In this document: piece by piece, positions 1 through 64,000 of the stretch
Position numbering within the stretch: the first letter of the stretch is position 1
How the letters are laid out: every line of letters begins with the position of its first letter
Source: Marnyiella aurantia
Lineage (GTDB): Bacteria; Bacteroidota; Bacteroidia; Flavobacteriales; Weeksellaceae
Direction: 5' to 3'
Assembly (NCBI RefSeq): GCF_014041915.1
Contig: NZ_CP059472.1
Location: 1,612,001-1,676,000 of the forward strand
DNA length: 64,000 nucleotides
Notes under the pieces: generated by a model
Seen by the model: only the letters and a program-made list of their open reading frames with translations
The model's database searches: none
Told to the model about the DNA's origin: nothing
Position numbers and translations under genes: made by a program

Positions 1-639
1 ATAGATAAGGGCAAAGAAGAAAAAGAAGTGCTTACCGACATTTGGAACCTAGGGAAGCAACCGCTCCGCACTACAGTGGAACGTTATGCGGATGTTTTTA
101 GAGCCCTGGGTTTCGGACTGACACTTTCGCATACTCTCAGACCCGACAGTGCCCCCAGGTCAGGAATCGGATTTGCGCCTTTTGCCCAGCATAAAGGCAA
201 GATGCTTCCATTGGATAAATCATTTGAACTCGCCAGGCTTCTTTCGCAAAAAAAGGACATCTATTTTTTCGGCGGAGGTAAGGAAGAGATAGATACATTG
301 GCTCAGTGGGAAAAGCAGATACCAAATACAAAAAGTCTGGCCGGTACCCTTTCGCTGAGTCAGGAACTGGAAAAGATCTCAAGTCTGGAGGTGATGATCT
401 CAATGGATTCGGCAAATATGCACCTTGCCAGCCTGGCAGGCACACGCTGCATATCCGTTTGGGGCTCTACACACCATTTTGCCGGCTTTCTGGGATATGG
501 ACAGAGCGAAGATGACATCGTGCAGGTAAAAGACCTGACCTGCAGGCCCTGCTCGGTATTCGGGGACCGCGAATGCTTTCGCGGAGATTATGCGTGCCTG
601 GAGGAAATCCACATTCAGCAGATACTTGAAAAACTCTAA
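1..639 (+). CDS. Glycosyltransferase family 9 (heptosyltransferase-like), 3' part
   Basis: The reading frame is open from the first base of the window, so the N-terminus lies outside; the GTG at position 28 is probably not the true start. The visible 213 residues match the C-terminal half of GT9 (ADP-heptose:LPS heptosyltransferase-like) enzymes. They show GFAPFAQHKGK, the nucleotide-sugar loop FFGGGKEE, and the stretch SMDSANMHLASLAGT followed by SVWGST, typical of the donor-binding Rossmann domain. The likely role is transfer of a sugar to lipopolysaccharide core or another envelope glycan at the cytoplasmic membrane. Donor and acceptor cannot be read from this fragment. A strong hairpin terminator follows. 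Confidence 0.85.
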   Translation: MDKGKEEKEVLTDIWNLGKQPLRTTVERYADVFRALGFGLTLSHTLRPDSAPRSGIGFAPFAQHKGKMLPLDKSFELARLLSQKKDIYFFGGGKEEIDTLAQWEKQIPNTKSLAGTLSLSQELEKISSLEVMISMDSANMHLASLAGTRCISVWGSTHHFAGFLGYGQSEDDIVQVKDLTCRPCSVFGDRECFRGDYACLEEIHIQQILEKL

Positions 640-643
640 ACAT

Positions 644-671
644 AAAACCTCAGAAAGCTCTGAGGTTTTTT
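644..671 (+). terminator. Rho-independent terminator of the glycosyltransferase
   Basis: An 11-bp perfect inverted repeat (AAAACCTCAGA at 644-654 and its complement at 659-669, loop AAGC) runs into a T tract directly after the stop codon at 639. Confidence 0.85.
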
Positions 672-724
672 ATTTGAATGTGTTTGCTGTTTCAAAGGAC
701 AGTATAAAACCACCAGACTTTAGC

Positions 725-755
725 AAAAAAAAATCTCAGATTTCTCTGAGATTTT
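725..755 (-). terminator. Terminator of tRNA-Val (minus strand)
   Basis: Perfect 11-bp stem (730-740 with 745-755, loop of 4) immediately beyond the 3' end of the tRNA. On the minus strand it is followed by nine T residues, as expected for an intrinsic terminator. Confidence 0.85.
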
Positions 756-756
756 G

Positions 757-831
757 TGGGCCCTGAGGGATTCGAACCCCCGACCCTCTGGGTGTAAACC
801 AGATGCTCTGAACCAACTGAGCTAAGAGCCC
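757..831 (-). tRNA. tRNA-Val (anticodon UAC)
   Basis: The minus strand folds as a complete 75-nt cloverleaf. The acceptor stem is GGGCTCT with AGGGCCC. The D arm is GCTC/GAGC, the anticodon stem TCTGG/CCAGA with loop TTTACAC (anticodon TAC), and the T arm GGGGG/CCCTC with loop TTCGAAT. The discriminator is A and no CCA is encoded, so CCA must be added after transcription. It reads GUA and, with wobble modification, other Val codons. A promoter lies 36 bp upstream inside the 3' end of folC. Confidence 0.95.
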
Positions 832-866
832 TAAACCGTTATTTGATGTCTCAAATTTTGGTGTTG

Positions 867-897
867 CAAATATACAAGCTTTTTTTATTTCTCCAAA
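867..897 (-). promoter_or_regulatory. Promoter of tRNA-Val
   Basis: On the minus strand TTTG (894-897) and TATATTTG (867-874) are separated by 19 bp. This fits the Bacteroidota housekeeping promoter (TTG about 19 bp before TAnnTTTG) at both elements. The -33 box lies within the last codons of folC, so the tRNA can be transcribed independently of that gene. Confidence 0.75.
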
Positions 898-2123
898 TTT
901 TTTTCTAAAAATTCTCCAACAATAAAGTTGCTTCCACCAATAAAAATCATTTCTCCGTCGCTAACATTTTGTAAAGCAGCAACATATCCATCCTGTAAAT
1001 TTTGATAAATTTTATAATTTATTTTAGCGTTTTCCAGTAAATTCCGGTACTCGGCCGGATTTCTGCCGCGTTCAATGTTCGGCTTTACAAAATAGTACGA
1101 TGAGTTAGGCGGTAAAATCTTTAAAACCTCATCAATTTTTTTGTCATTAACAAAGCCTAACACAATATGTTTACGGCAGTCCATGCTGTTTAACTGCTCA
1201 AAAACTTCAGTTAGCCCAGCCTGGTTATGGGCGGTATCGCAAATCGTAAGCGGATCTTCTGAAAACTTGAACCACCGTCCGATGAAGCCCGTGTTTCTGT
1301 ATACATTCAGCATCCCTGAAGCTATATGTTGAGGGGCAATGCTGTATCCAACCTTCCGGAGTTCTTCAACAAGAGCAACTGCAACCTTAATATTCTTTTT
1401 TTGATAGTTTCCTGTAAGGTCCGAGGTTAAGGTGGTTTCAATGGCTGTGGCATCAATAAATGGAGCGTTCTTTTCCAAAGCTCTCGCCCGCATAATGCTA
1501 TGTACCGTGAGGTCGTCATCTCCGCAAATAATGGGTGTCTTACTTTTTATGATACCAGCTTTTTCGGCAGCAATTTCTTCCAGAGTATCACCCAGGATGT
1601 TCTGGTGGTCCAGTGCCACATTCGTAACGGCACTTACTAAGGGCTGAATTATATTCGTAGAGTCCAGCCTGCCACCCAGGCCAACTTCTATAATTGCCAG
1701 ATCTACATTGTTGTGATGAAAATATTCGAATGCCATTACCGTGGTGAATTCAAAAAATGAAGGACGGATGTCTGTGGGCAAAGTTTTAAGTTTCTGTATG
1801 AATCCGCAGACAAATTCCTTTGAACAGTTCTCACCGTTAATCTTTATCCTCTCCGTAAAATCAATCAGATGCGGCGAGTTATAAAGTCCTGTTCTGTATC
1901 CGGCTTCCTGCATTACCGATGCCAGCAGGTTACTTGTAGAACCTTTACCATTGGTACCTCCAATATGTACTGTTTTTATCTTATCCTGTGGATTTCCGAA
2001 GAACTCACACAGCTTAACTATATTATCCAGACCCGGTTTATAGGCCTTCTTACCTTCGAGCTGATAATTTGGTGCCTGCACGAAAAGCCATTCGATCGCT
2101 TGCTGATACTCCTCATTTGTCAT
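885..2123 (-). CDS. folC: Folylpolyglutamate synthase / dihydrofolate synthase
   Basis: This 412-residue Mur-ligase-superfamily enzyme adds glutamate to dihydropteroate and folates in the cytosol, using ATP. The P-loop GGTNGKGST is at about residues 55-63. Further along come the ADST-type loop GGRLDSTN, the central-domain stretch ALDHQNILGDT typical of FolC, and the C-terminal DTAHNQ motif. The frame is open for 22 more codons to an ATG at 2189, but I chose the ATG at 2123 (MTNEEYQQ): the family normally begins there and the extra residues look unrelated. It is divergent from the TolC gene and lies upstream of tRNA-Val. Confidence 0.93.
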   Translation of the reverse strand: MTNEEYQQAIEWLFVQAPNYQLEGKKAYKPGLDNIVKLCEFFGNPQDKIKTVHIGGTNGKGSTSNLLASVMQEAGYRTGLYNSPHLIDFTERIKINGENCSKEFVCGFIQKLKTLPTDIRPSFFEFTTVMAFEYFHHNNVDLAIIEVGLGGRLDSTNIIQPLVSAVTNVALDHQNILGDTLEEIAAEKAGIIKSKTPIICGDDDLTVHSIMRARALEKNAPFIDATAIETTLTSDLTGNYQKKNIKVAVALVEELRKVGYSIAPQHIASGMLNVYRNTGFIGRWFKFSEDPLTICDTAHNQAGLTEVFEQLNSMDCRKHIVLGFVNDKKIDEVLKILPPNSSYYFVKPNIERGRNPAEYRNLLENAKINYKIYQNLQDGYVAALQNVSDGEMIFIGGSNFIVGEFLEKNLEK

Positions 2124-2220
2124 TTCGCAAATTTCAAAAAAGATTTCAATTGCAGGCGCATGATCTTCTGAAAATTGTAACATTTCCAAAGCTACATCGT
2201 CTAATCACCTAAAATAGCGA

Positions 2221-3561
2221 ATGAAAAAACTTCTGTTTTTGGCTTTAGGCTGTGTTTTCATCGGAACAAATGCCCAAAAAAAGTGGACATTGCAGGAAGC
2301 TGTGGAATATGCCGTTCAAAATAACCTGCAGGTCATCAGTTCGCAAAACAATCAGAGGATACAGCAGAACTCTCTCAGTATAGCAAAGCGGGAGTATTTA
2401 CCATCCGTGGCAGGTAACGTAAATAATAATTTTTCATTCGGGCAGGGCAGGGATTTTTTCGGAGCCACCCAGCGGAATGATAATTTTACGAACAGTGTTA
2501 ATGTTGGAGCAGATATACTGCTTTTCAACCACGGACGTATTGAAAAGAATATTCGGCGGACACAGTATGAACTGGAAGCAGCAGGTTATGATGTGGAACG
2601 CGTGAAAAATGATATTTCACTGCAGGTGGCGCAGCAGTATCTACAGATCATGCTGAATAAGGAAGTTGAAAAGATTGCGTTAAGTTCTCTGCAAAATGCC
2701 ACAAAACTTCTGGACCGTGCCAAAATTACCACTGAGGTAGGCACAACAGCCAGAACTATATTGGCAGAAGCCGAGGCCGCGGTATCCCGGGAAAACCAAA
2801 ACTTAAAGAATGCCGAAATCAATACTGACAGAAGTCTGTTTGCGCTGGCCCAGTTGCTCCGGTTAACTGATTATAAAAATTTTGATGTTGCTGAGGTAGA
2901 TGTAGAACAGCAGCCACAGGCACCACTTCATTCAGCCTCCGATATCATTGAGACCGCATTCGGCAATCAGCCGCAGATAAAAGCTGCTGAAAGCCGGATT
3001 AAAGCCGCCCAGGCACAAACCGAAATTACAGAAACAGCTTTCTGGCCCACAATATCAGCCAGCGCAGGCATTGGATCTTCTTATTTTAATTCATTGGTAA
3101 AAAGATATGATCAGTTGGGGAACCTTGTTAAAGACCGAACTTTTTTCGAGCAGTATCAGGATACTTTTGGACAGCAGGTAGGACTGTCGGCCAATATTCC
3201 CATCTTCAACAAAGGTATTACGAGATTACAGGTGGAACAGAGCCGTATCAATGAGGAAGTTGCCCAAAACGCACTTGAAATTCAGCGTCAGGAAGTACTC
3301 CAGAATGTGCAGAGGTCTCAGTTTGATGCCGAATCGAGTTATGAATCCTATCTGGCAGCCCTGGAAACTGAGAAAAGCACCGCCCTGGCACTGGACTTTA
3401 CCGAAAAAAGTTATGCTGCGGGCCGTGCTACGATCTATGATGTGAATGTGGCCAGAAACAATTATGCTAATGCACAGGGTTCTGTAGCCCAGGCTAAGTA
3501 CAATTATATTTTCAGCCTGAAATTGCTTAACTTCTATGCAGGTATCCCGATTACATTGTAA
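2221..3561 (+). CDS. TolC-family outer membrane channel
   Basis: 446 residues with a signal peptide (MKKLLFLALGCVFIGTNA). The mature protein begins KKWTLQEAVEYAVQNN, the usual start of outer membrane efflux proteins. Two internally similar helical halves are visible, the second near SDIIETAFGNQPQIKAAESRIKAAQAQTEI, with long alpha-helical hairpins rich in A, E and Q. Such proteins trimerise into a barrel plus periplasmic tunnel that connects inner membrane pumps to the outside. No membrane fusion protein or pump lies beside it here, so its partner must be encoded elsewhere. The gene ends 24 bp before the SprT-like gene. Confidence 0.88.
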   Translation: MKKLLFLALGCVFIGTNAQKKWTLQEAVEYAVQNNLQVISSQNNQRIQQNSLSIAKREYLPSVAGNVNNNFSFGQGRDFFGATQRNDNFTNSVNVGADILLFNHGRIEKNIRRTQYELEAAGYDVERVKNDISLQVAQQYLQIMLNKEVEKIALSSLQNATKLLDRAKITTEVGTTARTILAEAEAAVSRENQNLKNAEINTDRSLFALAQLLRLTDYKNFDVAEVDVEQQPQAPLHSASDIIETAFGNQPQIKAAESRIKAAQAQTEITETAFWPTISASAGIGSSYFNSLVKRYDQLGNLVKDRTFFEQYQDTFGQQVGLSANIPIFNKGITRLQVEQSRINEEVAQNALEIQRQEVLQNVQRSQFDAESSYESYLAALETEKSTALALDFTEKSYAAGRATIYDVNVARNNYANAQGSVAQAKYNYIFSLKLLNFYAGIPITL

Positions 3562-3585
3562 AAATTAGTAGCCTGAAGCACTTTA

Positions 3586-4176
3586 ATGTCAGTTACTCTT
3601 TTAGAAAAATATCTTCCCCCCCAATCCTTGCCATATCTGAAGGACTGGTTTGGCAGTCACAGGATCCACATCAAGATTACACGCGGAAGGTCTACAAAAT
3701 TAGGGGATTACCGTAAAATGCAGGATGGGAGTCATCAGATAACCCTAAACTCCACGCTGCAGCCCCATTTGTTTTTTTTCGTGCTTAGCCATGAACTTGC
3801 ACATCTAATCGCATTTGACCGCTTCGCGGGAAGAATAACAGCACACGGCACCGAATGGAAGAAAATTTTCGGTGAAATGCTGCAGGACAGTATTAGTGTA
3901 TATGCAGAGGACCTTCAACCCATCATTTTTCGCTTCTCACAGTCGCCTAAGGCAAGTTTTATGGCAAGCCCGGAACTGGTAAGATATTTCCATATTGAAG
4001 ATTATGAGGATGAAAGCAGTTATGTTGATGATCTGGGTTTACAGGACCGTTTCATTTACCGAAAGAAGACATATATCATAGAGCAGAAACTTAAAAAAAA
4101 CTATATTTGTGTTGAACTGGAAACCGGGAAAAAATACATTTTCAAACCCCTGGCCAGAGTCCAAAAAATAAGCTAA
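3586..4176 (+). CDS. SprT-like zinc metalloprotease-domain protein
   Basis: 196 residues. The metal site is HELAH at residues 69-73 with a third histidine at 87 (TAHGTEW), the HExxH...H arrangement of SprT/Spartan-like domains. Bacterial SprT-like proteins are cytosolic and mostly uncharacterised; their eukaryotic relatives cleave DNA-protein crosslinks. There is no signal peptide. The C-terminal region (about 150-196) contains YRKKTYIIEQKLKKNYICVELETGKKYIF, where bacterial relatives often have a zinc ribbon; here no cysteine pairs are seen. It sits 24 bp after the TolC gene and 2 bp before the guanylyltransferase gene, so co-transcription is likely. Confidence 0.85.
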   Translation: MSVTLLEKYLPPQSLPYLKDWFGSHRIHIKITRGRSTKLGDYRKMQDGSHQITLNSTLQPHLFFFVLSHELAHLIAFDRFAGRITAHGTEWKKIFGEMLQDSISVYAEDLQPIIFRFSQSPKASFMASPELVRYFHIEDYEDESSYVDDLGLQDRFIYRKKTYIIEQKLKKNYICVELETGKKYIFKPLARVQKIS

Positions 4177-4178
4177 AC

Positions 4179-5261
4179 ATGTTAAAATCAGATAATTACT
4201 GCGTCATAATGGCTGGTGGTATTGGAAGCCGGTTCTGGCCCATGAGCACGCAAAAGTTTCCCAAGCAGTTTCAGGATATTCTGGGTACAGGCAGGACAAT
4301 GATCCAGCAAACCTATGACAGGATAAGCCAACTGCTGCCCGCCGAAAACATTTATGTAATTACCAATAAGGAATACGTGGAACTTTCGCAGTCCCAGCTT
4401 CCTGAAGTACCGGCTGAAAACATTGTGGGCGAGCCAATGATGAAGAACACCGCCGCCTGCAACATTTACATGGCCAGCAAAATTGCTGCAAAATCACCTG
4501 ATGCTAATATTATCGTCCTGCCCGCGGACCACCTGATTGTTAAAGAAAAAACCTTTCTGGAGAAGGTGAGTTATGCATTCGGACTGGCGTCGCAGCATGA
4601 TTATCTCATTACACTTGGAATTACTCCCACTCGTCCGGATACAGGATACGGCTATATTCAGTTCATTGATACTCCCGGCAAAGAAATATCAAAAGTGAAG
4701 ACTTTTACAGAAAAACCCAGTCTGGAAATAGCAAAAACCTTTCTGGAAAGCGGCGACTTTCTGTGGAACTCCGGAATTTTTGTCTGGAATGTTAAAAGCA
4801 TATACAGTGCTTTCGAAAATTACCTGCCGGAAATGTGCGAACAGTTCAGTTCCTGTGAATACAATTCGGACCGTGAAAGCCAGTGCGTGGAACTGATTTA
4901 CCCAAAGGTGACCAAAATTTCAATAGACAACGGTATACTGGAACGCGCAAATAACGTATATGTTATCCCGGCAGATTTGGGATGGAGCGATCTGGGAACC
5001 TGGACCTCTGTATATGAAAACGCCGAAAAGGACAGCCAGAAGAATGCGGTGAACTCAAAATATGTAATGACCTACAATTCAAAAGGCAATGTAGTGCGAC
5101 TGAAGAACAGCAGCAAAGCTGTGGTTTTAGACGGACTAAAGGACTATATAATTGTTGATACAGACAAAGCATTGCTCATTTGTCCGCGTGCAAATGACCA
5201 GTTGATAAAGCAGTATGTTCAGGATATAAAGAACCTGAAGAATGGCAACAAATTTATATAA
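4179..5261 (+). CDS. Mannose-1-phosphate guanylyltransferase
   Basis: 360 residues, nucleotidyltransferase fold. It forms GDP-mannose from mannose-1-phosphate and GTP. The signature GGIGSRFWPMS at about 13-23 with KFPKQF, the LPADH motif, and TRPDTGYGYI and FTEKP typical of ManC/GMPP all appear. It is the short form without a C-terminal mannose-6-phosphate isomerase domain. GDP-mannose feeds envelope polysaccharides and glycoproteins, fitting the envelope genes nearby. The start is 2 bp after the SprT-like stop. Confidence 0.93.
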   Translation: MLKSDNYCVIMAGGIGSRFWPMSTQKFPKQFQDILGTGRTMIQQTYDRISQLLPAENIYVITNKEYVELSQSQLPEVPAENIVGEPMMKNTAACNIYMASKIAAKSPDANIIVLPADHLIVKEKTFLEKVSYAFGLASQHDYLITLGITPTRPDTGYGYIQFIDTPGKEISKVKTFTEKPSLEIAKTFLESGDFLWNSGIFVWNVKSIYSAFENYLPEMCEQFSSCEYNSDRESQCVELIYPKVTKISIDNGILERANNVYVIPADLGWSDLGTWTSVYENAEKDSQKNAVNSKYVMTYNSKGNVVRLKNSSKAVVLDGLKDYIIVDTDKALLICPRANDQLIKQYVQDIKNLKNGNKFI

Positions 5262-5330
5262 GAAGCGTAGGCAATAAGATTGAGTATTGTCCGTTTTTTA
5301 TAGTCGGCACATAGGTGCATATTTTGGTTT

Positions 5331-6038
5331 ATGAAAAAAATCTTCGTCCTTACATCGCTTTTCGCGGCACTGTCTTTCCAGTCTCAGGAGAAGAAAGTCC
5401 ACTTCACAAATGCGGAAAACCTGCTTCGGGACATCAGCCCGGACCGGAATATCATTTCGTGGACAGTAATTCATCATCTTGAAGGGAAAGACCGCGTCCT
5501 TACCACCGAACGGAAATCTCCGTTTGAGAGTCAGGGCAAGGGTTTTAAACTTAACCCTCAAGAGCGTGGTTATTACTATATTGCATTTACACAGGCCGGA
5601 AGTACACAATACATTACAGATCCCAATTCTTTAAAATCGTTTATAGGTCGGATTGATAACGGCGAGGAAGCTGCGTTGGCTGCACTTGCACATGGTTATC
5701 AGATTGATTTTGAATTTAAAGATTACGCGGCCAACTATGTGGATCACGGCAGTTACTATATCGTAGATGCAGGAAAGGTCACCTCACTGGAATGCCCATT
5801 GTCCAGGGTTCATTATACCATGCGTGTTGACAAAGCCACGGGCGCAGTTTCTGAAGAAAAAGATTTAGGACCCTATTTTGAACTTTATGGTAAGGAATGC
5901 AAGAACAATCCCCATTACAGTGCTCTGGACAGGCAGATAGAAGAGGCAAAGCTTCGTGCTGAGGAGCAGAAAAGGATACAGAAGGAACTGACTAAGAAGA
6001 TGGAAAAAAAAGTGCGTAAACAGCAGCGCAGGAATTAA
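5331..6038 (+). CDS. Secreted protein of unknown function with basic coiled-coil tail
   Basis: 235 residues beginning with a signal peptide (MKKIFVLTSLFAALSFQSQ), so probably periplasmic. The body has no motif I can name. It has two cysteines (in LECPLSR and GKECKN) that could pair. The last 45 residues, from ALDRQIEEAKLRAEEQKR, form a strongly charged heptad-like helix ending KKVRKQQRRN, with a very basic tip that might bind anionic envelope polymers or membranes. The gene overlaps the convergent bcp by 4 bp. It looks like a lineage-restricted conserved hypothetical. Confidence 0.75.
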   Translation: MKKIFVLTSLFAALSFQSQEKKVHFTNAENLLRDISPDRNIISWTVIHHLEGKDRVLTTERKSPFESQGKGFKLNPQERGYYYIAFTQAGSTQYITDPNSLKSFIGRIDNGEEAALAALAHGYQIDFEFKDYAANYVDHGSYYIVDAGKVTSLECPLSRVHYTMRVDKATGAVSEEKDLGPYFELYGKECKNNPHYSALDRQIEEAKLRAEEQKRIQKELTKKMEKKVRKQQRRN

Positions 6039-6487
6039 TCCGCGCTTAAGATTTGCTGCGCGGCCGCTTTGGACTTCACTTTGTCTATCCTGCGAACGCA
6101 GATTCCTTTTTCGTCAAAAATAAAAGTGGTGCGTACGATACCATAATAAGTTTTTCCGAAGGTTTTCTTTTCCTGCCAGACTCCAAATTTTTCCACTATT
6201 TCCCTTTGCTCATCGGCTATAAGGTCATAACCTAAATTAAATTTCGTGTGGAAGTTCTTCTGCTTCTTTACCGAATCTGCTGAAATACCCAGCATACTGT
6301 ACCCGGCTTTTTGCAGCTCAGCGAGATGGTCGTTTAAATTGCAGGCTTCAGCGGTGCAGGTGGGAGTATTGGCCTGAGGATAGAAAAACACAACTGTTTT
6401 ATGACCGAGGAAGTCTGAACTCTGGACCGTTCGGCCTTCCTGGTTAAGCGCGGTAAACTCCGGTAACTGATCTCCTGCATTCAACAT
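6035..6487 (-). CDS. bcp: Thiol peroxidase, Bcp/PrxQ type
   Basis: 150-residue peroxiredoxin that reduces hydrogen peroxide and organic peroxides, recycled by thioredoxin. The peroxidatic cysteine is C44 in the loop QANTPTCTAEACN and the resolving cysteine is C49, five residues on, as in the CxxxxC class of PrxQ enzymes. FYP before the loop and the GISADS segment are also typical. It has no signal peptide, so it is cytosolic. It is divergent from nth with 32 bp between start codons, so the two share a promoter region. Confidence 0.95.
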   Translation of the reverse strand: MLNAGDQLPEFTALNQEGRTVQSSDFLGHKTVVFFYPQANTPTCTAEACNLNDHLAELQKAGYSMLGISADSVKKQKNFHTKFNLGYDLIADEQREIVEKFGVWQEKKTFGKTYYGIVRTTFIFDEKGICVRRIDKVKSKAAAQQILSAD

Positions 6488-6519
6488 AAAGGTTAATTTT
6501 GTTCAAATTTAAATTTAAA

Positions 6520-7137
6520 ATGACAAAAAAGCAAAGGGCTGCCATTGTAATAAACGAACTGGAGAAACTGTATCCTACCGTACCCATTCCGCTGGACCAT
6601 ACCGATCCTTTCACTTTACTGGTGGCAGTAGCGCTGTCTGCACAAACGACAGACCGGAAAGTGAACCAGATTACGCCCGCACTTTTTGCCGTGGCGGAAA
6701 CACCTTTCAAAATGCAGAATCTTGAAATTTCTGAAATTAAAGATCTTATTAAAGAAATCGGTCTTGCGAATCAGAAAGCAAAAAATCTGAAGAGGATGGC
6801 CGAACTTCTGGTAGAAAGGCATGATGGTGAAGTGCCGCAGACTTTTGAAGAGCTGGAGGCACTGCCAGGCGTGGGACACAAAACAGCAAGTGTGGTAATG
6901 AGCCAGGCTTTTGGCGTGCCTGCTTTTCCTGTAGACACGCATATTCACCGGCTGATGACACTCTGGAAACTTACCAGCGGCAAAAATGTACAGGAAACGG
7001 AGCGTGATGCAAAAAAAATATTCCCGAGGGAATTATGGAATAAACTGCATCTTCAGATTATCTTCTACGGCCGCGAATATTCTCCCGCACGCGGAAAACG
7101 CGAAGGAGATTTCATTACCAAAATGTTAAATCTGTAG
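6520..7137 (+). CDS. nth: Endonuclease III lacking the [4Fe-4S] cysteines
   Basis: 205-residue DNA glycosylase/AP lyase of base-excision repair. The helix-hairpin-helix LEALPGVGHKTA (about 112-123) carries the catalytic lysine K121, and the catalytic aspartate is D139 in FPVDTHIHR. In E. coli the protein ends with four cysteines that ligate a 4Fe-4S cluster. Here the tail after FYGREYSPARG contains no cysteine at all and stops after MLNL. I set the start at the ATG at 6520 (MTKKQR); a TTG-initiated form from 6499 would add seven unlikely residues. Function is still expected, because both catalytic residues are intact. Confidence 0.92.
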   Translation: MTKKQRAAIVINELEKLYPTVPIPLDHTDPFTLLVAVALSAQTTDRKVNQITPALFAVAETPFKMQNLEISEIKDLIKEIGLANQKAKNLKRMAELLVERHDGEVPQTFEELEALPGVGHKTASVVMSQAFGVPAFPVDTHIHRLMTLWKLTSGKNVQETERDAKKIFPRELWNKLHLQIIFYGREYSPARGKREGDFITKMLNL

Positions 7138-7144
7138 TAATTGT

Positions 7145-8938
7145 TTATTGCTTAGAAGCCCAAATCTTCATTTTCCTGTCCAGAACATCAAGTGGCAACG
7201 ATCCCTGGTTAAGTATCTCATCATGAAATTTCGGTAAACTGAATTTCTTGCCCAACTCCTTCTCATATTTCGTTCTCAGTTCACGTATTTTAAGGCTGCC
7301 AATTTTATAACTGAGTGCCTGTCCCGGCAAAGCCATATATCTTTCAATTTCCGCTGTTGCCGCAGCTTCATCATAGGAAATATTGCTCAGGAAATAGCGG
7401 ATTGCCTCTTCCCTGTTCATCCGGCCTGTATGTAGGCCGGTGTCTACCACAAGTCTCACAGCACGAAGCATCTGATCACTCAGGTAACCCATTTTCTGAT
7501 AAGGGTCTGTATACAGCCCTAACTCCGGTCCCAGGGTTTCACAATAATGCGCCCAACCTTCACCATAAGCTCCAAGCCAACCAAAGCGCATGAATTTCGG
7601 GAGTTCAGTATTTTCCTGCTGCAGTGAAATTTGATAATGATGTCCCGGGATCGCTTCATGTAGAAACAGAGATTCCATTCCGGACGTAACGTTGAATCTG
7701 GTTGCATCCGGAATCGGCATATAAAAGATACCGGAGCGTTTTCCGTCTGGGGTTCCGGGCACATACTCGGCACTGGCTGTTGCCTCGCGGAACTTTTCAG
7801 TCTGCCGGATCTCAAAAGGTGTTTTCGGGCTGTTACTGAACATTGACTTGAGTTTGGGCGAAATTTTCTTCAGGATATCATTAAATGCATTAATCACTTC
7901 TTTCTCGGTTTTATACGGCATGGCCGCCGGATCTTCCTTAACATGCGTAATAAACTGATCCAGGTTTCCCGTAAATCCTACCTGCTGCTTTACTTTTTCC
8001 ATTTCCGCACGCAGCATCGCTACTTCTGCGAGACCGGTTTTATAGATATCATCCGGGGTTTTACTTGTTGTAGTCCAGTTACGTGCATTAAAGGCATAAA
8101 TATCCTTCCCTTTGGGCAGCGCATTTATCCCGTCCGTATCGCGGGCTTTTGGCAGATATTCTTTTTGCAGAAAATCTCCCATAGCAGTGTAGGCCGGAAC
8201 GATCTTCTTCCCAATCATATCTTTATATGCAGCGGTAAATTTCTCTTTTTGTTTGTCTGTAAAACTTTCCGGAAACTTATGCACGGGACCGTAAAAAATA
8301 TTTTTCTCCCAATCCGTTGTTATAATCTCTTCAGCACGCATCTGAGCGATCATCTTCACGACCAGCTTTTTGGGAAGTACATGGCCCGCAGCGACGCCCG
8401 CGCGGAAGTTTTCGGTAGCTGCCGTCATCCAAAGCGGAAATTTAGCAGCACGCTTTAGCCAGTCTTCGTAATCTTTTTCAGTTTTGAAGGGCTGTGTGCC
8501 CTCGCCCGAACCCAGCAATGGGAAATCAAGCGGTAATCCGCTAAACTGTGTGAACGGAATATATTCGGGTTTATAGGCATAGCGTTCGATCTTGCCTTTC
8601 AGGATAAAATCCAAAACATCATACACGGTCTTATCTTCGTCAGAGAGATTTCTGTAATTCAGCTTCTCCATCTGCTTCTGTACGGAATTGTAAAAGGCAA
8701 TCTCGCCGGCAATATAATCCTTATCAATATCGATGGCCAACTGATCGTTGTAGCGGTAGTCCCCCTGTGCAGTAGCTTCCAGGGGATACAGTTTCAAATA
8801 CTGTTCATAATAATTGGCGGCTATGGAATCAATTTCCATTGGAGTTACGCGGGTTAACGGAGAATCGGTTTTTTTACAGGAAACTGCTGCAAACAGCAAA
8901 CCTAAAATTAACAGATACTTCACTGATATATGGTTCAT
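7145..8938 (-). CDS. DUF885 family lipoprotein, putative zinc peptidase
   Basis: 597 residues. A lipobox (LLFAAVSC, cysteine 21) marks it as a lipoprotein. DUF885 proteins resemble M32/M3-type metallopeptidases: the HEAIPGHH motif at 427-434 supplies the metal-binding histidines and glutamate. It is followed by FGWLGAYGEGWAHYCE, whose glutamates are the likely third ligand region. Substrates of the family are not established; proteolysis of small peptides in the periplasm is the usual guess. The ATG at 8938 is preferred over the GTG one codon upstream. It ends 7 bp from nth with no terminator visible between the convergent genes. Confidence 0.85.
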   Translation of the reverse strand: MNHISVKYLLILGLLFAAVSCKKTDSPLTRVTPMEIDSIAANYYEQYLKLYPLEATAQGDYRYNDQLAIDIDKDYIAGEIAFYNSVQKQMEKLNYRNLSDEDKTVYDVLDFILKGKIERYAYKPEYIPFTQFSGLPLDFPLLGSGEGTQPFKTEKDYEDWLKRAAKFPLWMTAATENFRAGVAAGHVLPKKLVVKMIAQMRAEEIITTDWEKNIFYGPVHKFPESFTDKQKEKFTAAYKDMIGKKIVPAYTAMGDFLQKEYLPKARDTDGINALPKGKDIYAFNARNWTTTSKTPDDIYKTGLAEVAMLRAEMEKVKQQVGFTGNLDQFITHVKEDPAAMPYKTEKEVINAFNDILKKISPKLKSMFSNSPKTPFEIRQTEKFREATASAEYVPGTPDGKRSGIFYMPIPDATRFNVTSGMESLFLHEAIPGHHYQISLQQENTELPKFMRFGWLGAYGEGWAHYCETLGPELGLYTDPYQKMGYLSDQMLRAVRLVVDTGLHTGRMNREEAIRYFLSNISYDEAAATAEIERYMALPGQALSYKIGSLKIRELRTKYEKELGKKFSLPKFHDEILNQGSLPLDVLDRKMKIWASKQ

Positions 8939-9033
8939 CACAGATAATTTAACATGCTAAATGTAATTATATTTTTAGCAAATACGCTACCTAAAATATT
9001 TTGAAAAAAAAATCTGCGGTTCGGGCAATTTTT

Positions 9034-9041
9034 TATCTTTG
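9034..9041 (+). promoter_or_regulatory. -7 promoter element of the unknown gene at 9082
   Basis: TATCTTTG matches TAnnTTTG exactly, 40 bp before the start codon. No convincing TTG box is found about 19-22 bp upstream. Confidence 0.5.
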
Positions 9042-9081
9042 TCAGACAGTATTATTAACACATTAATTACTTCACCATCAA

Positions 9082-9543
9082 ATGAAAGGGATATTAAAAA
9101 TTTACCATCCTGAGGAAACGCTTAAGTATCATATAAAGAACACGTACTGCAAGGCCGTATACAGTAACAGTGAACATTTGCTGGAAGTGGAGGTAATTAC
9201 CGATGAATCCCTGGATCACGTTGATGATGATTCCCTGCAGTATAATTTTCCCCAACTTTCCCTGCAGGTCATTGATTTTCCGGTGGAAAATGGTGAGATT
9301 GAGGGACAAACTTTCGACGTCAATGATACAGATGAAGCTTCCTACACTGAGATTAATCTGTTTGATGATGAGGAAGCCTATTTGCTGGAAAACAAACTTT
9401 CATTTGAGAAAAATAGTGAAGGTATAATGCAACTATGCTGGCAGGGCGAACTTACGGACTTCTATACAGGTTCAGACGAACCCATCCCGTTCAAGCTAAA
9501 ATGCCATTTTAAGGAGGATGAAATTGTGGTGGAAGATGAGTAA
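9082..9543 (+). CDS. Conserved acidic protein of unknown function
   Basis: 153 residues, very rich in Asp and Glu, with no signal peptide or membrane segment. It begins MKGILKIYHPEE and looks beta-rich (alternating hydrophobic residues such as LEVEVITDE and LQVIDFPVENGEIEG), suggesting a compact cytosolic domain. No catalytic motif can be named. It is a monocistronic unit with its own promoter, between the DUF885 gene and the ExbB operon. Its compact, well-coding frame argues that it is real. Confidence 0.75.
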   Translation: MKGILKIYHPEETLKYHIKNTYCKAVYSNSEHLLEVEVITDESLDHVDDDSLQYNFPQLSLQVIDFPVENGEIEGQTFDVNDTDEASYTEINLFDDEEAYLLENKLSFEKNSEGIMQLCWQGELTDFYTGSDEPIPFKLKCHFKEDEIVVEDE

Positions 9544-9577
9544 GATAGTTGGCCTTATGTTGCCTTCCACATCAAAT

Positions 9578-9602
9578 AAGCCTTTTAAAGATGGGCTTTT
9601 CA
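9578..9602 (+). terminator. Weak hairpin after the acidic unknown
   Basis: AAGCC (9578-9582) pairs with GGCTT (9594-9598), followed by a short T run. The stem is short, so this is only a candidate terminator. Confidence 0.4.
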
Positions 9603-9614
9603 ACAATATTAGCC

Positions 9615-9622
9615 TAGTTTTG
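9615..9622 (+). promoter_or_regulatory. -7 promoter element of the ExbB operon
   Basis: TAGTTTTG fits TAnnTTTG and lies 29 bp before the exbB-like start codon. The -33 box is not clear. Confidence 0.5.
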
Positions 9623-9651
9623 CCGTTCAATCAATAATCAAAAAATATAAG

Positions 9652-10332
9652 ATGTTTTTGCAGACCTCTACACAAATTGTAAACACAACCACAGAAACGC
9701 ACGTTTTTTCCCTTTGGAATGTTCTGTTTAGTGGCGGAATTTTAGGAAATTCCATTATGGTAGCTATCTTCCTGCTTGGACTTCTCGCCCTGTATATTTT
9801 CCTGGAAAGGTATTTTTTTATAAAACGTGCTTCCAGACAAACTCCTAACTTCCTGGAAAACATCAAGGATTTTGTGCAGGATGGGAAAATACAGACCGCA
9901 ATGGATTACTGCAGAACAATAGACTCGCCGGAAGCCCGCATGATTGAGAAAGGCCTTGCACGGATAGGCAGACCGATTTCAGATATCTCCAATGCTATGC
10001 AAAATCAGGGTCAGCTGGAAGTGTCAAGACTGGAGAAAAACCTGAATATTCTTGCATCTGCCTCCGGAGCCGCACCTATGCTTGGCTTCCTGGGCACGGT
10101 GGTGGGTATGATTATGGCGTTTTTCGAAATTTCTAATGTTACCGGTGCGGTGAGTCCAAAACTTCTTGCTTCGGGAATTTATACAGCCATGGCAACTACC
10201 GCAGTAGGTCTGTTCGTAGGTATTCCAGCCTACTTTTTTTACAATATACTTGTTACGAATGTAGACCGGCTTGTTCTGAAGATCCAGACCCACGTAAACG
10301 AATTCCTGGATGCACTGAATAAACCATTGTAG
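9652..10332 (+). CDS. exbB: MotA/TolQ/ExbB proton channel protein
   Basis: 226-residue inner membrane protein with three transmembrane spans: one near residues 35-60 (ILGNSIMVAIFLLGLLALYIF) and two after about 140 (MLGFLGTVVGMIMAFF, then GIYTAMATTAVGLFVGIPAYFFYNIL). The motif GLFVGIPAYFFYN is typical of ExbB/TolQ. With ExbD it forms the proton-driven motor that energises TonB for outer membrane import or acts in a Tol-like role. It is followed by exbD-like and TonB-like genes in the same operon, which favours the ExbB assignment over TolQ. Confidence 0.9.
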   Translation: MFLQTSTQIVNTTTETHVFSLWNVLFSGGILGNSIMVAIFLLGLLALYIFLERYFFIKRASRQTPNFLENIKDFVQDGKIQTAMDYCRTIDSPEARMIEKGLARIGRPISDISNAMQNQGQLEVSRLEKNLNILASASGAAPMLGFLGTVVGMIMAFFEISNVTGAVSPKLLASGIYTAMATTAVGLFVGIPAYFFYNILVTNVDRLVLKIQTHVNEFLDALNKPL

Positions 10333-10372
10333 CCGAAAAGCAACATAACTGTAACATCAAACCCAATTATTG

Positions 10373-10771
10373 ATGGAATTAAAGAGGAAGAACAGAGTAA
10401 ATGCAGAATTCAGCATGGCATCGATGACAGATATTATTTTTCTGTTGCTGATATTTTTCATGATCACGAGTTCTGCCATCAGCCAAAGTGCCATTGATGT
10501 AAAACTTCCCACAGCCAATTCTGCAAATCCTTCAGTTCAGGAGGCTACAACGGTAACAATAAAGGCCGACGGCAAATATTTTGTAAACGACACGGAGATA
10601 CCCAGAGATGAGCTGGAAAAATATCTTGTAGATGCACTGAAGGAAGAAAGTAACCCAGCTTTTACCATCCGCGCAGATGAGAACAGCCGGCACAGGGACG
10701 TCGTTTTTGTAATGTCTATAGCCGAAACACATAAGTACAATCTAGCAATCGCAACCACCCAGGAAGAGTAA
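10373..10771 (+). CDS. exbD: ExbD/TolR biopolymer transport protein
   Basis: 132 residues with one N-terminal membrane anchor (SMASMTDIIFLLLIFFMITSS) and a periplasmic domain. The aspartate in MTDIIFLLL is the conserved membrane-embedded residue thought to carry protons. The ATG at 10373 is used; a TTG one codon earlier is less likely. It lies 40 bp after exbB, and its stop codon overlaps the next start (TAATG). Confidence 0.92.
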   Translation: MELKRKNRVNAEFSMASMTDIIFLLLIFFMITSSAISQSAIDVKLPTANSANPSVQEATTVTIKADGKYFVNDTEIPRDELEKYLVDALKEESNPAFTIRADENSRHRDVVFVMSIAETHKYNLAIATTQEE

Positions 10772-11643
10772 TGAGTTTTGCAGCCAAACATATTGATTAT
10801 GACCAGAGAAACCGCCAAAAAAGTGCAGCGGTTACCTTATTGGTAGCTGTATTGGGCTTTCTGCTGATCTACTACTACCAGTTTACCAAAGTCACTGAGA
10901 AACCGGAGGAAGTAACTACGATGCTGCTGAACTTCGGTGATAACCGCAATGGACGGGACCAGCAGGATCCTGCATTTCAGCGGGGAAGCCTTGCTGCAGA
11001 AAAAGCGCTGGAAACTCAGCCTGTTGAGCAGAGCAGTACAGAACCGCAGCCTAGTGCTCAAGCTAGTGCTCAACCTGTAAAATCTGAGAGAATAATAACA
11101 GGGACGAACACTAAAGTAAGTGTTGCTCAAGATAAAACGGTGACAAAGCCGGTCTCAAAAAGCAATTCAAAGGCTGTTGCCAAACCTTCAAACTCCAAAA
11201 CCGCTTCTTCAAAAGCAACAGTTGCCAATTCCAAAACTGGATCAGGCGACGGTAAAGGAACTGCGGCTATCGGCAATTTAATTGGCGGAAGGAAATCCAG
11301 CACCGGTACACAGGGAACTGCAGGTACCACCGGGAATGCTGGCAATCCTTTGGGTGGCGACAGTGATGGCGACAGCAAAATCGGAATAGACCGTAATCTG
11401 GTTGGTTTCATCCCTGGAACTATGGGTCGTGGTGGTGCACAGCCTGCCCACAACTGTACTGCCAGCGGAACGATCAACATAGCCTATACGGTAGATAAAG
11501 CAGGAAATGTGACACTTGCCAGACGTTCCGGAGGCATTTCCGACGCGTGTGCAGTATCTACCTCCATTTCATGGGTGAAAAGATATGTAAAGGCGGAACG
11601 AGCCAACACTTCCTCTACCGGAACCTATTCCATTTCCTTCTAG
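10771..11643 (+). CDS. TonB-like energy transducer
   Basis: 290 residues. A short cytosolic head precedes one membrane span (AAVTLLVAVLGFLLIYYY, about 19-36). A long low-complexity periplasmic linker follows, rich in Ser, Ala, Lys and Gly (about 85-210). The globular C-terminal domain ends with IAYTVDKAGNVTLARRSGG and TYSISF, resembling the TonB C-terminal fold. Instead of the usual Pro-Lys linker it has Ser/Lys/Gly repeats. Two cysteines (HNCTAS and SDACAV) may form a disulfide. Direct coupling to ExbB-ExbD by operon position suggests it transmits motor energy to outer membrane receptors. Confidence 0.8.
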   Translation: MSFAAKHIDYDQRNRQKSAAVTLLVAVLGFLLIYYYQFTKVTEKPEEVTTMLLNFGDNRNGRDQQDPAFQRGSLAAEKALETQPVEQSSTEPQPSAQASAQPVKSERIITGTNTKVSVAQDKTVTKPVSKSNSKAVAKPSNSKTASSKATVANSKTGSGDGKGTAAIGNLIGGRKSSTGTQGTAGTTGNAGNPLGGDSDGDSKIGIDRNLVGFIPGTMGRGGAQPAHNCTASGTINIAYTVDKAGNVTLARRSGGISDACAVSTSISWVKRYVKAERANTSSTGTYSISF

Positions 11644-11669
11644 ATTCGGGTTAAAACTTAGTCCGGTTA

Positions 11670-12071
11670 TTAAGTAGCTTCGTTAAGATAGTTATTGAGT
11701 TCTGTTAATTTTGACATTACCGGCAAGGAGAAAATCTTACTTTTCTGAAGCCAGGTCTCATAAAATAGCTTGGCGCGCATGGCGAAATTTCTGTCTGGCA
11801 CACCGTGAAATTTATAATAAAACAGATTTCCCAGCAGTTCGTAGTAGGCAATTTGATGTGTGTCATCTTTTGCTTCAACCCATTCAGTAATCTCCTCTAC
11901 ACTTTTAGCAGAAAGTTCGTCAAAATCCATTTTAAAGACGTCCCGCATCTGGGTCTCAAACAGGGTTTGTTCATCTTTCAGTTCGCCCTCATTCTTTCCT
12001 AGCATCATAGTGGCCAGAAGCTCTGAGAACTGCTTTACGATGCGCATGATGTAATCCTTGTCGTGTATCAT
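11670..12071 (-). CDS. Small helical protein of unknown function
   Basis: 133 residues, wholly alpha-helical by composition, no signal peptide. It begins MIHDKDYIMRIVKQFSELLATMMLGK; the pattern DYIMR-hydrophobic helix resembles the uncharacterised DUF6483-type proteins, but this is recall, not a match I can test. The C-terminal half looks like a degenerate TPR pair (AYYELLGNLFYY, AMRAKLFYETW). It is convergent with the TonB-like gene and 147 bp downstream of fabG on the same strand, beyond a terminator. Confidence 0.7.
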   Translation of the reverse strand: MIHDKDYIMRIVKQFSELLATMMLGKNEGELKDEQTLFETQMRDVFKMDFDELSAKSVEEITEWVEAKDDTHQIAYYELLGNLFYYKFHGVPDRNFAMRAKLFYETWLQKSKIFSLPVMSKLTELNNYLNEAT

Positions 12072-12159
12072 ATTATTTTCTGTTTAAAGTGAGCTACCAT
12101 CTGCTTACCGAATCAGCCTCACAGATGAGCTTATTTTTCAACGAAATTAAACTTTATAA

Positions 12160-12189
12160 TAACAAACCCTTCTATCATTGATAAAAGGG
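12160..12189 (-). terminator. Terminator of the leftward fabG operon
   Basis: A 10-bp stem (12167-12176 with 12180-12189, one wobble pair, 3-nt loop) followed on the minus strand by TTTGTTATT. It lies 30 bp past the fabG stop. Confidence 0.7.
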
Positions 12190-12218
12190 CTTATTTGTAT
12201 TTTATATCGCTTCTGTGC

Positions 12219-12962
12219 CTATGTAAGCAGTCCACCGCATACATTAAGTACCTGGCCCGTTACGTATGCAGACATATCACTTCCCAGGAAAACGCAGGCA
12301 TTGGCCACATCTTCCGGCTTTCCGCCACGTTTCAGCGGTACATCATTTCTCCACTCTTCAATTACCTTCTGGTCCAGCGCTGCTGTCATTTCAGTTTCAA
12401 TAAATCCCGGTGCAATAGCGTTACATCGGATATTACGCGAGCCAAGTTCCAGTGCTACAGACTTTGTGAAGCCTATTACACCCGCTTTAGAAGCGGCATA
12501 ATTTGCCTGTCCTGCATTCCCCTGAATCCCAACTACAGAAGACATATTGATGATGGATCCGTTTTTGGCCTTCATCATAGGCTTTATCACTGCTTTTGTA
12601 AGGTTAAAAACTGAGTCCAGATTGGTTTTCATAATGATATCCCAGTCATCTTTACTCATCCGGAGTAACAAACCGTCTTTTGTAATTCCCGCATTGTTGA
12701 TGAGGATATCCACCTTGCCGAATTCAGCAATTACATCATCTACAAGTTTTTGTGCAGCATCGAAATCGGATGCGTCACTCTGGAAACCTTTTATTTTTGT
12801 AGTGGAACTAAGGGACTTTTCAAGCTCTGCTGCTTTCTCTACCGAACCTGCAAAGGTAAATGCTACCTGTGCACCCTGTTTTGCAAAACTCTCTACGATT
12901 CCTCTGCCAATCCCACGGGAACCGCCGGTAATCAATGCCACTTTTCCTTCTAATAATCCCAT
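12219..12962 (-). CDS. fabG: 3-oxoacyl-[acyl-carrier-protein] reductase
   Basis: 247-residue short-chain dehydrogenase of type II fatty acid synthesis, which reduces 3-oxoacyl-ACP with NADPH. It shows TGGSRGIG at the N-terminus (cofactor loop), NNAG, the catalytic serine in INMSSVVG, and YAASK with the catalytic Tyr and Lys. The ending VTGQVLNVCGGLLT is typical of FabG. It is the last gene of a leftward run with rsmI, 10 bp after it, and an acpP or fabF neighbour is absent. Confidence 0.92.
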   Translation of the reverse strand: MGLLEGKVALITGGSRGIGRGIVESFAKQGAQVAFTFAGSVEKAAELEKSLSSTTKIKGFQSDASDFDAAQKLVDDVIAEFGKVDILINNAGITKDGLLLRMSKDDWDIIMKTNLDSVFNLTKAVIKPMMKAKNGSIINMSSVVGIQGNAGQANYAASKAGVIGFTKSVALELGSRNIRCNAIAPGFIETEMTAALDQKVIEEWRNDVPLKRGGKPEDVANACVFLGSDMSAYVTGQVLNVCGGLLT

Positions 12963-12972
12963 ATTCTATTTA

Positions 12973-13647
12973 TTAAATCACGTTGTTGATGATGAGGACA
13001 ATCTCCCCTTTCAATGTTTTTGTTTTCGAAAACTCAATGAGTTCCTCTATAGTACCGCGCTTGGTTTCTTCAAATTTCTTGGATATTTCGCGGCTCAAGC
13101 TCGCTTTAGTTCCTTCGCCGAAGAACTCCCGAACCTGCTCCAGTGTGGTATTGATCTTATGCGGACTTTCGTACAAAATTATGGTTTTTTTCTCTTCTGC
13201 CAGTTGTTTCAACTTCGTTTGCCTGCCTTTCTTTTGTGGCAGAAAACCTGCGAACAGGAATTCATTGTTGGGCAGTCCCGAAACAACCAGTGCAGGTACA
13301 AAGGCTGTAGCACCGGGCAGGCACTGCATTTCCAGATCCGCTTCCGCAGCGGCACGAGCCAGGAGATATCCCGGATCCGAAATGCCCGGTGTACCGGCAT
13401 CTGTAATGATTGCGATATTCATACCGTTCTGCAGGTCATCAATCACCTTCTGGGTGGTGTAATGTTCATTATGAAGATGATAAGATTTCAACGGTTTGGA
13501 AATCTCATAATGCTTTAAAAGAATCCCCGATGTCCGGGTGTCTTCACAAAGTATATAATCCACTTCCTTCAGGATCCGCACGGCCCGGAAAGTCATATCT
13601 TCCAGATTTCCGATGGGCGTAGGTACAAAATAAAGAATTCCGGCCAT
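12973..13647 (-). CDS. rsmI: 16S rRNA (cytidine1402-2'-O)-methyltransferase
   Basis: 224 residues. It methylates the ribose of C1402 in the decoding centre of 16S rRNA using SAM. The N-terminus has the tetrapyrrole-methylase-fold signature PTPIGNLEDMTFRA, followed by CEDTRTS, ITDAGTPGISDPG and GLPNNEFLFAGFLP. It is about 60 residues shorter than the E. coli enzyme and ends directly after the catalytic domain, so the C-terminal helical domain is missing. Its start overlaps the stop of the upstream Mur ligase gene by 1 bp. Confidence 0.93.
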   Translation of the reverse strand: MAGILYFVPTPIGNLEDMTFRAVRILKEVDYILCEDTRTSGILLKHYEISKPLKSYHLHNEHYTTQKVIDDLQNGMNIAIITDAGTPGISDPGYLLARAAAEADLEMQCLPGATAFVPALVVSGLPNNEFLFAGFLPQKKGRQTKLKQLAEEKKTIILYESPHKINTTLEQVREFFGEGTKASLSREISKKFEETKRGTIEELIEFSKTKTLKGEIVLIINNVI

Positions 13648-15023
13648 TACAGGTCATTAAAAAGTTTACGTGTGAAATCTTCGAGCCCCGGATCCCGCGC
13701 TCCCATCAGCAGCAATACGGCACCTGCTTTAAGTTCCGGTCGCAATGCTTCGAGTAAATCATTCCTGTTTTCGATAAAATGCGCGTTCTTCCCTTTCGCT
13801 TTAAGGTCTTCAATTAAATCATTAGCTGAGATATCCTTTACAGCAGTACCGCCGGCATAAAATATCTCACTCATCCAGATTTCATCCTGAGATCTGAGTG
13901 CGCTGGAAATTTCTTCCACAAAATCGTTTCTCAGAAACTTTGTAGGGCCGTAACCGTGTGGCTGGAACCATGCAATTACCTTATCTGCCAGGGGCTGACA
14001 GGCACGGATAGAAGCAGCGCATTTTGCGGGGTTATGGGCATAATCGTCAATGACCCATATACCGTTCTTCTCCCCAAGAATCTGATGCCGGCGGTAAATT
14101 CCTTCATATCCAGCCAAACTTTCCGCACATTGAGCCAGCGAAATTCCTGCCTGTCTGGACACTGCGACTGCAGCTGCGGCATTCTCTACCGAGTGCCGAC
14201 CAAGAGAATTCATTTCAAACCTCTGCTCTTCTATCGTAAAAGATAACTTCAAGCCGTCCTGCCGGAAGTCTTTGGCATTGCAGCCCGCTGCTTCGTTTTC
14301 AAATCCAAAATCAACATCCACATTTGCAGACAGTTTTTTGGCCAGTGTATTAGATTGATTTACAATAAACAAGCTCATAGAATTACTTTTGAAAACAGAA
14401 AAGAGTTCCATCAGCTCATCCGTTTCCTGATGATCGCGGTCTACATTAAGCAAAAGACCAATTTCAGGTTCATACAGAACAACCGAACCATCACTCTCAT
14501 CAGCTTCAATTATTAGCCATTCGCCGGTTCCAACTGCGGCATTTCCTATTTTACCTTGCTTGATAATACCCGTTAAACCTGCACCGGAAATAATGCCCGG
14601 AGAAAGACCAGCATCAGTGAATATCTGATAAATCATAGCGGCGGTAGTCGATTTGCCGGAGGTTCCGGCAACAGCTATAGTTTTTTTACTTTTGGCAATC
14701 AGTGCCAGAAGTTCACTCCGCTTAATAATTTTTACACCAAGTTCGCGTGCTTTCCTTACTTCAGGTACCGTATCTTCAATAGCGGTAGAAACTACAACCA
14801 AATCTGTTGAATCCGTAATTCCTGAACCATCCTGCTCGAAACACCTGATGCCTTCCTGTTCCAGCTGCTCTCTGGTTTTATTGTATTCATCGTTTTTAAA
14901 GTAGCGGTCGCTGCCGGAGACGCGGATTCCGATACCGCGAAGGTACTGCGCCACAGCGCTCATCCCTACGCCTGCTACTCCTATAAAAAAGACATTCTGG
15001 AAACCAGAAATTCCGTTGGTCAT
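13647..15023 (-). CDS. Mur ligase family protein, MurC-like but divergent
   Basis: 458 residues with the three Mur domains. These are an N-terminal Rossmann domain (FFIGVAGVGMSAVAQYLRGIG), a central ATPase with P-loop AGTSGKSTT (119-127), and a C-terminal domain with DDYAHNPAKCAASI. True MurC enzymes normally carry GTHGKT in the P-loop and an aspartate-histidine-histidine DDYGHHP; here these are GTSGKS and DDYAHNP, and the ADH motif is DRDHQET. It may therefore act on a different substrate, such as recycling (Mpl-like) or another amino-acid ligation to UDP-sugar. It sits between an acidic unknown (13 bp upstream) and rsmI, not in a division cluster. Confidence 0.8.
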   Translation of the reverse strand: MTNGISGFQNVFFIGVAGVGMSAVAQYLRGIGIRVSGSDRYFKNDEYNKTREQLEQEGIRCFEQDGSGITDSTDLVVVSTAIEDTVPEVRKARELGVKIIKRSELLALIAKSKKTIAVAGTSGKSTTAAMIYQIFTDAGLSPGIISGAGLTGIIKQGKIGNAAVGTGEWLIIEADESDGSVVLYEPEIGLLLNVDRDHQETDELMELFSVFKSNSMSLFIVNQSNTLAKKLSANVDVDFGFENEAAGCNAKDFRQDGLKLSFTIEEQRFEMNSLGRHSVENAAAAVAVSRQAGISLAQCAESLAGYEGIYRRHQILGEKNGIWVIDDYAHNPAKCAASIRACQPLADKVIAWFQPHGYGPTKFLRNDFVEEISSALRSQDEIWMSEIFYAGGTAVKDISANDLIEDLKAKGKNAHFIENRNDLLEALRPELKAGAVLLLMGARDPGLEDFTRKLFNDL

Positions 15024-15036
15024 GTTTGATTTTTAT

Positions 15037-16212
15037 CTAAAGAAACTTACTCTCTACCAAATTCCAGAGCCTTTGTGCGTATTCGTCCGACTTTTCCCAG
15101 TTGTTCTCATAATAGGCGTCACTAAGATATTCACGTGCTTCCTCCAAAGTAGCAAAACTGTTAAGATCCCTGATTGTTTCATTAAGTTTGGACTGGCTGC
15201 CACCAAACAGCATTTTGGAAAACGCTATTTTATCGTTCAGATCCAGTCTGAATTCGGGCTTAGGCTTAGCCGCTTCCATGAAATCGGTAGGAATATTGGA
15301 TTTACGCAGACTGTCTGCCGGTGCAGCCGGAGAATGTTCTTCTCGGATTACATCTTCAAGTGGGTCGTCATCAAACAGTGACTGTATTCTTTTCAGACCT
15401 TTTATGCTGGAGAGTTTAAATTTTTTCTCTTCATGCTGTTCCTGCAGCTTTTCAGCAGCGTCGTTCAGTTCCTGCATTTTCTGTTCATGCTCAAAATCCA
15501 CAATCTGTCGGCGTGACTCCGATGTTTTGGATTTTTCTTCATTATTTTCTGCGGTCTGCAATTCTGAAACATTTTTCAGCGGCATATCTGATGCACTGGA
15601 TTCAGGTTCTTCAGCAGAATCTTCATCAACGGTTAAAGTATCTGTATTAATCTGCTGATGTTCATCCTGAACCGAAACTTCAGCAGTAGAGTCTTCATCG
15701 ATCTCTACCGGCACCTCTTCAGCAGATTCTTCAGTATTTGAAACAGGTTCGGTCTCTGATTCGGAATCATGGGACTTTGTTTCATCTTCATCCAAATCAA
15801 GCTCTATATGCGTAATCCGGTCAATTTCGTTAAGTTCATTGTTAAAGGCAGCCTCTTCCTCCAAAACATCAACACCCATTTCCGGATGATCTATTTCGGA
15901 ATCTTCAATCTGGTTAAAATTATTGTTGAAGATAACCTCCTCTTCAGCGATATAAGTATTGCTTTCAAACTCAGGATTCTCATTAAAAAAATCTGTGCTT
16001 AGTGCCTGACTTACAGGTGCTTCCGAAACCGATTCTGTAAGTCGAAGCGAGTACGTATTAAAGCGCTGCAGAAATGTCACAAGTTCCCGAAGTTCCGCAA
16101 GATCGCCCGCGGCGTTTACCAGTTCTTCGGCGCTCGAAACATTGCCCAGTCTGGTTATGATGGAAGTGGCATCCTGGAAGGCCTGATCCTGAATTTCCTG
16201 AAATTTATGCAT
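15037..16212 (-). CDS. Acidic cytosolic protein of unknown function
   Basis: 391 residues, no signal peptide or membrane span. Three parts can be seen. A helical N-terminal domain (about 1-70) begins MHKFQEIQDQAFQDATSI. A long acidic low-complexity centre (about 70-230) is rich in Glu, Asp, Ser and Val and is probably unstructured. A short coiled coil (FEHEQKMQELNDAAEKLQEQ) leads to a conserved-looking C-terminal helical domain (DLNDKIAFSKMLFGG to the end). A head-linker-tail layout suggests a scaffold or adaptor. It is the first gene of the leftward run with the Mur ligase, rsmI and fabG. I do not recognise the family. Confidence 0.75.
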   Translation of the reverse strand: MHKFQEIQDQAFQDATSIITRLGNVSSAEELVNAAGDLAELRELVTFLQRFNTYSLRLTESVSEAPVSQALSTDFFNENPEFESNTYIAEEEVIFNNNFNQIEDSEIDHPEMGVDVLEEEAAFNNELNEIDRITHIELDLDEDETKSHDSESETEPVSNTEESAEEVPVEIDEDSTAEVSVQDEHQQINTDTLTVDEDSAEEPESSASDMPLKNVSELQTAENNEEKSKTSESRRQIVDFEHEQKMQELNDAAEKLQEQHEEKKFKLSSIKGLKRIQSLFDDDPLEDVIREEHSPAAPADSLRKSNIPTDFMEAAKPKPEFRLDLNDKIAFSKMLFGGSQSKLNETIRDLNSFATLEEAREYLSDAYYENNWEKSDEYAQRLWNLVESKFL

Positions 16213-16237
16213 GGTAAATATCTTGCTAAATTTTGCG

Positions 16238-16245
16238 TAATTTTG
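16238..16245 (+). promoter_or_regulatory. -7 promoter element of the tdk-murF operon
   Basis: TAATTTTG matches TAnnTTTG and ends 28 bp before the tdk start, in the 60-bp divergent spacer. The -33 box is unclear. Confidence 0.5.
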
Positions 16246-16272
16246 AACTTGTTTATACGGCTAAAATAACAA

Positions 16273-16866
16273 ATGTTTTTAGAAAATACAATAAATCATT
16301 CCAAACAAAGCGGCTGGATGGAAGTAATCTGTGGGTCAATGTTTTCGGGTAAAACGGAAGAACTGATCCGCCGTCTCAGACGTGCCGAAATGGCCGGTCA
16401 GACAGTAGAGATTTTTAAACCGCAGATAGATACCCGTTATGGGCTGGAAGAAGTGGTGTCCCACAACCTGAATAAGATTCGCAGCACACCCGTTGAAAGT
16501 TCCAACGAAATTCTTCTTCTGGGCTCAACGTGCGATGTGGTTGGGATTGATGAAGCTCAGTTTTTTGACAGTGGTATTGTGGAAGTAGCCAATAATCTGG
16601 CAAACAACGGTGTACGAGTAGTAATAGCAGGTCTGGACATGGATTTTATGGGACGGCCGTTCGGCTCCATGCCCTATCTCATGGCTACTGCCGAATATGT
16701 TACGAAAGTGCACGCCATCTGCAGGAGGACGGGCAACCTGGCCAATTATTCCATGAGAACCTCAGAAAGTGTTAATCTGGTAGAACTGGGCGAAACTGAG
16801 AACTATGAAGCTGTGAGCCGACGTGTTTTTGCTGATCACGTACTTAATAAAACTTTGCCGGAATGA
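16273..16866 (+). CDS. tdk: Thymidine kinase
   Basis: 197-residue type II thymidine kinase that phosphorylates thymidine with ATP for the salvage of dTMP. The P-loop is GSMFSGKTEEL, the DEAQFF motif gives the Walker B/catalytic region, and the lasso loop follows. Canonical enzymes bind structural zinc through two cysteine pairs. Here the first is CRRT and the second region reads YEAVSRR, so only one of four cysteines remains and the zinc is probably absent. Its stop overlaps the start of the murF-alr gene by 4 bp. Confidence 0.94.
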   Translation: MFLENTINHSKQSGWMEVICGSMFSGKTEELIRRLRRAEMAGQTVEIFKPQIDTRYGLEEVVSHNLNKIRSTPVESSNEILLLGSTCDVVGIDEAQFFDSGIVEVANNLANNGVRVVIAGLDMDFMGRPFGSMPYLMATAEYVTKVHAICRRTGNLANYSMRTSESVNLVELGETENYEAVSRRVFADHVLNKTLPE

Positions 16867-19313
16867 ACTATAGAGCAGCCCAGATAGCCGAAATCACCGG
16901 CAGTAAGGTTATCGGTGACGCATCCGTAACCGTGAAAAATATTTCATTTGACAGCAGAAACCTCTTTGCTGTTCAGGACCGTGCCTTCATTGCCATTAAT
17001 ACGAGTCAGAACAGTGGCGAAAAATATATTTCCGATGTTCTGGAAAGAGGTATAAGGATTATTATTGCCGAGCACAAAGCCTGTGACAAGGAGGGAATCA
17101 CCTGGATCCTGGTTGAAAATTCTGTGCTGTTTCTTCAGAAACTGGCTAAATACCACCTGAAATCCTTCCCTGATTTAAAAACTGTAGGAATTACGGGCAG
17201 CAATGGTAAAACGATAGTCAAGGAGTGGCTTTATCAGTGTATTTATAATATTTTTGATACAGTAAAAAGTCCAAAAAGCTTCAATTCTCAAACAGGTCTT
17301 CCACTGTCTATACTTCAGACCGGCAAAAAACATGAAGTTGGAATATTTGAAGCCGGAATTTCCAGGCCTGGCGAGATGGCAGTATTAGCTGCTATCTTTT
17401 CGCCCGAGATAGGTGTTCTGACCCATATTGGCACGGCGCACTCGGCAAATTTTTCTACGGAAAGTGAGTTAATTGATGAAAAACTTAAATTTTTCAAAGA
17501 TTCTTCAGTCATTATCTTTAATGGCGACCATCCCGGAATTTATGATGCGGTATCCTTACGATATCCTGACAGAAAATTGGTGTCTTACGGATTGGGGCCC
17601 CATAATAAACTATTTGTCCAGTCAGGTTGGGACAACTTCTCCAATGAAATAACAGTTTCCTATTTTGATAATGTTTTTAAATTCAACCTTTCCCAAAAAG
17701 ATGAAGCCACACTTCAAAATGTTCTTGCACTTATTGCAGTACTGAAGGAACTGCAGGTAAGTAATGAAGAAATTGTTCAGAAGTTGGTCGGGTTGAAAGC
17801 CATTGAAATGCGCCTGGAATCGGTGCACGGTGTACGGGGTAATCTGGTAGTGAATGATTCTTTTAACCTGGACGTGGATTCATTAAAAATTGCCTTCCAG
17901 TTTATAAAGGAATATAAGAAGGTTAAAAAAGTCCTTATCCTTACAGATATCATCGATGTAAAGGAACCACCGGATCAGCTCTATAAGGAAGTCGCACAGT
18001 TGGTTAATGAACAGGATTTTGACCGTGTTTATCTTGTCGGATCAGTTATCACCCAGTATCATGCTCTTTTTCAGGCAAAATCTTATATCTATAAAGATTC
18101 CGCCGACTTGATCGAAAGTCAAACGCTTAATCATATTGAAGATTCTCTTATCCTGCTGAAAGGAGCAAGAAAGTTTGCCATCGAAAAAATTAAAAATCTG
18201 CTGGAACTCCAGAAACATGACACCGTTCTGGAGGTTAATCTGAATGCACTACTCCACAACATAAACATTCACAAAGCACTGCTGAAACCGAAAACCAGAA
18301 TGATGGCGATGGTGAAAGCCTACTCGTACGGCCTTGGCGGCTATGAAATAGCTGAATTTCTTCAGCATCATCATATAGATTATCTTGGAGTCGCATATGC
18401 CGATGAGGGTATGGACCTGCGAAAGAATGGCATTACTACACCAATCATCGTGATGAACCCCGAGCAACACAGTTATAATGCCATTATAGAATATAATCTG
18501 GAGCCTGAAATATACAGTTTCCGGGTTCTTGAACTCTTCTGGAACGCGCTGAATGAACTTGGGGTAGATAAACAGTATCCCATCCACATCAAGCTGGAAA
18601 CCGGCATGCACCGTCTCGGCTTCAAGAGTGAAGAACTTATGCTGCTTGCTGAGAAGCTGAATACAATGAATCTGAAAGTGGCCAGTATATTCAGTCATCT
18701 GTCCACCTCAGATATGTCTGACGAGCGTGATTATGCATTGAGCCAGATTGAAGTATTCTCATGTAACACTGATGTATTGATTAATGCGCTGGGCTACCGG
18801 CCCGTTCTCCATATCCTGAATTCGGCAGGGATCACATCATTCACAGAATATCAGTTTGATATGGTGAGGATAGGAATCGGAATGGTGGGTATATCTAATG
18901 ATCCTGCTGTTAAAAAACAGCTTCAAAATGCAGTAGTTTTCAAAACAGTAATCTCGCAGATTTCCCATGTTAAGGCAGGTGATTCCATTGGTTACAGCCG
19001 GCGCCATATCGCTGGTACAGACACCAGGATCGCCACCATTCCCGTTGGATATGCCGACGGTATCCCCAGGATGATAGGCAACGGGAAAGGCTTCGTCTCG
19101 ATTAATGGAAAGCTTTGCCCCATAGTGGGAAATATATGCATGGACATGCTCATGGTGGATATTGGGACTCTGCAAGTTCAGGAAGGCTCTGAGGTTGTCA
19201 TCTTTAATTCCAAACCCACTCTGGAACAGTTTGCTGAATATTGCCAGACCATACCCTACGAGGTTTTGACTTCCATATCAAGACGTGTTAAACGAATCTA
19301 TATAAAAAATTGA
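16863..19313 (+). CDS. murF: Bifunctional UDP-MurNAc-tripeptide:D-Ala-D-Ala ligase / alanine racemase
   Basis: 816 residues made of two enzymes of peptidoglycan precursor synthesis. Residues 1 to about 450 are MurF, with P-loop GITGSNGKT, and join D-Ala-D-Ala to the UDP-MurNAc tripeptide. Residues from about 455 are alanine racemase (Alr), with the PLP lysine in MMAMVKAYSYG and the catalytic tyrosine in SIGYSRRH. Alr supplies the D-alanine from which D-Ala-D-Ala is built, so the fusion couples two linked steps. This fusion is a known hallmark of Bacteroidota. It overlaps tdk by 4 bp and touches the patatin gene. Confidence 0.95.
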   Translation: MNYRAAQIAEITGSKVIGDASVTVKNISFDSRNLFAVQDRAFIAINTSQNSGEKYISDVLERGIRIIIAEHKACDKEGITWILVENSVLFLQKLAKYHLKSFPDLKTVGITGSNGKTIVKEWLYQCIYNIFDTVKSPKSFNSQTGLPLSILQTGKKHEVGIFEAGISRPGEMAVLAAIFSPEIGVLTHIGTAHSANFSTESELIDEKLKFFKDSSVIIFNGDHPGIYDAVSLRYPDRKLVSYGLGPHNKLFVQSGWDNFSNEITVSYFDNVFKFNLSQKDEATLQNVLALIAVLKELQVSNEEIVQKLVGLKAIEMRLESVHGVRGNLVVNDSFNLDVDSLKIAFQFIKEYKKVKKVLILTDIIDVKEPPDQLYKEVAQLVNEQDFDRVYLVGSVITQYHALFQAKSYIYKDSADLIESQTLNHIEDSLILLKGARKFAIEKIKNLLELQKHDTVLEVNLNALLHNINIHKALLKPKTRMMAMVKAYSYGLGGYEIAEFLQHHHIDYLGVAYADEGMDLRKNGITTPIIVMNPEQHSYNAIIEYNLEPEIYSFRVLELFWNALNELGVDKQYPIHIKLETGMHRLGFKSEELMLLAEKLNTMNLKVASIFSHLSTSDMSDERDYALSQIEVFSCNTDVLINALGYRPVLHILNSAGITSFTEYQFDMVRIGIGMVGISNDPAVKKQLQNAVVFKTVISQISHVKAGDSIGYSRRHIAGTDTRIATIPVGYADGIPRMIGNGKGFVSINGKLCPIVGNICMDMLMVDIGTLQVQEGSEVVIFNSKPTLEQFAEYCQTIPYEVLTSISRRVKRIYIKN

Positions 19314-21479
19314 ATGAGAAAAACGTTTTGTCTGTTTCTATTGTGTTTGGCTGTGCTTTATTTTGAGGCTCAGGTAAAGGAAGGTTTTAAACTACCCCCA
19401 AATCCCCGCATTGGACTTTCACTCTCAGGTGGCGGCGCCAAAGGCTTTGCTCATATAGGAGTTCTTAAAGTGCTCGATTCTCTGGGTGTTAAAGTGGACT
19501 ACATCTCAGGCACCAGTATGGGTGCGATCGTAGGCGGGCTTTATGCCTCCGGCTATACAGGAAAGGACATTGAAAAGATAGTTCTGGATACGGACTTCTA
19601 CAATATAATTGCCAATGAGAAAACGAGGCAGGAAACAACATTTTTCAATAAATCTGTAGATAAATATATCCTTACAGTTCCAATAAAAGACGGTAAGATA
19701 AATATACTGCCGAAAGCGATATCTACGGGTCAGAAAAATATCTATCTGTTACGCGAGCTCTTTAAAAACGTATCCACTACAACAGATTTTTCCCAGTTAC
19801 CAATCCCGTTTCTGTGCATAGGCACAAACCTGGAAAGCGGTAAGATGGAAATCTTTGAAAAAGGAGATCTGGTAAGCGCGATTATGGCGAGTTCTGCCTT
19901 CCCTTCACTTATGGATCCCGTTCAGATTGGTGATTCACTTTATATTGATGGGGCAATGACCATTAATTATCCTTCTAAGCCACTTAAAGATAAGGGAATT
20001 GACGTTGTGATAGGAGTAGATCTCAGCCAGGGATTAGCCAGCAGGGAAAATATGCGCAGTGCGCTGGATATTTTAAATCAGGTAATTGATTACGGAATTC
20101 AAGAGGAAACCCGTGCGCAGTATAAATATACGGATATCAATATACGTCCAGACCTTACCGGTATGAACTCTACCAGTTACGACGCGAAGGCTGCCATACT
20201 GGATTCCGGCTATGTTGAGGCACAAAAATATGTTCCTGTCTTATCCCAACTTCCCAGGCGTGAGCAGACTCTGTTACGTACTCCAATGAACCTCTTATAC
20301 AGTAATCTTTACAAGATCGACAGTCTGGTGGTGGAGAACAACCGCATATTTCGGAAAAACTATATTGAAGGTAAAATGAACCTTCGCCTGCCCGCTCTCC
20401 TTACTTATGGCACTATTAACAAAATGGTGGATAAACTGTACGCCACAAACAATTATAAGCTTATTAACTATGATATCATTCAGGGTGAAGAAAGCAATGT
20501 TCTGAAACTAAATGTTACAGAAGATGAGACTCGTTTTTTCTTAAAATTCGGACTTCATTATGACGAGGTTTTTAAAACAGGATTGCTAATCAACGCTACT
20601 GCCAAACGGCTCCTGTTCAGGAATTCTATTGTTTCCCTGGATTTGGTAGTAGGAGATAAGCCACGGTACTATTTCAATTATTTCATTGACAACGGATATA
20701 TACCCGGATTCGGATTATATGCCTCCGGCATGTCACTGGACCTGAGGGACAGTAATGTAAACAGAGTGGAAAGCTGGAACTGGCTGCGTACCGAAGCCTT
20801 TATACAGTCCATCTGGAAGGATAAATACGCAGTTGGGGGTGGAATAAGTCATGATTATTATGAATCAAAAGGAATTGGCCAGTCGGACTATACAGATGTA
20901 GAAAGTATGGTAAATCCATACCTGTTCATTAAATCTGATACACAGGACGACCGGAGCTTCCCTACCAAAGGAATACTGTTGAGTGCTGAAGGGAAATTAT
21001 TGGATTTGTTGAACGAAGATCAGGAAGGCCGAACCTTTCAGACACGATTATTTGCACAGCTAAATTTTCCGCTTTCCAGACTGTTTACTTACAGGCTCCT
21101 GTTGGCTGGAGGCTTAACCCTAGGTGAAGATATTTCAAGTTATAAACTGTACCGTACAGGAGGGATTTTCGAGCAGAATTTGGGCAATTTCTTTGCTTTA
21201 CAGGGCTATCAGTTTGGCGAGCACAGCACCAGGAATATACTGATGGCAGCAAATACACTGCAGGTAAATGTCTACAAAAATTTCTTTGCCGACTTGACTG
21301 TTAGCGCAGCCAATCTTTTCAATGATATTGAGGTTGATGATATTTTTTTCCTTTCAGAATCGTCGGCTGGTTTAACCGCGGGATATAAATCTCCGGTCGG
21401 ACAGATAAAAGTAAATTACAGCCACTCTTTTGAGCGGCAGACAGGTGTTTTCAGTGTAATATTAGGACATTATTTTTAA
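19314..21479 (+). CDS. Patatin-like phospholipase with outer membrane barrel (PlpD-like)
   Basis: 721 residues. After a signal peptide comes the patatin domain. Its oxyanion loop is LSLSGGGAKGFAHIG (35-49), the nucleophile elbow is GTSMG (Ser 68) and the catalytic aspartate is in YIDGAMT. From about residue 350 a POTRA-like segment leads into a 16-strand-type surface-antigen/BamA-like barrel that ends in the aromatic pattern VILGHYF. The layout matches type Vd secreted lipases such as PlpD, in which the barrel anchors or exports the lipase. It starts one base after the murF-alr stop. Confidence 0.9.
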   Translation: MRKTFCLFLLCLAVLYFEAQVKEGFKLPPNPRIGLSLSGGGAKGFAHIGVLKVLDSLGVKVDYISGTSMGAIVGGLYASGYTGKDIEKIVLDTDFYNIIANEKTRQETTFFNKSVDKYILTVPIKDGKINILPKAISTGQKNIYLLRELFKNVSTTTDFSQLPIPFLCIGTNLESGKMEIFEKGDLVSAIMASSAFPSLMDPVQIGDSLYIDGAMTINYPSKPLKDKGIDVVIGVDLSQGLASRENMRSALDILNQVIDYGIQEETRAQYKYTDINIRPDLTGMNSTSYDAKAAILDSGYVEAQKYVPVLSQLPRREQTLLRTPMNLLYSNLYKIDSLVVENNRIFRKNYIEGKMNLRLPALLTYGTINKMVDKLYATNNYKLINYDIIQGEESNVLKLNVTEDETRFFLKFGLHYDEVFKTGLLINATAKRLLFRNSIVSLDLVVGDKPRYYFNYFIDNGYIPGFGLYASGMSLDLRDSNVNRVESWNWLRTEAFIQSIWKDKYAVGGGISHDYYESKGIGQSDYTDVESMVNPYLFIKSDTQDDRSFPTKGILLSAEGKLLDLLNEDQEGRTFQTRLFAQLNFPLSRLFTYRLLLAGGLTLGEDISSYKLYRTGGIFEQNLGNFFALQGYQFGEHSTRNILMAANTLQVNVYKNFFADLTVSAANLFNDIEVDDIFFLSESSAGLTAGYKSPVGQIKVNYSHSFERQTGVFSVILGHYF

Positions 21480-21481
21480 CG

Positions 21482-21889
21482 ATGATAGAATATTTTTTCG
21501 AGGATATCGACCAGATTCAAATTGAACCGACCATTAAGGAATGGTTGATTCAGCTTATAAAATCAGAAGGTTTCAAGGTCGGACAAGTCAACTATATTTT
21601 TTGCAACGATGAATATTTACTTAAGGTAAACCGTGACTTTCTAAATCACGACTATTATACAGACGTGATCACCTTTGATTACGTGAAGGGTAAAACAGTC
21701 TCGGGTGATATTTTCGTATCTTTGCCGCGCATTTCCGAGAATGCTGAACAATTAGGTTCCAGCTTTGTGACGGAGCTAAAAAGAGTTTTGGCGCACGGTA
21801 TACTCCACCTTTGCGGATATAAAGACAAAACTACCGAAGAGGCGGCGGAAATGCGTAATAAGGAAGAATTTTATCTTGCGTTAATATAA
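21482..21889 (+). CDS. ybeY: Endoribonuclease YbeY
   Basis: 135 residues. YbeY trims rRNA precursors (16S 3' end) and takes part in ribosome quality control; it is a zinc enzyme. The usual metal site is HGxLHLxGYDH. Here it reads HGILHLCGYKD, so two histidines (105 and 109) are kept and the third ligand is replaced by aspartate 115. Aspartate can bind zinc, and I recall the same replacement in other Bacteroidota, so I treat the protein as functional. It lies 2 bp after the patatin gene and 22 bp before the first parS site. Confidence 0.9.
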   Translation: MIEYFFEDIDQIQIEPTIKEWLIQLIKSEGFKVGQVNYIFCNDEYLLKVNRDFLNHDYYTDVITFDYVKGKTVSGDIFVSLPRISENAEQLGSSFVTELKRVLAHGILHLCGYKDKTTEEAAEMRNKEEFYLALI

Positions 21890-21911
21890 ATGCTGATTTA
21901 TTTTTCCTGTA

Positions 21912-21927
21912 TGTTTCACGTGAAACA
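21912..21927. other. parS site 1 (ParB/Spo0J binding site)
   Basis: TGTTTCACGTGAAACA is identical to the conserved 16-bp chromosomal parS palindrome. Flanking bases extend it to an 18-bp perfect palindrome (21911-21928). It lies in the spacer between ybeY and mnmG, 18 bp before the mnmG start. Confidence 0.9.
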
Positions 21928-21945
21928 TTAACTACAAAATTTAAT

Positions 21946-23808
21946 ATGATTACAGATACATATGACGTAATTGTCGTAGGCGGTGGACATGCCGGTTGCG
22001 AAGCAGCCGCGGCAGCCGCAAATCTCGGGTCCAGCACACTTCTTGTAACAATGAATATGCAGACTATCGGACAGATGTCCTGTAACCCAGCTATGGGTGG
22101 TATTGCAAAAGGACAGATCGTTCGCGAAATTGATGCCCTGGGTGGATATTCCGGTATCATTGCCGATAAATCTGCAGTGCAGTTCAAGATGCTTAACTTA
22201 TCCAAGGGTCCGGCCATGTGGTCTCCAAGAACACAAAACGACAGGATGATGTTCGCAGAAGAATGGCGGATAGCACTTGAAAACACACCGAATTTGGACT
22301 TCTTCCAGGATATGGTAAAGAGCCTTATAATAGAGAATAACCGTGCAGTAGGCGTTGTAACCTCACTTGGAATTTCAATAAGGTCAAAGTCTGTAATTCT
22401 TACAAACGGCACCTTTCTTAATGGATTAATTCACGTAGGTGATAAGCAACTCGGCGGCGGTCGGATGGGCGAACCACGGGCGTTCGGGATAACTGAACAG
22501 CTTGTTTCGCTGGGTTTCGAAGCTGGTCGTATGAAAACCGGTACTCCACCGAGGGTGGACGGACGGAGCCTTAACTACTCGGTAATGGAGGAACAGAAAG
22601 GTGATGAAAAACCTCAGAAGTTCTCCTACACAGATACTCCAAAATTGACTCGACAGTTGAGCTGCCATATAGTTTATACAAACGAAACAGTACATGATAT
22701 TCTGCGTGAAGGTTTTGAAAGAAGTCCAATGTTCAACGGTACGATTCAGAGTACTGGCCCCAGATACTGTCCAAGTATCGAGGATAAAATTAACCGTTTC
22801 GCAGAGCGTACCAGACATCAGTTGTTTGTAGAACCTGAAGGTTGGAGAACATGCGAAATTTATGTTAACGGTTTCAGTTCATCGCTACCTGAAGATATTC
22901 AGATCAAAGCCATGCGACATATACCGGGATTTGAAAATGTAAAGGTTTTCCGGCCTGGATACGCAATAGAATATGACTACTTCCCTCCTACCCAACTTAA
23001 CCATACCCTGGAAACAAAGCTCATTGCAAATCTTTATTTCGCCGGACAGATAAACGGAACTACAGGTTATGAGGAAGCCGCAGGACAAGGCCTTATGGCC
23101 GGCATAAATGCACACAATAAAGTTCATGGCAAAGATGACTTTATACTCCAGAGAGATGAGGCGTATATTGGTGTATTGATTGATGACCTGATAACAAAAG
23201 GGACAGAAGAACCCTATAGAATGTTTACCTCCAGGGCCGAATACAGACTGCTGCTAAGACAGGATAATGCAGATGTACGGTTAACAGAAAAAGGTTATAA
23301 AATTGGCTTGGCAAGTGAAGAACGCTTGAAAACTGCCGAAGAGAAAATTACAAAGAGTAACGAATTGGAAGCATTCCTAAAGGATTATTCACTGAAACCA
23401 GGTGTCATAAATCCGGTGTTGCAGACTATCGATTCATCACCCGTAGACCAGGCTTACAGAGCTGCTCAGATACTGACAAGACCAAATATGAGTCTTGAAA
23501 AGCTTGAAGATATTGAAGGCATCAGGGAAATAAGTTCTACATACGCTGAGGAGGTGCGCGAACAGGCAGAAATCAATATTAAATACCGCGGATACATAGA
23601 AAAGGAGAAAGAAAATGTGGCTAAACTGAACAGGTTGGAAACAATTAAAATTCCTGAAGATTTTAATTATGAGGCTATAACATCGCTTTCCGCCGAAGCT
23701 AAACAGAAGATGACTAAAGTAAATCCGAAAACAATAGCCCAGGCATCCAGAATCAGCGGTGTTTCTCCAGCAGATATTAATGTCCTGCTTATATATTTGG
23801 GAAGATAA
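21946..23808 (+). CDS. mnmG: tRNA uridine-5-carboxymethylaminomethyl modification enzyme MnmG
   Basis: 620-residue FAD enzyme. With MnmE it modifies the wobble uridine (position 34) of several tRNAs. The FAD loop is VVGGGHAGCEAA near the N-terminus; the family motifs CNPAMGGIAKG and DALGG follow, and the Cys in RTRHQLFVEPEG region and the helical C-terminal domain are present. The length is typical. It is bracketed by two parS sites, 18 bp before its start and 7 bp after its stop. In many bacteria gidA/mnmG sits near the origin beside gidB, soj and spo0J, but those genes are not in this window. Confidence 0.96.
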   Translation: MITDTYDVIVVGGGHAGCEAAAAAANLGSSTLLVTMNMQTIGQMSCNPAMGGIAKGQIVREIDALGGYSGIIADKSAVQFKMLNLSKGPAMWSPRTQNDRMMFAEEWRIALENTPNLDFFQDMVKSLIIENNRAVGVVTSLGISIRSKSVILTNGTFLNGLIHVGDKQLGGGRMGEPRAFGITEQLVSLGFEAGRMKTGTPPRVDGRSLNYSVMEEQKGDEKPQKFSYTDTPKLTRQLSCHIVYTNETVHDILREGFERSPMFNGTIQSTGPRYCPSIEDKINRFAERTRHQLFVEPEGWRTCEIYVNGFSSSLPEDIQIKAMRHIPGFENVKVFRPGYAIEYDYFPPTQLNHTLETKLIANLYFAGQINGTTGYEEAAGQGLMAGINAHNKVHGKDDFILQRDEAYIGVLIDDLITKGTEEPYRMFTSRAEYRLLLRQDNADVRLTEKGYKIGLASEERLKTAEEKITKSNELEAFLKDYSLKPGVINPVLQTIDSSPVDQAYRAAQILTRPNMSLEKLEDIEGIREISSTYAEEVREQAEINIKYRGYIEKEKENVAKLNRLETIKIPEDFNYEAITSLSAEAKQKMTKVNPKTIAQASRISGVSPADINVLLIYLGR

Positions 23809-23815
23809 ATTAAAA

Positions 23816-23831
23816 TGTTTCACGTGAAACA
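23816..23831. other. parS site 2 (ParB/Spo0J binding site)
   Basis: A second exact TGTTTCACGTGAAACA, 1,904 bp from the first, in the 35-bp gap between mnmG and the methyltransferase gene. Confidence 0.9.
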
Positions 23832-23843
23832 ATACAATATTTT

Positions 23844-24677
23844 ATGAAAATAAAGGATCATTTCCTAACTGGCGAATCATTCGATTTAGAGTCAACAGCA
23901 ATCAACGGTATTTTAAAAACCAGTCCGGTGCCGGCCAATCTTGCTCCCTATTACGAAAGCAAAGATTACATATCCCACCACCAGGATTCAGGAAGCATAA
24001 AAGAAAAAGTATATAAGATTCTTCAAAAAATAAATCTTAATTATAAAAGAAATATAGTAGCCGCTGAAATTCCTGCTAAAGGGAAAATTTTGGACTATGG
24101 ATGTGGTGCCGGCGAGTTTATAAAATATGTCCAGAAGGATTTTACAGCATTCGGTTTTGAACCAAACGAGGCTGCGAGAAATGCAGCAGTAACAAAATCC
24201 GGTGAGAAAGCAATTATTTCAGATCTGTCCGATATACAGGACGAAAGTCTGAATGCTATTACTCTGTGGCATGTATTTGAGCATATAGAAAACCAAAAAG
24301 AGATGCTGCATCTATTCCGGAATAAACTTCGCCAGGACGGGGTATTAATTGTTGCTGTTCCAAATCCAGGATCCTTTGACGCCCACAAGTATAAAGAATT
24401 TTGGGCTGCCTGGGATGTACCAAGACATCTATATCATTTCACACGATCTGGAATGACCAATTTAATGGAGAGTGAAAAATGGAAAGTTGTAAAAGTGAAA
24501 CCACTCCTACTCGACTCATTCTATATTTCAATGCTTAGCGAAAAATATAAAAAATCATCGTTATTCTGGCTTAAAGGTGCGGTGATCGGGGCAATTTCTA
24601 ATTTTAAAGCATCAAAAAACGGCGAATTTTCCAGTCTGATATACATTATTAGAAAAAATGAGAAAATCGATTTTTAA
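23844..24677 (+). CDS. Class I SAM-dependent methyltransferase
   Basis: 277 residues. The SAM-binding loop is ILDYGCGAGEFIKYV (about 80-94). Post-loop motifs ITLWHVFEHIEN and GVLIVAVPNPGSFDAHKYKEFWAAWDVPRHLYHFT belong to the UbiG/methyltransferase-11/23 type. Residues 1-50 precede the catalytic domain and may place the substrate, which cannot be named. It starts 12 bp after the second parS site and has no SD. The long AT-rich 3' flank leads to the pgk terminator. Confidence 0.88.
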   Translation: MKIKDHFLTGESFDLESTAINGILKTSPVPANLAPYYESKDYISHHQDSGSIKEKVYKILQKINLNYKRNIVAAEIPAKGKILDYGCGAGEFIKYVQKDFTAFGFEPNEAARNAAVTKSGEKAIISDLSDIQDESLNAITLWHVFEHIENQKEMLHLFRNKLRQDGVLIVAVPNPGSFDAHKYKEFWAAWDVPRHLYHFTRSGMTNLMESEKWKVVKVKPLLLDSFYISMLSEKYKKSSLFWLKGAVIGAISNFKASKNGEFSSLIYIIRKNEKIDF

Positions 24678-24796
24678 GGCATTACAGAAGGTCATTTTTA
24701 GCCATTAAACATGATTTTGGAAAAATTAAAGTGATACACTGATAAATTTATAAACTCTGTAAAATTTTAAAATAAGTATGATTACAATTTTTAAAA

Positions 24797-24828
24797 AAGA
24801 AAAAGGCGTCCTCAATCGAGAACGCCCT
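24797..24828 (-). terminator. Terminator of pgk (minus strand)
   Basis: Stem 24805-24809/24822-24826 plus an inner CTC/GAG step around the loop AATC, with one mismatch. On the minus strand it is followed by TTTTTCTTTTTT. Confidence 0.75.
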
Positions 24829-24852
24829 TTTCAATTTTATCTGGGAAGAAAT

Positions 24853-26043
24853 TTAATTATTAATAGCACGGATTCCTGGAAGCTCTTTTCCTTCCAAACT
24901 TTCCAGCATTGCTCCACCGCCGGTTGAAACATAACTTACTTTACCCTCATAACCAAACTGCTTTACAAAGGCTACACTGTCTCCTCCGCCCACAAGTGAA
25001 AAGGCTCCGTTGCGGGTAGACTCCGCTATACTGTCGCCCAAAGCAACTGTGCCAGCTGAAAAACTTGGCATTTCAAACACACCGATCGGTCCGTTCCATA
25101 AAATAGTTCTTGAACTTAAAATTACGTCATGAATCAGTACACGGGATTTTGGACCCGCGTCCAGACCCATCCATCCTTCTGGTATTTCATAAATATCCAT
25201 CTCCTTAGTATCGGCTTCATTACTGAATTCATCTGCACCTATCACATCAACCGGCAAATAAACTTTTACATTTTCAGCTTCTGCACGCTTCAGAATATCG
25301 AGAGCAAGATCCATTTTATCTTCCTCTACGACTGATGTGCCAATGCTGCCTCCTAAAGCCTTAACGAAAGTAAATGCCATACCACCACCAATAATAAGAT
25401 TATCAATAGCCGGAAGCATATTTTCAATAATAGTTATCTTAGACGAAACCTTGGATCCACCAATAATTGCAGTTACAGGCTTCTCCCCTTTCTGAAGAAC
25501 TTTTTCAACAGCTTCAATTTCTTTGGCCATTAATAAACCGAAAAACTTAGTCGATGGAAAATACTGAGCGATAACTGCAGTGGAAGCATGTTCACGGTGT
25601 GCAGTACCAAAGGCATCATTCACATAAGCATCAGCATATTTAGCCAGCTTTTCTGCAAACGTTTTATCACCCGCTTCTTCTTCATTATAAAAACGAAGAT
25701 TCTCCAGTAATAGAATGCTGCCCGGTTTTAACTCACCAGTCATTTTTACAGCTTCGTTACCAAGACAGTCCTTACAGAACTGAACTTCCCTGCCAAAAAC
25801 TTCTTCGATCTCGGGAACAATATTCTTCAGTGAAAATTCTTCAGAAACTTTACCCTTAGGCCGTCCCAAATGAGTCATTAAAATTACGGAACCTCCATCA
25901 TTCAGGATTTTCTCCACAGTTTCTTTTGCGGCCTGGATTCTGGTATTATCTGTTACTTTAAGGTCAGCACTTTGCGGAACATTGAAATCAACCCGAACCA
26001 GGGCTTTCTTGTCTTTAAAGTTAAAATCATTTATTGTTTTCAT
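24853..26043 (-). CDS. pgk: Phosphoglycerate kinase
   Basis: 396-residue glycolytic enzyme that transfers phosphate from 1,3-bisphosphoglycerate to ADP. It shows VRVDFNVP at the N-terminus, the substrate-binding HLGRPKG, ENLRFY, the hinge FGLLMAKE, the glycine-rich [19 protein letters not shown] and the C-terminal GGGDSVAFV with TGGGAMLE. The length is that of bacterial monofunctional PGK. It is monocistronic between a 0.6-kb spacer and its terminator. Confidence 0.97.
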
Positions 26044-26067
26044 AAAATCACCCTGTTTTTAGTTGCA

Positions 26068-26075
26068 CAAATTTA
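26068..26075 (-). promoter_or_regulatory. -7 promoter element of pgk
   Basis: On the minus strand TAAATTTG matches TAnnTTTG and lies 24 bp before the pgk start codon. No clear -33 box. Confidence 0.5.
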
Positions 26076-26615
26076 ACACTTATTCGGATGATTAAAAATT
26101 AAAAACAATTTAAAATTCCCCAATCCCCAACGACTCATCTTATCTACATTATTATTTTTTTATATAAAAAGAATATGAATACTGTTGTTGTAGTTCGGGG
26201 ATTTGGGGAGAAATAACCTTGAATTATTTCACTACACAGAAACGTTCCTGAAATCACAGTTTAGTAACAATAAAATGATGTTAGTTAACAGCACTTTAGT
26301 CCTGTTATCCCCAATTGTTAGTATTTTCATGTCCACCCCACTATCAGTAGTTCTGATATTAGCAAAATGCTACCGCCGGCAGGTGAACTTCTTTTTAATT
26401 TTTTGCTGATTATCCGGAAAGAAAATCCATTATAAAAATATCCGGGCTGCGAAAGCTTTTGTTCCCGGGACTTACCAACAGTGTTTCCCTATTATCCTCA
26501 CATGATACTGGTGGAAAAAGCTGTTTCCTGCAATACAATTTAGCCGTAAAAGAATATCGACCATCTTCCACCCTCATTTATAATCCTCAAGAATCTGTAT
26601 TTATATTATAAATCC

Positions 26616-26623
26616 TAAATTTG
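26616..26623 (+). promoter_or_regulatory. -7 promoter element of the rpiB operon
   Basis: TAAATTTG matches TAnnTTTG, 28 bp before the rpiB start codon. No clear -33 box. Confidence 0.5.
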
Positions 26624-26651
26624 TAGGCATTGGGCATTATATAAAGTAAAC

Positions 26652-27083
26652 ATGAAAAAATTAGCTATAGCGTGTGACCACGCGGGATACGAGTATAAGG
26701 AGAAGCTGAAAGAACATTTCTGCGGACGTTTTGAGATTCAGGATTTCGGTACTGATTCGGCAGAGTCTGTGGACTATCCGGACTTTGTTCATCCTGCAGC
26801 CAATTCCGTTGAAACGGGTGATAATGAGTTGGGTATACTGATTTGCGGTAGCGGGAACGGTGTCCAGATGTCAGCAAATAAACATAAGGATGTCCGTTGC
26901 GCACTGTGCTGGATGCCTGAATTGGCAGAACTTTCACGTCAGCACAATAATGCAAATATGATTGCAATCCCTGCAAGGTTTATTGCATTTGAACTTGCAG
27001 TTGAAATCATTGAGAAGTTTATTAGCACGGAGTTTGAGGGAGGAAGACATGCAGGCAGAGTAGCAAAAATAGCTTCCTGCTAA
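26652..27083 (+). CDS. rpiB: Ribose 5-phosphate isomerase B
   Basis: 143 residues, RpiB/LacA family. It interconverts ribose 5-phosphate and ribulose 5-phosphate in the cytosol. It shows the N-terminal IACDHAGYEYKE, the catalytic cysteine in ILICGSGNGVQMSANK, and RHNNANMIAIPAR-like CRQHNNANM. It is the first gene of a seven-gene rightward operon and has its own promoter in the long spacer. The next gene, rnr, starts 29 bp downstream. Confidence 0.95.
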   Translation: MKKLAIACDHAGYEYKEKLKEHFCGRFEIQDFGTDSAESVDYPDFVHPAANSVETGDNELGILICGSGNGVQMSANKHKDVRCALCWMPELAELSRQHNNANMIAIPARFIAFELAVEIIEKFISTEFEGGRHAGRVAKIASC

Positions 27084-27112
27084 AAAAAATTAACCAATAT
27101 CACATTATTTAT

Positions 27113-29263
27113 ATGGCAAAAGGCAAATACATATCCTCCAAAAATACTCAGAAACTACAGGAAATCGGCAAGGCCATTCTGCAGTTTATGAACAGGCAGT
27201 CTACAAAGATTTATAATTATAAACAGATTGCAGATGGGATTGATTTTAAGAATCCCCGCCAGCGTGAGTTGGTTGTACAGGCACTTCATAAACTTCTGGC
27301 TGATCAGCGTATTGAGGAAGTTTCTAAGGGCAAATACATCATAAACCTAAAAATTGAAGGTACACTTACAGGTACCATCGATTTTAACCAAAGCGGCAAT
27401 GCCTATGTAAAGGTAGAGGAACTGGATGATGATGTGTTCATTCACTCCAAGAATGTAAAGGATGCCATGCAGGGCGACACGGTGGTGATCGTAACGTACC
27501 AGTATAAAGGTAAAAAGATTGAAGGTTCCGTAGTGGAAGTGACCCAGCGAAAGCGTACCGATTTCGTAGGTACTTTGGAATACATTGCACACAAGGACTT
27601 TGGTTTTGTTGTTTCTGACAAAAAGAATTTCAGTACAGATATATTCGTGAAGAAGGATAAATTCAACGGTGCCAACCATGGAGATAAGGTGGTTGTAAAA
27701 ATGATTGGATGGCGTCCCGGAGATAAAAATCCGGAAGGCGAAATCACGCAGGTTCTGGGTGCCCCCGGTGAACATGAAACAGAGATACATTCTATCCTGG
27801 CAGAGTATGGTCTTCCCTATGAGTTTCCGGAAGAAGTTGAACTTGAAGCCGATGCCATAGACCGTGAAGTTAGGGATGAGGAAGCAGCGAAACGTTGGGA
27901 TATGAGGCAAACCCTAACCCTCACCATTGATCCAAAAGATGCCAAGGATTTCGATGATGCACTTTCTATCAGGCAGCTGGAGAACGGAAATTGGGAAATA
28001 GGCGTACACATCGCCGATGTTTCTCATTATGTGCGCCCCGGCACGCGTCTGGACGATGAAGCTTACAGCAGAGCAACTTCAATTTACCTTGTGGACCGTG
28101 TGGTACCTATGTTACCGGAAGTTTTAAGTAACGGTGTATGCTCCCTGAGACCGAATGAGGATAAATATACCTTCTCTGCCGTTTTCGAAATGGATGATAA
28201 GGCCGAAATTAAAAAGGAATGGTTTGGCCGCACTGTAACACATTCAGACAGGAGATTCACCTATGAGGAGGCACAGGAGCGCATTGAGACCGGTGAAGGC
28301 GATCTTGCAGAAGAGATCCTGACTTTTAACAGACTGGCCAAGATCCTGAGAGAAAAAAGAATAAATGACGGTGCCATAACATTCGACAGAAGTGAGGTCC
28401 GCTTCAATCTGGACGAAAACAATGAACCGATTGGTGTATACTTTAAGACAAGCAAGGATTCCAATCATCTGATTGAGGAATTTATGCTGCTGGCCAACAG
28501 AAAAGTTTCTGAATTTGTATCCCTGAACAAGAAAGGAACACCTACAAACAATACATTCATCTACCGTATACACGACGATCCTAACCCTACGAAGCTGGAG
28601 GCACTGCGTGATTTTGTATCCACCTTTGGATATAAAATGGATTTGGCAAATACCAGGAAGGTTACGGAAAGTATGAATTCACTTTTACAGAAAGTGAAAG
28701 GCAAACCAGAGGAGAATATGATTGAAACACTGGCTATGAGGTCCATGAGTAAAGCAGTTTATTCTACAAATCCAATTGGTCACTATGGTCTGGGCTTTGA
28801 GTATTATTCGCACTTTACATCGCCAATCCGACGTTATCCCGATCTGATCGCTCACAGAATGCTGCAGCATTATCTGGACGGCGGAAAATCGCCGAACAGA
28901 AATGATGTTGAAGAAAAAGCAAAACACTGTTCTGCTATGGAACGTCTTGCAGCAGATGCCGAGCGTGACAGTATTAAGTTTATGCAGGTTAAATTCATGG
29001 AAAAGCACCTTGGCGAAACTTTCGAAGGTGTGATTTCCGGTGTAGCAGAATTCGGCTTCTGGGTGCAGATCCCGGAAAACGGTGCCGAAGGCCTCATCAA
29101 ACTTCGCGACCTGACGGATGATAACTATTCATTTGACTTAACTACCCATTCCGTAAGAGGTTCCCGTCATGGAAAGCAGTTCCAGCTCGGAGATACAGTG
29201 AAAATTAAGGTGATGAAAGCCAATCTTATAGCAAAACAGCTTGATTTTAAAATTGTAGATTAA
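27113..29263 (+). CDS. rnr: Ribonuclease R
   Basis: 716-residue 3'-5' exoribonuclease that degrades structured RNA. Order: an N-terminal helix-turn-helix region (about 10-65), two cold-shock-type RNA-binding domains (about 75-230), the RNB catalytic domain from about 260 with ITIDPKDAKDFDDALS (catalytic aspartates) and ADVSHYVRPGT, then the S1 domain from about 640 (FEGVISGVAEFGFWVQ). The basic tail seen in E. coli RNase R is absent. It lies 29 bp after rpiB and 28 bp before the LysE-type gene. Confidence 0.95.
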   Translation: MAKGKYISSKNTQKLQEIGKAILQFMNRQSTKIYNYKQIADGIDFKNPRQRELVVQALHKLLADQRIEEVSKGKYIINLKIEGTLTGTIDFNQSGNAYVKVEELDDDVFIHSKNVKDAMQGDTVVIVTYQYKGKKIEGSVVEVTQRKRTDFVGTLEYIAHKDFGFVVSDKKNFSTDIFVKKDKFNGANHGDKVVVKMIGWRPGDKNPEGEITQVLGAPGEHETEIHSILAEYGLPYEFPEEVELEADAIDREVRDEEAAKRWDMRQTLTLTIDPKDAKDFDDALSIRQLENGNWEIGVHIADVSHYVRPGTRLDDEAYSRATSIYLVDRVVPMLPEVLSNGVCSLRPNEDKYTFSAVFEMDDKAEIKKEWFGRTVTHSDRRFTYEEAQERIETGEGDLAEEILTFNRLAKILREKRINDGAITFDRSEVRFNLDENNEPIGVYFKTSKDSNHLIEEFMLLANRKVSEFVSLNKKGTPTNNTFIYRIHDDPNPTKLEALRDFVSTFGYKMDLANTRKVTESMNSLLQKVKGKPEENMIETLAMRSMSKAVYSTNPIGHYGLGFEYYSHFTSPIRRYPDLIAHRMLQHYLDGGKSPNRNDVEEKAKHCSAMERLAADAERDSIKFMQVKFMEKHLGETFEGVISGVAEFGFWVQIPENGAEGLIKLRDLTDDNYSFDLTTHSVRGSRHGKQFQLGDTVKIKVMKANLIAKQLDFKIVD

Positions 29264-29291
29264 AACTGCTGTTACCAAACTTAAAATTAGA

Positions 29292-29978
29292 ATGGTAGAA
29301 CTTATATTGTCAGCAGTAGGTCTTGGAGTAATGTTGAGTCTGGTATTTATCGGGCCTATATTTTTCTTGCTTATTGAAACCAGTTTCTCCCGGGGTCCGC
29401 GGCATGCCCTTGCGCTCGATCTTGGGGTGCTTGTTGCTGATGTAATATGTATTGGCGCCGCTTATTTTGCAAGTGGGGATCTGGTGGAGATCATCGATAA
29501 GCATCCGGGATTTTACCGGATAACAGCTTTTATTGTACTCATCTATGCGGTATATATGATTGTTTCCAGGACCAAAATGCACTTGGCTGGCGAGGAGAAG
29601 ATGATCAGTCAGAACTATCTGAAAACCTTCCTGAACGGTTTCTTTTTCAATATCCTGAATATAGGTGTTGTACTGTTTTGGTTGGTAACGGTAATTTCTG
29701 TCCGCAATGCCTATCCGGACCATAATGATTTTCTGTTGTATATGGCTCTTGTTATTGGTACGTATCTGGCGATTGATTTCCTCAAGATTACTCTGGCCAA
29801 GCAGTTCCATAATAAACTTACCCAGCGCCTGGCTAATCAGATACGGCGTGGTGTCGGATTTATTCTCATAGGATTCAGTATATTCATCTTTCTGCAGAGT
29901 TTTAAGATGTTCAATCAGTTTGATAAGAAACTCGAGGAAGCAGAGAAAAAAGAACAGAAATTATTAGACTATGAGTAA
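29292..29978 (+). CDS. LysE family translocator
   Basis: 228-residue inner membrane protein with about six hydrophobic spans. It starts ILSAVGLGVMLSLVFIGPIFFLLIETSFSRG, the conserved first span and loop of LysE/RhtB exporters of amino acids and related metabolites. The C-terminus carries a charged tail (FDKKLEEAEKKEQKL). The exported compound cannot be told. It overlaps the following LD-carboxypeptidase gene by 8 bp. Confidence 0.88.
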   Translation: MVELILSAVGLGVMLSLVFIGPIFFLLIETSFSRGPRHALALDLGVLVADVICIGAAYFASGDLVEIIDKHPGFYRITAFIVLIYAVYMIVSRTKMHLAGEEKMISQNYLKTFLNGFFFNILNIGVVLFWLVTVISVRNAYPDHNDFLLYMALVIGTYLAIDFLKITLAKQFHNKLTQRLANQIRRGVGFILIGFSIFIFLQSFKMFNQFDKKLEEAEKKEQKLLDYE

Positions 29979-30906
29979 GATCGTATTCCCGCCCTCTTTA
30001 AAAAAAGGTGACCGCATTGCCGTTATTTCTCCTGCAGGAATGGTGCAGAAAGAGCAGCTGGAAAAGGGACTTTCCATAATTGAAGATAATGGTTATGAGG
30101 CGGTTTTAGGCCGTAATCTCTACACTTCATATAAATTTGGATATCAGTACGCAGGTACTGAGGAAGAGAGGACTGCCGATATGAACTGGGCTCTTAACAG
30201 TGCTGATATATCTGCAGTCTGGACTTCTCGCGGCGGATACGGCTGCCAACATCTGTTGCCGCATCTTGAAATTTCAGAATTCCTGAAAAAACCAAAATGG
30301 TATATTGGATACTCCGATAATACGGCGATTCAAAGCTATCTGCTCAGGAAAGGTGTGGCTTCCATTCATGCCCAAACCCTTAAGACTTCCGGTTTTGGGG
30401 TTTCAGATCTGGGCTATTCCCTTACAGTTGATATCCTGCAGGGAAAGATTCCGGACTATGAGATAGAGTCCACTAAGTATAACCACGGCGGTAAAGCCAA
30501 CGGTATTTTGGTTGGGGGAAACCTGGCGCTTATCTACGCTCTTTTGGGTACTCCCTACTCTTTTGATTTTGCTGATAAGATTCTTTTCATTGAGGAAATC
30601 GGGGAAAAATATTACGCGCTGGACCGTATGCTGATGGCACTGGAACTGGCAGGCGTTTTCAAAAAAATTAAAGGACTGATTATTGGAGGCATGACACTTA
30701 TGGAGGAAGAAGCCGAAAATCAGAATTATGAAGATAGCTTTGATGATTTTTCCTATCAGTTAATCAGTAACAGAATAACCAAATATAAGTTTCCGGCGAT
30801 CTTTGGATTTCCAAACGGACATATTCATGATAACAGGCCCTTAATTATCGGCGCTCAGGTTAGTATGGCCGTAGGAGATAACGTAATTGTAAACCAAAAC
30901 AGATAG
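29971..30906 (+). CDS. LD-carboxypeptidase (peptidase S66)
   Basis: 311 residues. S66 enzymes remove the terminal D-alanine from muropeptide tetrapeptides during peptidoglycan recycling in the cytosol. The N-terminal SPAGMV, the nucleophile serine in WYIGYSDNTA, the glutamate in FIEEIGEKYY and the histidine in FPNGHIHDN form the Ser-Glu-His triad. No signal peptide is present, as expected for a cytosolic recycling enzyme. It overlaps the LysE-type gene by 8 bp and lies 4 bp before yraN. Confidence 0.92.
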   Translation: MSKIVFPPSLKKGDRIAVISPAGMVQKEQLEKGLSIIEDNGYEAVLGRNLYTSYKFGYQYAGTEEERTADMNWALNSADISAVWTSRGGYGCQHLLPHLEISEFLKKPKWYIGYSDNTAIQSYLLRKGVASIHAQTLKTSGFGVSDLGYSLTVDILQGKIPDYEIESTKYNHGGKANGILVGGNLALIYALLGTPYSFDFADKILFIEEIGEKYYALDRMLMALELAGVFKKIKGLIIGGMTLMEEEAENQNYEDSFDDFSYQLISNRITKYKFPAIFGFPNGHIHDNRPLIIGAQVSMAVGDNVIVNQNR

Positions 30907-30910
30907 CGTT

Positions 30911-31282
30911 ATGGCTGAACACAATGATTTTGGAAAACTGGCTGAAGAGTTTGCAAAAAGTTATCTTCAGGAGAAAGGATATATCATTAAAGATTCCAAT
31001 TTCCGCTATCAGAAAGCCGAGATTGATATCATTGCTTCCTCTAATAGTCAAATAATTATGGTAGAGGTTAAAGCGAGGGCATCTGATGCATTTTTGGAAC
31101 CTCACGAAGCCGTAAACCGGAAGAAAATCCGCCTTATTGTAACCGCGGCAGATGAGTACATGAAAAAGAACAACCTGGAAGAAGAGGTTCGTTTTGACAT
31201 CATATCTGTACTTCCTGATGCAACGGGCAAACTGGAAATTACCCATATTGAAAGTGCGTTTGAAGCTATGGACGCCAACTAA
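30911..31282 (+). CDS. yraN: YraN family (UPF0102) endonuclease-like protein
   Basis: 123 residues. The restriction-endonuclease-like motif is visible: GKLAEEFAKSYLQEKGY, then E/D residues in NFRYQKAEIDIIA and VEVKAR (the E-x-K catalytic-type motif). The function of YraN is not settled; roles in DNA processing or transformation have been proposed. It is part of the rpiB-tsaB operon, 4 bp after the carboxypeptidase gene. Confidence 0.9.
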   Translation: MAEHNDFGKLAEEFAKSYLQEKGYIIKDSNFRYQKAEIDIIASSNSQIIMVEVKARASDAFLEPHEAVNRKKIRLIVTAADEYMKKNNLEEEVRFDIISVLPDATGKLEITHIESAFEAMDAN

Positions 31283-31293
31283 ATCTTAATTAA

Positions 31294-32046
31294 ATGAAAA
31301 CTGCATTCATTACCGGCGCAACTTCCGGAATTGGAAAAGCTACCGCCACTCTACTTGCCAAAAATAATTACCGGATCATCATCTGCGGCCGTCGTGCCGA
31401 TGTTTTGGAAGATGTAAAAACTGAACTTTCTGAACAGACGGAAGTATATACACTTTGTTTTGATCAGAGAAACAGAACTGATGTGGAAAATGCGGTTAAC
31501 TCCCTTCCCCAGGACTGGCAGGACATAGATGTACTCATCAATAACGCGGGTAATGCACATGGCCTGGATACTCTTGCCGACGGAGATGTAGATGATTGGG
31601 ATGCGATGCTGGACGGAAATGTGAAAGGACTGCTCTATGTTTCCAAACAGATTATGCCGATTATGCAGCAGCAGAAATCCGGACATATTGTGAATATTTC
31701 CTCGGTAGCTGCCAGGCAAACTTATACTAACGGTGTTGTTTACTGTGCCTCAAAAAAGGCGGTGGATGTTATTTCCGATGGGATGCGTCTGGAACTTACT
31801 GAATTCGGAATAAAAGTCACCAACATACAGCCCGGACTGGTGGAAACAGATTTCTCCAAAATACGCTTTAAAGGAGATGCAGAAAGAGCTTCTACCGTGT
31901 ATCAGGGTTATAAAGCACTTGAGCCTGTAGATATTGCGGATGCTATCCTGTACTGCATAAGTACTCCCGCACATGTAGCGATATCTGACCTTACCGTTTA
32001 CCCAAGCGCCCAAAGTGAGCCGCGAACGGTATATAAGAATTTATAA
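31294..32046 (+). CDS. Short-chain dehydrogenase, YdfG-like
   Basis: 250 residues with the SDR cofactor loop TGATSGIGKATA, NNAGNA, the catalytic serine in NISSVAAR and YCASK (Tyr, Lys). The late region YQGYKALEPVDIADAILYCISTPAHVAISDLTV resembles the YdfG group (NADP-dependent 3-hydroxy acid or serine/allo-threonine dehydrogenases), so this is a plausible substrate class. 11 bp after yraN, 23 bp before tsaB. Confidence 0.9.
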   Translation: MKTAFITGATSGIGKATATLLAKNNYRIIICGRRADVLEDVKTELSEQTEVYTLCFDQRNRTDVENAVNSLPQDWQDIDVLINNAGNAHGLDTLADGDVDDWDAMLDGNVKGLLYVSKQIMPIMQQQKSGHIVNISSVAARQTYTNGVVYCASKKAVDVISDGMRLELTEFGIKVTNIQPGLVETDFSKIRFKGDAERASTVYQGYKALEPVDIADAILYCISTPAHVAISDLTVYPSAQSEPRTVYKNL

Positions 32047-32069
32047 CATCAATAACTGTCAATAAACAC

Positions 32070-32750
32070 ATGAAGATACTGCACCTCGAAACCTCCTCCA
32101 AAAACTGTTCTGTAGCCATTTCGGATGGATTGGAACTGCTCTGTCTTTGCGAAGAAGTTTCAGACAATTATAAACAGTCGGAAAGCCTGCATACCTTTGT
32201 GCAGTGGGCATTGGAGGGAGCAAACCTATCGCTGAAGGATTTAGACGCCATATCGTTAGGTATGGGTCCGGGATCTTATACCGGTCTCAGGATTGGAGCG
32301 TCTGCCGCAAAAGGGTTCTGTTTTGGTCTGGAAATTCCGCTGATTGCTGTCAATTCTTTGGAAACGATGATTAAGCCCTTTTTAGGACAGAATTATGATC
32401 TGATCGTTCCAATGGTCGATGCGAGGCGTACGGAGGTTTATACGGCGCTGTATGACGGCCAGACGGGTAAACTGCAGCAACCTACCCAGGCGCTTGTTCT
32501 GGATGAGAGTCCTTTGGAATATCTGTCTGATAAAAAAGTACTTATTGTAGGCGATGGCGCTACGAAGGCACAGGAAATTTTAAACCTTCCAAATGCTGAT
32601 TTCAATGATACCGTCTACCCTTCTGCACAGTATTTAACGGACGAAGCTGTACGGAAGTATACCGCAGCTGAGTTTGAAGACGTAGCGTATTTTGAACCTT
32701 TTTATCTGAAGGACTTCCAGGGCGTGAAGAAGAAAGGGAGCCCAAAATAA
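32070..32750 (+). CDS. tsaB: tRNA threonylcarbamoyladenosine biosynthesis protein TsaB
   Basis: 226 residues, actin/HSP70-like fold. TsaB partners with TsaD and TsaE to place the threonylcarbamoyl group on A37 of ANN-decoding tRNAs. It begins ILHLETSSKNCSVAIS and carries the motif GMGPGSYTGLRIG. It lacks the metal-binding residues of TsaD, as expected for its inactive partner. It is the last gene of the operon, before a bidirectional terminator shared with the opposing sprE gene. Confidence 0.94.
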   Translation: MKILHLETSSKNCSVAISDGLELLCLCEEVSDNYKQSESLHTFVQWALEGANLSLKDLDAISLGMGPGSYTGLRIGASAAKGFCFGLEIPLIAVNSLETMIKPFLGQNYDLIVPMVDARRTEVYTALYDGQTGKLQQPTQALVLDESPLEYLSDKKVLIVGDGATKAQEILNLPNADFNDTVYPSAQYLTDEAVRKYTAAEFEDVAYFEPFYLKDFQGVKKKGSPK

Positions 32751-32778
32751 TTCAGGATAACCTCTGCTGAAAACAGAA

Positions 32779-32802
32779 AAAGCGAAGATTTAACTTCGCT
32801 TT
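32779..32802. terminator. Bidirectional terminator between tsaB and sprE
   Basis: Perfect 9-bp stem AAAGCGAAG (32779-32787) with its complement (32794-32802), loop ATTTAA. T-rich tails lie on both sides, so it can serve both convergent genes. Confidence 0.85.
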
Positions 32803-32805
32803 CTC

Positions 32806-35277
32806 TTATTTCTTCCTGGCCGGTGCAGTTTGAATTTTCTGCTGAGCTTCAGTACTCATTATTACTTCATTCCCCATCTCCTGTTCCATCTGCCTTTGCT
32901 CTAAAAGGCGGTTCTTTTTTTCTTCCTCTCGGGCCGCGGCCTCAGCCTTTGGCGTCGTCTGCGGACTGTTACCGGTTTTGAGTACATTTCCTTTTTCATC
33001 TGTCATCTGCACTTTCAGGTCGCTTTTTAGCCAGTTCAGCATTTCTTTAGCCTTTTGCCCTTCGGGCGTATTCTCGTAATTAAGGGCTATCTGTTCCAGC
33101 TGGAGGATCATTACCTCCTTACCGCTTGTTTTACCGGCAATAAAGGCATTAAGCAGCGCAAATTTCGGCACAAGAGCATCTTTTGGAAATCTGGCCAGCG
33201 ATTCATCTACCATTTGTCGGCTGGCATCAAACTGTTCACCCTGATAAAGCGCAAAGGATGTCTGGTAGGCATTCTCGGCATCCGGATTGGATTTCAGGAA
33301 GTTGCTGTTACGTGGGTTGCGTGCAAACTCTGCATAGGAAGTGTACGGATAATCGGTGAGCAGGATTTGCTTTGCACGTTCAGAGGCGGCAGGAGTATTC
33401 TCATAATTCATGGAGAATATCTCGTACAGTGCCTGCAGCATTATTTTTTCCTCAGGTTTGTTATCAACAAGATCATATAAGGTTTTTGTGGCCAACGGAG
33501 TATTGGAAAAGTAATCATCATACATAATCCCCATTCCTAAAGAAGCGGTGTCACGCGCATATTTCAGCTTGGTCAGGGATGCCTGGTCTCTTGGGATCTT
33601 TTCGATATAAAACGAAGGTTCAAAGCGGCGTGGATCTGCTACTGACGAAAGTCCCAGCGCTTCATTCTTTGCATCCTCCAGTGAAGACATTTTTGCAGAA
33701 TAGCGCCAGTTATCGGCCAGACTACGGCTTCCCCAAACATTCTTGAACTCAGATGATCCTTTGGATACAGCACCTGTATTGGCAAAATAAAAGCCTTTTC
33801 CGGCCGCCCCAAAATTCTCAAATGAACCGTTTGCGGAAGCAAAAACCGAGTTTGAAGAATAATCGCCCGTATCAAATCCTTTGGTCCGTTCTGCCCGTAT
33901 GCGCTCCCTTTCCATGGCATCTTCCCTGGCCTTCAGATCTTCAATATACTTGCTGAAATATGCATTACGATCCGCATCGTTCATCTTTGCCAGGGCCAGA
34001 AGACTATCATTTTTCCTTATCAGATAATAGTTGCGCGCCAGTTTTTTGATATTATTCGTCTGCTCCTGAAGTAATACTCTCGTTGGTTCATAGGTCATCG
34101 TAGTGACTGCAGAGTCGTAATAGGCACCGGCCGAAATATATTCATTGTCCGTAAGATAGCCCCGGCCAATCTCGTAGTAACTGAGGCCCCGGATCTGAGG
34201 ATCGGATACCTTTTCTGCCAGGGACTTACGGAAATAATCCTGAGCCTCAGCCTTCTTGCCGGCGTTGGCAGCCATTAACCCCAGCGCGTAATAAAATTCA
34301 TTTTTTCGGGAAGCATAAGTGCCTTTTTTACTGATTCCTTCCAGATACTTCCTGGCCCCGCTGTAATCATCTTTGCTGTTGTAGGTCTTTGCAATTTCAA
34401 TCTGTGATTTTACTTCAAATTCAAAATCATTTGCATATTTATAAGCTGACTCAAAACTTTCGCGTGCCAGTGCAGGTTTGCCCTGCTCTGCCAACACCTG
34501 GCCACGCAGGTAGGTAATCCTGCTTTTCAATTTTCTGTTGTTGTTCACTTCAAACGCGCTGGAAAGTTCAGCTATTGCAGCATCTTTTTTGCCTGCTTCC
34601 AGAAGAGATTCTGAGTAATAAATGCTCAAAAGCTTGCGGTATTCTTTTTTAAGATCTGAATTCTTTAGGTTGGCAAATATCTCATGTGCTTTAAAATGAT
34701 CATCCATCTTTGCATACGCAACTCCCTGGTAGATTTTGGCCAATGGTAACCGTTTGTCCTCTCTCATTTTTAGCATCAGAGTGCTGAGTGCGTCCAGTGC
34801 CTGGAGATTTTTGCCCATGTATATCCGTGCCTGAGCAAGTGTGATATATGCATCAAAGATTTTGTCGTTTTTCTCCTGCCCGTCACGGATGACGGAGTAT
34901 TTGTCAATTGTTTTAAGTGCTTTTGCCTCAGCAATTTCCAGTATTGAAGCACCTTTGTTTTCACCTGTCGACTGAGCAGGAGCCGAAGATCCGGGTTTAC
35001 GCCCGGCGCTGGATTCTGCAAAAGCGGTTGATTGCCCGATGTCGCTGCCCACAGGTTGTTCCTCATACGTCAGAATATTGATATATGGTGCGTAGAAATT
35101 ATCTTTATGTGCGTTGCTGCGTCCGGTAAATTCTGTATCTAATGCATCCTTAGCATTAAAAAGAGTATTGTATTCTGTCTTAAACCCAATAAGGAAGCGG
35201 GAGCGCTTTTCAGGTTTCTTTGCAGCACAGGCCAAAAGTACTGAGGCCAGAAATATATAGAGAATTGTTTTTTTCAT
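32806..35277 (-). CDS. sprE: SprE/PorW-like type IX secretion lipoprotein
   Basis: 823 residues. A lipobox (LASVLLAC, Cys 17) and a TPR-rich body mark it as a lipoprotein. The region after the signal, KTEYNTLFNAKDALD with DNFYAPYINILTYEE, follows the pattern in SprE/PorW. In that system the protein links the PorP/PorK-type ring complex of the type IX secretion system and, in gliders, motility. Many TPR-like helical pairs (about 120-480) and a low-complexity C-terminus with TPEGQKAKEMLNWLK follow. No other T9SS gene is in this window, which is usual for sprE. Gliding itself cannot be inferred. Confidence 0.78.
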   Translation of the reverse strand: MKKTILYIFLASVLLACAAKKPEKRSRFLIGFKTEYNTLFNAKDALDTEFTGRSNAHKDNFYAPYINILTYEEQPVGSDIGQSTAFAESSAGRKPGSSAPAQSTGENKGASILEIAEAKALKTIDKYSVIRDGQEKNDKIFDAYITLAQARIYMGKNLQALDALSTLMLKMREDKRLPLAKIYQGVAYAKMDDHFKAHEIFANLKNSDLKKEYRKLLSIYYSESLLEAGKKDAAIAELSSAFEVNNNRKLKSRITYLRGQVLAEQGKPALARESFESAYKYANDFEFEVKSQIEIAKTYNSKDDYSGARKYLEGISKKGTYASRKNEFYYALGLMAANAGKKAEAQDYFRKSLAEKVSDPQIRGLSYYEIGRGYLTDNEYISAGAYYDSAVTTMTYEPTRVLLQEQTNNIKKLARNYYLIRKNDSLLALAKMNDADRNAYFSKYIEDLKAREDAMERERIRAERTKGFDTGDYSSNSVFASANGSFENFGAAGKGFYFANTGAVSKGSSEFKNVWGSRSLADNWRYSAKMSSLEDAKNEALGLSSVADPRRFEPSFYIEKIPRDQASLTKLKYARDTASLGMGIMYDDYFSNTPLATKTLYDLVDNKPEEKIMLQALYEIFSMNYENTPAASERAKQILLTDYPYTSYAEFARNPRNSNFLKSNPDAENAYQTSFALYQGEQFDASRQMVDESLARFPKDALVPKFALLNAFIAGKTSGKEVMILQLEQIALNYENTPEGQKAKEMLNWLKSDLKVQMTDEKGNVLKTGNSPQTTPKAEAAAREEEKKNRLLEQRQMEQEMGNEVIMSTEAQQKIQTAPARKK

Positions 35278-35352
35278 TGCAGTATTATAACTTGATAACG
35301 TGCCTTTTATTGTTGGAAGTCTACGCCGTACGTCTGTAAAATTAGCGAATAT

Positions 35353-35934
35353 TTATTTTCCGTGATTCACCTCCAGGATTTCCTGAAGAATTCTGTATAG
35401 CAGGTGCGTAGGAAGCCCCATTATAGTATAAAAACTGCCTTCTATCTTATTTATTTTCGCCATTCCCAACCACTCCTGGATGCCATAGCTTCCCGCTTTG
35501 TCCATGGGCTGGCAGCGGTCAACATATGCTGCAGCTTCTTGTCCCTCAATGGTGTCAAAATATACATTTGCCACATCAACCTCAGTGGTAGTGTACTTTG
35601 CGCTGCGTACCGTAATAGCTGTGTATACCCGATGCATTTTTCCGGACAGACTTCTCAGCATTGCAATTCCCTCCTCCCTTTTTTGCGGTTTCCCCAGAAC
35701 CTGACCGTCCAGTACCACTACAGTGTCGGCAGTAATGAGGATCTCATCTTCGCCGATTGTTTGGAAGCTGTTTGCCTTCAGTTCAGACAGGTAACCCGCG
35801 ACCTGATCAGCAGGTAAATCATCAGGATAGAACTCGTCACAGTCCGGAACTACAACTTCAAAATCATAGCCTAGGTGTGTCATCAATTCCTTCCTGCGAG
35901 CGGAACCGGAGGCCAGCAGTATTTTTTTCTTCAT
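35353..35934 (-). CDS. maf: Maf-like nucleoside triphosphate pyrophosphatase
   Basis: 193 residues. Maf enzymes hydrolyse non-canonical or modified nucleotides (for example dTTP/UTP or pseudo-UTP) to monophosphates. It shows LLASGSARRKELMTHLGY at the N-terminus, then ITADTVVVLDGQVLGKP, the catalytic-site motif of the family. The end KIEGSFYTIMGLP is also typical. It lies 3 bp before the KdsC-like gene in transcription order and 75 bp upstream of sprE. Confidence 0.93.
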   Translation of the reverse strand: MKKKILLASGSARRKELMTHLGYDFEVVVPDCDEFYPDDLPADQVAGYLSELKANSFQTIGEDEILITADTVVVLDGQVLGKPQKREEGIAMLRSLSGKMHRVYTAITVRSAKYTTTEVDVANVYFDTIEGQEAAAYVDRCQPMDKAGSYGIQEWLGMAKINKIEGSFYTIMGLPTHLLYRILQEILEVNHGK

Positions 35935-35937
35935 ATA

Positions 35938-36456
35938 TCAAACACTTTTTGTATTATCCTCGGTCCACTTACCCTGCACCTTCATCACCTGTTCTATCAC
36001 GTCGCGTACTGCGCCCTTCCCGCCTTCTACAGGAGAAATATAATGAGAGACATCTTTTACCTCCGGAACTGCATTTTTAGGACAGGCTGCAATTTTGGCC
36101 ACTTCCATTATCCTGATGTCAGGAATATCGTCACCCATCATCAGGATTTCATCATCACTAAGTCCATATTTAGCTTTGAAATGCTCATAATCTAATGACT
36201 TATCAGGCGATTTTGGATAGTAATCCTGAATTCCAAGGTAATGAATACGGTGCTTTACATCAGGATCGTTCCCTCCCGTAATAACACCAATGAGGTAATC
36301 TTCCTTTATGGCTTTTACCACAGCATATCCGTCCAGCACACTCATTACGCGGCACATATGGCCTCCGGGCATCAGGTAGACACCGCCGTCGGTAAAGACG
36401 CCGTCTACATCAAATACAAAAGCCTTTATATATTTCAGGTTTTCTTTATAACTCAT
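35938..36456 (-). CDS. kdsC: KdsC-like HAD phosphatase
   Basis: 172 residues, C0-type HAD without a cap domain. The nucleophile motif is FDVDGVFTDGG, with ITGGND, and MGDDIPDIRIM as the acidic motif. The family removes phosphate from 3-deoxy-D-manno-octulosonate 8-phosphate on the route to the LPS inner core, although KdsC-like proteins act on other substrates too. The genes for KdsA and KdsB are not here. It overlaps the start of the DUF2520 gene's 3' end by 11 bp. Confidence 0.85.
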   Translation of the reverse strand: MSYKENLKYIKAFVFDVDGVFTDGGVYLMPGGHMCRVMSVLDGYAVVKAIKEDYLIGVITGGNDPDVKHRIHYLGIQDYYPKSPDKSLDYEHFKAKYGLSDDEILMMGDDIPDIRIMEVAKIAACPKNAVPEVKDVSHYISPVEGGKGAVRDVIEQVMKVQGKWTEDNTKSV

Positions 36457-37195
36457 ACATTTCTTTAATTGACTGATTCATCATTTTGTACAGTTCCAGC
36501 GTAGTGCCATCCAGAAGTTCCTCATGCAGTTTCAGAATGCGGCGGTCATCGCGCACTGCCGGCCCGGTTTGTGCTTCCCTTGGTTCCATAAAGGATATTT
36601 TTTCCACAGTTTCTTCAATCAGAGGCTTGAAATAGTGGAACGGAATATTCTGTCTGTCTGAAATTTCCTTTGCGCGGCTGAAAAGATGATTCACGAAATT
36701 ACAGGCAAACACTGCTGTCAGATGTACATACTTCCTTTTCTCATAAGTGCTCTCCATCACGTTTACTGAGATTTTACCTGCCAGCTCGATGAGCATATCA
36801 GCATCTCCAGGATAATCTGCCTCTATGAAAAAAGGAATTGAAGAAAAGTCAGGTCGCTTCGCCTTACTGAAAGTCTGGAGAGGATAAAAGCAGGCTTTAC
36901 GGTAATTGCCGCGTAAAACATCCACAGGAAGTGAGCCCGATGTGTGTGCTACCAGACAATCCTGCCTTCGGATAGTCCCGGATACCTCTGCTACTGCATG
37001 ATCACTTACTGCGATCAGATATAAATCAGCATCAGACAGTTCAGTGGTGGAGACGGGTATTTTAAATTTACTGTTTATCTCTGTCAGTGCGCCTTCATTT
37101 CTTCCGAATACCTGATGTACCGGAATCCGGCTGTCTGCAAACATACCTGCCAGATGATACGCTACATTGCCCGAACCTATGATTACAATGTTCAT
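36446..37195 (-). CDS. DUF2520 Rossmann-fold protein
   Basis: 249 residues. An N-terminal NAD(P)-binding domain is recognisable (IVIIGSGNVAYHLAGMF), followed by the helical DUF2520 domain with YVHLTAVFACNFVNHLF and the serine-rich stretch AHTSGSLPVDVL. It belongs to the pyrroline-5-carboxylate/6-phosphogluconate-dehydrogenase-like superfamily; the substrate is unknown. It is the first gene of the leftward run towards maf and overlaps the KdsC-like gene by 11 bp. Confidence 0.88.
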   Translation of the reverse strand: MNIVIIGSGNVAYHLAGMFADSRIPVHQVFGRNEGALTEINSKFKIPVSTTELSDADLYLIAVSDHAVAEVSGTIRRQDCLVAHTSGSLPVDVLRGNYRKACFYPLQTFSKAKRPDFSSIPFFIEADYPGDADMLIELAGKISVNVMESTYEKRKYVHLTAVFACNFVNHLFSRAKEISDRQNIPFHYFKPLIEETVEKISFMEPREAQTGPAVRDDRRILKLHEELLDGTTLELYKMMNQSIKEMYEL

Positions 37196-37232
37196 TTAAC
37201 AAATATAAGCCTTTAGGCGTTTGGACTAAAAA

Positions 37233-37265
37233 TTGACACATTAATTTAACTTTTAATTATATTTA
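37233..37265 (+). promoter_or_regulatory. Promoter of the sigma factor gene
   Basis: TTG (37233-37235) and TATATTTA (37258-37265) are 22 bp apart. The -7 element has one mismatch to TAnnTTTG. The region lies 23 bp before the start codon. Confidence 0.45.
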
Positions 37266-37288
37266 CCATCCAAACCACGAAGCACCCA

Positions 37289-37840
37289 ATGAAGCCTATA
37301 GACGCAGAAATAATTGCGATGATGAAGGAGGAACGAAGCCAGGAAAAAGGTCTTCGTAAATTGATGGATACTTATCAGAGCAGGCTGTATTGGCATATAC
37401 GGCGAATGATTGTAGACCATGATTTGGCTCAGGATGTGCTTCAGGATACATTCATAAAGGTCTATCAGAACTTCCATCAGTTTAAGCAGGACAGCCAATT
37501 GTACACATGGCTGTACCGGATAGCAACCAATGAGGCGCTGCAGCAGCTGAACAGGATGAAGAAGATGCAGAAGTCCGACGAGGACCCGGATTATCATCTG
37601 ATGAACCTTGTAGCCGATAACGCAGGCGCTGGTGGAGACGAGATACAGTTGCTGCTTCAAAAAGCGATACATACGTTGCCGGAAAAGCAGAAACTGGTAT
37701 TTATGATGAGGTATTATGATGATTTGCCCTACGAAGAGATCTCACAGATTGTAGATATGTCTGTAGGAACATTAAAGACCAATTATCATTATGCCAAACA
37801 AAAGATTGAAGAATATATAAAAGCAAATTACGAATCGTAA
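37289..37840 (+). CDS. ECF-type RNA polymerase sigma factor
   Basis: 183 residues. Region 2 runs from about residue 25 with DLAQDVLQDTFIKVYQNFHQF and TWLYRIATNEAL. Region 4 starts at about 125 with LPEKQKLVFMMRYYDDLPYEEISQIVDMSVGTLKTNY, the helix-turn-helix that reads the -35 region. Region 3 is absent, as in sigma-70 group 4 (ECF). It is followed 11 bp on by a membrane anchor protein, likely its anti-sigma factor. Regulon and signal are unknown. Confidence 0.93.
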   Translation: MKPIDAEIIAMMKEERSQEKGLRKLMDTYQSRLYWHIRRMIVDHDLAQDVLQDTFIKVYQNFHQFKQDSQLYTWLYRIATNEALQQLNRMKKMQKSDEDPDYHLMNLVADNAGAGGDEIQLLLQKAIHTLPEKQKLVFMMRYYDDLPYEEISQIVDMSVGTLKTNYHYAKQKIEEYIKANYES

Positions 37841-37851
37841 TTTAACCACAG

Positions 37852-38406
37852 ATGAAAAATTTAGATATAGAAAAACTGGAACGTAAGAATATTTACACAG
37901 CACCACCGGACTTTTTCAGCGAGGTGCAGGATAGTGTTCTGAAATCTTTACGGGAATCCAAGGAGAATGTTCCCACACCAACTATTGGGAGATCCCGGAG
38001 TAAGGGCTGGTATGTTGCCGCAGCAGCCCTGGCTTTAATCGCAGGTGGCACGTTTGTATATAATGCTGGATCGGGTACTGAAAATACTTTAGCGCAGAAG
38101 TCCGTTTCTCAGGATGCAGCGATAACCCCAAGCACCACTATAGATTCCGAAGAAGTTCCGCAGCCTTCTGCTGCATCAGAAAATTACGCAGTTCTTGCAA
38201 AAGATTTAACCTTGGCAGAAAATGAATATCAAAAAGAAAGACAACCCGAAAAGAACACTGTAAAACCATCGGGGAAAATGGTAATGGCAACGTCGCCGAG
38301 AGCAGACGTGAAAATGGATATGATTTTGGACGAGTTCAGTGCGGAAGATATTGCGGCACTATCCATGAACGCAGAACAGGATGTGTATCTCGATTTATAT
38401 AACTAA
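37852..38406 (+). CDS. Probable anti-sigma factor (membrane-anchored)
   Basis: 184 residues with no sequence match I can name. The first 45 residues are cytosolic and begin MKNLDIEKLERKN; a single membrane span follows (WYVAAAALALIAGGTFVYN). The rest is periplasmic and low in complexity (Glu, Pro, Ser), ending in SAEDIAALSMNAEQDVYLDLYN. The layout of short cytosolic domain, one span and periplasmic sensor region, directly after an ECF sigma gene, is the standard anti-sigma layout. The cytosolic part lacks the usual zinc-binding motif, so the assignment rests on context. Confidence 0.6.
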   Translation: MKNLDIEKLERKNIYTAPPDFFSEVQDSVLKSLRESKENVPTPTIGRSRSKGWYVAAAALALIAGGTFVYNAGSGTENTLAQKSVSQDAAITPSTTIDSEEVPQPSAASENYAVLAKDLTLAENEYQKERQPEKNTVKPSGKMVMATSPRADVKMDMILDEFSAEDIAALSMNAEQDVYLDLYN

Positions 38407-38423
38407 CATCTATCCGGGAAAAA

Positions 38424-39038
38424 ATGAAAAGAATTAATTTAGTCTTAAGCTTCCTGGCTTTGTTTTTCCTTAACTCGCTTCATGCGCAGGAAGAAAAGGA
38501 TTGGCGCAATATGAAGCCCGAGCAGCGGAAAGATCTTATAAGTAAAATGAAGCCTGAAGAAAAGCAGGAATTGCTGCAGCAGTTCAGAGAAAACATGATG
38601 ATGGAGGAACTGGATGTCCCGGCTGATAAGAAAGATGATTTCCGTACACTTTATAATGAGTATCAGGAAAGCCAGAAACAAATTAAGGAAAGGTTTAAAG
38701 CCAGCAGGAATTTCGAAGGTATGAATGACCGTGATGCTAAGCAGGAACTGGATAAAAGTTTTGAACTAGGCCAGCAGTTGATGAACAACCGCCGTAAATA
38801 TTCGGAAAAATTTCAGAAGATCCTGAAGCCGCAACAAATCCTTGAAATGTTCCAGAATGAAGGAATGATGCGCACAAAGATCCTGGAAAGAAAAAATGAT
38901 AACCAAAACCGGGCGACACCAAGGGGTGAGTCGGCCAGACCACAACAGCGCGGCCGTACTTTGCATCAGACTCCAGGTAGTGCACCAGGTAGAAACAATA
39001 ACAATAACGGGTTCAGAACCCAGAGCAGACGACCATAA
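38424..39038 (+). CDS. Spy/CpxP-like periplasmic protein
   Basis: 204 residues with a signal peptide (MKRINLVLSFLALFFLNSLHAQ). The mature protein is highly helical and charged, with repeats of the type MKPEQRKDLISKMKPEEKQELLQQF and the C-terminal element FQKILKPQQILEMFQ, which resembles the LTxxQ motif of Spy/CpxP-type chaperones. The last 50 residues are basic and rich in Asn, Gly, Arg and Gln. It follows the anti-sigma gene by 17 bp, so it could be the periplasmic sensor or a chaperone whose state feeds back on the sigma switch. A real link is inference. Confidence 0.7.
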   Translation: MKRINLVLSFLALFFLNSLHAQEEKDWRNMKPEQRKDLISKMKPEEKQELLQQFRENMMMEELDVPADKKDDFRTLYNEYQESQKQIKERFKASRNFEGMNDRDAKQELDKSFELGQQLMNNRRKYSEKFQKILKPQQILEMFQNEGMMRTKILERKNDNQNRATPRGESARPQQRGRTLHQTPGSAPGRNNNNNGFRTQSRRP

Positions 39039-39061
39039 TAGTTTATTTTTTTAATGTTTGG

Positions 39062-39097
39062 ACGACCTTTGCAATGTATTTTGTGAAGGTCGTTTTG
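39062..39097 (+). terminator. Terminator of the sigma operon
   Basis: ACGACCTT (39062-39069) pairs with AAGGTCGT (39086-39093), loop 16 nt, followed by TTTGTTTG. Confidence 0.7.
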
Positions 39098-39231
39098 TTT
39101 GAAGTTATATCATAAAAAAACAAAAGGCACTGGAAAATCAGGGAGTTACAATAGAAGTGCAATGATTATTGCGTAGAGGAATCGATTGACATACAAATAA
39201 TATTTCTGAAAAAAAATCATTCAAAATTCCC

Positions 39232-39239
39232 TATTTTTG
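39232..39239 (+). promoter_or_regulatory. -7 promoter element of lepA
   Basis: TATTTTTG matches TAnnTTTG and ends 19 bp before the lepA start. The 220-bp gap before it has no gene. Confidence 0.6.
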
Positions 39240-39258
39240 CAAATACTTACAATTTTAA

Positions 39259-41055
39259 ATGAAAAACATACGCAATTTTTGCATCATTGCCCATATAGAC
39301 CACGGTAAATCCACTTTGGCGGACAGGCTTCTGGAGTATACCAATACCGTAACCCAAAGAGAACTTCAGTCCCAAACTCTGGATGATATGGACTTGGAAA
39401 AGGAGCGGGGAATTACGATCAAATCCCACGCAATCCAGATGGATTATGAACTTAACGGTGAAAAATATGTGCTGAATCTCATCGATACTCCTGGCCACGT
39501 AGACTTTTCATACGAGGTGTCCCGCTCCATAGCTGCCTGCGAAGGTGCTCTGCTTATCGTAGATGCTGCGCAAAGTGTTCAGGCACAGACTATAAGCAAT
39601 CTTTATCTGGCTCTTGAAAATGACCTGACCATTATCCCGATCCTTAATAAAATTGATTTACCGTCCGCTAATCCGGAAGAAGTAACGGACGAGATTATGG
39701 AACTTATCGGTTGTGAGTACGAGGATGTTTTACGTGTATCCGGAAAAACCGGTGAGGGTGTCCGCGAGTTACTGGAACAAATTGTGAAGAGGGTTCCGGC
39801 GCCGGTAGGCGACGAGAACGCACCGCTTCAGGCACTTGTATTCGACTCTGTATACAATCCTTTCCGTGGTATCGAAGCCTATTTTAAAGTGGTGAACGGC
39901 AGCATCAAAAAAGGTCAGCGCATCAAATTTATGGCTACCGGCAAGATGTACGAGGCTGACGAGGTGGGGACACTTAAACTGAAACAGGCTCCAAAAACCG
40001 AAATTAAGACCGGTGACGTTGGCTATATTATTTCCGGAATCAAAGATGCCCGCGAAGTGAAAGTTGGTGATACCATCACCTCCTTCGAAAATGGTGCGGA
40101 AGCAGCAATCGAAGGTTTTGAAGAAGTAAAGCCAATGGTTTTTGCCGGAATCTATCCTATTGAAGCCGAGGATTTTGAGGAACTAAGATTCTCGCTTGAA
40201 AAGTTAAGACTTAATGATGCTTCATTGGTTTTCGAACCCGAAAGCTCCGCGGCACTTGGCTTCGGATTCCGTTGCGGATTCCTGGGCATGCTGCACATGG
40301 AAATCGTACAGGAAAGACTGGACCGCGAGTTCAATATGGACGTTATTACCACGGTGCCCAACGTTTCTTACCACGGCTATACCAAAAAGGATCCGGAAAA
40401 GATGATTCTCATCAATAACCCGTCCGAAATGATGGACCCAATGACTATGGACAGGGTAGAGGAGCCCTTCATCAAGGCTTCCATCATTACAAAGTCAGAC
40501 TTTGTAGGTGCGGTAATGACTCTGTGTATAGAAAAACGCGGCGAAATCGTAAACCAAAGCTACCTTACTGCCGATCGTGTAGAACTTATCTTCAATATGC
40601 CTCTGGCAGAAGTTGTTTTCGATTTCTACGACAGACTGAAATCAATTTCAAAAGGATATGCTTCCTTTGACTATCACCCCATCGGTTTCCGTGCCTCCAA
40701 GCTGGTGAAAATGGATATCCTGATCAACGGTGATATGGTAGATGCACTTTCGTCTCTGATTCACGACAGTAACGCTTATTACATCGGTAAAAGGATGTGT
40801 GAGAAGCTGCGCGAACTGATCCCGAGACAGCAGTTTGATATTGCCGTACAGGCTGCGCTGGGTGCCAAAGTGATTGCCAGGGAAACGATCAAGGCATTAA
40901 GAAAAGACGTTACCGCGAAATGTTATGGTGGCGATATCTCCCGTAAGCGTAAACTTCTTGAAAAACAGAAAGAAGGTAAGAAAAAGATGAAGCAGATCGG
41001 TAGGGTAGAGGTTCCTCAATCCGCATTTATGGCGGTACTGAAGCTGAATGATTAA
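39259..41055 (+). CDS. lepA: Elongation factor 4
   Basis: 598-residue translational GTPase that back-translocates or reorganises stalled ribosomes and acts in 30S biogenesis. GTPase motifs: G1 [11 protein letters not shown]2/G3 with ERGITIKSH and DTPGHVDF, G4 NKIDLPS. Domain II and the LepA-specific C-terminal domain ([17 protein letters not shown] region near the end, QIGRVEVPQ) follow. Length and order are standard. Expressed from its own promoter and followed by a strong terminator. Confidence 0.97.
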
Positions 41056-41059
41056 TATT

Positions 41060-41166
41060 ATCTGGGCGCTTTTTCCGCCTTCCACTCCCGCTTTTTTTCC
41101 TTTGCAGGAAAAAAGAGCTCCGTTCCAGTCGGAGCGCGGGGGTCAGCTTCGTAAAAAGCGGAGTGT
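41060..41166. repeat. Structured intergenic element A
   Basis: About 107 bp of inverted repeats between the lepA stop and its terminator. Hairpin 1 is TTTTTTCC (41093-41100) with GGAAAAAA (41107-41114). Hairpin 2 is GCTCCG (41117-41122) with CGGAGC (41130-41135). An outer pair, CGCTTTTT (41067-41074) and AAAAAGCG (41153-41160), encloses both. The region is more GC-rich than its surroundings. It resembles an interspersed palindromic repeat but this window alone cannot prove repetition. Confidence 0.6.
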
Positions 41167-41175
41167 TAGCAAACG

Positions 41176-41209
41176 AAATTCCTGATCCTTTCAGGAATTT
41201 TTTATTTTT
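41176..41209 (+). terminator. Terminator of lepA
   Basis: AAATTCCTGA (41176-41185) pairs perfectly with 41191-41200, loop of five, followed by a run of T. The T run overlaps the -7 element of the next gene. Confidence 0.85.
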
Positions 41210-41210
41210 G
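41203..41210 (+). promoter_or_regulatory. -7 promoter element of the M14 peptidase gene
   Basis: TATTTTTG matches TAnnTTTG, 15 bp before the start codon. It is formed by the T tail of the lepA terminator, so terminator and promoter are nested. Confidence 0.5.
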
Positions 41211-41225
41211 TTTAAACATAATTGA

Positions 41226-42920
41226 ATGAAAAATATTTTCATACTGCTGATTCTGGGTTGTACTGTTCTGAATGCCCAGCAACTGCAAACTCCCTACGAA
41301 CAAGGCAATGGCAACCAAACCACTACCTACGGGGAAATGACGGCCTATTACGAGGATTTAGACAGGGCATTTGAGACCATCTCAGTCGAAAATTTCGGAC
41401 AGGATGATAATGGCGAACCCATCCGGGTAGTGCTTTTTACTCCTTCAAATAATAAAAACCTGCCGGTACTTCTCATCAATAACGGTATTCATCCCGGAGA
41501 ACCCGACGGTATTGACGCTACAATGATGTTGATGCGCGACCTCGCCACAGGCAAAATCATTTCGAAGAATTTGAAGGTCGCGGCGGTGCAGTGCTATAAT
41601 ATTTCGGGTATGCAGAGACGCGGGAAGTTCAGCCGTGTAAATCAGAACGGTCCGGAGGAGTACGGCTTCCGCGGCAATGCCCGCAATTATGACCTGAACC
41701 GTGATTTCATTAAGAATGACAGTGAAAATGCGAAGGCCTTTCAGCAGATCTTCCATCATTTTAGACCAATTTACTTCATCGACAATCATGTAAGTAACGG
41801 TGCAGACTACCAGTATCTTTTCACCTATATATCTACCAATAAAGAAAGACTTGGCAAGACGTTGGGAACTTATCTTCACACAAAAATGCAGCCGGCCATC
41901 CTGCAGCAACTTGAAAAAAAAGGTATTCTGACCACGCCTTACGTCAATATTCACGGCGAAGCTCCAGACAAAGGATTTCCCTCATTTATGGATTCGCCGA
42001 GATTTGCCACAGGTTATACCACACTTTTCAATACAATGGGCACCGTAGCGGAAACGCATATGCTTAAGCCTTATGCCGACCGCGTAAGGGCCACTTATGA
42101 ATATATGCTGAGTTCGCTGGAATATGTGGGCAGAAACCGTTCGGAAATCCAGAAGAAGATACAGGAAAGTGCCGCGGAACTTCGGCCCGGTAAAAAGTAT
42201 ACACTTCGCTGGAAACTTACTGAGAATAAACACAAACTGCTGGATTTCAAAGGTTTTGAAGCCCGGCGTAAGACAAGTCTAGTTTCCGGAAAACCCCGGC
42301 TGTATTACGACAGAACCATGCCCTTTAACAGGAAAATTAAGTTTTTTGATGAATATGCATCTGATCTTCAGGTAACCGTTCCGCGGTATTATGCAGTGCC
42401 AAAATCGGAAAGAACAGTTATTGAACATCTTAAAAGAAACAGGATAGAGATGCGGGAGTTAGTGCGTGACTCCACGGTAATGGTCGAAATGTATACGATT
42501 GTAGATTTTCAGACCGTCAAAAGTCCGTATGAAGGTCATTACCTGCATTATGATACCCAAACGAAGTCCGAGTTTAAAAGCATCAGCCTCAGCAAAGGAG
42601 ATTATCTGGTACCCGGTGCGCAGGAAGGAGTGAAGTATCTTCTGGAGACACTGGAACCGTCGGCAGCCGATTCTTTCTTCAACTGGAACTTCTTTGACGC
42701 CATATTGGGACAAAAGGAATATTTTTCTGATTATGTTTTCGAAGATACTGCGGCTGAATTACTTAACATTGATACCGTTCTGAAAACGGCATTTGAAATG
42801 GAGAAGGTCATCAATCCCAAATTCGGGAAAGATGAGAAGGCGCAGCTTGACTGGATTTACAGGAAGTCACCTTACTACGAAGATACGGTTAACCGGTATC
42901 CAATTTTCCGTCTTCCGTAA
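41226..42920 (+). CDS. M14 family metallopeptidase (carboxypeptidase-like), secreted
   Basis: 564 residues with a signal peptide (MKNIFILLILGCTVLNA). The zinc ligands are H89 and E92 in NNGIHPGEPDG and H188 in FIDNHVSNGADYQY, as in M14 peptidases. The Arg/Asn pair in NARNYDLNRD suits substrate binding. A typical role is removal of C-terminal residues or cleavage of peptidoglycan peptides in the periplasm. The C-terminal 250 residues are of unknown function. No C-terminal T9SS sorting domain is visible, so export to the cell surface by that route is not suggested. Confidence 0.9.
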   Translation: MKNIFILLILGCTVLNAQQLQTPYEQGNGNQTTTYGEMTAYYEDLDRAFETISVENFGQDDNGEPIRVVLFTPSNNKNLPVLLINNGIHPGEPDGIDATMMLMRDLATGKIISKNLKVAAVQCYNISGMQRRGKFSRVNQNGPEEYGFRGNARNYDLNRDFIKNDSENAKAFQQIFHHFRPIYFIDNHVSNGADYQYLFTYISTNKERLGKTLGTYLHTKMQPAILQQLEKKGILTTPYVNIHGEAPDKGFPSFMDSPRFATGYTTLFNTMGTVAETHMLKPYADRVRATYEYMLSSLEYVGRNRSEIQKKIQESAAELRPGKKYTLRWKLTENKHKLLDFKGFEARRKTSLVSGKPRLYYDRTMPFNRKIKFFDEYASDLQVTVPRYYAVPKSERTVIEHLKRNRIEMRELVRDSTVMVEMYTIVDFQTVKSPYEGHYLHYDTQTKSEFKSISLSKGDYLVPGAQEGVKYLLETLEPSAADSFFNWNFFDAILGQKEYFSDYVFEDTAAELLNIDTVLKTAFEMEKVINPKFGKDEKAQLDWIYRKSPYYEDTVNRYPIFRLP

Positions 42921-42946
42921 CTAATATAAGTGCTAACTTTAGGTTA

Positions 42947-43234
42947 ATGAAACTGAAAATAGTACTGAGTCTTTTCTGTTTGTTTTATATATCGTCAATC
43001 ATTCTATTGTCCGCGGATTTGTACACACCCGGTGAAAGTGCAGGTAAAGTACTTCGCGCCATATTAGAACTTCTGACCATTCCCGTAGTTTTGGCTGTGC
43101 CAGCACAGGTGGTCAGCTGCGGATTTCTGTATTTCCGGACGGATAGCTCGGGAAAGTCTGGTTTTTTAGCTCCCCTGATAATCAATCTCATTAGCCTGAT
43201 CATCATGATTGTGGCCACACTCGCCGGAATTTAA
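42947..43234 (+). CDS. Small membrane protein of unknown function
   Basis: 95 residues with three hydrophobic spans: LKIVLSLFCLFYISSIILLS, TIPVVLAVPAQVVSCGFLYF and LIINLISLIIMIVATLAGI. No motif can be named. It lies 26 bp downstream of the M14 gene and overlaps the opposing JmjC-like gene by 4 bp, so it probably shares the peptidase transcript. Confidence 0.6.
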   Translation: MKLKIVLSLFCLFYISSIILLSADLYTPGESAGKVLRAILELLTIPVVLAVPAQVVSCGFLYFRTDSSGKSGFLAPLIINLISLIIMIVATLAGI

Positions 43235-44121
43235 AGAGATCTCTTCGGACGGTTTTTTTTCAGTGCATATTCTGCATTATTGATGGCGCGTTTCTCCTTC
43301 CAGTCCATATATTTTTGGCGAAAAAGCTTTTTCATCAGATTATCGAAGTTCCGCTGAACCGTTAAGTTAAGAATTGAACGGGCTTTCACTGCCAAAGATT
43401 TATCCCAGGCACGCAGTGAGATGGAAAAACTGCCGTCCAGATACTTCATCCAGTGCCAGTAGCCAGTGGGCATAAAGAGGGTGTCACCGTGCTCCAGAAA
43501 ACATTCTATCCCTTCAATACCGTTAAGCGCAGGAAATTGGTCCAAATCAGGGTTCGAAATGTCAAAATCCTCCATGGCATAGGTTGCAAACGGCATTTTA
43601 TAAAGCCGTCTTTTCCATTTATTCTCAAAGAGAAGTATATGTTTGCGGCCATTAAAATGCGTGTGGAAAATGTGCGCGAGATCTATATCGTAATGAAGAA
43701 AGGTTACCGAACCTTTGCCGCCAAAGAACATATTGGGGTATTTGTCCAGGAAACCTCCCATCAAATCTTTAGGCGGTATATAGTCCTGCTGTAGTTTCGG
43801 AGATGATTTTATAGGATTGAAAAGGAATATGCGCAGGTCTGTTGGAGTGTCTTTTATTAAATCCAGATAATCGCCAAATTTCATTTTTGCAGCGTGGGCG
43901 TTAATCGGTGCGGCCGGATCGGCCTTGGAGGAATCATGCAGCGGCACTTCCACATCGCCTATGGAATCCTTCAGGTAATCAAAAGTCCATTTTTGGTAAG
44001 CCGGCCAGTTCCGGGCCATGTTTCGGATAACAACAGGTTTTCTGGGCTTCAGGTACTTTGTATAAAACTCTTCTTTACTGATGTCTTCCACTACATCAAT
44101 CGGCTTGTATATAATGCCCAT
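43231..44121 (-). CDS. Cupin-like (JmjC-type) protein, putative Fe(II)/2-oxoglutarate oxygenase
   Basis: 296 residues. The iron-binding facial triad is H143-x-D145 in TFLHYDIDLAH and H223 in FMPTGYWHWMKY, the arrangement of JmjC/cupin_8 hydroxylases. GDTLFMPTGYWHWM is diagnostic of the family. Such enzymes hydroxylate amino acids on proteins, for instance ribosomal proteins. The substrate here is unknown. It overlaps the small membrane protein gene by 4 bp, tail to tail. Confidence 0.88.
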   Translation of the reverse strand: MGIIYKPIDVVEDISKEEFYTKYLKPRKPVVIRNMARNWPAYQKWTFDYLKDSIGDVEVPLHDSSKADPAAPINAHAAKMKFGDYLDLIKDTPTDLRIFLFNPIKSSPKLQQDYIPPKDLMGGFLDKYPNMFFGGKGSVTFLHYDIDLAHIFHTHFNGRKHILLFENKWKRRLYKMPFATYAMEDFDISNPDLDQFPALNGIEGIECFLEHGDTLFMPTGYWHWMKYLDGSFSISLRAWDKSLAVKARSILNLTVQRNFDNLMKKLFRQKYMDWKEKRAINNAEYALKKNRPKRSL

Positions 44122-44270
44122 CTTCTTTTTTAATTTGATGGCTAATTTATTAATTAATTTGGCGGACTATTTACATTTATGCATTAAGCCCGTTGCGACA
44201 TTCCCATCACGCTCGAAGCAACTGTGTAACAACTCAGCAAAATGGTTTACTAATATTTCAAAGCTAATTT

Positions 44271-46982
44271 ATGAAAACAAAATTCCTCATTTTCCTGCTA
44301 TTTTGCTGTTCCGTAATCACTTTTGCACAGAAAACCATTTCCGGCAAAATTAAGAACTCGGACGGTGAGTTCGTGCCAAGTGCCAGCGTAACGGTGGAGG
44401 AAAAAGGAAAAGATGCCATTATCGCATATGCCATTACCAACAGTAAAGGTGAATATAAAGTAACATTTACTTCAGCAGAGTCGGATGTAGACCTGAAGAT
44501 TAAGGCTTTTAATCATAAGCCTGTTACCCGAAGTGTACAGAATACCAGCCAAAATCTGGATTTTACGCTCGATACTGAGGCCACAGAAATAAAGGAGATT
44601 CAGCTGAAAACGCGGTTGATTACCAAACGGGGTGATACAATTTCCTATGACATCCAGTCTTTTGACAGTAAAAATGACCGGACCCTGGCCGATGTTCTGA
44701 AAAGGATGCCGGGTATAGAAGTGAATAAAGACGGCTCAATCCTTTATCAGGGCCAGCCGCTGTCCAAGTTTTATGTGAACGGTAAAGACCTGATGGAGGG
44801 TGGTTACGGCGTTGTGAATAATGCGCTGCCAAAGGATGCAGTACAGAAAGTTGAAGTACTGGAAAACCACCAACCCGTAAAGATCCTGCAGGACAAGGTT
44901 CCTTCTGATCAGGCAGCTATTAATATCAAACTTAAAAAGCAGGTTACGATGACCGGCCGTGGTGAAGTGGGCGTAGGAATCTCTGACCCCGCAATCTGGA
45001 ATGTGAAACTTACGCCCATGTTCTTTGGCCAGAAAAACCAGTGGGTGGTAAATTACAAGACAAATAATACAGGTGAAACTGTAGAAAATGAAGGAAATAT
45101 GTTCGCCATGGGTAACCGTTGGGAAGGCCGGCGCAGTAATGCCTCGCAGAACAGCTGGCTGAGCGTGGAACGTGCCGCTGTTCCTAACTTACCGGAGAAG
45201 AGATATTTGATGAATAATATCCATTTCCTTAGTGCCAATCTGCTGACTTCTCCTTTCAAGAACAAGGAATGGGAGCTCAAAGCTAACGCCAGTTATGTAA
45301 ACAATGCAGTGGAAAGGGAGTCCTACGAGGAAACCTTTTTCAAAAAGGAAAATTTCACCGAATTTAACATAAGGGACAATAATCTGTATACCAACAAAGC
45401 TAAAGGAGAAATTATTTTTACAAAAAACGCAAAGGAAGGCTTCTTTAAGAATGTAACCAGTTTTAACCAGTTCTGGAATGAAGACAGAGCATCCATTAAC
45501 CTGAAAAACTCGGAGGACGATCTGCTTAATAAAAACTCACGTCAGACATTAAGTTCACCTACAGGCTCTTTTCAGAATTCACTCAGTACTATTATACCTC
45601 TGAAATCAAAAATGCTGAATGTGATGTCCTACATCAGCTATCAGGATGACAACCAGCTACTGCGCGTAACACCGGGCAACTATGTATTTTATCCTGAGTT
45701 AGTTACGGGCCCCGGGAGCGTGCCGGTGTTCAACAATATCTTCGCTGATTTGCCTGAGGTAAGCCAGGATTTCGGAATGAAAACTTTTGAAGCCAATCAT
45801 TCAGCGACGATGGGTTTCACTAAAAAGTTCTGGACTTTCACACCGGAAATTGGATTTAATTATACAGGCAACAGTCTCAATTCGGAAATTCTTGAATTTG
45901 CCAATGCACCTTATAATCAGCGCCGGGAGGATTTCTCCAATGATCTCCGTTTTAGGGAGGCTGTGCCTTACGTGGGACTTGGAGTAAATTATAAGTCGGA
46001 GGCCTGGACCGTTGGAATCCAATTGCCTGTTAACTATAATATGATCACGGCTGAGGATGCTGGACGTTCCGTTAATAAAGACTTTGACAAGATTACATTT
46101 GAACCTTCCGGATTTGTGCAGTACTCTTTTGCGTCTTTCTGGAAAGCTGCTTTAAGCGGTAACTGGAATTATAATTTTGCTACAATCAACGATCTGTATG
46201 GTGGAATTTTAATGTCGCGTCCAACTTCCTTTTCAGCAATGAATCCGGATAACCCTTTGTCCGAAACTGAATCCAAGCGTGCTGGTTCGCGTATTGAGTA
46301 CCGAAATCCGCTGAATAATCTTTTCTTCAACGTAAATTACAGTCTTTCACAAACTGACCGTAATCTTATTGCTGATATTGACCGGGGAATTGGTTTCGGA
46401 ATCATAAGTTATATAGAGCAGGATAACCAAATTGTAAGCAACTCCCAAAGTGCCGAGATAGGGAAATACTTTCCAAAGTTTAAATCAAACCTGTCCCTTT
46501 CATTCCGCAACTCAACTACCACCTCAGACAATGCCCGTGGAGGCGAGATCTTTGAGAATAAGAATTCCACTCAGAACCTTACCTTTAAGCTTAATAATGC
46601 TTATTTTTCGTGGATGACGCTGGATTATAATTTCACAACAGGATGGGGTAAAAACAGCAGTACATTTGGAGATTCAGAGACAGGCAGCTTCAACCATAAC
46701 CTGGGGCTTACTGTATATCCGGTGGAAAACCATTCGGTAACCCTGAACTGGGACCAGCTCAATTACTCCAGTGGCGACCAAAATTTCAAAAATGGATTCT
46801 ATGACCTGACCTATCAGTATGCATGGGCGGCAAAAAAGGTGGATTTCGAATTGAAATGGCTCAATATCGCAAATAAGAAAGTTTTTGAACGTGTGTTTGA
46901 TGATGCCTTTACGTATTCATTCGAACGCATCAGAATTCGTCCCAGTCAGTTTATGGTTGCTGTGAAGTTTAATTTCAAGTAA
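44271..46982 (+). CDS. TonB-dependent-receptor-like outer membrane barrel protein
   Basis: 903 residues. A signal peptide (MKTKFLIFLLFCCSVITFA) is followed by a carboxypeptidase-regulatory-like domain (KTISGKIKNSDGEFVPSASVTVEEKG, about 20-100). A plug-like domain comes next (about 110-230, with LADVLKRMPGIEVNKDGSILYQGQPLSKFYVNGKDL). The remainder is a long beta-barrel of alternating polar and hydrophobic strands ending in MVAVKFNFK. It is the first gene of an operon with a GLPGLI protein 8 bp on. No TonB box could be picked with confidence. Ligand unknown. Confidence 0.85.
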   Translation: MKTKFLIFLLFCCSVITFAQKTISGKIKNSDGEFVPSASVTVEEKGKDAIIAYAITNSKGEYKVTFTSAESDVDLKIKAFNHKPVTRSVQNTSQNLDFTLDTEATEIKEIQLKTRLITKRGDTISYDIQSFDSKNDRTLADVLKRMPGIEVNKDGSILYQGQPLSKFYVNGKDLMEGGYGVVNNALPKDAVQKVEVLENHQPVKILQDKVPSDQAAINIKLKKQVTMTGRGEVGVGISDPAIWNVKLTPMFFGQKNQWVVNYKTNNTGETVENEGNMFAMGNRWEGRRSNASQNSWLSVERAAVPNLPEKRYLMNNIHFLSANLLTSPFKNKEWELKANASYVNNAVERESYEETFFKKENFTEFNIRDNNLYTNKAKGEIIFTKNAKEGFFKNVTSFNQFWNEDRASINLKNSEDDLLNKNSRQTLSSPTGSFQNSLSTIIPLKSKMLNVMSYISYQDDNQLLRVTPGNYVFYPELVTGPGSVPVFNNIFADLPEVSQDFGMKTFEANHSATMGFTKKFWTFTPEIGFNYTGNSLNSEILEFANAPYNQRREDFSNDLRFREAVPYVGLGVNYKSEAWTVGIQLPVNYNMITAEDAGRSVNKDFDKITFEPSGFVQYSFASFWKAALSGNWNYNFATINDLYGGILMSRPTSFSAMNPDNPLSETESKRAGSRIEYRNPLNNLFFNVNYSLSQTDRNLIADIDRGIGFGIISYIEQDNQIVSNSQSAEIGKYFPKFKSNLSLSFRNSTTTSDNARGGEIFENKNSTQNLTFKLNNAYFSWMTLDYNFTTGWGKNSSTFGDSETGSFNHNLGLTVYPVENHSVTLNWDQLNYSSGDQNFKNGFYDLTYQYAWAAKKVDFELKWLNIANKKVFERVFDDAFTYSFERIRIRPSQFMVAVKFNFK

Positions 46983-46990
46983 TAAAAATA

Positions 46991-47863
46991 ATGAGAAAAT
47001 TAGCCCTTATTCTGGTTTTTGCATCGGTAATGACCTTCGCTCAGGTCAACCGGTTTATCTACGAATACTCTTTCCGCGCAGACTCTACAAAGACAGACAG
47101 CCTGAAAACAGAATGGATGTATCTGGACGTAGCTGATAAGGGTTCGGTGTACTACAGTAAGACTGCATTTGAAGCGGATTCCATCATAAACGAAAGCCTG
47201 AAGAAACAGTTGGCTTCAGGAACGAGGAATATATCCATGTCACGGCAGAACTACGCAAGTTCAATTACGTATAAAGTGGAAAAAAGTTATCCTTCCTACC
47301 AATCCCTGCTGATTACTGAGATCGGAAATGAACGGTATAAAGTAACTGAGGACCGCACTATAAACTGGAAAATCAGTTCCGAAAAAAAACAGGTGGGTGA
47401 GTTTAATGCTCAGAAAGCAACAGGTCAGTTTGCCGGCCGGAGCTGGACTGCCTGGTTTACAACGGACATTCCAATTCAGGAAGGACCCTATAAATTCCAC
47501 GGTTTGCCGGGACTTATTGTAGCCGTTCACGACGGTACCGGCAGCCACCGAATGGAACTGAAGGGAGTGAAGAAGATGGCTGCAGTGAATCAGGAAACGC
47601 TGGATACCAAAGGAAAGGATATTCCGCTCATTGGAAGGAAACCTATTGATGTAACGCGTGCTCAATATGTTAAACTTCTTAAGCAATACGAAAATGATCC
47701 GGTGCAGGGAATGCGGGAACTCCTTAACCGCCCCAATTCTACGGTGAAGATTAATGTAAACGGTACGGAATATTCGGACTCTAAGGATATCCTTAAGTTG
47801 ATGGAGAAAACCGCACGCGATAATCTGGCGGCCAATAATAACAGAATTGAACTTCAACCATAG
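46991..47863 (+). CDS. GLPGLI family protein, copy 1
   Basis: 290 residues with a signal peptide (MRKLALILVFASVMTFA). The motif GLPGLI is at 171-176, preceded by WTAWFTTDIPIQEGPYKFH, the most conserved part of the family. Beta-strand patterns dominate. The function is unknown. Members often sit beside TonB-receptor-like barrels in Flavobacteria, as this one does (8 bp after the barrel gene). The protein is probably periplasmic or surface-attached. Confidence 0.93.
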   Translation: MRKLALILVFASVMTFAQVNRFIYEYSFRADSTKTDSLKTEWMYLDVADKGSVYYSKTAFEADSIINESLKKQLASGTRNISMSRQNYASSITYKVEKSYPSYQSLLITEIGNERYKVTEDRTINWKISSEKKQVGEFNAQKATGQFAGRSWTAWFTTDIPIQEGPYKFHGLPGLIVAVHDGTGSHRMELKGVKKMAAVNQETLDTKGKDIPLIGRKPIDVTRAQYVKLLKQYENDPVQGMRELLNRPNSTVKINVNGTEYSDSKDILKLMEKTARDNLAANNNRIELQP

Positions 47864-47888
47864 AAAAAGCCCTGATGAGGGCTTTTTT
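47864..47888. terminator. Bidirectional terminator between GLPGLI copy 1 and dinB-like
   Basis: AAAAAGCCCT (47864-47873) pairs with 47878-47887, loop GATG, then T residues. It directly follows the stop codon and suits both convergent genes. Confidence 0.85.
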
Positions 47889-47893
47889 CAATG

Positions 47894-48391
47894 TTAAAAG
47901 TTTTCATTATCAGCGCTGGGGCCGTAACTGCCAGGAAGCGGAATTTCCAGCAGGCGGTAATATACACCAAGCTGGGCGCGGTGGTGGGTGATTTGGTTTA
48001 GGGCATGGCGTATAGCTTCGTACTTACTGAACCTGGCAAGAATTTGTTCTCCCATACTCATGCTCCATCTGCCGTTCAGATCTTTTTCGTCCATATTACT
48101 CAGTTTTTCGATGCTCTTAGCGTAGCCATCTTCAAACATTTGCAGCAATCCGTCTCTGTCTGTAAGTATTGTTGGCTCGTACTCTCCTGAAGCAAAGTCC
48201 AGATTCTCCGTAGTCATCATAAAATGTGGCCAGCCGAAGATTTCAGCAAGATGGGTAGCCAGCGGCATCATCTTCATGCTTTTTTCATGCGGAGCATAAT
48301 CGTTTTTCCCTTCGGGATACAGCTCAAGAAATTTTCTGGTGGTCTCGTACTCCTGCTGCAGTTCTGTTCTTAGGTTGGGTAAGGTGTCCAT
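47894..48391 (-). CDS. DinB family protein
   Basis: 165 residues, four-helix bundle of the DinB/YfiT type. Metal-binding-like histidines appear in ATHLAEIFGW and in NQITHHRAQLGVYYRLLEIP, the latter being the third-helix signature. Members include metal-dependent hydrolases and thiol transferases, for example bacillithiol transferase-like enzymes; the substrate here is unknown. It interrupts the two GLPGLI genes in the opposite orientation. Confidence 0.88.
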   Translation of the reverse strand: MDTLPNLRTELQQEYETTRKFLELYPEGKNDYAPHEKSMKMMPLATHLAEIFGWPHFMMTTENLDFASGEYEPTILTDRDGLLQMFEDGYAKSIEKLSNMDEKDLNGRWSMSMGEQILARFSKYEAIRHALNQITHHRAQLGVYYRLLEIPLPGSYGPSADNENF

Positions 48392-48500
48392 GGATTTTTT
48401 GTTTAAAGTTAATCATATATCAGAAATGATTCACAGTTATTCTGAATGTTCCTTGTAACATTTTTGTTATAGGGTTACACTAATAAAGAAATATTGAGAT

Positions 48501-49385
48501 ATGAAGAGAATTTTCACATTAGTGTTGGTAACTGCGTTTTTTGCCTTAAACGCCCAACAGACTGCAAACCGGTTTTTTTATGAACTTACTTTTAAACCTA
48601 AAAAGGACTCCACACGTACGGAAAAGGTAATGACCACTCTTGATATTGTGGCAGATAAATCCATTTACCAGGATTTTACGGTGCCTGCGCAGGATTCACT
48701 TATAAAACTGGAAGTAGAAACTATGGAGAAAAGCGGTGCGTGGAAGGATATCACGAAATCGATCCGCATGCCGAAATTTACCCATAAGATCCAGAAATCT
48801 TATCCTGATATGAAGGTTACCTATTCCGACCAGATCAGTATGAAGAGATTCGGATATGAAGAAACAGCAAAACCAACATGGACTATACTTTCTGAAAAAG
48901 AAAAAATAGGAGAGTATAATACCCAGAAGGCCACTACAGAACTGGGCGGAAGGAAATGGACTGCATGGTTTACAACAGAACTTCCTTTTCCGGACGGACC
49001 GTATAAATTTGCAGGTCTACCCGGCTTAATCGTAAAAGTTGAGGATACAAACAAGGATTACAGCTGGACAATAAAAGGCAATAAGAAAGTCCAGAACTGG
49101 GAAGAACTTTCCTATGCTGAAAAACTCAACTCCAAGTACGGCTTGAGTCAGAATGTAGTGATTGTAGCCCGGGATAAATTTGAAAAATCGCTGGAGAACT
49201 TCAAGGCAGATCCAATGGCAGAGATGCGTCCATACATGACTCCGGAAATGATGGGCCGTAAGATGCCTGGCTCCGATAAAACTATTGGAGAATTTGTTAA
49301 AGACCAGGAAAAGTTTGCCAAGGATTTTTATGGCTCAAACAACAATCCAATTGAAATCCCAACATCAGGCGGCAAGAAGAAATAA
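48501..49385 (+). CDS. GLPGLI family protein, copy 2
   Basis: 294 residues with a signal peptide (MKRIFTLVLVTAFFALNA). GLPGLI is at 172-177 after KWTAWFTTELPFPDGPYKFA. It is a clear paralogue of the gene at 46991, with matching order (RFFYELTFK at the start, EKIGEYNTQKATTE in the middle). The C-terminus is a basic GGKKK. It is expressed separately: a 116-bp gap, an inverted dinB-like gene and a terminator split it from copy 1. Confidence 0.93.
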   Translation: MKRIFTLVLVTAFFALNAQQTANRFFYELTFKPKKDSTRTEKVMTTLDIVADKSIYQDFTVPAQDSLIKLEVETMEKSGAWKDITKSIRMPKFTHKIQKSYPDMKVTYSDQISMKRFGYEETAKPTWTILSEKEKIGEYNTQKATTELGGRKWTAWFTTELPFPDGPYKFAGLPGLIVKVEDTNKDYSWTIKGNKKVQNWEELSYAEKLNSKYGLSQNVVIVARDKFEKSLENFKADPMAEMRPYMTPEMMGRKMPGSDKTIGEFVKDQEKFAKDFYGSNNNPIEIPTSGGKKK

Positions 49386-49406
49386 AATAGTAGCAATATT
49401 TAACCC

Positions 49407-49439
49407 AAAAGCCCGGTGCACTCATATCCGGGCTTTTTT
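49407..49439 (+). terminator. Terminator of GLPGLI copy 2
   Basis: AAAAGCCCGG (49407-49416) pairs with 49428-49437, loop 11 nt, then T residues. Confidence 0.85.
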
Positions 49440-49469
49440 AATGGAATCACCCCGCTGTACACCAAATCC

Positions 49470-49492
49470 TTATTTAGATTAAATTTAAATAA
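49470..49492. promoter_or_regulatory. Candidate iron-responsive operator of feoAB
   Basis: A 23-bp inverted repeat: TTATTTAGATT (49470-49480), a central A, then AATTTAAATAA (49482-49492); 10 of 11 arm positions pair. It lies just upstream of the -7 element (49495-49502), covering the -33 region, where a repressor would block RNA polymerase. Size and shape suit a DtxR/IdeR- or Fur-type site, and iron control of feoAB is common. The protein that binds is inferred. Confidence 0.6.
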
Positions 49493-49494
49493 CG

Positions 49495-49502
49495 TATATT
49501 TG
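49495..49502 (+). promoter_or_regulatory. -7 promoter element of feoA
   Basis: TATATTTG matches TAnnTTTG exactly. It ends 17 bp before the TTG start, so the leader would be only about 10 nt. Confidence 0.65.
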
Positions 49503-49519
49503 CACCTAAATTTACAGGC

Positions 49520-49777
49520 TTGAAAAACGATCTTTCCAACAAACTTTGCTGCTTCCCGCGAAACATTTCTGGGAAGGTTTTGGATTACGAAAATGAACAT
49601 CTGGAGATGCCGGGAAAAATCATTGAAATGGGACTTCTGCCCGGAACTGTTTTCCGTGTACTCTATCAGGCTCCGTTCAGCGGGCCGCTTTACGTTGAAT
49701 TTGGAGAGGAGAAAAGCCGGATAGCCCTTCGTCAGGAAGAGGCACGCTTCATCATTGTGGAAACCCTTAAAGACTGA
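49520..49777 (+). CDS. feoA: FeoA ferrous iron transport protein
   Basis: 85 residues, SH3-like domain. FeoA assists FeoB, the Fe(II) transporter. The body shows MPGKIIEMGLLPGTVFRVL and a mid-domain PFSGPLYVEFGEEKSRIALRQEEARFI, the typical FeoA fold. The frame is open from 49493 but no ATG lies before residue 30, which would be too short; I chose TTG at 49520. FeoB starts 1 bp after its stop, so translation is coupled. Confidence 0.88.
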   Translation: MKNDLSNKLCCFPRNISGKVLDYENEHLEMPGKIIEMGLLPGTVFRVLYQAPFSGPLYVEFGEEKSRIALRQEEARFIIVETLKD

Positions 49778-49778
49778 G

Positions 49779-51815
49779 ATGCATACTGCACGAAAGAAAA
49801 AACAGATCCTGCTTGTGGGAAACCCCAACGTAGGAAAATCAACAATATTTAACGCCCTTTGTAACCGCCAGCAAAAAACAGGTAATTACGCGGGTGTAAC
49901 CGTAGCCAGCCATTCCGGAAACTATATTTATAAAGAGGAAGAGATTGAAGTGATTGATCTTCCAGGATCGTACAGCATTTATCCCAGTTCTGAGGATGAG
50001 GCTATCTTCGCTAAATTCCTTGTAGACGAAATTCACAATTATTCCGGTGTCATATATATTCTGGATGCCATGAACGTGAAACGCGGCCTTCTTCTTTTCC
50101 GGCAGATCCAGGATTTGGGAGTACCGCTGATTATGGTTGCTAACCAGCTGGATGAAGCGGAAAGGCGTGGAATTACCATTAATTTTAATGTTCTTGCTCA
50201 GGAACTGGAAGTAAAGGTCTTGCAAACCAATGCAAAGAAACAGGTGGGTATTGACGTAATAAGAGAGTCAATCCATGCAGATCACTTTACGGTTGCTGCC
50301 TCTTCCTCTTTTGAGATCCCTTTGGAACAGCGGGAAGCCGTTCAGAGAATTGCCGCTCAGACCACCGAAAAGAATGAGTATAAAGTGTGGACTCTTCTTT
50401 CTTCGGGAACCTATATGGGTAAACTGGATACCGTACACGAGCAACTGAATCTGAATGATGACAAATGCATTGTTCCAAAACGTTTGCAAACCCAGGAAAC
50501 CATAAGACGCTATCAGAGTATAGATAAGATTGTAGCCAAAGTTTTAGCAGAAAAACCCCAGCTAAAGGAATTTCTGACCGAAAAACTGGATGCAGTACTT
50601 GTACACAGGTTTTGGGGTTACGTATTTTTCACTGCTATCCTCCTGCTTATCTTTCAGATGGTATTCTTTATGGCCGAATATCCGATGAACTGGATAGATG
50701 GTGGTTTTGCCTGGCTTTCCGAATCGGTAGCTGCCATGCTTCCCGAAGGACCACTGAACAGCCTTCTTTCAGAAGGGATCATCCCCGGTTTGGGCGGTAT
50801 CGTAATATTTGCTCCTCAGATTGGCATCCTACTGTATTTTCTTTATTTACTGGAGGATTCAGGATATATGGCAAGGGTTGTTTTTCTGATGGACCGCTTC
50901 CTGAAACCTTTCGGCTTAAACGGTAAAAGCATTGTTCCCCTGGTTTCAGGTGTGGCCTGTGCCATTCCCGCTATCATGAGTACCAGAAATATTGAAAATG
51001 TAAAGGAACGACTTATTACCATATTGGTTACTCCCTTTATGACGTGCGCTGCCAGGCTCCCTGTATACAGTATCATTATTGCACTCGTAATCCCGGAAGG
51101 AAACTTCCTGGGTATTGACTACAGGGCTATTGCTTTACTGGCTATGTATCTCTTAGGCTTTGTAGCTGCCCTGTTGTCTGCAATTGTGCTTAAAAAAGTG
51201 ATAAAGCAAAAGAGTAAAACTTTTCTGGTGATGGATTTACCACTTTATAAAGTGCCTTTATTTGGCTATGATTTCAAGCTCATGCTTGGCAAAGTCTGGG
51301 ATTTTATAACGGGTGCCGGCAAAATAATACTTGCAGTCAGTATGATCTTATGGGTATTCAGTTACGCGGGACCGGCACAAAATGAAAACGAAATGGTGGC
51401 CACTGATGTTCACCTGGACCATTCCTACCTTGCGAAAATTGGTCAGACCATTGAACCTGTGTTCGAGCCTTTGGGTTACGACTGGAAAATGGGCGTATCC
51501 ATCATTACAAGTTTTGCAGCCCGTGAAGTATTTGTGGGGACAATGAGTATGCTTTACAGCATGGATGATGATACCGAAGAAACGAAAATTATAGATAAGA
51601 TGAGGAATGACGTACGGCCTAACGGCGAACCTGTTTTTACCCTGGCCACCGGAATTTCAATTCTTATTTATTATGCCTTTGCCATGCAGTGTATTTCCAC
51701 AATCGCTGTGGTGTACCGGGAAACAAAAAGCTGGCGGTGGACGCTTATCCAGACCGTTGCCATGACGGGACTGGCATATATTGCAGCGTTTATTGCCTAT
51801 CAACTCTTAAAATAA
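49779..51815 (+). CDS. feoB: FeoB ferrous iron transporter
   Basis: 678-residue inner membrane Fe(II) transporter. The N-terminal G domain carries LLVGNPNVGKST (G1), DLPGSYSIYPSSEDE (G3) and ANQLDEAERRG (G4). From about residue 270 come the membrane segments with the two gate motifs, one of which includes LVSGVACAIPAIMSTR. An ORF start eight residues upstream (GTG at 49755) overlaps feoA and is unlikely; the ATG at 49779 is preferred. It acts with the FeoA protein and the 50-residue protein that follows. Confidence 0.95.
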   Translation: MHTARKKKQILLVGNPNVGKSTIFNALCNRQQKTGNYAGVTVASHSGNYIYKEEEIEVIDLPGSYSIYPSSEDEAIFAKFLVDEIHNYSGVIYILDAMNVKRGLLLFRQIQDLGVPLIMVANQLDEAERRGITINFNVLAQELEVKVLQTNAKKQVGIDVIRESIHADHFTVAASSSFEIPLEQREAVQRIAAQTTEKNEYKVWTLLSSGTYMGKLDTVHEQLNLNDDKCIVPKRLQTQETIRRYQSIDKIVAKVLAEKPQLKEFLTEKLDAVLVHRFWGYVFFTAILLLIFQMVFFMAEYPMNWIDGGFAWLSESVAAMLPEGPLNSLLSEGIIPGLGGIVIFAPQIGILLYFLYLLEDSGYMARVVFLMDRFLKPFGLNGKSIVPLVSGVACAIPAIMSTRNIENVKERLITILVTPFMTCAARLPVYSIIIALVIPEGNFLGIDYRAIALLAMYLLGFVAALLSAIVLKKVIKQKSKTFLVMDLPLYKVPLFGYDFKLMLGKVWDFITGAGKIILAVSMILWVFSYAGPAQNENEMVATDVHLDHSYLAKIGQTIEPVFEPLGYDWKMGVSIITSFAAREVFVGTMSMLYSMDDDTEETKIIDKMRNDVRPNGEPVFTLATGISILIYYAFAMQCISTIAVVYRETKSWRWTLIQTVAMTGLAYIAAFIAYQLLK

Positions 51816-51819
51816 CAGT

Positions 51820-51972
51820 ATGGAGACCTCATTGCTTATTCAGTACGTGATTATCGCAGTTCTTTTGATTGCTGCCTTTTATTATATCTTTAAGATATTC
51901 AGAAAAAAGTTCAGTCTGCGGCGGAAGGGTAGTGAAAGTAACAACTGTGATTCAGATTGTGGTTGCAGTTAA
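51820..51972 (+). CDS. FeoB-associated Cys-rich membrane protein
   Basis: 50 residues. One membrane span (LLIQYVIIAVLLIAAFYYIF, about 5-24) is followed by a basic stretch (KIFRKKFSLRRK) and a cysteine tail NNCDSDCGCS with three cysteines. It starts 4 bp after feoB. Small single-span proteins with a C-terminal cysteine cluster are found downstream of feoB in other bacteria, so this fits. It was below a 60-residue cutoff and is easy to miss. A role in metal relay or assembly of the FeoB complex is a family-level guess. Confidence 0.85.
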   Translation: METSLLIQYVIIAVLLIAAFYYIFKIFRKKFSLRRKGSESNNCDSDCGCS

Positions 51973-52067
51973 ATGATCAGTATCTTAACTGCTGTTTAAC
52001 CTAATAAATAACTCACTGTGAATTTATGATGTGGATAACTGTAATATCTTATTCATGTTGGAATTCA

Positions 52068-52075
52068 TACTTTTG
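52068..52075 (+). promoter_or_regulatory. -7 promoter element of glmM
   Basis: TACTTTTG matches TAnnTTTG, ends 23 bp before the glmM start. No clear -33 box. Confidence 0.5.
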
Positions 52076-52098
52076 CAAAGAAAATAAAAACACAGATA

Positions 52099-53481
52099 AT
52101 GTCCTTAATTAAAAGCATTTCAGGTATCCGCGGTACCATTGGAGGGAAAGTAAATGACAATCTTACGCCGGTTGATGTTGTAAAATTCACAGCTGCGTTC
52201 GGAACACTGTTACAGCGTACCCACAACAGGAAAGATCTTACTCTTATTATTGGCCGCGATGCACGCATCTCCGGCGCCATGGTTAATTCGGTGGTTACAG
52301 CCACGCTTCAGGGACTTGGTATACATGTAGTGGACCTCGGACTTTCCACCACACCTACTGTAGAGGTTATGGTACCTGAACTGCAGGCACATGGCGGAAT
52401 TATCCTTACAGCATCGCATAACCCAAAACAGTGGAACGCACTGAAGTTGCTTAATGCCAAAGGCGAATTTATAAATGCGGACGAAGGTGCCGAAGTACTG
52501 AATATTGCGGAGAAAGAGGATTTTGAATTTGCTGAGGTAGATGATCTGGGGAAATATGAGACCCGCGAAGACGCTTTTGATATCCATATTCAGAAGATTC
52601 TGGATTTACCAATGGTAGATGCGGCGGCCGTTAAGGCAAAAAAGTACAAAGTCGTGCTGGATGCCGTGAATTCTACAGGTGGTATTTCACTTCCGCCACT
52701 GTTGGAGAAACTGGGCTGTGAGGTCGTGAAACTTTACTGTGAACCGAACGGGCAGTTCCCCCACAATCCTGAACCTTTGAAAGAGCATCTTACAGACATA
52801 TGTGAGCTGGTTATAAAGGAGAAAGCAGATTTGGGAATTGTAGTGGATCCTGATGTAGACCGTTTGGCGCTTATCGATGAAAAAGGCGAGATGTTCGGCG
52901 AAGAATATACGCTGGTGGCTGTTGCAGATTATCTGCTGAAGCATACCAATGGAGTAGCGGTATCCAATCTTTCCTCCAGCCGCGCATTAAGGGATGTGGC
53001 ACATACGCACAACTCTCAGTATTTTGCAAGTGCAGTGGGCGAGGTGAATGTGGTGAACCTGATGAAGGAAAAAAACGCGGTTATCGGTGGTGAAGGAAAT
53101 GGTGGAATTATCTATCCCGACCTGCACTTTGGAAGAGATTCGTTGGTAGGAGCTGCACTGTTCCTTACACATCTTGCGAAAGAAGGTAAAACAGTTTCTG
53201 AACTGCGTGACGGTTATCCTGCGTACTTTATGGGCAAGAAGAAAATTGAACTCACGCCGGACATTGATGTAGATGCACTTTTAACAAAAATGGAGAAAGA
53301 GTATCAAAATGAAGAGGTTTCCGTAGTAGATGGTGTTAAAATTGATTTCAAAGAAAATTGGGTACACCTCAGAAAATCCAATACAGAACCTATTATCCGC
53401 ATTTATACGGAGGCAAAATCCCAGGAGGAAGCCGACCGTTTGGGCGATGAGATAATAGTAAAGATTAAAACGCTGATCTAA
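52099..53481 (+). CDS. glmM: Phosphoglucosamine mutase
   Basis: 460-residue alpha-D-phosphohexomutase that converts glucosamine-6-phosphate to glucosamine-1-phosphate for UDP-GlcNAc and so for peptidoglycan and LPS. The catalytic phosphoserine is S106 in LTASHNPKQWNA. The metal loop DPDVDRLAL (about 251-259) and the sugar-binding GGEGNGGII follow. The C-terminal RKSNTEPIIRIYTEA binds phosphate. Family members with this motif set can be phosphoglucosamine or phosphomannomutases, but the length and HNP context favour GlmM. Confidence 0.88.
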   Translation: MSLIKSISGIRGTIGGKVNDNLTPVDVVKFTAAFGTLLQRTHNRKDLTLIIGRDARISGAMVNSVVTATLQGLGIHVVDLGLSTTPTVEVMVPELQAHGGIILTASHNPKQWNALKLLNAKGEFINADEGAEVLNIAEKEDFEFAEVDDLGKYETREDAFDIHIQKILDLPMVDAAAVKAKKYKVVLDAVNSTGGISLPPLLEKLGCEVVKLYCEPNGQFPHNPEPLKEHLTDICELVIKEKADLGIVVDPDVDRLALIDEKGEMFGEEYTLVAVADYLLKHTNGVAVSNLSSSRALRDVAHTHNSQYFASAVGEVNVVNLMKEKNAVIGGEGNGGIIYPDLHFGRDSLVGAALFLTHLAKEGKTVSELRDGYPAYFMGKKKIELTPDIDVDALLTKMEKEYQNEEVSVVDGVKIDFKENWVHLRKSNTEPIIRIYTEAKSQEEADRLGDEIIVKIKTLI

Positions 53482-53564
53482 GGTCAGCAGAGTTAAGTTT
53501 AATTAGATGTTTAATCAAAGTTTGGAACCTGGTTTCATACATTGTTTGGACTACAAACAGATAA

Positions 53565-54935
53565 GTGGAAGAATTTTTTGAAAACGAACTTGCAAGAAAG
53601 TTCGAAGATATGATAGAGAACAATGATGAATACTACTTCGATACCGAAGAGTTGGAAGACATCATTATTTACTATCTGGAACTGGGAGACATTTCCTATG
53701 CAGAACAGGCTGTAAACTTTGGCCTGAAACTGCACCCCAATTCCATTGAAATTAAAACAAAACAACTGGAAGTCCTGCTGGAACTGGAGGATTACAGTAC
53801 TGCGCGTAAACTCATTGCAGAGCTTACCGAATCCTGTATGGAAAGCACTGATTTCCTGGTTTGCTGTGCAAAATATTACTCTAACCTGGGAAACCCCAGA
53901 AGAGCCATTGAGTTTTGTGAAAAAGCGCTGAAACTGGAGGAGGAACAGAACTTCCTTCACAATTTTATAGCGGACGAGCATATTAACCTGCAGGATCCCT
54001 TCAGCGCACTGAAGCATTATAAACTCGCACTTACCTTTGATCCGAATGACGAATATTCATTTGAAAACTGTCTGGTTTGCCTGAACGAGCTTAAAAAGTA
54101 TGATGAAGCTGTAGAGTTTATGAATTCGTACCTGGACCGTTTCCCTTTCTCGGAGATCGCCTGGTATGAATATGGCCAGTTTTTCTTTAACCGGAAGAAT
54201 TATGAGGAGGCTATTAAAGCTTTTGACTATCTGCTTGCCATCAATTCCGGCTCAGTAAATGTTTACGGAAATAAAGCCGCCTGTCTGGAAGCTTTGGGTA
54301 AATATGATGAGGCCATTAAGGTGTACCAGGAGATGCTTGAGGTTGAATTTACGAAAGCTTTTACTTACTACAAAATCGGTCTGTGTTACCGAGAACTTAA
54401 ACAGCCGGTGCAGGCACTTGCTGCCTTCCAGAGATCGATGGTAGAAGATCCTCAGTTCTACCAGTCCATGATGGAGCAAAGCTATATTTATGAGGAGATG
54501 GGCGGTATGAAAGAAGCTTTGCACTTTGCCAAGGAAGCTACGGCTCTGAACGAGGATAATCTGGACTATCAGAAACGGATGGCTTTCCTTTATATTGAAT
54601 CGGGAAGGTTTGAAGAGAGCCTGGATTGCCTAAAGAAGCTGGTGACCCAGGAACCGGGACGTTTTTATAACTGGTATGCGTATTCTGAAGTGCTGATGCT
54701 GTTGGGCGATTATGAAGAAGCCATTTCACTGCTTGACAGAGCGGTGCAAAAACACCAGAGAGCCGAGCTGTATTACCAACGGAGCAACTGCTGGTTCCAT
54801 CTGAAGAACGAACAGGGGGGTAGAGAAGATCTGGAGAAGGCACTTGAACTTGATGAGTCCATCGCCGAGGATATGCTGCAGAAATATCCTTTTATGGAAG
54901 AGGAGGTAAAGAAGGTGAAAGCTCGAAAGAAATAA
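53565..54935 (+). CDS. Tetratricopeptide repeat protein
   Basis: 456 residues. About ten TPR helix pairs fill the protein, with clear copies such as WYEYGQFFFNRKNYEEAIKAF, NVYGNKAACLEALGKYDEAIKVY and FTYYKIGLCYRELKQPVQAL. No signal peptide or membrane span is seen, so it is probably cytosolic and acts as a scaffold. The start is GTG at 53565, because an in-frame stop lies just before it and no ATG appears until codon 17. It follows glmM by 83 bp; function cannot be deduced. Confidence 0.88.
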   Translation: MEEFFENELARKFEDMIENNDEYYFDTEELEDIIIYYLELGDISYAEQAVNFGLKLHPNSIEIKTKQLEVLLELEDYSTARKLIAELTESCMESTDFLVCCAKYYSNLGNPRRAIEFCEKALKLEEEQNFLHNFIADEHINLQDPFSALKHYKLALTFDPNDEYSFENCLVCLNELKKYDEAVEFMNSYLDRFPFSEIAWYEYGQFFFNRKNYEEAIKAFDYLLAINSGSVNVYGNKAACLEALGKYDEAIKVYQEMLEVEFTKAFTYYKIGLCYRELKQPVQALAAFQRSMVEDPQFYQSMMEQSYIYEEMGGMKEALHFAKEATALNEDNLDYQKRMAFLYIESGRFEESLDCLKKLVTQEPGRFYNWYAYSEVLMLLGDYEEAISLLDRAVQKHQRAELYYQRSNCWFHLKNEQGGREDLEKALELDESIAEDMLQKYPFMEEEVKKVKARKK

Positions 54936-54948
54936 GAACTTCAATATT

Positions 54949-54980
54949 GAAGAGGGCAGATTTTATCTGCTCTCTTCATT
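54949..54980 (+). terminator. Terminator of the TPR gene
   Basis: 12-bp stem (54949-54960 with 54966-54977, one G-T pair) and a T-rich tail. Confidence 0.75.
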
Positions 54981-55021
54981 TATATATTGTTTAATCGGGT
55001 GATCAGAGTCCTGTAACTGAC

Positions 55022-55513
55022 TTACTTTACTCCGGTCCGCAGGCGGATTTTTTCCACAAATTCATAAGCGGCGGGGCAGATGAGGGTGTTCTGAATAGTG
55101 AGGTGATTGATCTGGTAGATTTTTTTCCGGTCCGTGTGGGGGAACTCGCGGCAGGCTTTAGGCCGCACTTCATAAATCGAGCAGGTATTGTCGTCATTTA
55201 AAAACCAGCAGGGAAGGTTTTGCAGGACTTTGTCGCCGTCTTCGTCCGTTCGCAGATACCGTGATTCAAAATCTGCGGTTTTCATGCGCAGATGCTTTGC
55301 GATACGGTCGGTATCCTTATCGGTGAAGAGAGGGCCGGTAGTTTTGCAGCAGTTGGCGCACTGAAGACAGTCCACCTTCCTAAAAACTTCATCATGGACT
55401 TCCTGCGCCAGATAGTCGAGGTTTTTGGGCGGCTTCTTTTTCAGTGCCTCCAGTGTTTTCCGGTGTTCCTTTTGTTTTAAAGTAGCCTGATTTTTATAGA
55501 ATTCAAGATCCAT
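55022..55513 (-). CDS. YkgJ family cysteine-cluster protein
   Basis: 163 residues. The N-terminal cysteine cluster is CLQCANCC (about 50-57), and a second set comes from NLPCWFLNDDNTCSIYEVRPKACREFPH, the zinc/iron-chelate arrangement of the YkgJ/UPF0153 family. The family's function is unknown. The start is set at the ATG at 55513 (MDLEFYKNQ); an upstream ATG at 55531 would add six residues (MAYFCP) and is also possible. It lies convergent to the TPR gene. Confidence 0.88.
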   Translation of the reverse strand: MDLEFYKNQATLKQKEHRKTLEALKKKPPKNLDYLAQEVHDEVFRKVDCLQCANCCKTTGPLFTDKDTDRIAKHLRMKTADFESRYLRTDEDGDKVLQNLPCWFLNDDNTCSIYEVRPKACREFPHTDRKKIYQINHLTIQNTLICPAAYEFVEKIRLRTGVK

Positions 55514-55552
55514 TGGGCAAAAATACGCCATATATTTTACAGAACCTGATTC

Positions 55553-55660
55553 GTGGGGAAACCGCGGCCGCGATAGCAGCGGCTACCCCACAGGGAGGCG
55601 GCGTAGCGAAGCGGAGCCGCCGACCGAGGAGTAATAGCGGATAGCGCGAATTGTCCGCCC
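55553..55660. repeat. Structured GC-rich intergenic element B
   Basis: This stretch between the YkgJ gene and the haemoglobin gene has a much higher GC content than both flanks. It forms two adjacent hairpins. One is a nested stem: GTGGGG (55553-55558) with CCCCAC (55586-55591), enclosing GCCGC (55567-55571) with GCGGC (55579-55583). The second is GGCGGC (55597-55602) with GCCGCC (55616-55621). A REP-like or transposon-derived palindromic unit would look like this. Reading frames across it are shadows. Confidence 0.6.
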
Positions 55661-55707
55661 AAAATACAGTACTGATTACAGTCATACCTTAACTGTTATA
55701 AAAGCCT

Positions 55708-55715
55708 TAATTTTG
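55708..55715 (+). promoter_or_regulatory. -7 promoter element of the haemoglobin gene
   Basis: TAATTTTG matches TAnnTTTG and ends 4 bp before the ATG, so the transcript would be leaderless or nearly so. Confidence 0.5.
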
Positions 55716-55719
55716 CAGT

Positions 55720-56100
55720 ATGAAAAAGTTAGAAAGCCGGGAAGATATTGAATTGCTTGTCAATAAGTTTTACGATAAAGTGAGCCGTGACGAAACAATA
55801 GGATTCTTTTTCAGTGATGTCGCCAGAGTAGACTGGGATCACCATTTGCCCAAGATGTATGCATTCTGGGAAACCCTCCTCTTCGGGCAGATTTCCTATA
55901 AAGGAAACCCAATGGCCATGCATTTTCCAATAAATGAAAAAGTGGCCATGGAAAAGGAACACTTTGCCCACTGGATAAAATTATGGACTGAAACTGTGGA
56001 GGAGAACTTCAGCGGTGAAATGGCTGATCTTGCCATTTACAAAGCCAGCAATATAGCTAACCTGATGGCGCATAAAATGGAGATGGCCAGGAAACTGTAA
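55720..56100 (+). CDS. Group III truncated haemoglobin
   Basis: 126 residues. The 2-on-2 globin fold is recognisable from the group III pattern: FYDKVSRDETIGFFF at the B helix, AFWETLLFGQISYKGNPMAMHFPI, and the proximal histidine H81 in EKEHFAHWIKLWTETV. Such proteins bind O2 or NO and can detoxify reactive nitrogen species. It is monocistronic with a terminator behind it. The -7 element lies only 4 bp before the start codon, which is unusual. Confidence 0.92.
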   Translation: MKKLESREDIELLVNKFYDKVSRDETIGFFFSDVARVDWDHHLPKMYAFWETLLFGQISYKGNPMAMHFPINEKVAMEKEHFAHWIKLWTETVEENFSGEMADLAIYKASNIANLMAHKMEMARKL

Positions 56101-56126
56101 TGCTGTTAAATTCTTGGGTATAAAAA

Positions 56127-56153
56127 AAGAGGCGGGTCACTGATCCGCCTCTT
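56127..56153. terminator. Terminator between the haemoglobin and antiporter genes
   Basis: 9-bp perfect stem (56127-56135 with 56145-56153). On the minus strand it is followed by seven T residues, so it suits the antiporter gene best; it may also end the haemoglobin transcript. Confidence 0.8.
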
Positions 56154-56174
56154 CCTGTTTATTAATTAGGTGTA

Positions 56175-57251
56175 TTAAGGTACTATCACATAGAAGATGT
56201 ACGCGGCCAGATTCACCAACAGTACTGCGCCATAAAGGTGATTGGTTTTACCGCGGCTTAGCGACAGCATTACGGTGAATACCGAAAGCGCCAGCATGAT
56301 GATGGATTTCATGTCCAGTCCGAGCACGAATGGAATGTCATATATGATACAGACTACCGATATCGCGGGGATCGTTAGTCCAACACTGGCAAGTGCGGAA
56401 CCTAAGCCTAAGTTGATAGAAGTCTGGATCTGGTTGTTCCGGGCCGCACGGATGGCTGCCAGTCCTTCCGGGAGCAATACCACTGATGCGATAATTACCC
56501 CTACCAGCGCTCTTGGTGCACCCATCGTTTCTACAAAATGCTCAATGACCGGCGAAAGACCTTTGGCCATGAATATCACGACTGCAAGACAAATGACCAG
56601 AAGTACAAGACTTGCAACCGTTTTCAGGTTAGATGGGGGATCTGCCTCATGTACGGTCTTGTCGGCCTCCGCTACGATAAAATAGTTACGGTGACGTACG
56701 GTTTGGAACATCAGGAAGGAGCCGTAAATTACTAAGCACGCCAATGAGATGAATACAAGTTGTGTTTCTGTATAGAATGGCCCGCGGACACTTGAAGTGT
56801 AGTTGGGCAGGATCAGCGTAAGTACAAGTATTGCCACGAGGCTGACCAGATAGGTGGTTGCAGAACTCCGCATAAAGAACTGCTCTTTATATTTCATACT
56901 ACCGGCTACTATACAGATTCCTAAAATACCGTTGAGGATAAGCATGACAGCCGCAAACACCGTATCTCTGGCATAAGTCATAGCACCTTCGCTTCCGGAA
57001 AGCATAAATGAAACAATAAGTCCTACTTCTAGTATGGTTATACATATTGCCAGGATGATGGTACCGTATGGTTCGCCAACACGGTGGGCTACTACCTCGG
57101 CATGATGTACAGCAGCCATTACGGTTCCGAAAAGAAGTATGCCTCCCATGATATTCGCAAAAATGGTATCGTTAAGAAAGCCTAAGAGGTAGAATAATGA
57201 TGAAACAATTGGAAAAATGACTGTCCAGTGAAGTAAATTTCTAAATTTCAT
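56175..57251 (-). CDS. Calcium/proton antiporter, ChaA-like
   Basis: 358-residue inner membrane protein with about 11 spans. It belongs to the Ca2+:cation antiporter superfamily. The alpha repeats contain ILEVGLIVSFMLSG and LPEGLAAIRAARNNQIQTSINLGLGSALASVGLTIPA, with the glutamates expected for Ca2+ binding. It exports Ca2+ (or Na+/K+, as in ChaA) against protons. The ATG at 57251 (MKFRNLL) is preferred to a GTG six codons upstream. It is monocistronic on the minus strand. Confidence 0.9.
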   Translation of the reverse strand: MKFRNLLHWTVIFPIVSSLFYLLGFLNDTIFANIMGGILLFGTVMAAVHHAEVVAHRVGEPYGTIILAICITILEVGLIVSFMLSGSEGAMTYARDTVFAAVMLILNGILGICIVAGSMKYKEQFFMRSSATTYLVSLVAILVLTLILPNYTSSVRGPFYTETQLVFISLACLVIYGSFLMFQTVRHRNYFIVAEADKTVHEADPPSNLKTVASLVLLVICLAVVIFMAKGLSPVIEHFVETMGAPRALVGVIIASVVLLPEGLAAIRAARNNQIQTSINLGLGSALASVGLTIPAISVVCIIYDIPFVLGLDMKSIIMLALSVFTVMLSLSRGKTNHLYGAVLLVNLAAYIFYVIVP

Positions 57252-57314
57252 AAAAATAGGTATTTTCACAATTATACAAAAAATCTATTTTATATCAAAA
57301 TGTTTTAGATAAAA

Positions 57315-57665
57315 CTAATCAAAACCGGGGAGTAATTTCCAAAAATGATAATCCTGGAAATCCGTGAACATATGAAACAATAGACCGACAGCAACTGCCC
57401 GGTAGCTGTTTCTAAGAAAAATTACGCCTAAAAAATAAATTGCGACCATAGGATAAGCGTGAAGCAAGTGGAAACCGACGCTGCTGCGGTCCGGATCAAA
57501 TACTGGATTTGCCAGGAGGTGATCCAGATCTACCAGCATGGTGACAATCATAATTAAATAGGCCTTCCGCCAGAAAGACCTAAAAAAAGCGATGGCCAGA
57601 AAAAATGGGAAAACAAAATGAAGCAGGTAGTGGACAGAACTGCGAAGCCAATATAGATCTTCCAT
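57315..57665 (-). CDS. DUF6122 membrane protein
   Basis: 116 residues with three to four hydrophobic spans and several conserved histidines and aspartates (RSSVHYLLHFVFPFFLAIAFF, VDLDHLLANPVFDPDRSSVGFHLLHAYP, FHMFTDFQDYHFW). The D-x-D-H-L motif resembles LexA-binding/metal-dependent membrane hydrolase-type proteins, and the pattern is that of DUF6122. The function is unknown. It overlaps the HEAT-repeat gene upstream by 1 bp. Confidence 0.8.
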   Translation of the reverse strand: MEDLYWLRSSVHYLLHFVFPFFLAIAFFRSFWRKAYLIMIVTMLVDLDHLLANPVFDPDRSSVGFHLLHAYPMVAIYFLGVIFLRNSYRAVAVGLLFHMFTDFQDYHFWKLLPGFD

Positions 57666-58375
57666 TATATTTTTCCTTTTAGAAAGTCCTGCCTCGTATC
57701 CTCATCCAGTTTTTCGATGGCATAGCGTAAGGTGGTTCGCGGCATATCCCTGTAGTGTGCTTTCAGGAACTGCTGAAGCTCCTCTTCGCTGATGTTTCCC
57801 ATTTCCCGCAGCAGCCAGCCGTTAGCCTTATGCATTAAATCATGCGGATGATTCAGGTTTTTCAGCACCAGCTTCTTCATAACCTCAAATTCCCCACGCT
57901 TAACATGATACATTGTGGAAACTATTGCCATTCGCTTGCTCCACAGATTTTCCTCGTTTGAAAGAGTTTCCAGTACATTGTTGTCGTTAGCATCGAAACA
58001 GTGCCGTCCTAAAATTTTATAGCACGAATTATCTACCAGATCCCAGTTGTTGATGTATGCTTTATGCGCCAGATAGAATTTTATAATTTCCTCTTTACTC
58101 TCTGACGCCTTTTCAAATTTAGTCATGAGTATAAGCAAAGCCGAATGCCGGTGCTCATGGATTTCCGATCTTAAAAGTTCCGACAGCTCTTCCAGGGGTA
58201 TCTTCTTCCAGTATTCTTTCACGATCTTTCGCTGGTCCGGCACGGTTACGCCTATGAACTGATCTCCTTCTGCATACTCTCCTTTTCCTGATTTAAAGAA
58301 CCGCGGAAAAAACGCCGCTTTCTCAGGAATGGCCAGATCTGCCAATGCAAGTTTTATTTCATCTGCAACATTCAC
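57665..58375 (-). CDS. DNA alkylation repair protein, HEAT-repeat (AlkD-like)
   Basis: 236 residues, all-helical HEAT-like. It shows the AlkD-family core YWKKIPLEELSELLRSEIHEHRHSALLIL, NNWDLVDNSCYKILG and the end MPRTTLRYAIEKLD. AlkD-like glycosylases remove positively charged alkylated bases without base flipping; the aspartate in NWDLVD is part of the active site. The frame has no ATG at the front, so GTG at 58375 is the start. It lies 20 bp after hflX and overlaps DUF6122 by 1 bp. Confidence 0.9.
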   Translation of the reverse strand: MNVADEIKLALADLAIPEKAAFFPRFFKSGKGEYAEGDQFIGVTVPDQRKIVKEYWKKIPLEELSELLRSEIHEHRHSALLILMTKFEKASESKEEIIKFYLAHKAYINNWDLVDNSCYKILGRHCFDANDNNVLETLSNEENLWSKRMAIVSTMYHVKRGEFEVMKKLVLKNLNHPHDLMHKANGWLLREMGNISEEELQQFLKAHYRDMPRTTLRYAIEKLDEDTRQDFLKGKI

Positions 58376-58395
58376 GCGATAAACTGTATGGTAAA

Positions 58396-59613
58396 TTATT
58401 TAGATTCTTCTTCGTCCTCAAAATATTCAAAAAGAAAATCATTGTAAGGGAAACGTGAGATATGGATCTTCAGCACTTCATCATAAATCATCTTCTTCAT
58501 CTCCTCAAAATTTTCTTTCGTAAGTGCCGAGATAAATACGGTTGGATATTTGGACTTGGACATCCATGTTTTTTCCCATTCCCCAAGTGAGATGTTTTTT
58601 CGTGATTCGGGAGTCAGGTCGTCCTCGTGTTTTTGTTCGTAGCTGAAATCATCAATCTTGTTGAAAACCATGATCATTGGCTTTTGATGGGCGTTTATCT
58701 CCATTAGAATCTGATTAACTGATGCTATGTGGTCCTCAAAACTTTCGTGAGAAATATCAACCACATGTATAAGTAAATCTGCTTCCCTAACCTCATCCAG
58801 GGTAGATTTGAAACTCTCTACAAGCTGAGTGGGCAATTTACGGATAAAACCCACCGTGTCCGTAAGGAGGAAAGGTAAATTTCCAATGACCACTTTACGT
58901 ACCGTGGTGTCTAAGGTAGCGAAGAGTTTATTTTCTGCAAAGACATCAGATTTGGACAGGGCGTTCATCAGGGTAGATTTTCCTACATTGGTGTATCCCA
59001 CAAGTGCTGTACGCACTACCTTTCCACGGTTGTTACGCTGTGTAGACATCTGTCTGTCTATGGTCTTCAGTTTTTCCTTCAGAAGCGAGATGCGGTCTCT
59101 GATGATTCGTCGGTCGGTCTCGATTTCCGTTTCACCGGGCCCGCGCATCCCAATTCCCCCTTTCTGTCTTTCCAGGTGAGTCCACATCCGGGTCAGTCTC
59201 GGAAGAAGATATTGATATTGCGCCAGTTCAACCTGAGTTCTTGCATACGAAGTTTGAGCGCGCTGCGCAAAAATGTCCAGAATCAGGTTGGTGCGGTCTA
59301 AAATCTTTACTTCAATTTCCCTTTCAAGATTCTTGAGTTGCGAAGGTGAAAGTTCGTCATCAAAAATTACGGTTCCGATTCCGTTTTCCTTCACATATTC
59401 TCTTACTTCCTGAGCCTTACCGCTTCCGATGAAAGTTTTGGAGTCGGGCTGGGTAAGTTTTTGAGTAAAACGTTTCACAACGGTGGCTCCTGCAGTATGA
59501 GCCAGAAATTCAAGCTCATCCATATATTCAATAAGTTTGTCCTCTTCCTGCTGTTGAGTTATCACACCCACCAGCACAGCGTTTTCATATAAATGTTCTT
59601 TATTATCCAGCAT
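58396..59613 (-). CDS. hflX: GTPase HflX
   Basis: 405-residue translational GTPase that binds the 50S subunit and splits stalled or heat-damaged ribosomes. The N-terminal HflX domain (about 1-190, with the GGIGMRGPGETEIETDRR segment) precedes the G domain: G1 GYTNVGKST, G3 DTVGFIRKLP, G4 NKIDDF. It is 32 bp downstream of the SemiSWEET gene on the same strand. Confidence 0.94.
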   Translation of the reverse strand: MLDNKEHLYENAVLVGVITQQQEEDKLIEYMDELEFLAHTAGATVVKRFTQKLTQPDSKTFIGSGKAQEVREYVKENGIGTVIFDDELSPSQLKNLEREIEVKILDRTNLILDIFAQRAQTSYARTQVELAQYQYLLPRLTRMWTHLERQKGGIGMRGPGETEIETDRRIIRDRISLLKEKLKTIDRQMSTQRNNRGKVVRTALVGYTNVGKSTLMNALSKSDVFAENKLFATLDTTVRKVVIGNLPFLLTDTVGFIRKLPTQLVESFKSTLDEVREADLLIHVVDISHESFEDHIASVNQILMEINAHQKPMIMVFNKIDDFSYEQKHEDDLTPESRKNISLGEWEKTWMSKSKYPTVFISALTKENFEEMKKMIYDEVLKIHISRFPYNDFLFEYFEDEEESK

Positions 59614-59645
59614 ATAGTTTAGTTTATTAATGTAGTGTTACAAAT

Positions 59646-59915
59646 TTAGTTTTTTTCTCCGTTATAAATCAGTCTCAGGACCACCAATACCGCTGTAGCA
59701 GCCACTGCAATACTGTTGGTCACCATCATGGAAATGTGTTCCTGCAGGATTCCGTACCACAGCCAGAGCGCAGAGCTTACAATACCAATAATGCAGGTTA
59801 GTAATGAAATTTCCTCGGCCGATTTCTCTTTCAGGATCTTAATGATTTGTGGTATGAAGAGAGCAGAAGAAAGCCCTCCTGCTATAAAGCCGATGATTTC
59901 AGGATTGATTTCCAT
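59646..59915 (-). CDS. SemiSWEET sugar transporter
   Basis: 89 residues with three membrane spans and the PQ-loop motif (P22-Q23 in FIPQIIKILKE). This is one triple-helix bundle; dimers form the transport path for sugars such as glucose or sucrose. The length and span pattern match SemiSWEETs. It is the first gene of the leftward hflX run, so its upstream region is the likely promoter. Confidence 0.9.
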   Translation of the reverse strand: MEINPEIIGFIAGGLSSALFIPQIIKILKEKSAEEISLLTCIIGIVSSALWLWYGILQEHISMMVTNSIAVAATAVLVVLRLIYNGEKN

Positions 59916-60028
59916 AATTTTTGTTGAAATGGTGCTGATTATTCAGTCAAAACGTGCCATTTTCATACCATTGGGCAGGCGTTTACAATAAAAGCAGTAA
60001 ATTAGCAGGCTTAAAATAATTTTTAAAA

Positions 60029-62164
60029 ATGAAAAGAATATTTTTATTGTTGACCTTCATGCTCAGCTTCGTACAGATGCGTGCAGATGAAGGAATGTGG
60101 TTGATGATGCTGATAAAAAGGCTGAACGGACAGGATTTGCAGAAAAAAGGTTTGAAACTTACTGCAGAAGAGATCTATTCCGTAAACCAGGCAAGTCTTA
60201 AGGATGCTATCGTGCAGTTCGGTGGCGGCTGTACAGCTGAAATCGTATCCAGGGAAGGTTTGGTTTTTACAAATCACCACTGTGGGTACGGACAGATTGC
60301 GGCACTTTCCACTCCGGAAAAAGATCACCTTACCAATGGCTTCTGGGCGATGAAGAAAAGTGAAGAACTTCCTGCAAAAGGACTTTCAGTTCGTTTTCTG
60401 GTTCGTATGGACGATGTAACCACAAGAATCAATTCACTTCTGAACAATCAAATGTCTGCAAAAGACAGAAGAGACATCATTGATGCAGAATACAAAAAAA
60501 TACAGGCTGAAAATTCTGAGAACGGCAAATATGTCGTGACTGTAAGAGATTTCTATAACGGTAACGAATTCTACTATTTCGTTTATCAGGATTTTAAGGA
60601 TGTTCGTTTGGTAGGAACTCCTCCTAATTCTATCGGAAAATTCGGTGGCGATACTGATAACTGGGAGTGGCCAAGACATACAGGTGACTTTTCAGTATTC
60701 AGAGTTTATACTGATGCTAACGGAAATCCTGCGGAATATTCTCCAAACAACATACCCTTCAAGCCTAAGCACCACCTGCCGGTTTCCATCAAGCCGATTA
60801 AACCAGGCGATATGGCAATGATCGTAGGTTACCCGGGACGTACCAACCGTTTCATGACTTCATACGGAATAGACCAACTGATCAACAAGGATTATCCAGG
60901 TTGGGTTGATGCTTCCAAAGTTGCAATGGATGTGATGAAGAAGTATATGGACCGCGACCAGGCTACAAAACTTAACTATGCTTCACAGTACGCATCTGTG
61001 GCCAATTACTGGAAAAACAGAGGCGGTACAATTGAATCTATCAAGAAAAACGGTACCATTGAAGACAAACGTAAGGTAGAGGAGGTTTACCAGACTTGGG
61101 CTGACAAATCTGAGAACAAAGATCTTTACGGAAATGTACTTGCAGATATGCAGGATTATTACAGAAAGACCTCAGCCAGAGGAATTGAGCGTAACTATGC
61201 GGCACAAATGACCAGGAATTCAAAGTATCTTTCTTTCGCAACCGGTTTTGGCTCAATGTTTAAAAATTATATTGCAGAAACTGATGCGGCCAAGAAGGCT
61301 GAACTGAAAAAGACAATAGCCGAGCGCATCAATGCTAACTATGAGAAGTTCAACCCCGCGCTGGAGCAGGAAATGCTTAAGGCTATGGTTTCTCTTTACC
61401 GTACTAAGGTTAGAAACGAAGCTGGTGCACCGTCACTTCAAACCATTAATCCTGAATTGCTTGATGAGGTAGCAAAGAACTCAATCTTTGCGACTAAAGC
61501 GTCAGCAATCGCATTCCTGAACAACCCTGATGCTCAGAAACTGAATAACGATGCCCTGCTGAAAATTGCAAACGGTTATACAGCCGATTCCAGAGCGACT
61601 GCAGAGCGCTATACAGCATATGACGATAAATTCAGCGACAGCAACCGTCTTTTCTTTGACGGTCTTCGTAAGTCACATCCTAAGCAGGAGTTCTACCCGG
61701 ATGCTAACTCTACAATGAGAATAACTTTCGGAAAGGTAGCTACACTGCCGGTACGTGATGACAGAGATTACAACGGAGTAACCAATAACTTCTATACAGA
61801 CCTGGACGGTATGGTGAAGAAGTATAAGAAAGGTGATGAAGAATTTGATCTTCCACAGCGTCTGCTGGATATGGCTGCCAAAAGAGATTATGGTCAGTAT
61901 GCTGATGCAGCAGGATACCTTCCGGTTAACTTCCTTTCTGATAATGACATTACGGGTGGAAACTCGGGTTCTCCCATTATGAATGGCAACGGCGAGCTGA
62001 TCGGTCTTGCCTTCGACGGTAACTCTGAAGCTCTTTCCGGAGACATCGTGTTCGAGGAAGACTGGCAGAAAACAATCAACGTAGATTCACGTTTTGTACT
62101 TTGGGTTATTGACAAGCTTTATGGAGCTGGTCACCTTCTGGACGAAATGACAATTGTAAAGTAA
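60029..62164 (+). CDS. dpp7: S46 dipeptidyl peptidase, DPP7-type
   Basis: 711 residues with a signal peptide (MKRIFLLLTFMLSFVQMRA). Chymotrypsin-like fold with a helical insert. Triad: histidine in TNHHCGYG (H84), aspartate in WEWPRHTGDF and serine in TGGNSGSP (about 647). The S1-pocket position 18 residues after the serine is Gly (FDGN), which marks DPP7-type specificity for hydrophobic P1 residues; DPP11-type enzymes have Arg there. It removes dipeptides from peptides in the periplasm, feeding an amino-acid diet. A paralogue follows 131 bp on. Confidence 0.92.
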   Translation: MKRIFLLLTFMLSFVQMRADEGMWLMMLIKRLNGQDLQKKGLKLTAEEIYSVNQASLKDAIVQFGGGCTAEIVSREGLVFTNHHCGYGQIAALSTPEKDHLTNGFWAMKKSEELPAKGLSVRFLVRMDDVTTRINSLLNNQMSAKDRRDIIDAEYKKIQAENSENGKYVVTVRDFYNGNEFYYFVYQDFKDVRLVGTPPNSIGKFGGDTDNWEWPRHTGDFSVFRVYTDANGNPAEYSPNNIPFKPKHHLPVSIKPIKPGDMAMIVGYPGRTNRFMTSYGIDQLINKDYPGWVDASKVAMDVMKKYMDRDQATKLNYASQYASVANYWKNRGGTIESIKKNGTIEDKRKVEEVYQTWADKSENKDLYGNVLADMQDYYRKTSARGIERNYAAQMTRNSKYLSFATGFGSMFKNYIAETDAAKKAELKKTIAERINANYEKFNPALEQEMLKAMVSLYRTKVRNEAGAPSLQTINPELLDEVAKNSIFATKASAIAFLNNPDAQKLNNDALLKIANGYTADSRATAERYTAYDDKFSDSNRLFFDGLRKSHPKQEFYPDANSTMRITFGKVATLPVRDDRDYNGVTNNFYTDLDGMVKKYKKGDEEFDLPQRLLDMAAKRDYGQYADAAGYLPVNFLSDNDITGGNSGSPIMNGNGELIGLAFDGNSEALSGDIVFEEDWQKTINVDSRFVLWVIDKLYGAGHLLDEMTIVK

Positions 62165-62182
62165 TATATACTGATAAAACTT

Positions 62183-62213
62183 AAAACCACTGACTATTTC
62201 AGTGGTTTTTTTT
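62183..62213 (+). terminator. Terminator of the first S46 peptidase gene
   Basis: Perfect 11-bp stem (62183-62193 with 62199-62209), loop CTATT, then T residues. Confidence 0.85.
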
Positions 62214-62295
62214 ATTTATAACTGCTTTAATTCCAATCTAAACCTTAAATTTTTCAAAATTTTACTACTTTAGCGACGCTAAATAAATCTAACAA

Positions 62296-64000
62296 ATGAA
62301 AAGAATATTTTTACTGTTTACATTTCTTCTGAGTTTTGTCCAAATGAAGGCGGATGAGGGAATGTGGCTGATGATGCTTATTAAAAGACTCAATGGTGTA
62401 GACATGCAGAGACAGGGTTTAAAACTGACTCCGGAAGAAATCTACTCCGTTAACAATTCATCTTTAAAAGATGCCATCGTAAGTTTTGGAGGCTTCTGTA
62501 CCGGCGAGATCGTTTCGGATCAGGGTCTTATCTTTACCAACCATCACTGCGGTTACGATGCCATTGCAGCGGCTTCAACTCCTGAAAAGGATTTCCTGAA
62601 GAATGGATTCTGGGCTGCAAGACAAAACGACGAATTCAACGCCAAGGACTTATACGTAAGGTTCCTGGTTCGTATGGACGATGCCACACAGCGTATTAAT
62701 TCCAAACTGAACAACGGTATGACTGCCGAGCAGCGCAAAGCAGTTATTGATGCTGAATACAAAGCTATACAGCAGGAAAATTCTGAGAACGGTAAGTATA
62801 CCGTGGTAGTAAAGGATTTCTTTAACGGAAATGAATTTTACTATTTCGTATACCAGGATTATAAAGATGTTCGTTTAGTTGGCGCACCTCCTTCCGCACT
62901 TGGAAAATTTGGTGGTGATACCGATAACTGGGAGTGGCCAAGACATACAGCAGATTTCGCCGTATTCAGAGTGTATGCGGATGCTAAAGGCGCGCCTGCC
63001 GAGTACAATCCTAAGAACGTACCCCTGAAGCCTAAACACCATCTTCCTGTTTCACTTAAAGGCGTTCAGCCAGGTGATTTTTCAATGATTGTGGGATATC
63101 CCGGCAGAACCAACCGCTATATGACTTCTTTCGGTATTGAAAAAATGATCAGAAACGACTACCCGGCATGGGTTGAAGCTTCAAATCTTGCCATGAAGGT
63201 GATGAAGAAGTATATGGACGGCAATAAGGCGACTCAGCTGGATTATGCATCTCAGTATGCCAATGTTGCCAATTACTGGAAAAACAGACAGGGAACTATC
63301 GACGCAGTAATCAAGAACTCTACGATTGCCGAAAAACAAAATGAGGAACGCAGGTTTCAGGACTGGGCTTCCATGCCGGGCAACAGCTTGTACAGCGGGC
63401 TTCTCCCAAATATTCAGGTGTATTATGACCAGATAGCCAACAGAAATGTGGAACGTATGTACAGTGGTATACTTCAGATGAATACGAAATACATTACGAT
63501 TCCTTTCCAGCTGGGTTCACTGTTTAAAGTTTACGCCGCTCAGGATATCAATAACAGGATTGCCATGAAACCTCAGTTGGAAGAAGCGATCAACGAACTC
63601 TATGCAGATTTTGATGCCGAGCTGGAAGGTGAAATGCTTAACTCACTTGTAAACCTTTATCAGACTAAAGTAAACCGTGATGTTGCTTCCCGTACTTTGA
63701 TGGCTCAGGCTTCTGAATCGCTTTCACTTCAGGCACATTCTTCGGTTTTTGCCAATAAGGCATCCGCGGTTAACTTTATGCTGAATCCGGATGCTCTTAA
63801 ACTGGATGCAGATCCGCTTTACAAACTTTCCAACGCGTATATTAATGATGTTAGAGCGCTAGGTACACGTTTCGCCAAGGTGGAAGCCAACTTTGCAAAG
63901 AATAACAGATTACTTCTGGACGGATACCGAAAGGCTTTTCCATCAAAAGTATTCTATCCGGATGCGAACGGTACGATGAGACTAACTTACGGAAAAGTAG
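62296..64000 (+). CDS. S46 dipeptidyl peptidase, second copy (truncated by window)
   Basis: 568 residues are visible; the window ends before the catalytic serine. The start MKRIFLLFTFLLSFVQMKA is a signal peptide almost identical in pattern to the gene at 60029. The histidine motif TNHHCGYD and the aspartate motif WEWPRHTADF are present. Over the shared length the two proteins are clearly homologous, so this is a tandem duplication. Its subtype cannot be judged, because the Gly/Arg position lies beyond the edge. A near match to the -7 element (TACTTTAG) lies upstream. Confidence 0.93.
   Translation, partial: MKRIFLLFTFLLSFVQMKADEGMWLMMLIKRLNGVDMQRQGLKLTPEEIYSVNNSSLKDAIVSFGGFCTGEIVSDQGLIFTNHHCGYDAIAAASTPEKDFLKNGFWAARQNDEFNAKDLYVRFLVRMDDATQRINSKLNNGMTAEQRKAVIDAEYKAIQQENSENGKYTVVVKDFFNGNEFYYFVYQDYKDVRLVGAPPSALGKFGGDTDNWEWPRHTADFAVFRVYADAKGAPAEYNPKNVPLKPKHHLPVSLKGVQPGDFSMIVGYPGRTNRYMTSFGIEKMIRNDYPAWVEASNLAMKVMKKYMDGNKATQLDYASQYANVANYWKNRQGTIDAVIKNSTIAEKQNEERRFQDWASMPGNSLYSGLLPNIQVYYDQIANRNVERMYSGILQMNTKYITIPFQLGSLFKVYAAQDINNRIAMKPQLEEAINELYADFDAELEGEMLNSLVNLYQTKVNRDVASRTLMAQASESLSLQAHSSVFANKASAVNFMLNPDALKLDADPLYKLSNAYINDVRALGTRFAKVEANFAKNNRLLLDGYRKAFPSKVFYPDANGTMRLTYGKV

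Follow-up and report, generated by a model that had tools for sequence, protein, structure and literature searches.

Paired parS sites flank mnmG near the likely replication origin of Marnyiella aurantia, at a distance from parAB and dnaA

An origin adjacent to dnaA is the usual rule in many bacteria, and location of parAB near parS and the origin is common but not required. According to the accessible text of a study on 12 mouse-gut bacteria, including two Bacteroidetes, ori was placed using parS clusters together with GC skew and was not systematically located at dnaA, and no known condensin was found in the two Bacteroidetes (PMC10197239). Accessible portions of two other reports give predictions of oriC at or beside mnmG that agree with GC skew, one for Mariniflexile litorale (PMC11278836) and one for Algorimicrobium (PMC12843772), both made with Ori-Finder 2022. 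One figure legend in the available M. litorale text labels mnmG as ter, contrary to the text of the paper itself (PMC11278836). For Elizabethkingia meningoseptica, the part of the report at hand places a predicted oriC, which contains three DnaA boxes, a long way from dnaA (PMC8994065). Location of oriC beside mnmG has already been predicted in the available text on two Flavobacteriaceae. A description of parS sites flanking mnmG was not found in the excerpts of open-licence literature that we searched, the scope of which did not extend to the 2007 parS survey of Livny et al.

We analyzed a 64,000-nucleotide stretch of the Marnyiella aurantia genome, hereafter the window (bases 1,612,001–1,676,000 of contig NZ_CP059472.1, assembly GCF_014041915.1). 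We take the family of this genome to be Weeksellaceae. The genome is one contig of 2,613,493 bases (2.61 Mb), and a circular form was assumed for all distances. Two perfect copies of TGTTTCACGTGAAACA bracket mnmG with a start-to-start distance of 1,904 bp (Table 1), exactly where a preliminary description of the window had put them. Site 1 lies between the ybeY stop and the mnmG start and ends 18 bases 5' of the start codon, while 7 bases separate the mnmG stop from site 2. The preliminary description had also taken the palindrome for the conserved chromosomal parS, which was borne out: both sites are exact copies of the parS consensus in the accessible text of PMC10197239, and the genome encodes ParA and ParB. 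With up to 3 mismatches allowed, the window contained three matches to TGTTTCACGTGAAACA compared to 0.38 expected, a number that none of 100 shuffles gave. The third of these (position 49550, 3 mismatches) was weak and was put down to chance. In the whole genome, a search at ≤2 mismatches returned two matches, which were the two mnmG-flanking sites, and the same search with the backwards-read TGTTTCACGTGAAACA as a control returned 0.

Table 1 Coordinates of the parS pair, its neighboring genes, and the candidate origin, numbered from the first base of the window.
Feature	Position	Strand	Description
ybeY, endoribonuclease	21482..21889	+	PF02130; conserved left neighbor of parS site 1
parS site 1	21912..21927	.	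Exact TGTTTCACGTGAAACA, ybeY-mnmG gap; kept in relatives
mnmG (gidA)	21946..23808	+	620 aa; TIGR00136, E 6e-259
parS site 2	23816..23831	.	Exact TGTTTCACGTGAAACA, mnmG-methyltransferase gap; kept in relatives
SAM-dependent methyltransferase	23844..24677	+	PF13489; usual right neighbor of parS site 2
pgk, phosphoglycerate kinase	24853..26043	-	PF00162
Candidate oriC, divergent pgk-rpiB intergenic	26044..26651	.	608 bp, 33% GC (AT-rich)
rpiB, ribose-5-phosphate isomerase B	26652..27083	+	PF02502

To the left of ybeY, the window contained two gene fusions, one joining a Mur ligase-like part to an alanine racemase (16863–19313) and one joining a patatin phospholipase to an Omp85-type barrel (19314–21479). 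The 391-aa reading frame at 15037–16212 had no match in Pfam at E values up to 0.001.

The arrangement was conserved well outside the window. From 594 confirmed places ranked by similarity of MnmG, the best 80 made up our set of named mnmG loci, which were, by title, nearly all flavobacteria. Of these best 80 of 594, 79 had a parS-like site (≤2 mismatches) no more than 400 bp from mnmG: on both sides in 60, on the upstream side alone in 14, and on the downstream side alone in 5. The remaining locus had none. The 25 closest named loci among the matches listed shared 82–87% MnmG identity with the window and belonged to Chryseobacterium and Kaistella. Exact TGTTTCACGTGAAACA was found on both sides of mnmG in 23 of the 25 loci of this Chryseobacterium group, again among the best 80 of 594. 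Many other flavobacterial loci in the same 80 (L120–L174) carried TGTTCCACGTGGAACA instead. Judging from these sequences, the difference between TGTTTCACGTGAAACA and TGTTCCACGTGGAACA would be a lineage switch in both half-sites, and ParB should match it. Five Flavobacterium loci (L126, L129, L131, L149, and L150) had runs of at least two parS-like sites 5' of mnmG, and six Chryseobacterium loci (L096, L102, L105, L110, L111, and L118) had an extra parS-like site (1–2 mismatches) about 6.3–6.9 kb 5' of mnmG.

Among the 48 genomes of the window's own family, including the window's, at least 39 had both sites and 6 more had at least one, two were not placed, and one (G023) had no site near mnmG at ≤1 mismatch; in this tally fetched loci were read at ≤2 mismatches and the listed others at ≤1. 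Across 79 genomes (the window's plus relatives), a parS match at ≤1 mismatch was found in 58 and a match to the backwards pattern in 2. We also sampled 61 genomes across the phylum and read 50 loci, consisting of the 30 best-scoring and 20 chosen from the other 31, with 11 left out. The choice of the 20 thinned one over-represented family (f27). Besides the genome of the window itself, the 50 contain one other member of its family and five of its order. A site at ≤2 mismatches was present within 400 bp of mnmG in 44/50 of these loci (43/49 without the window's own genome). Sites were on both sides in 14, only upstream in 15, only downstream in 15, and absent from 6, one of which had an exact site 511 bp from mnmG. 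The backwards control had 0 matches in 70 loci.

Four relatives had no ParB match. Three of them are very small genomes (G061, G070, and G077) that keep mnmG and had no parS site at ≤1 mismatch; the fourth, G034, had both parS sites all the same. Among the 75 genomes that do have a ParB match, 18 were likewise without a site at ≤1 mismatch; in 5 of these, mnmG had adjacent sites with 2 mismatches. Across the loci compared, parS flanking mnmG looks like a Bacteroidota habit.

ParB had a single match in the M. aurantia genome (TIGR00180, E 2e-51), located at 1,102 kb on the minus strand. The protein contained the ParB_N, HTH_ParB, and ParB_C domains, and solved Spo0J/ParB chains aligned with it over a span running from the N-terminal domain up to and including the helix-turn-helix. 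The gene directly 5' of parB encoded a ParA-type ATPase (PF13614, E 5e-68), which scored under the cut-off of the NCBIfam ParA equivalog model (114 of 180 bits), and a DapB gene was found 3' of parB with one gene between. The parAB locus was 531 kb from the nearer parS site and so was close to neither parS nor the origin. The dnaA gene was at the contig start (match at bases 166–1518), which on a circular map puts it about 980 kb away from parS. One SMC model, searched against the whole genome, gave no match above its cut-off (best partial match 27 of 567 bits), and ParB-parS in M. aurantia may therefore operate without Smc-ScpAB.

We used strand composition in stretches covering 48% of the genome to locate the origin. 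Cumulative GC skew was lowest in the 20-kb bin that ends at 1,640 kb, inside the window, and highest in the one that ends at 320 kb, roughly on the other side of the chromosome; a range this wide was reached in 0 of 2,000 bin shuffles. Genes are themselves skewed, and we therefore modeled skew in the coding sense over 1,034 open reading frames. With gene strand modeled, third-codon GC skew gave a best axis of 1.63–1.64/0.32–0.33 Mb (R2 about 0.095; the highest value from 100 shuffles was 0.016). For origins set at dnaA and at 1.10 Mb (parAB), R2 was 0.009 and 0.002, respectively. With the terminus fixed at 325 kb, a fine scan in 2-kb steps peaked at an origin of 1,638 kb, and the block bootstrap 95% range was 1.59–1.69 Mb when searched within 1.30–1.96 Mb. 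The leading strand carried 57.9% of coding bases with the origin at parS vs 46.0% with the origin at dnaA.

The remaining measures were more variable. Fourfold AT skew gave an axis of 1.59/0.29 Mb, and fourfold-degenerate GC skew had no signal over its null (R2 0.009 vs a null maximum of 0.015). Intergenic GC skew was best at 1.72–1.75 Mb (0.0241), slightly lower at 1.63 Mb (0.0228), and of opposite sign for dnaA. Cumulative gene orientation reached its minimum at 1.32 Mb with an almost equal value at 1.62 Mb. In the first 20 stretches only, whole-gene skew was above the null (0.067 vs 0.044) and third-codon skew was not (0.041 vs 0.045). Skew alone is ambiguous as to which pole is the origin and which the terminus, and we chose between them by the customary excess of G on the leading strand, the share of genes on that strand, and parS. 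Strand composition and the parS pair together support a replication origin at or near the window, and the two parS sites are clustered near the skew origin. This agrees with the preliminary description, which had placed the window close to oriC and had suggested checking cumulative GC skew, further copies of the 16-mer, and parA/parB. The skew switches at the window, no additional copy exists at ≤2 mismatches, and the parAB pair is present, so that none of the three outcomes named there as counting against an origin-proximal parS (no parB, a 16-mer widespread without origin bias, or a skew origin far away) was observed. Its further remark that parS is often located beside gidA, gidB, soj, and spo0J holds here for mnmG (gidA) but not for soj and spo0J, which are as distant as noted above, as is dnaA.

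Within the window, DnaA boxes were tried as a means of placing oriC and rejected: TTATNCACA at ≤1 mismatch occurred 69 times compared to 65.8 expected, which is not above shuffles, and relatives were therefore needed. Gene order in the Chryseobacterium group was ybeY-parS-mnmG-parS-methyltransferase followed by pgk (reverse) and rpiB (forward), with extra sequence between in some. Across 25 related loci, the pgk-rpiB intervals add up to 21,382 bp and contained 92 DnaA-box-like motifs (4.30 per kb), where shuffled sequence would give 12.7, compared to 233 in the remaining 512,825 bp of those loci (0.45 per kb). Because the loci are related, they do not count as 25 separate observations, and in four of them the interval is longer than 1.1 kb and may hold genes. 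The same motif had 0 occurrences in the window's own pgk-rpiB gap. About 165 bp on the pgk side of this gap, including an AT-rich stretch and TTATCTACA, aligned with both Kaistella loci (scores of 153 and 161; shuffle maxima of 32 and 30), and had weaker local scores to four other loci (31 to 56), one of which (L115) was no better than shuffled. This part may also hold the pgk promoter. The gap corresponds to genome positions 1,638,044–1,638,651 and adjoins the best origin of the fine scan at 1,638,000, within a 95% range that also holds about 100 kb of other sequence. By comparison with these relatives, the gap is likely the oriC of M. aurantia and we list it as the candidate in Table 1. We confine the pgk-rpiB assignment to Chryseobacterium and Kaistella, and perhaps Apibacter, because other named loci were box-poor: outside the Chryseobacterium group and Apibacter, a relaxed box motif found at most 4 boxes per 500 bp (L131 and L159) among the best 80 of 594. 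Apibacter L132 had 7 boxes in the 500 bp directly 5' of pgk.

On the whole, skew in three other genomes agreed with this placement: with 20 stretches sampled from each in steps of 164–318 kb, the origin came out 14–389 kb away from mnmG. In Chryseobacterium indologenes AA5 the distance was 43 kb by whole-gene skew and 231 kb by third-codon skew, with a step of 265 kb, and in Flavobacterium SLB02 the best origin was 389 kb from mnmG with a step of 318 kb. The origin of a phylum mate (G087) was 14 kb off mnmG (step 164 kb), and an origin at mnmG would put only 48.5% of its coding bases on the leading strand. An origin at dnaA fit far worse in AA5 and SLB02, the two genomes for which the dnaA position was known. 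Besides the M. aurantia genome there were 17 single-contig relatives, 14 of which had both dnaA above the cut-off and parB. With contigs treated as circles and some lengths rounded, the distance from mnmG to dnaA was 541–1,424 kb in all 14, and that from mnmG to parB was 550–1,365 kb except in G057 (169 kb). In Bacteroidota, it seems, parS and the origin have remained with mnmG, and the dnaA and parAB loci are found at other places.

Other readings of the pair were weighed against these data. The sites might serve mainly as ParB operators of mnmG, and of the methyltransferase next to it, thereby tying tRNA modification to replication or segregation, the mnmG product being presumably a tRNA uridine-modification enzyme. 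Site 1 is just 18 bases 5' of the mnmG start codon, the mnmG-adjacent sites are conserved, and there is a precedent in Pseudomonas aeruginosa, where ParB at the intergenic parS3 and parS4 represses adjacent genes according to the available text of two reports (PMC5521831; PMC7022226). A fixed operator role would nevertheless predict something other than the one-sided sites of 30/50 phylum loci, and the three very small genomes keep mnmG with neither a ParB match nor a site at ≤1 mismatch. The latter is a weak point, because so many genomes with ParB are likewise site-less at that threshold. We consider a mainly regulatory role unlikely.

The contig begins at dnaA, and in a second rival reading the true origin is there and the parS pair is remote from it. 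The accessible M. litorale text, however, reports a dnaA start out of line with the GC-skew plot (PMC11278836), dnaA is hundreds of kilobases or more from mnmG in all 14 single-contig relatives noted above, and in M. aurantia itself the dnaA position explains next to nothing of the skew (R2 0.009 vs about 0.09) and leaves a minority of coding bases on the leading strand. An origin at dnaA is thus very improbable. Even less credible is that the palindromes arose by chance or belong to another regulator such as the nucleoid occlusion protein (Noc). CACGTG palindromes often serve as regulator sites, and the ParB protein does match the Noc model, though under its cut-off (245 of 315 bits). But the 16-mers are exact, have no further copy in the genome, and recur beside mnmG in relatives, the genome has one match to the ParB model, and the core of the Noc site differs from that of parS.

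The sites, their uniqueness, a ParA and a ParB with standard domains, a regional skew origin, and a conserved arrangement were all directly observed. We regard it as very likely that the palindromes are the parS centromere of this chromosome, situated a few kb from the origin (most likely pgk-rpiB), loaded by ParB, and segregated by ParA. For ParB binding, spreading, segregation, and the exact oriC, we infer the following model. The origin would most likely be the pgk-rpiB intergenic region, 2 to 5 kb right of the parS pair. The distant parAB locus would supply ParB, which would load on both sites as a CTP-dependent clamp and, by analogy with ParB biochemistry in other bacteria, slide over mnmG and its neighbors. 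Such spreading may influence mnmG expression, as the preliminary description suggested. ParA would then pull ParB such that newly replicated origins separate first.

A bolder proposal is that parS-mnmG-parS is an ancient, selected unit of Bacteroidota chromosomes. Keeping mnmG within the zone loaded by ParB beside oriC would link its transcription or its product to the segregation of origins, in a phylum whose parAB and dnaA are dispersed and, in M. aurantia, with no SMC condensin picked up by the standard model. We find this doubtful. Its weaker form is more likely, namely that the origin in this phylum is reliably marked by mnmG with a flanking parS, and not by dnaA. The mnmG-parS pair would mark the origin at the sequence level in a large phylum. 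Assemblies may begin at dnaA, the wrong place for the origin, as the M. aurantia contig does, and the landmark would correct dnaA-based analyses of replication timing, growth rate, and strand bias. It also raises the question of why the centromere was kept beside mnmG, yet the partition and initiator genes are elsewhere.

To our knowledge, none of the 12 mouse-gut species is a flavobacterium. The study on them used the same parS consensus, and mnmG is not mentioned in the portion of its text covered here (PMC10197239). Mariniflexile and Algorimicrobium, both Flavobacteriaceae, resemble M. aurantia in having oriC beside mnmG, and the covered portions of those reports leave parS unmentioned (PMC11278836, PMC12843772). 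Another close counterpart is the Soj-Spo0J-parS system of Bacillus subtilis and its relatives. In contrast to ParABS of B. subtilis, for which we use the textbook features, M. aurantia has its parAB and dnaA far from parS, at the distances given above, and only two sites, both beside mnmG, with no SMC match to the one model searched. Shared between the two are the 16-bp consensus, the ParA and ParB families, and the origin-proximal sites; the function of the M. aurantia pair is ordinary, and it is the arrangement that is informative.
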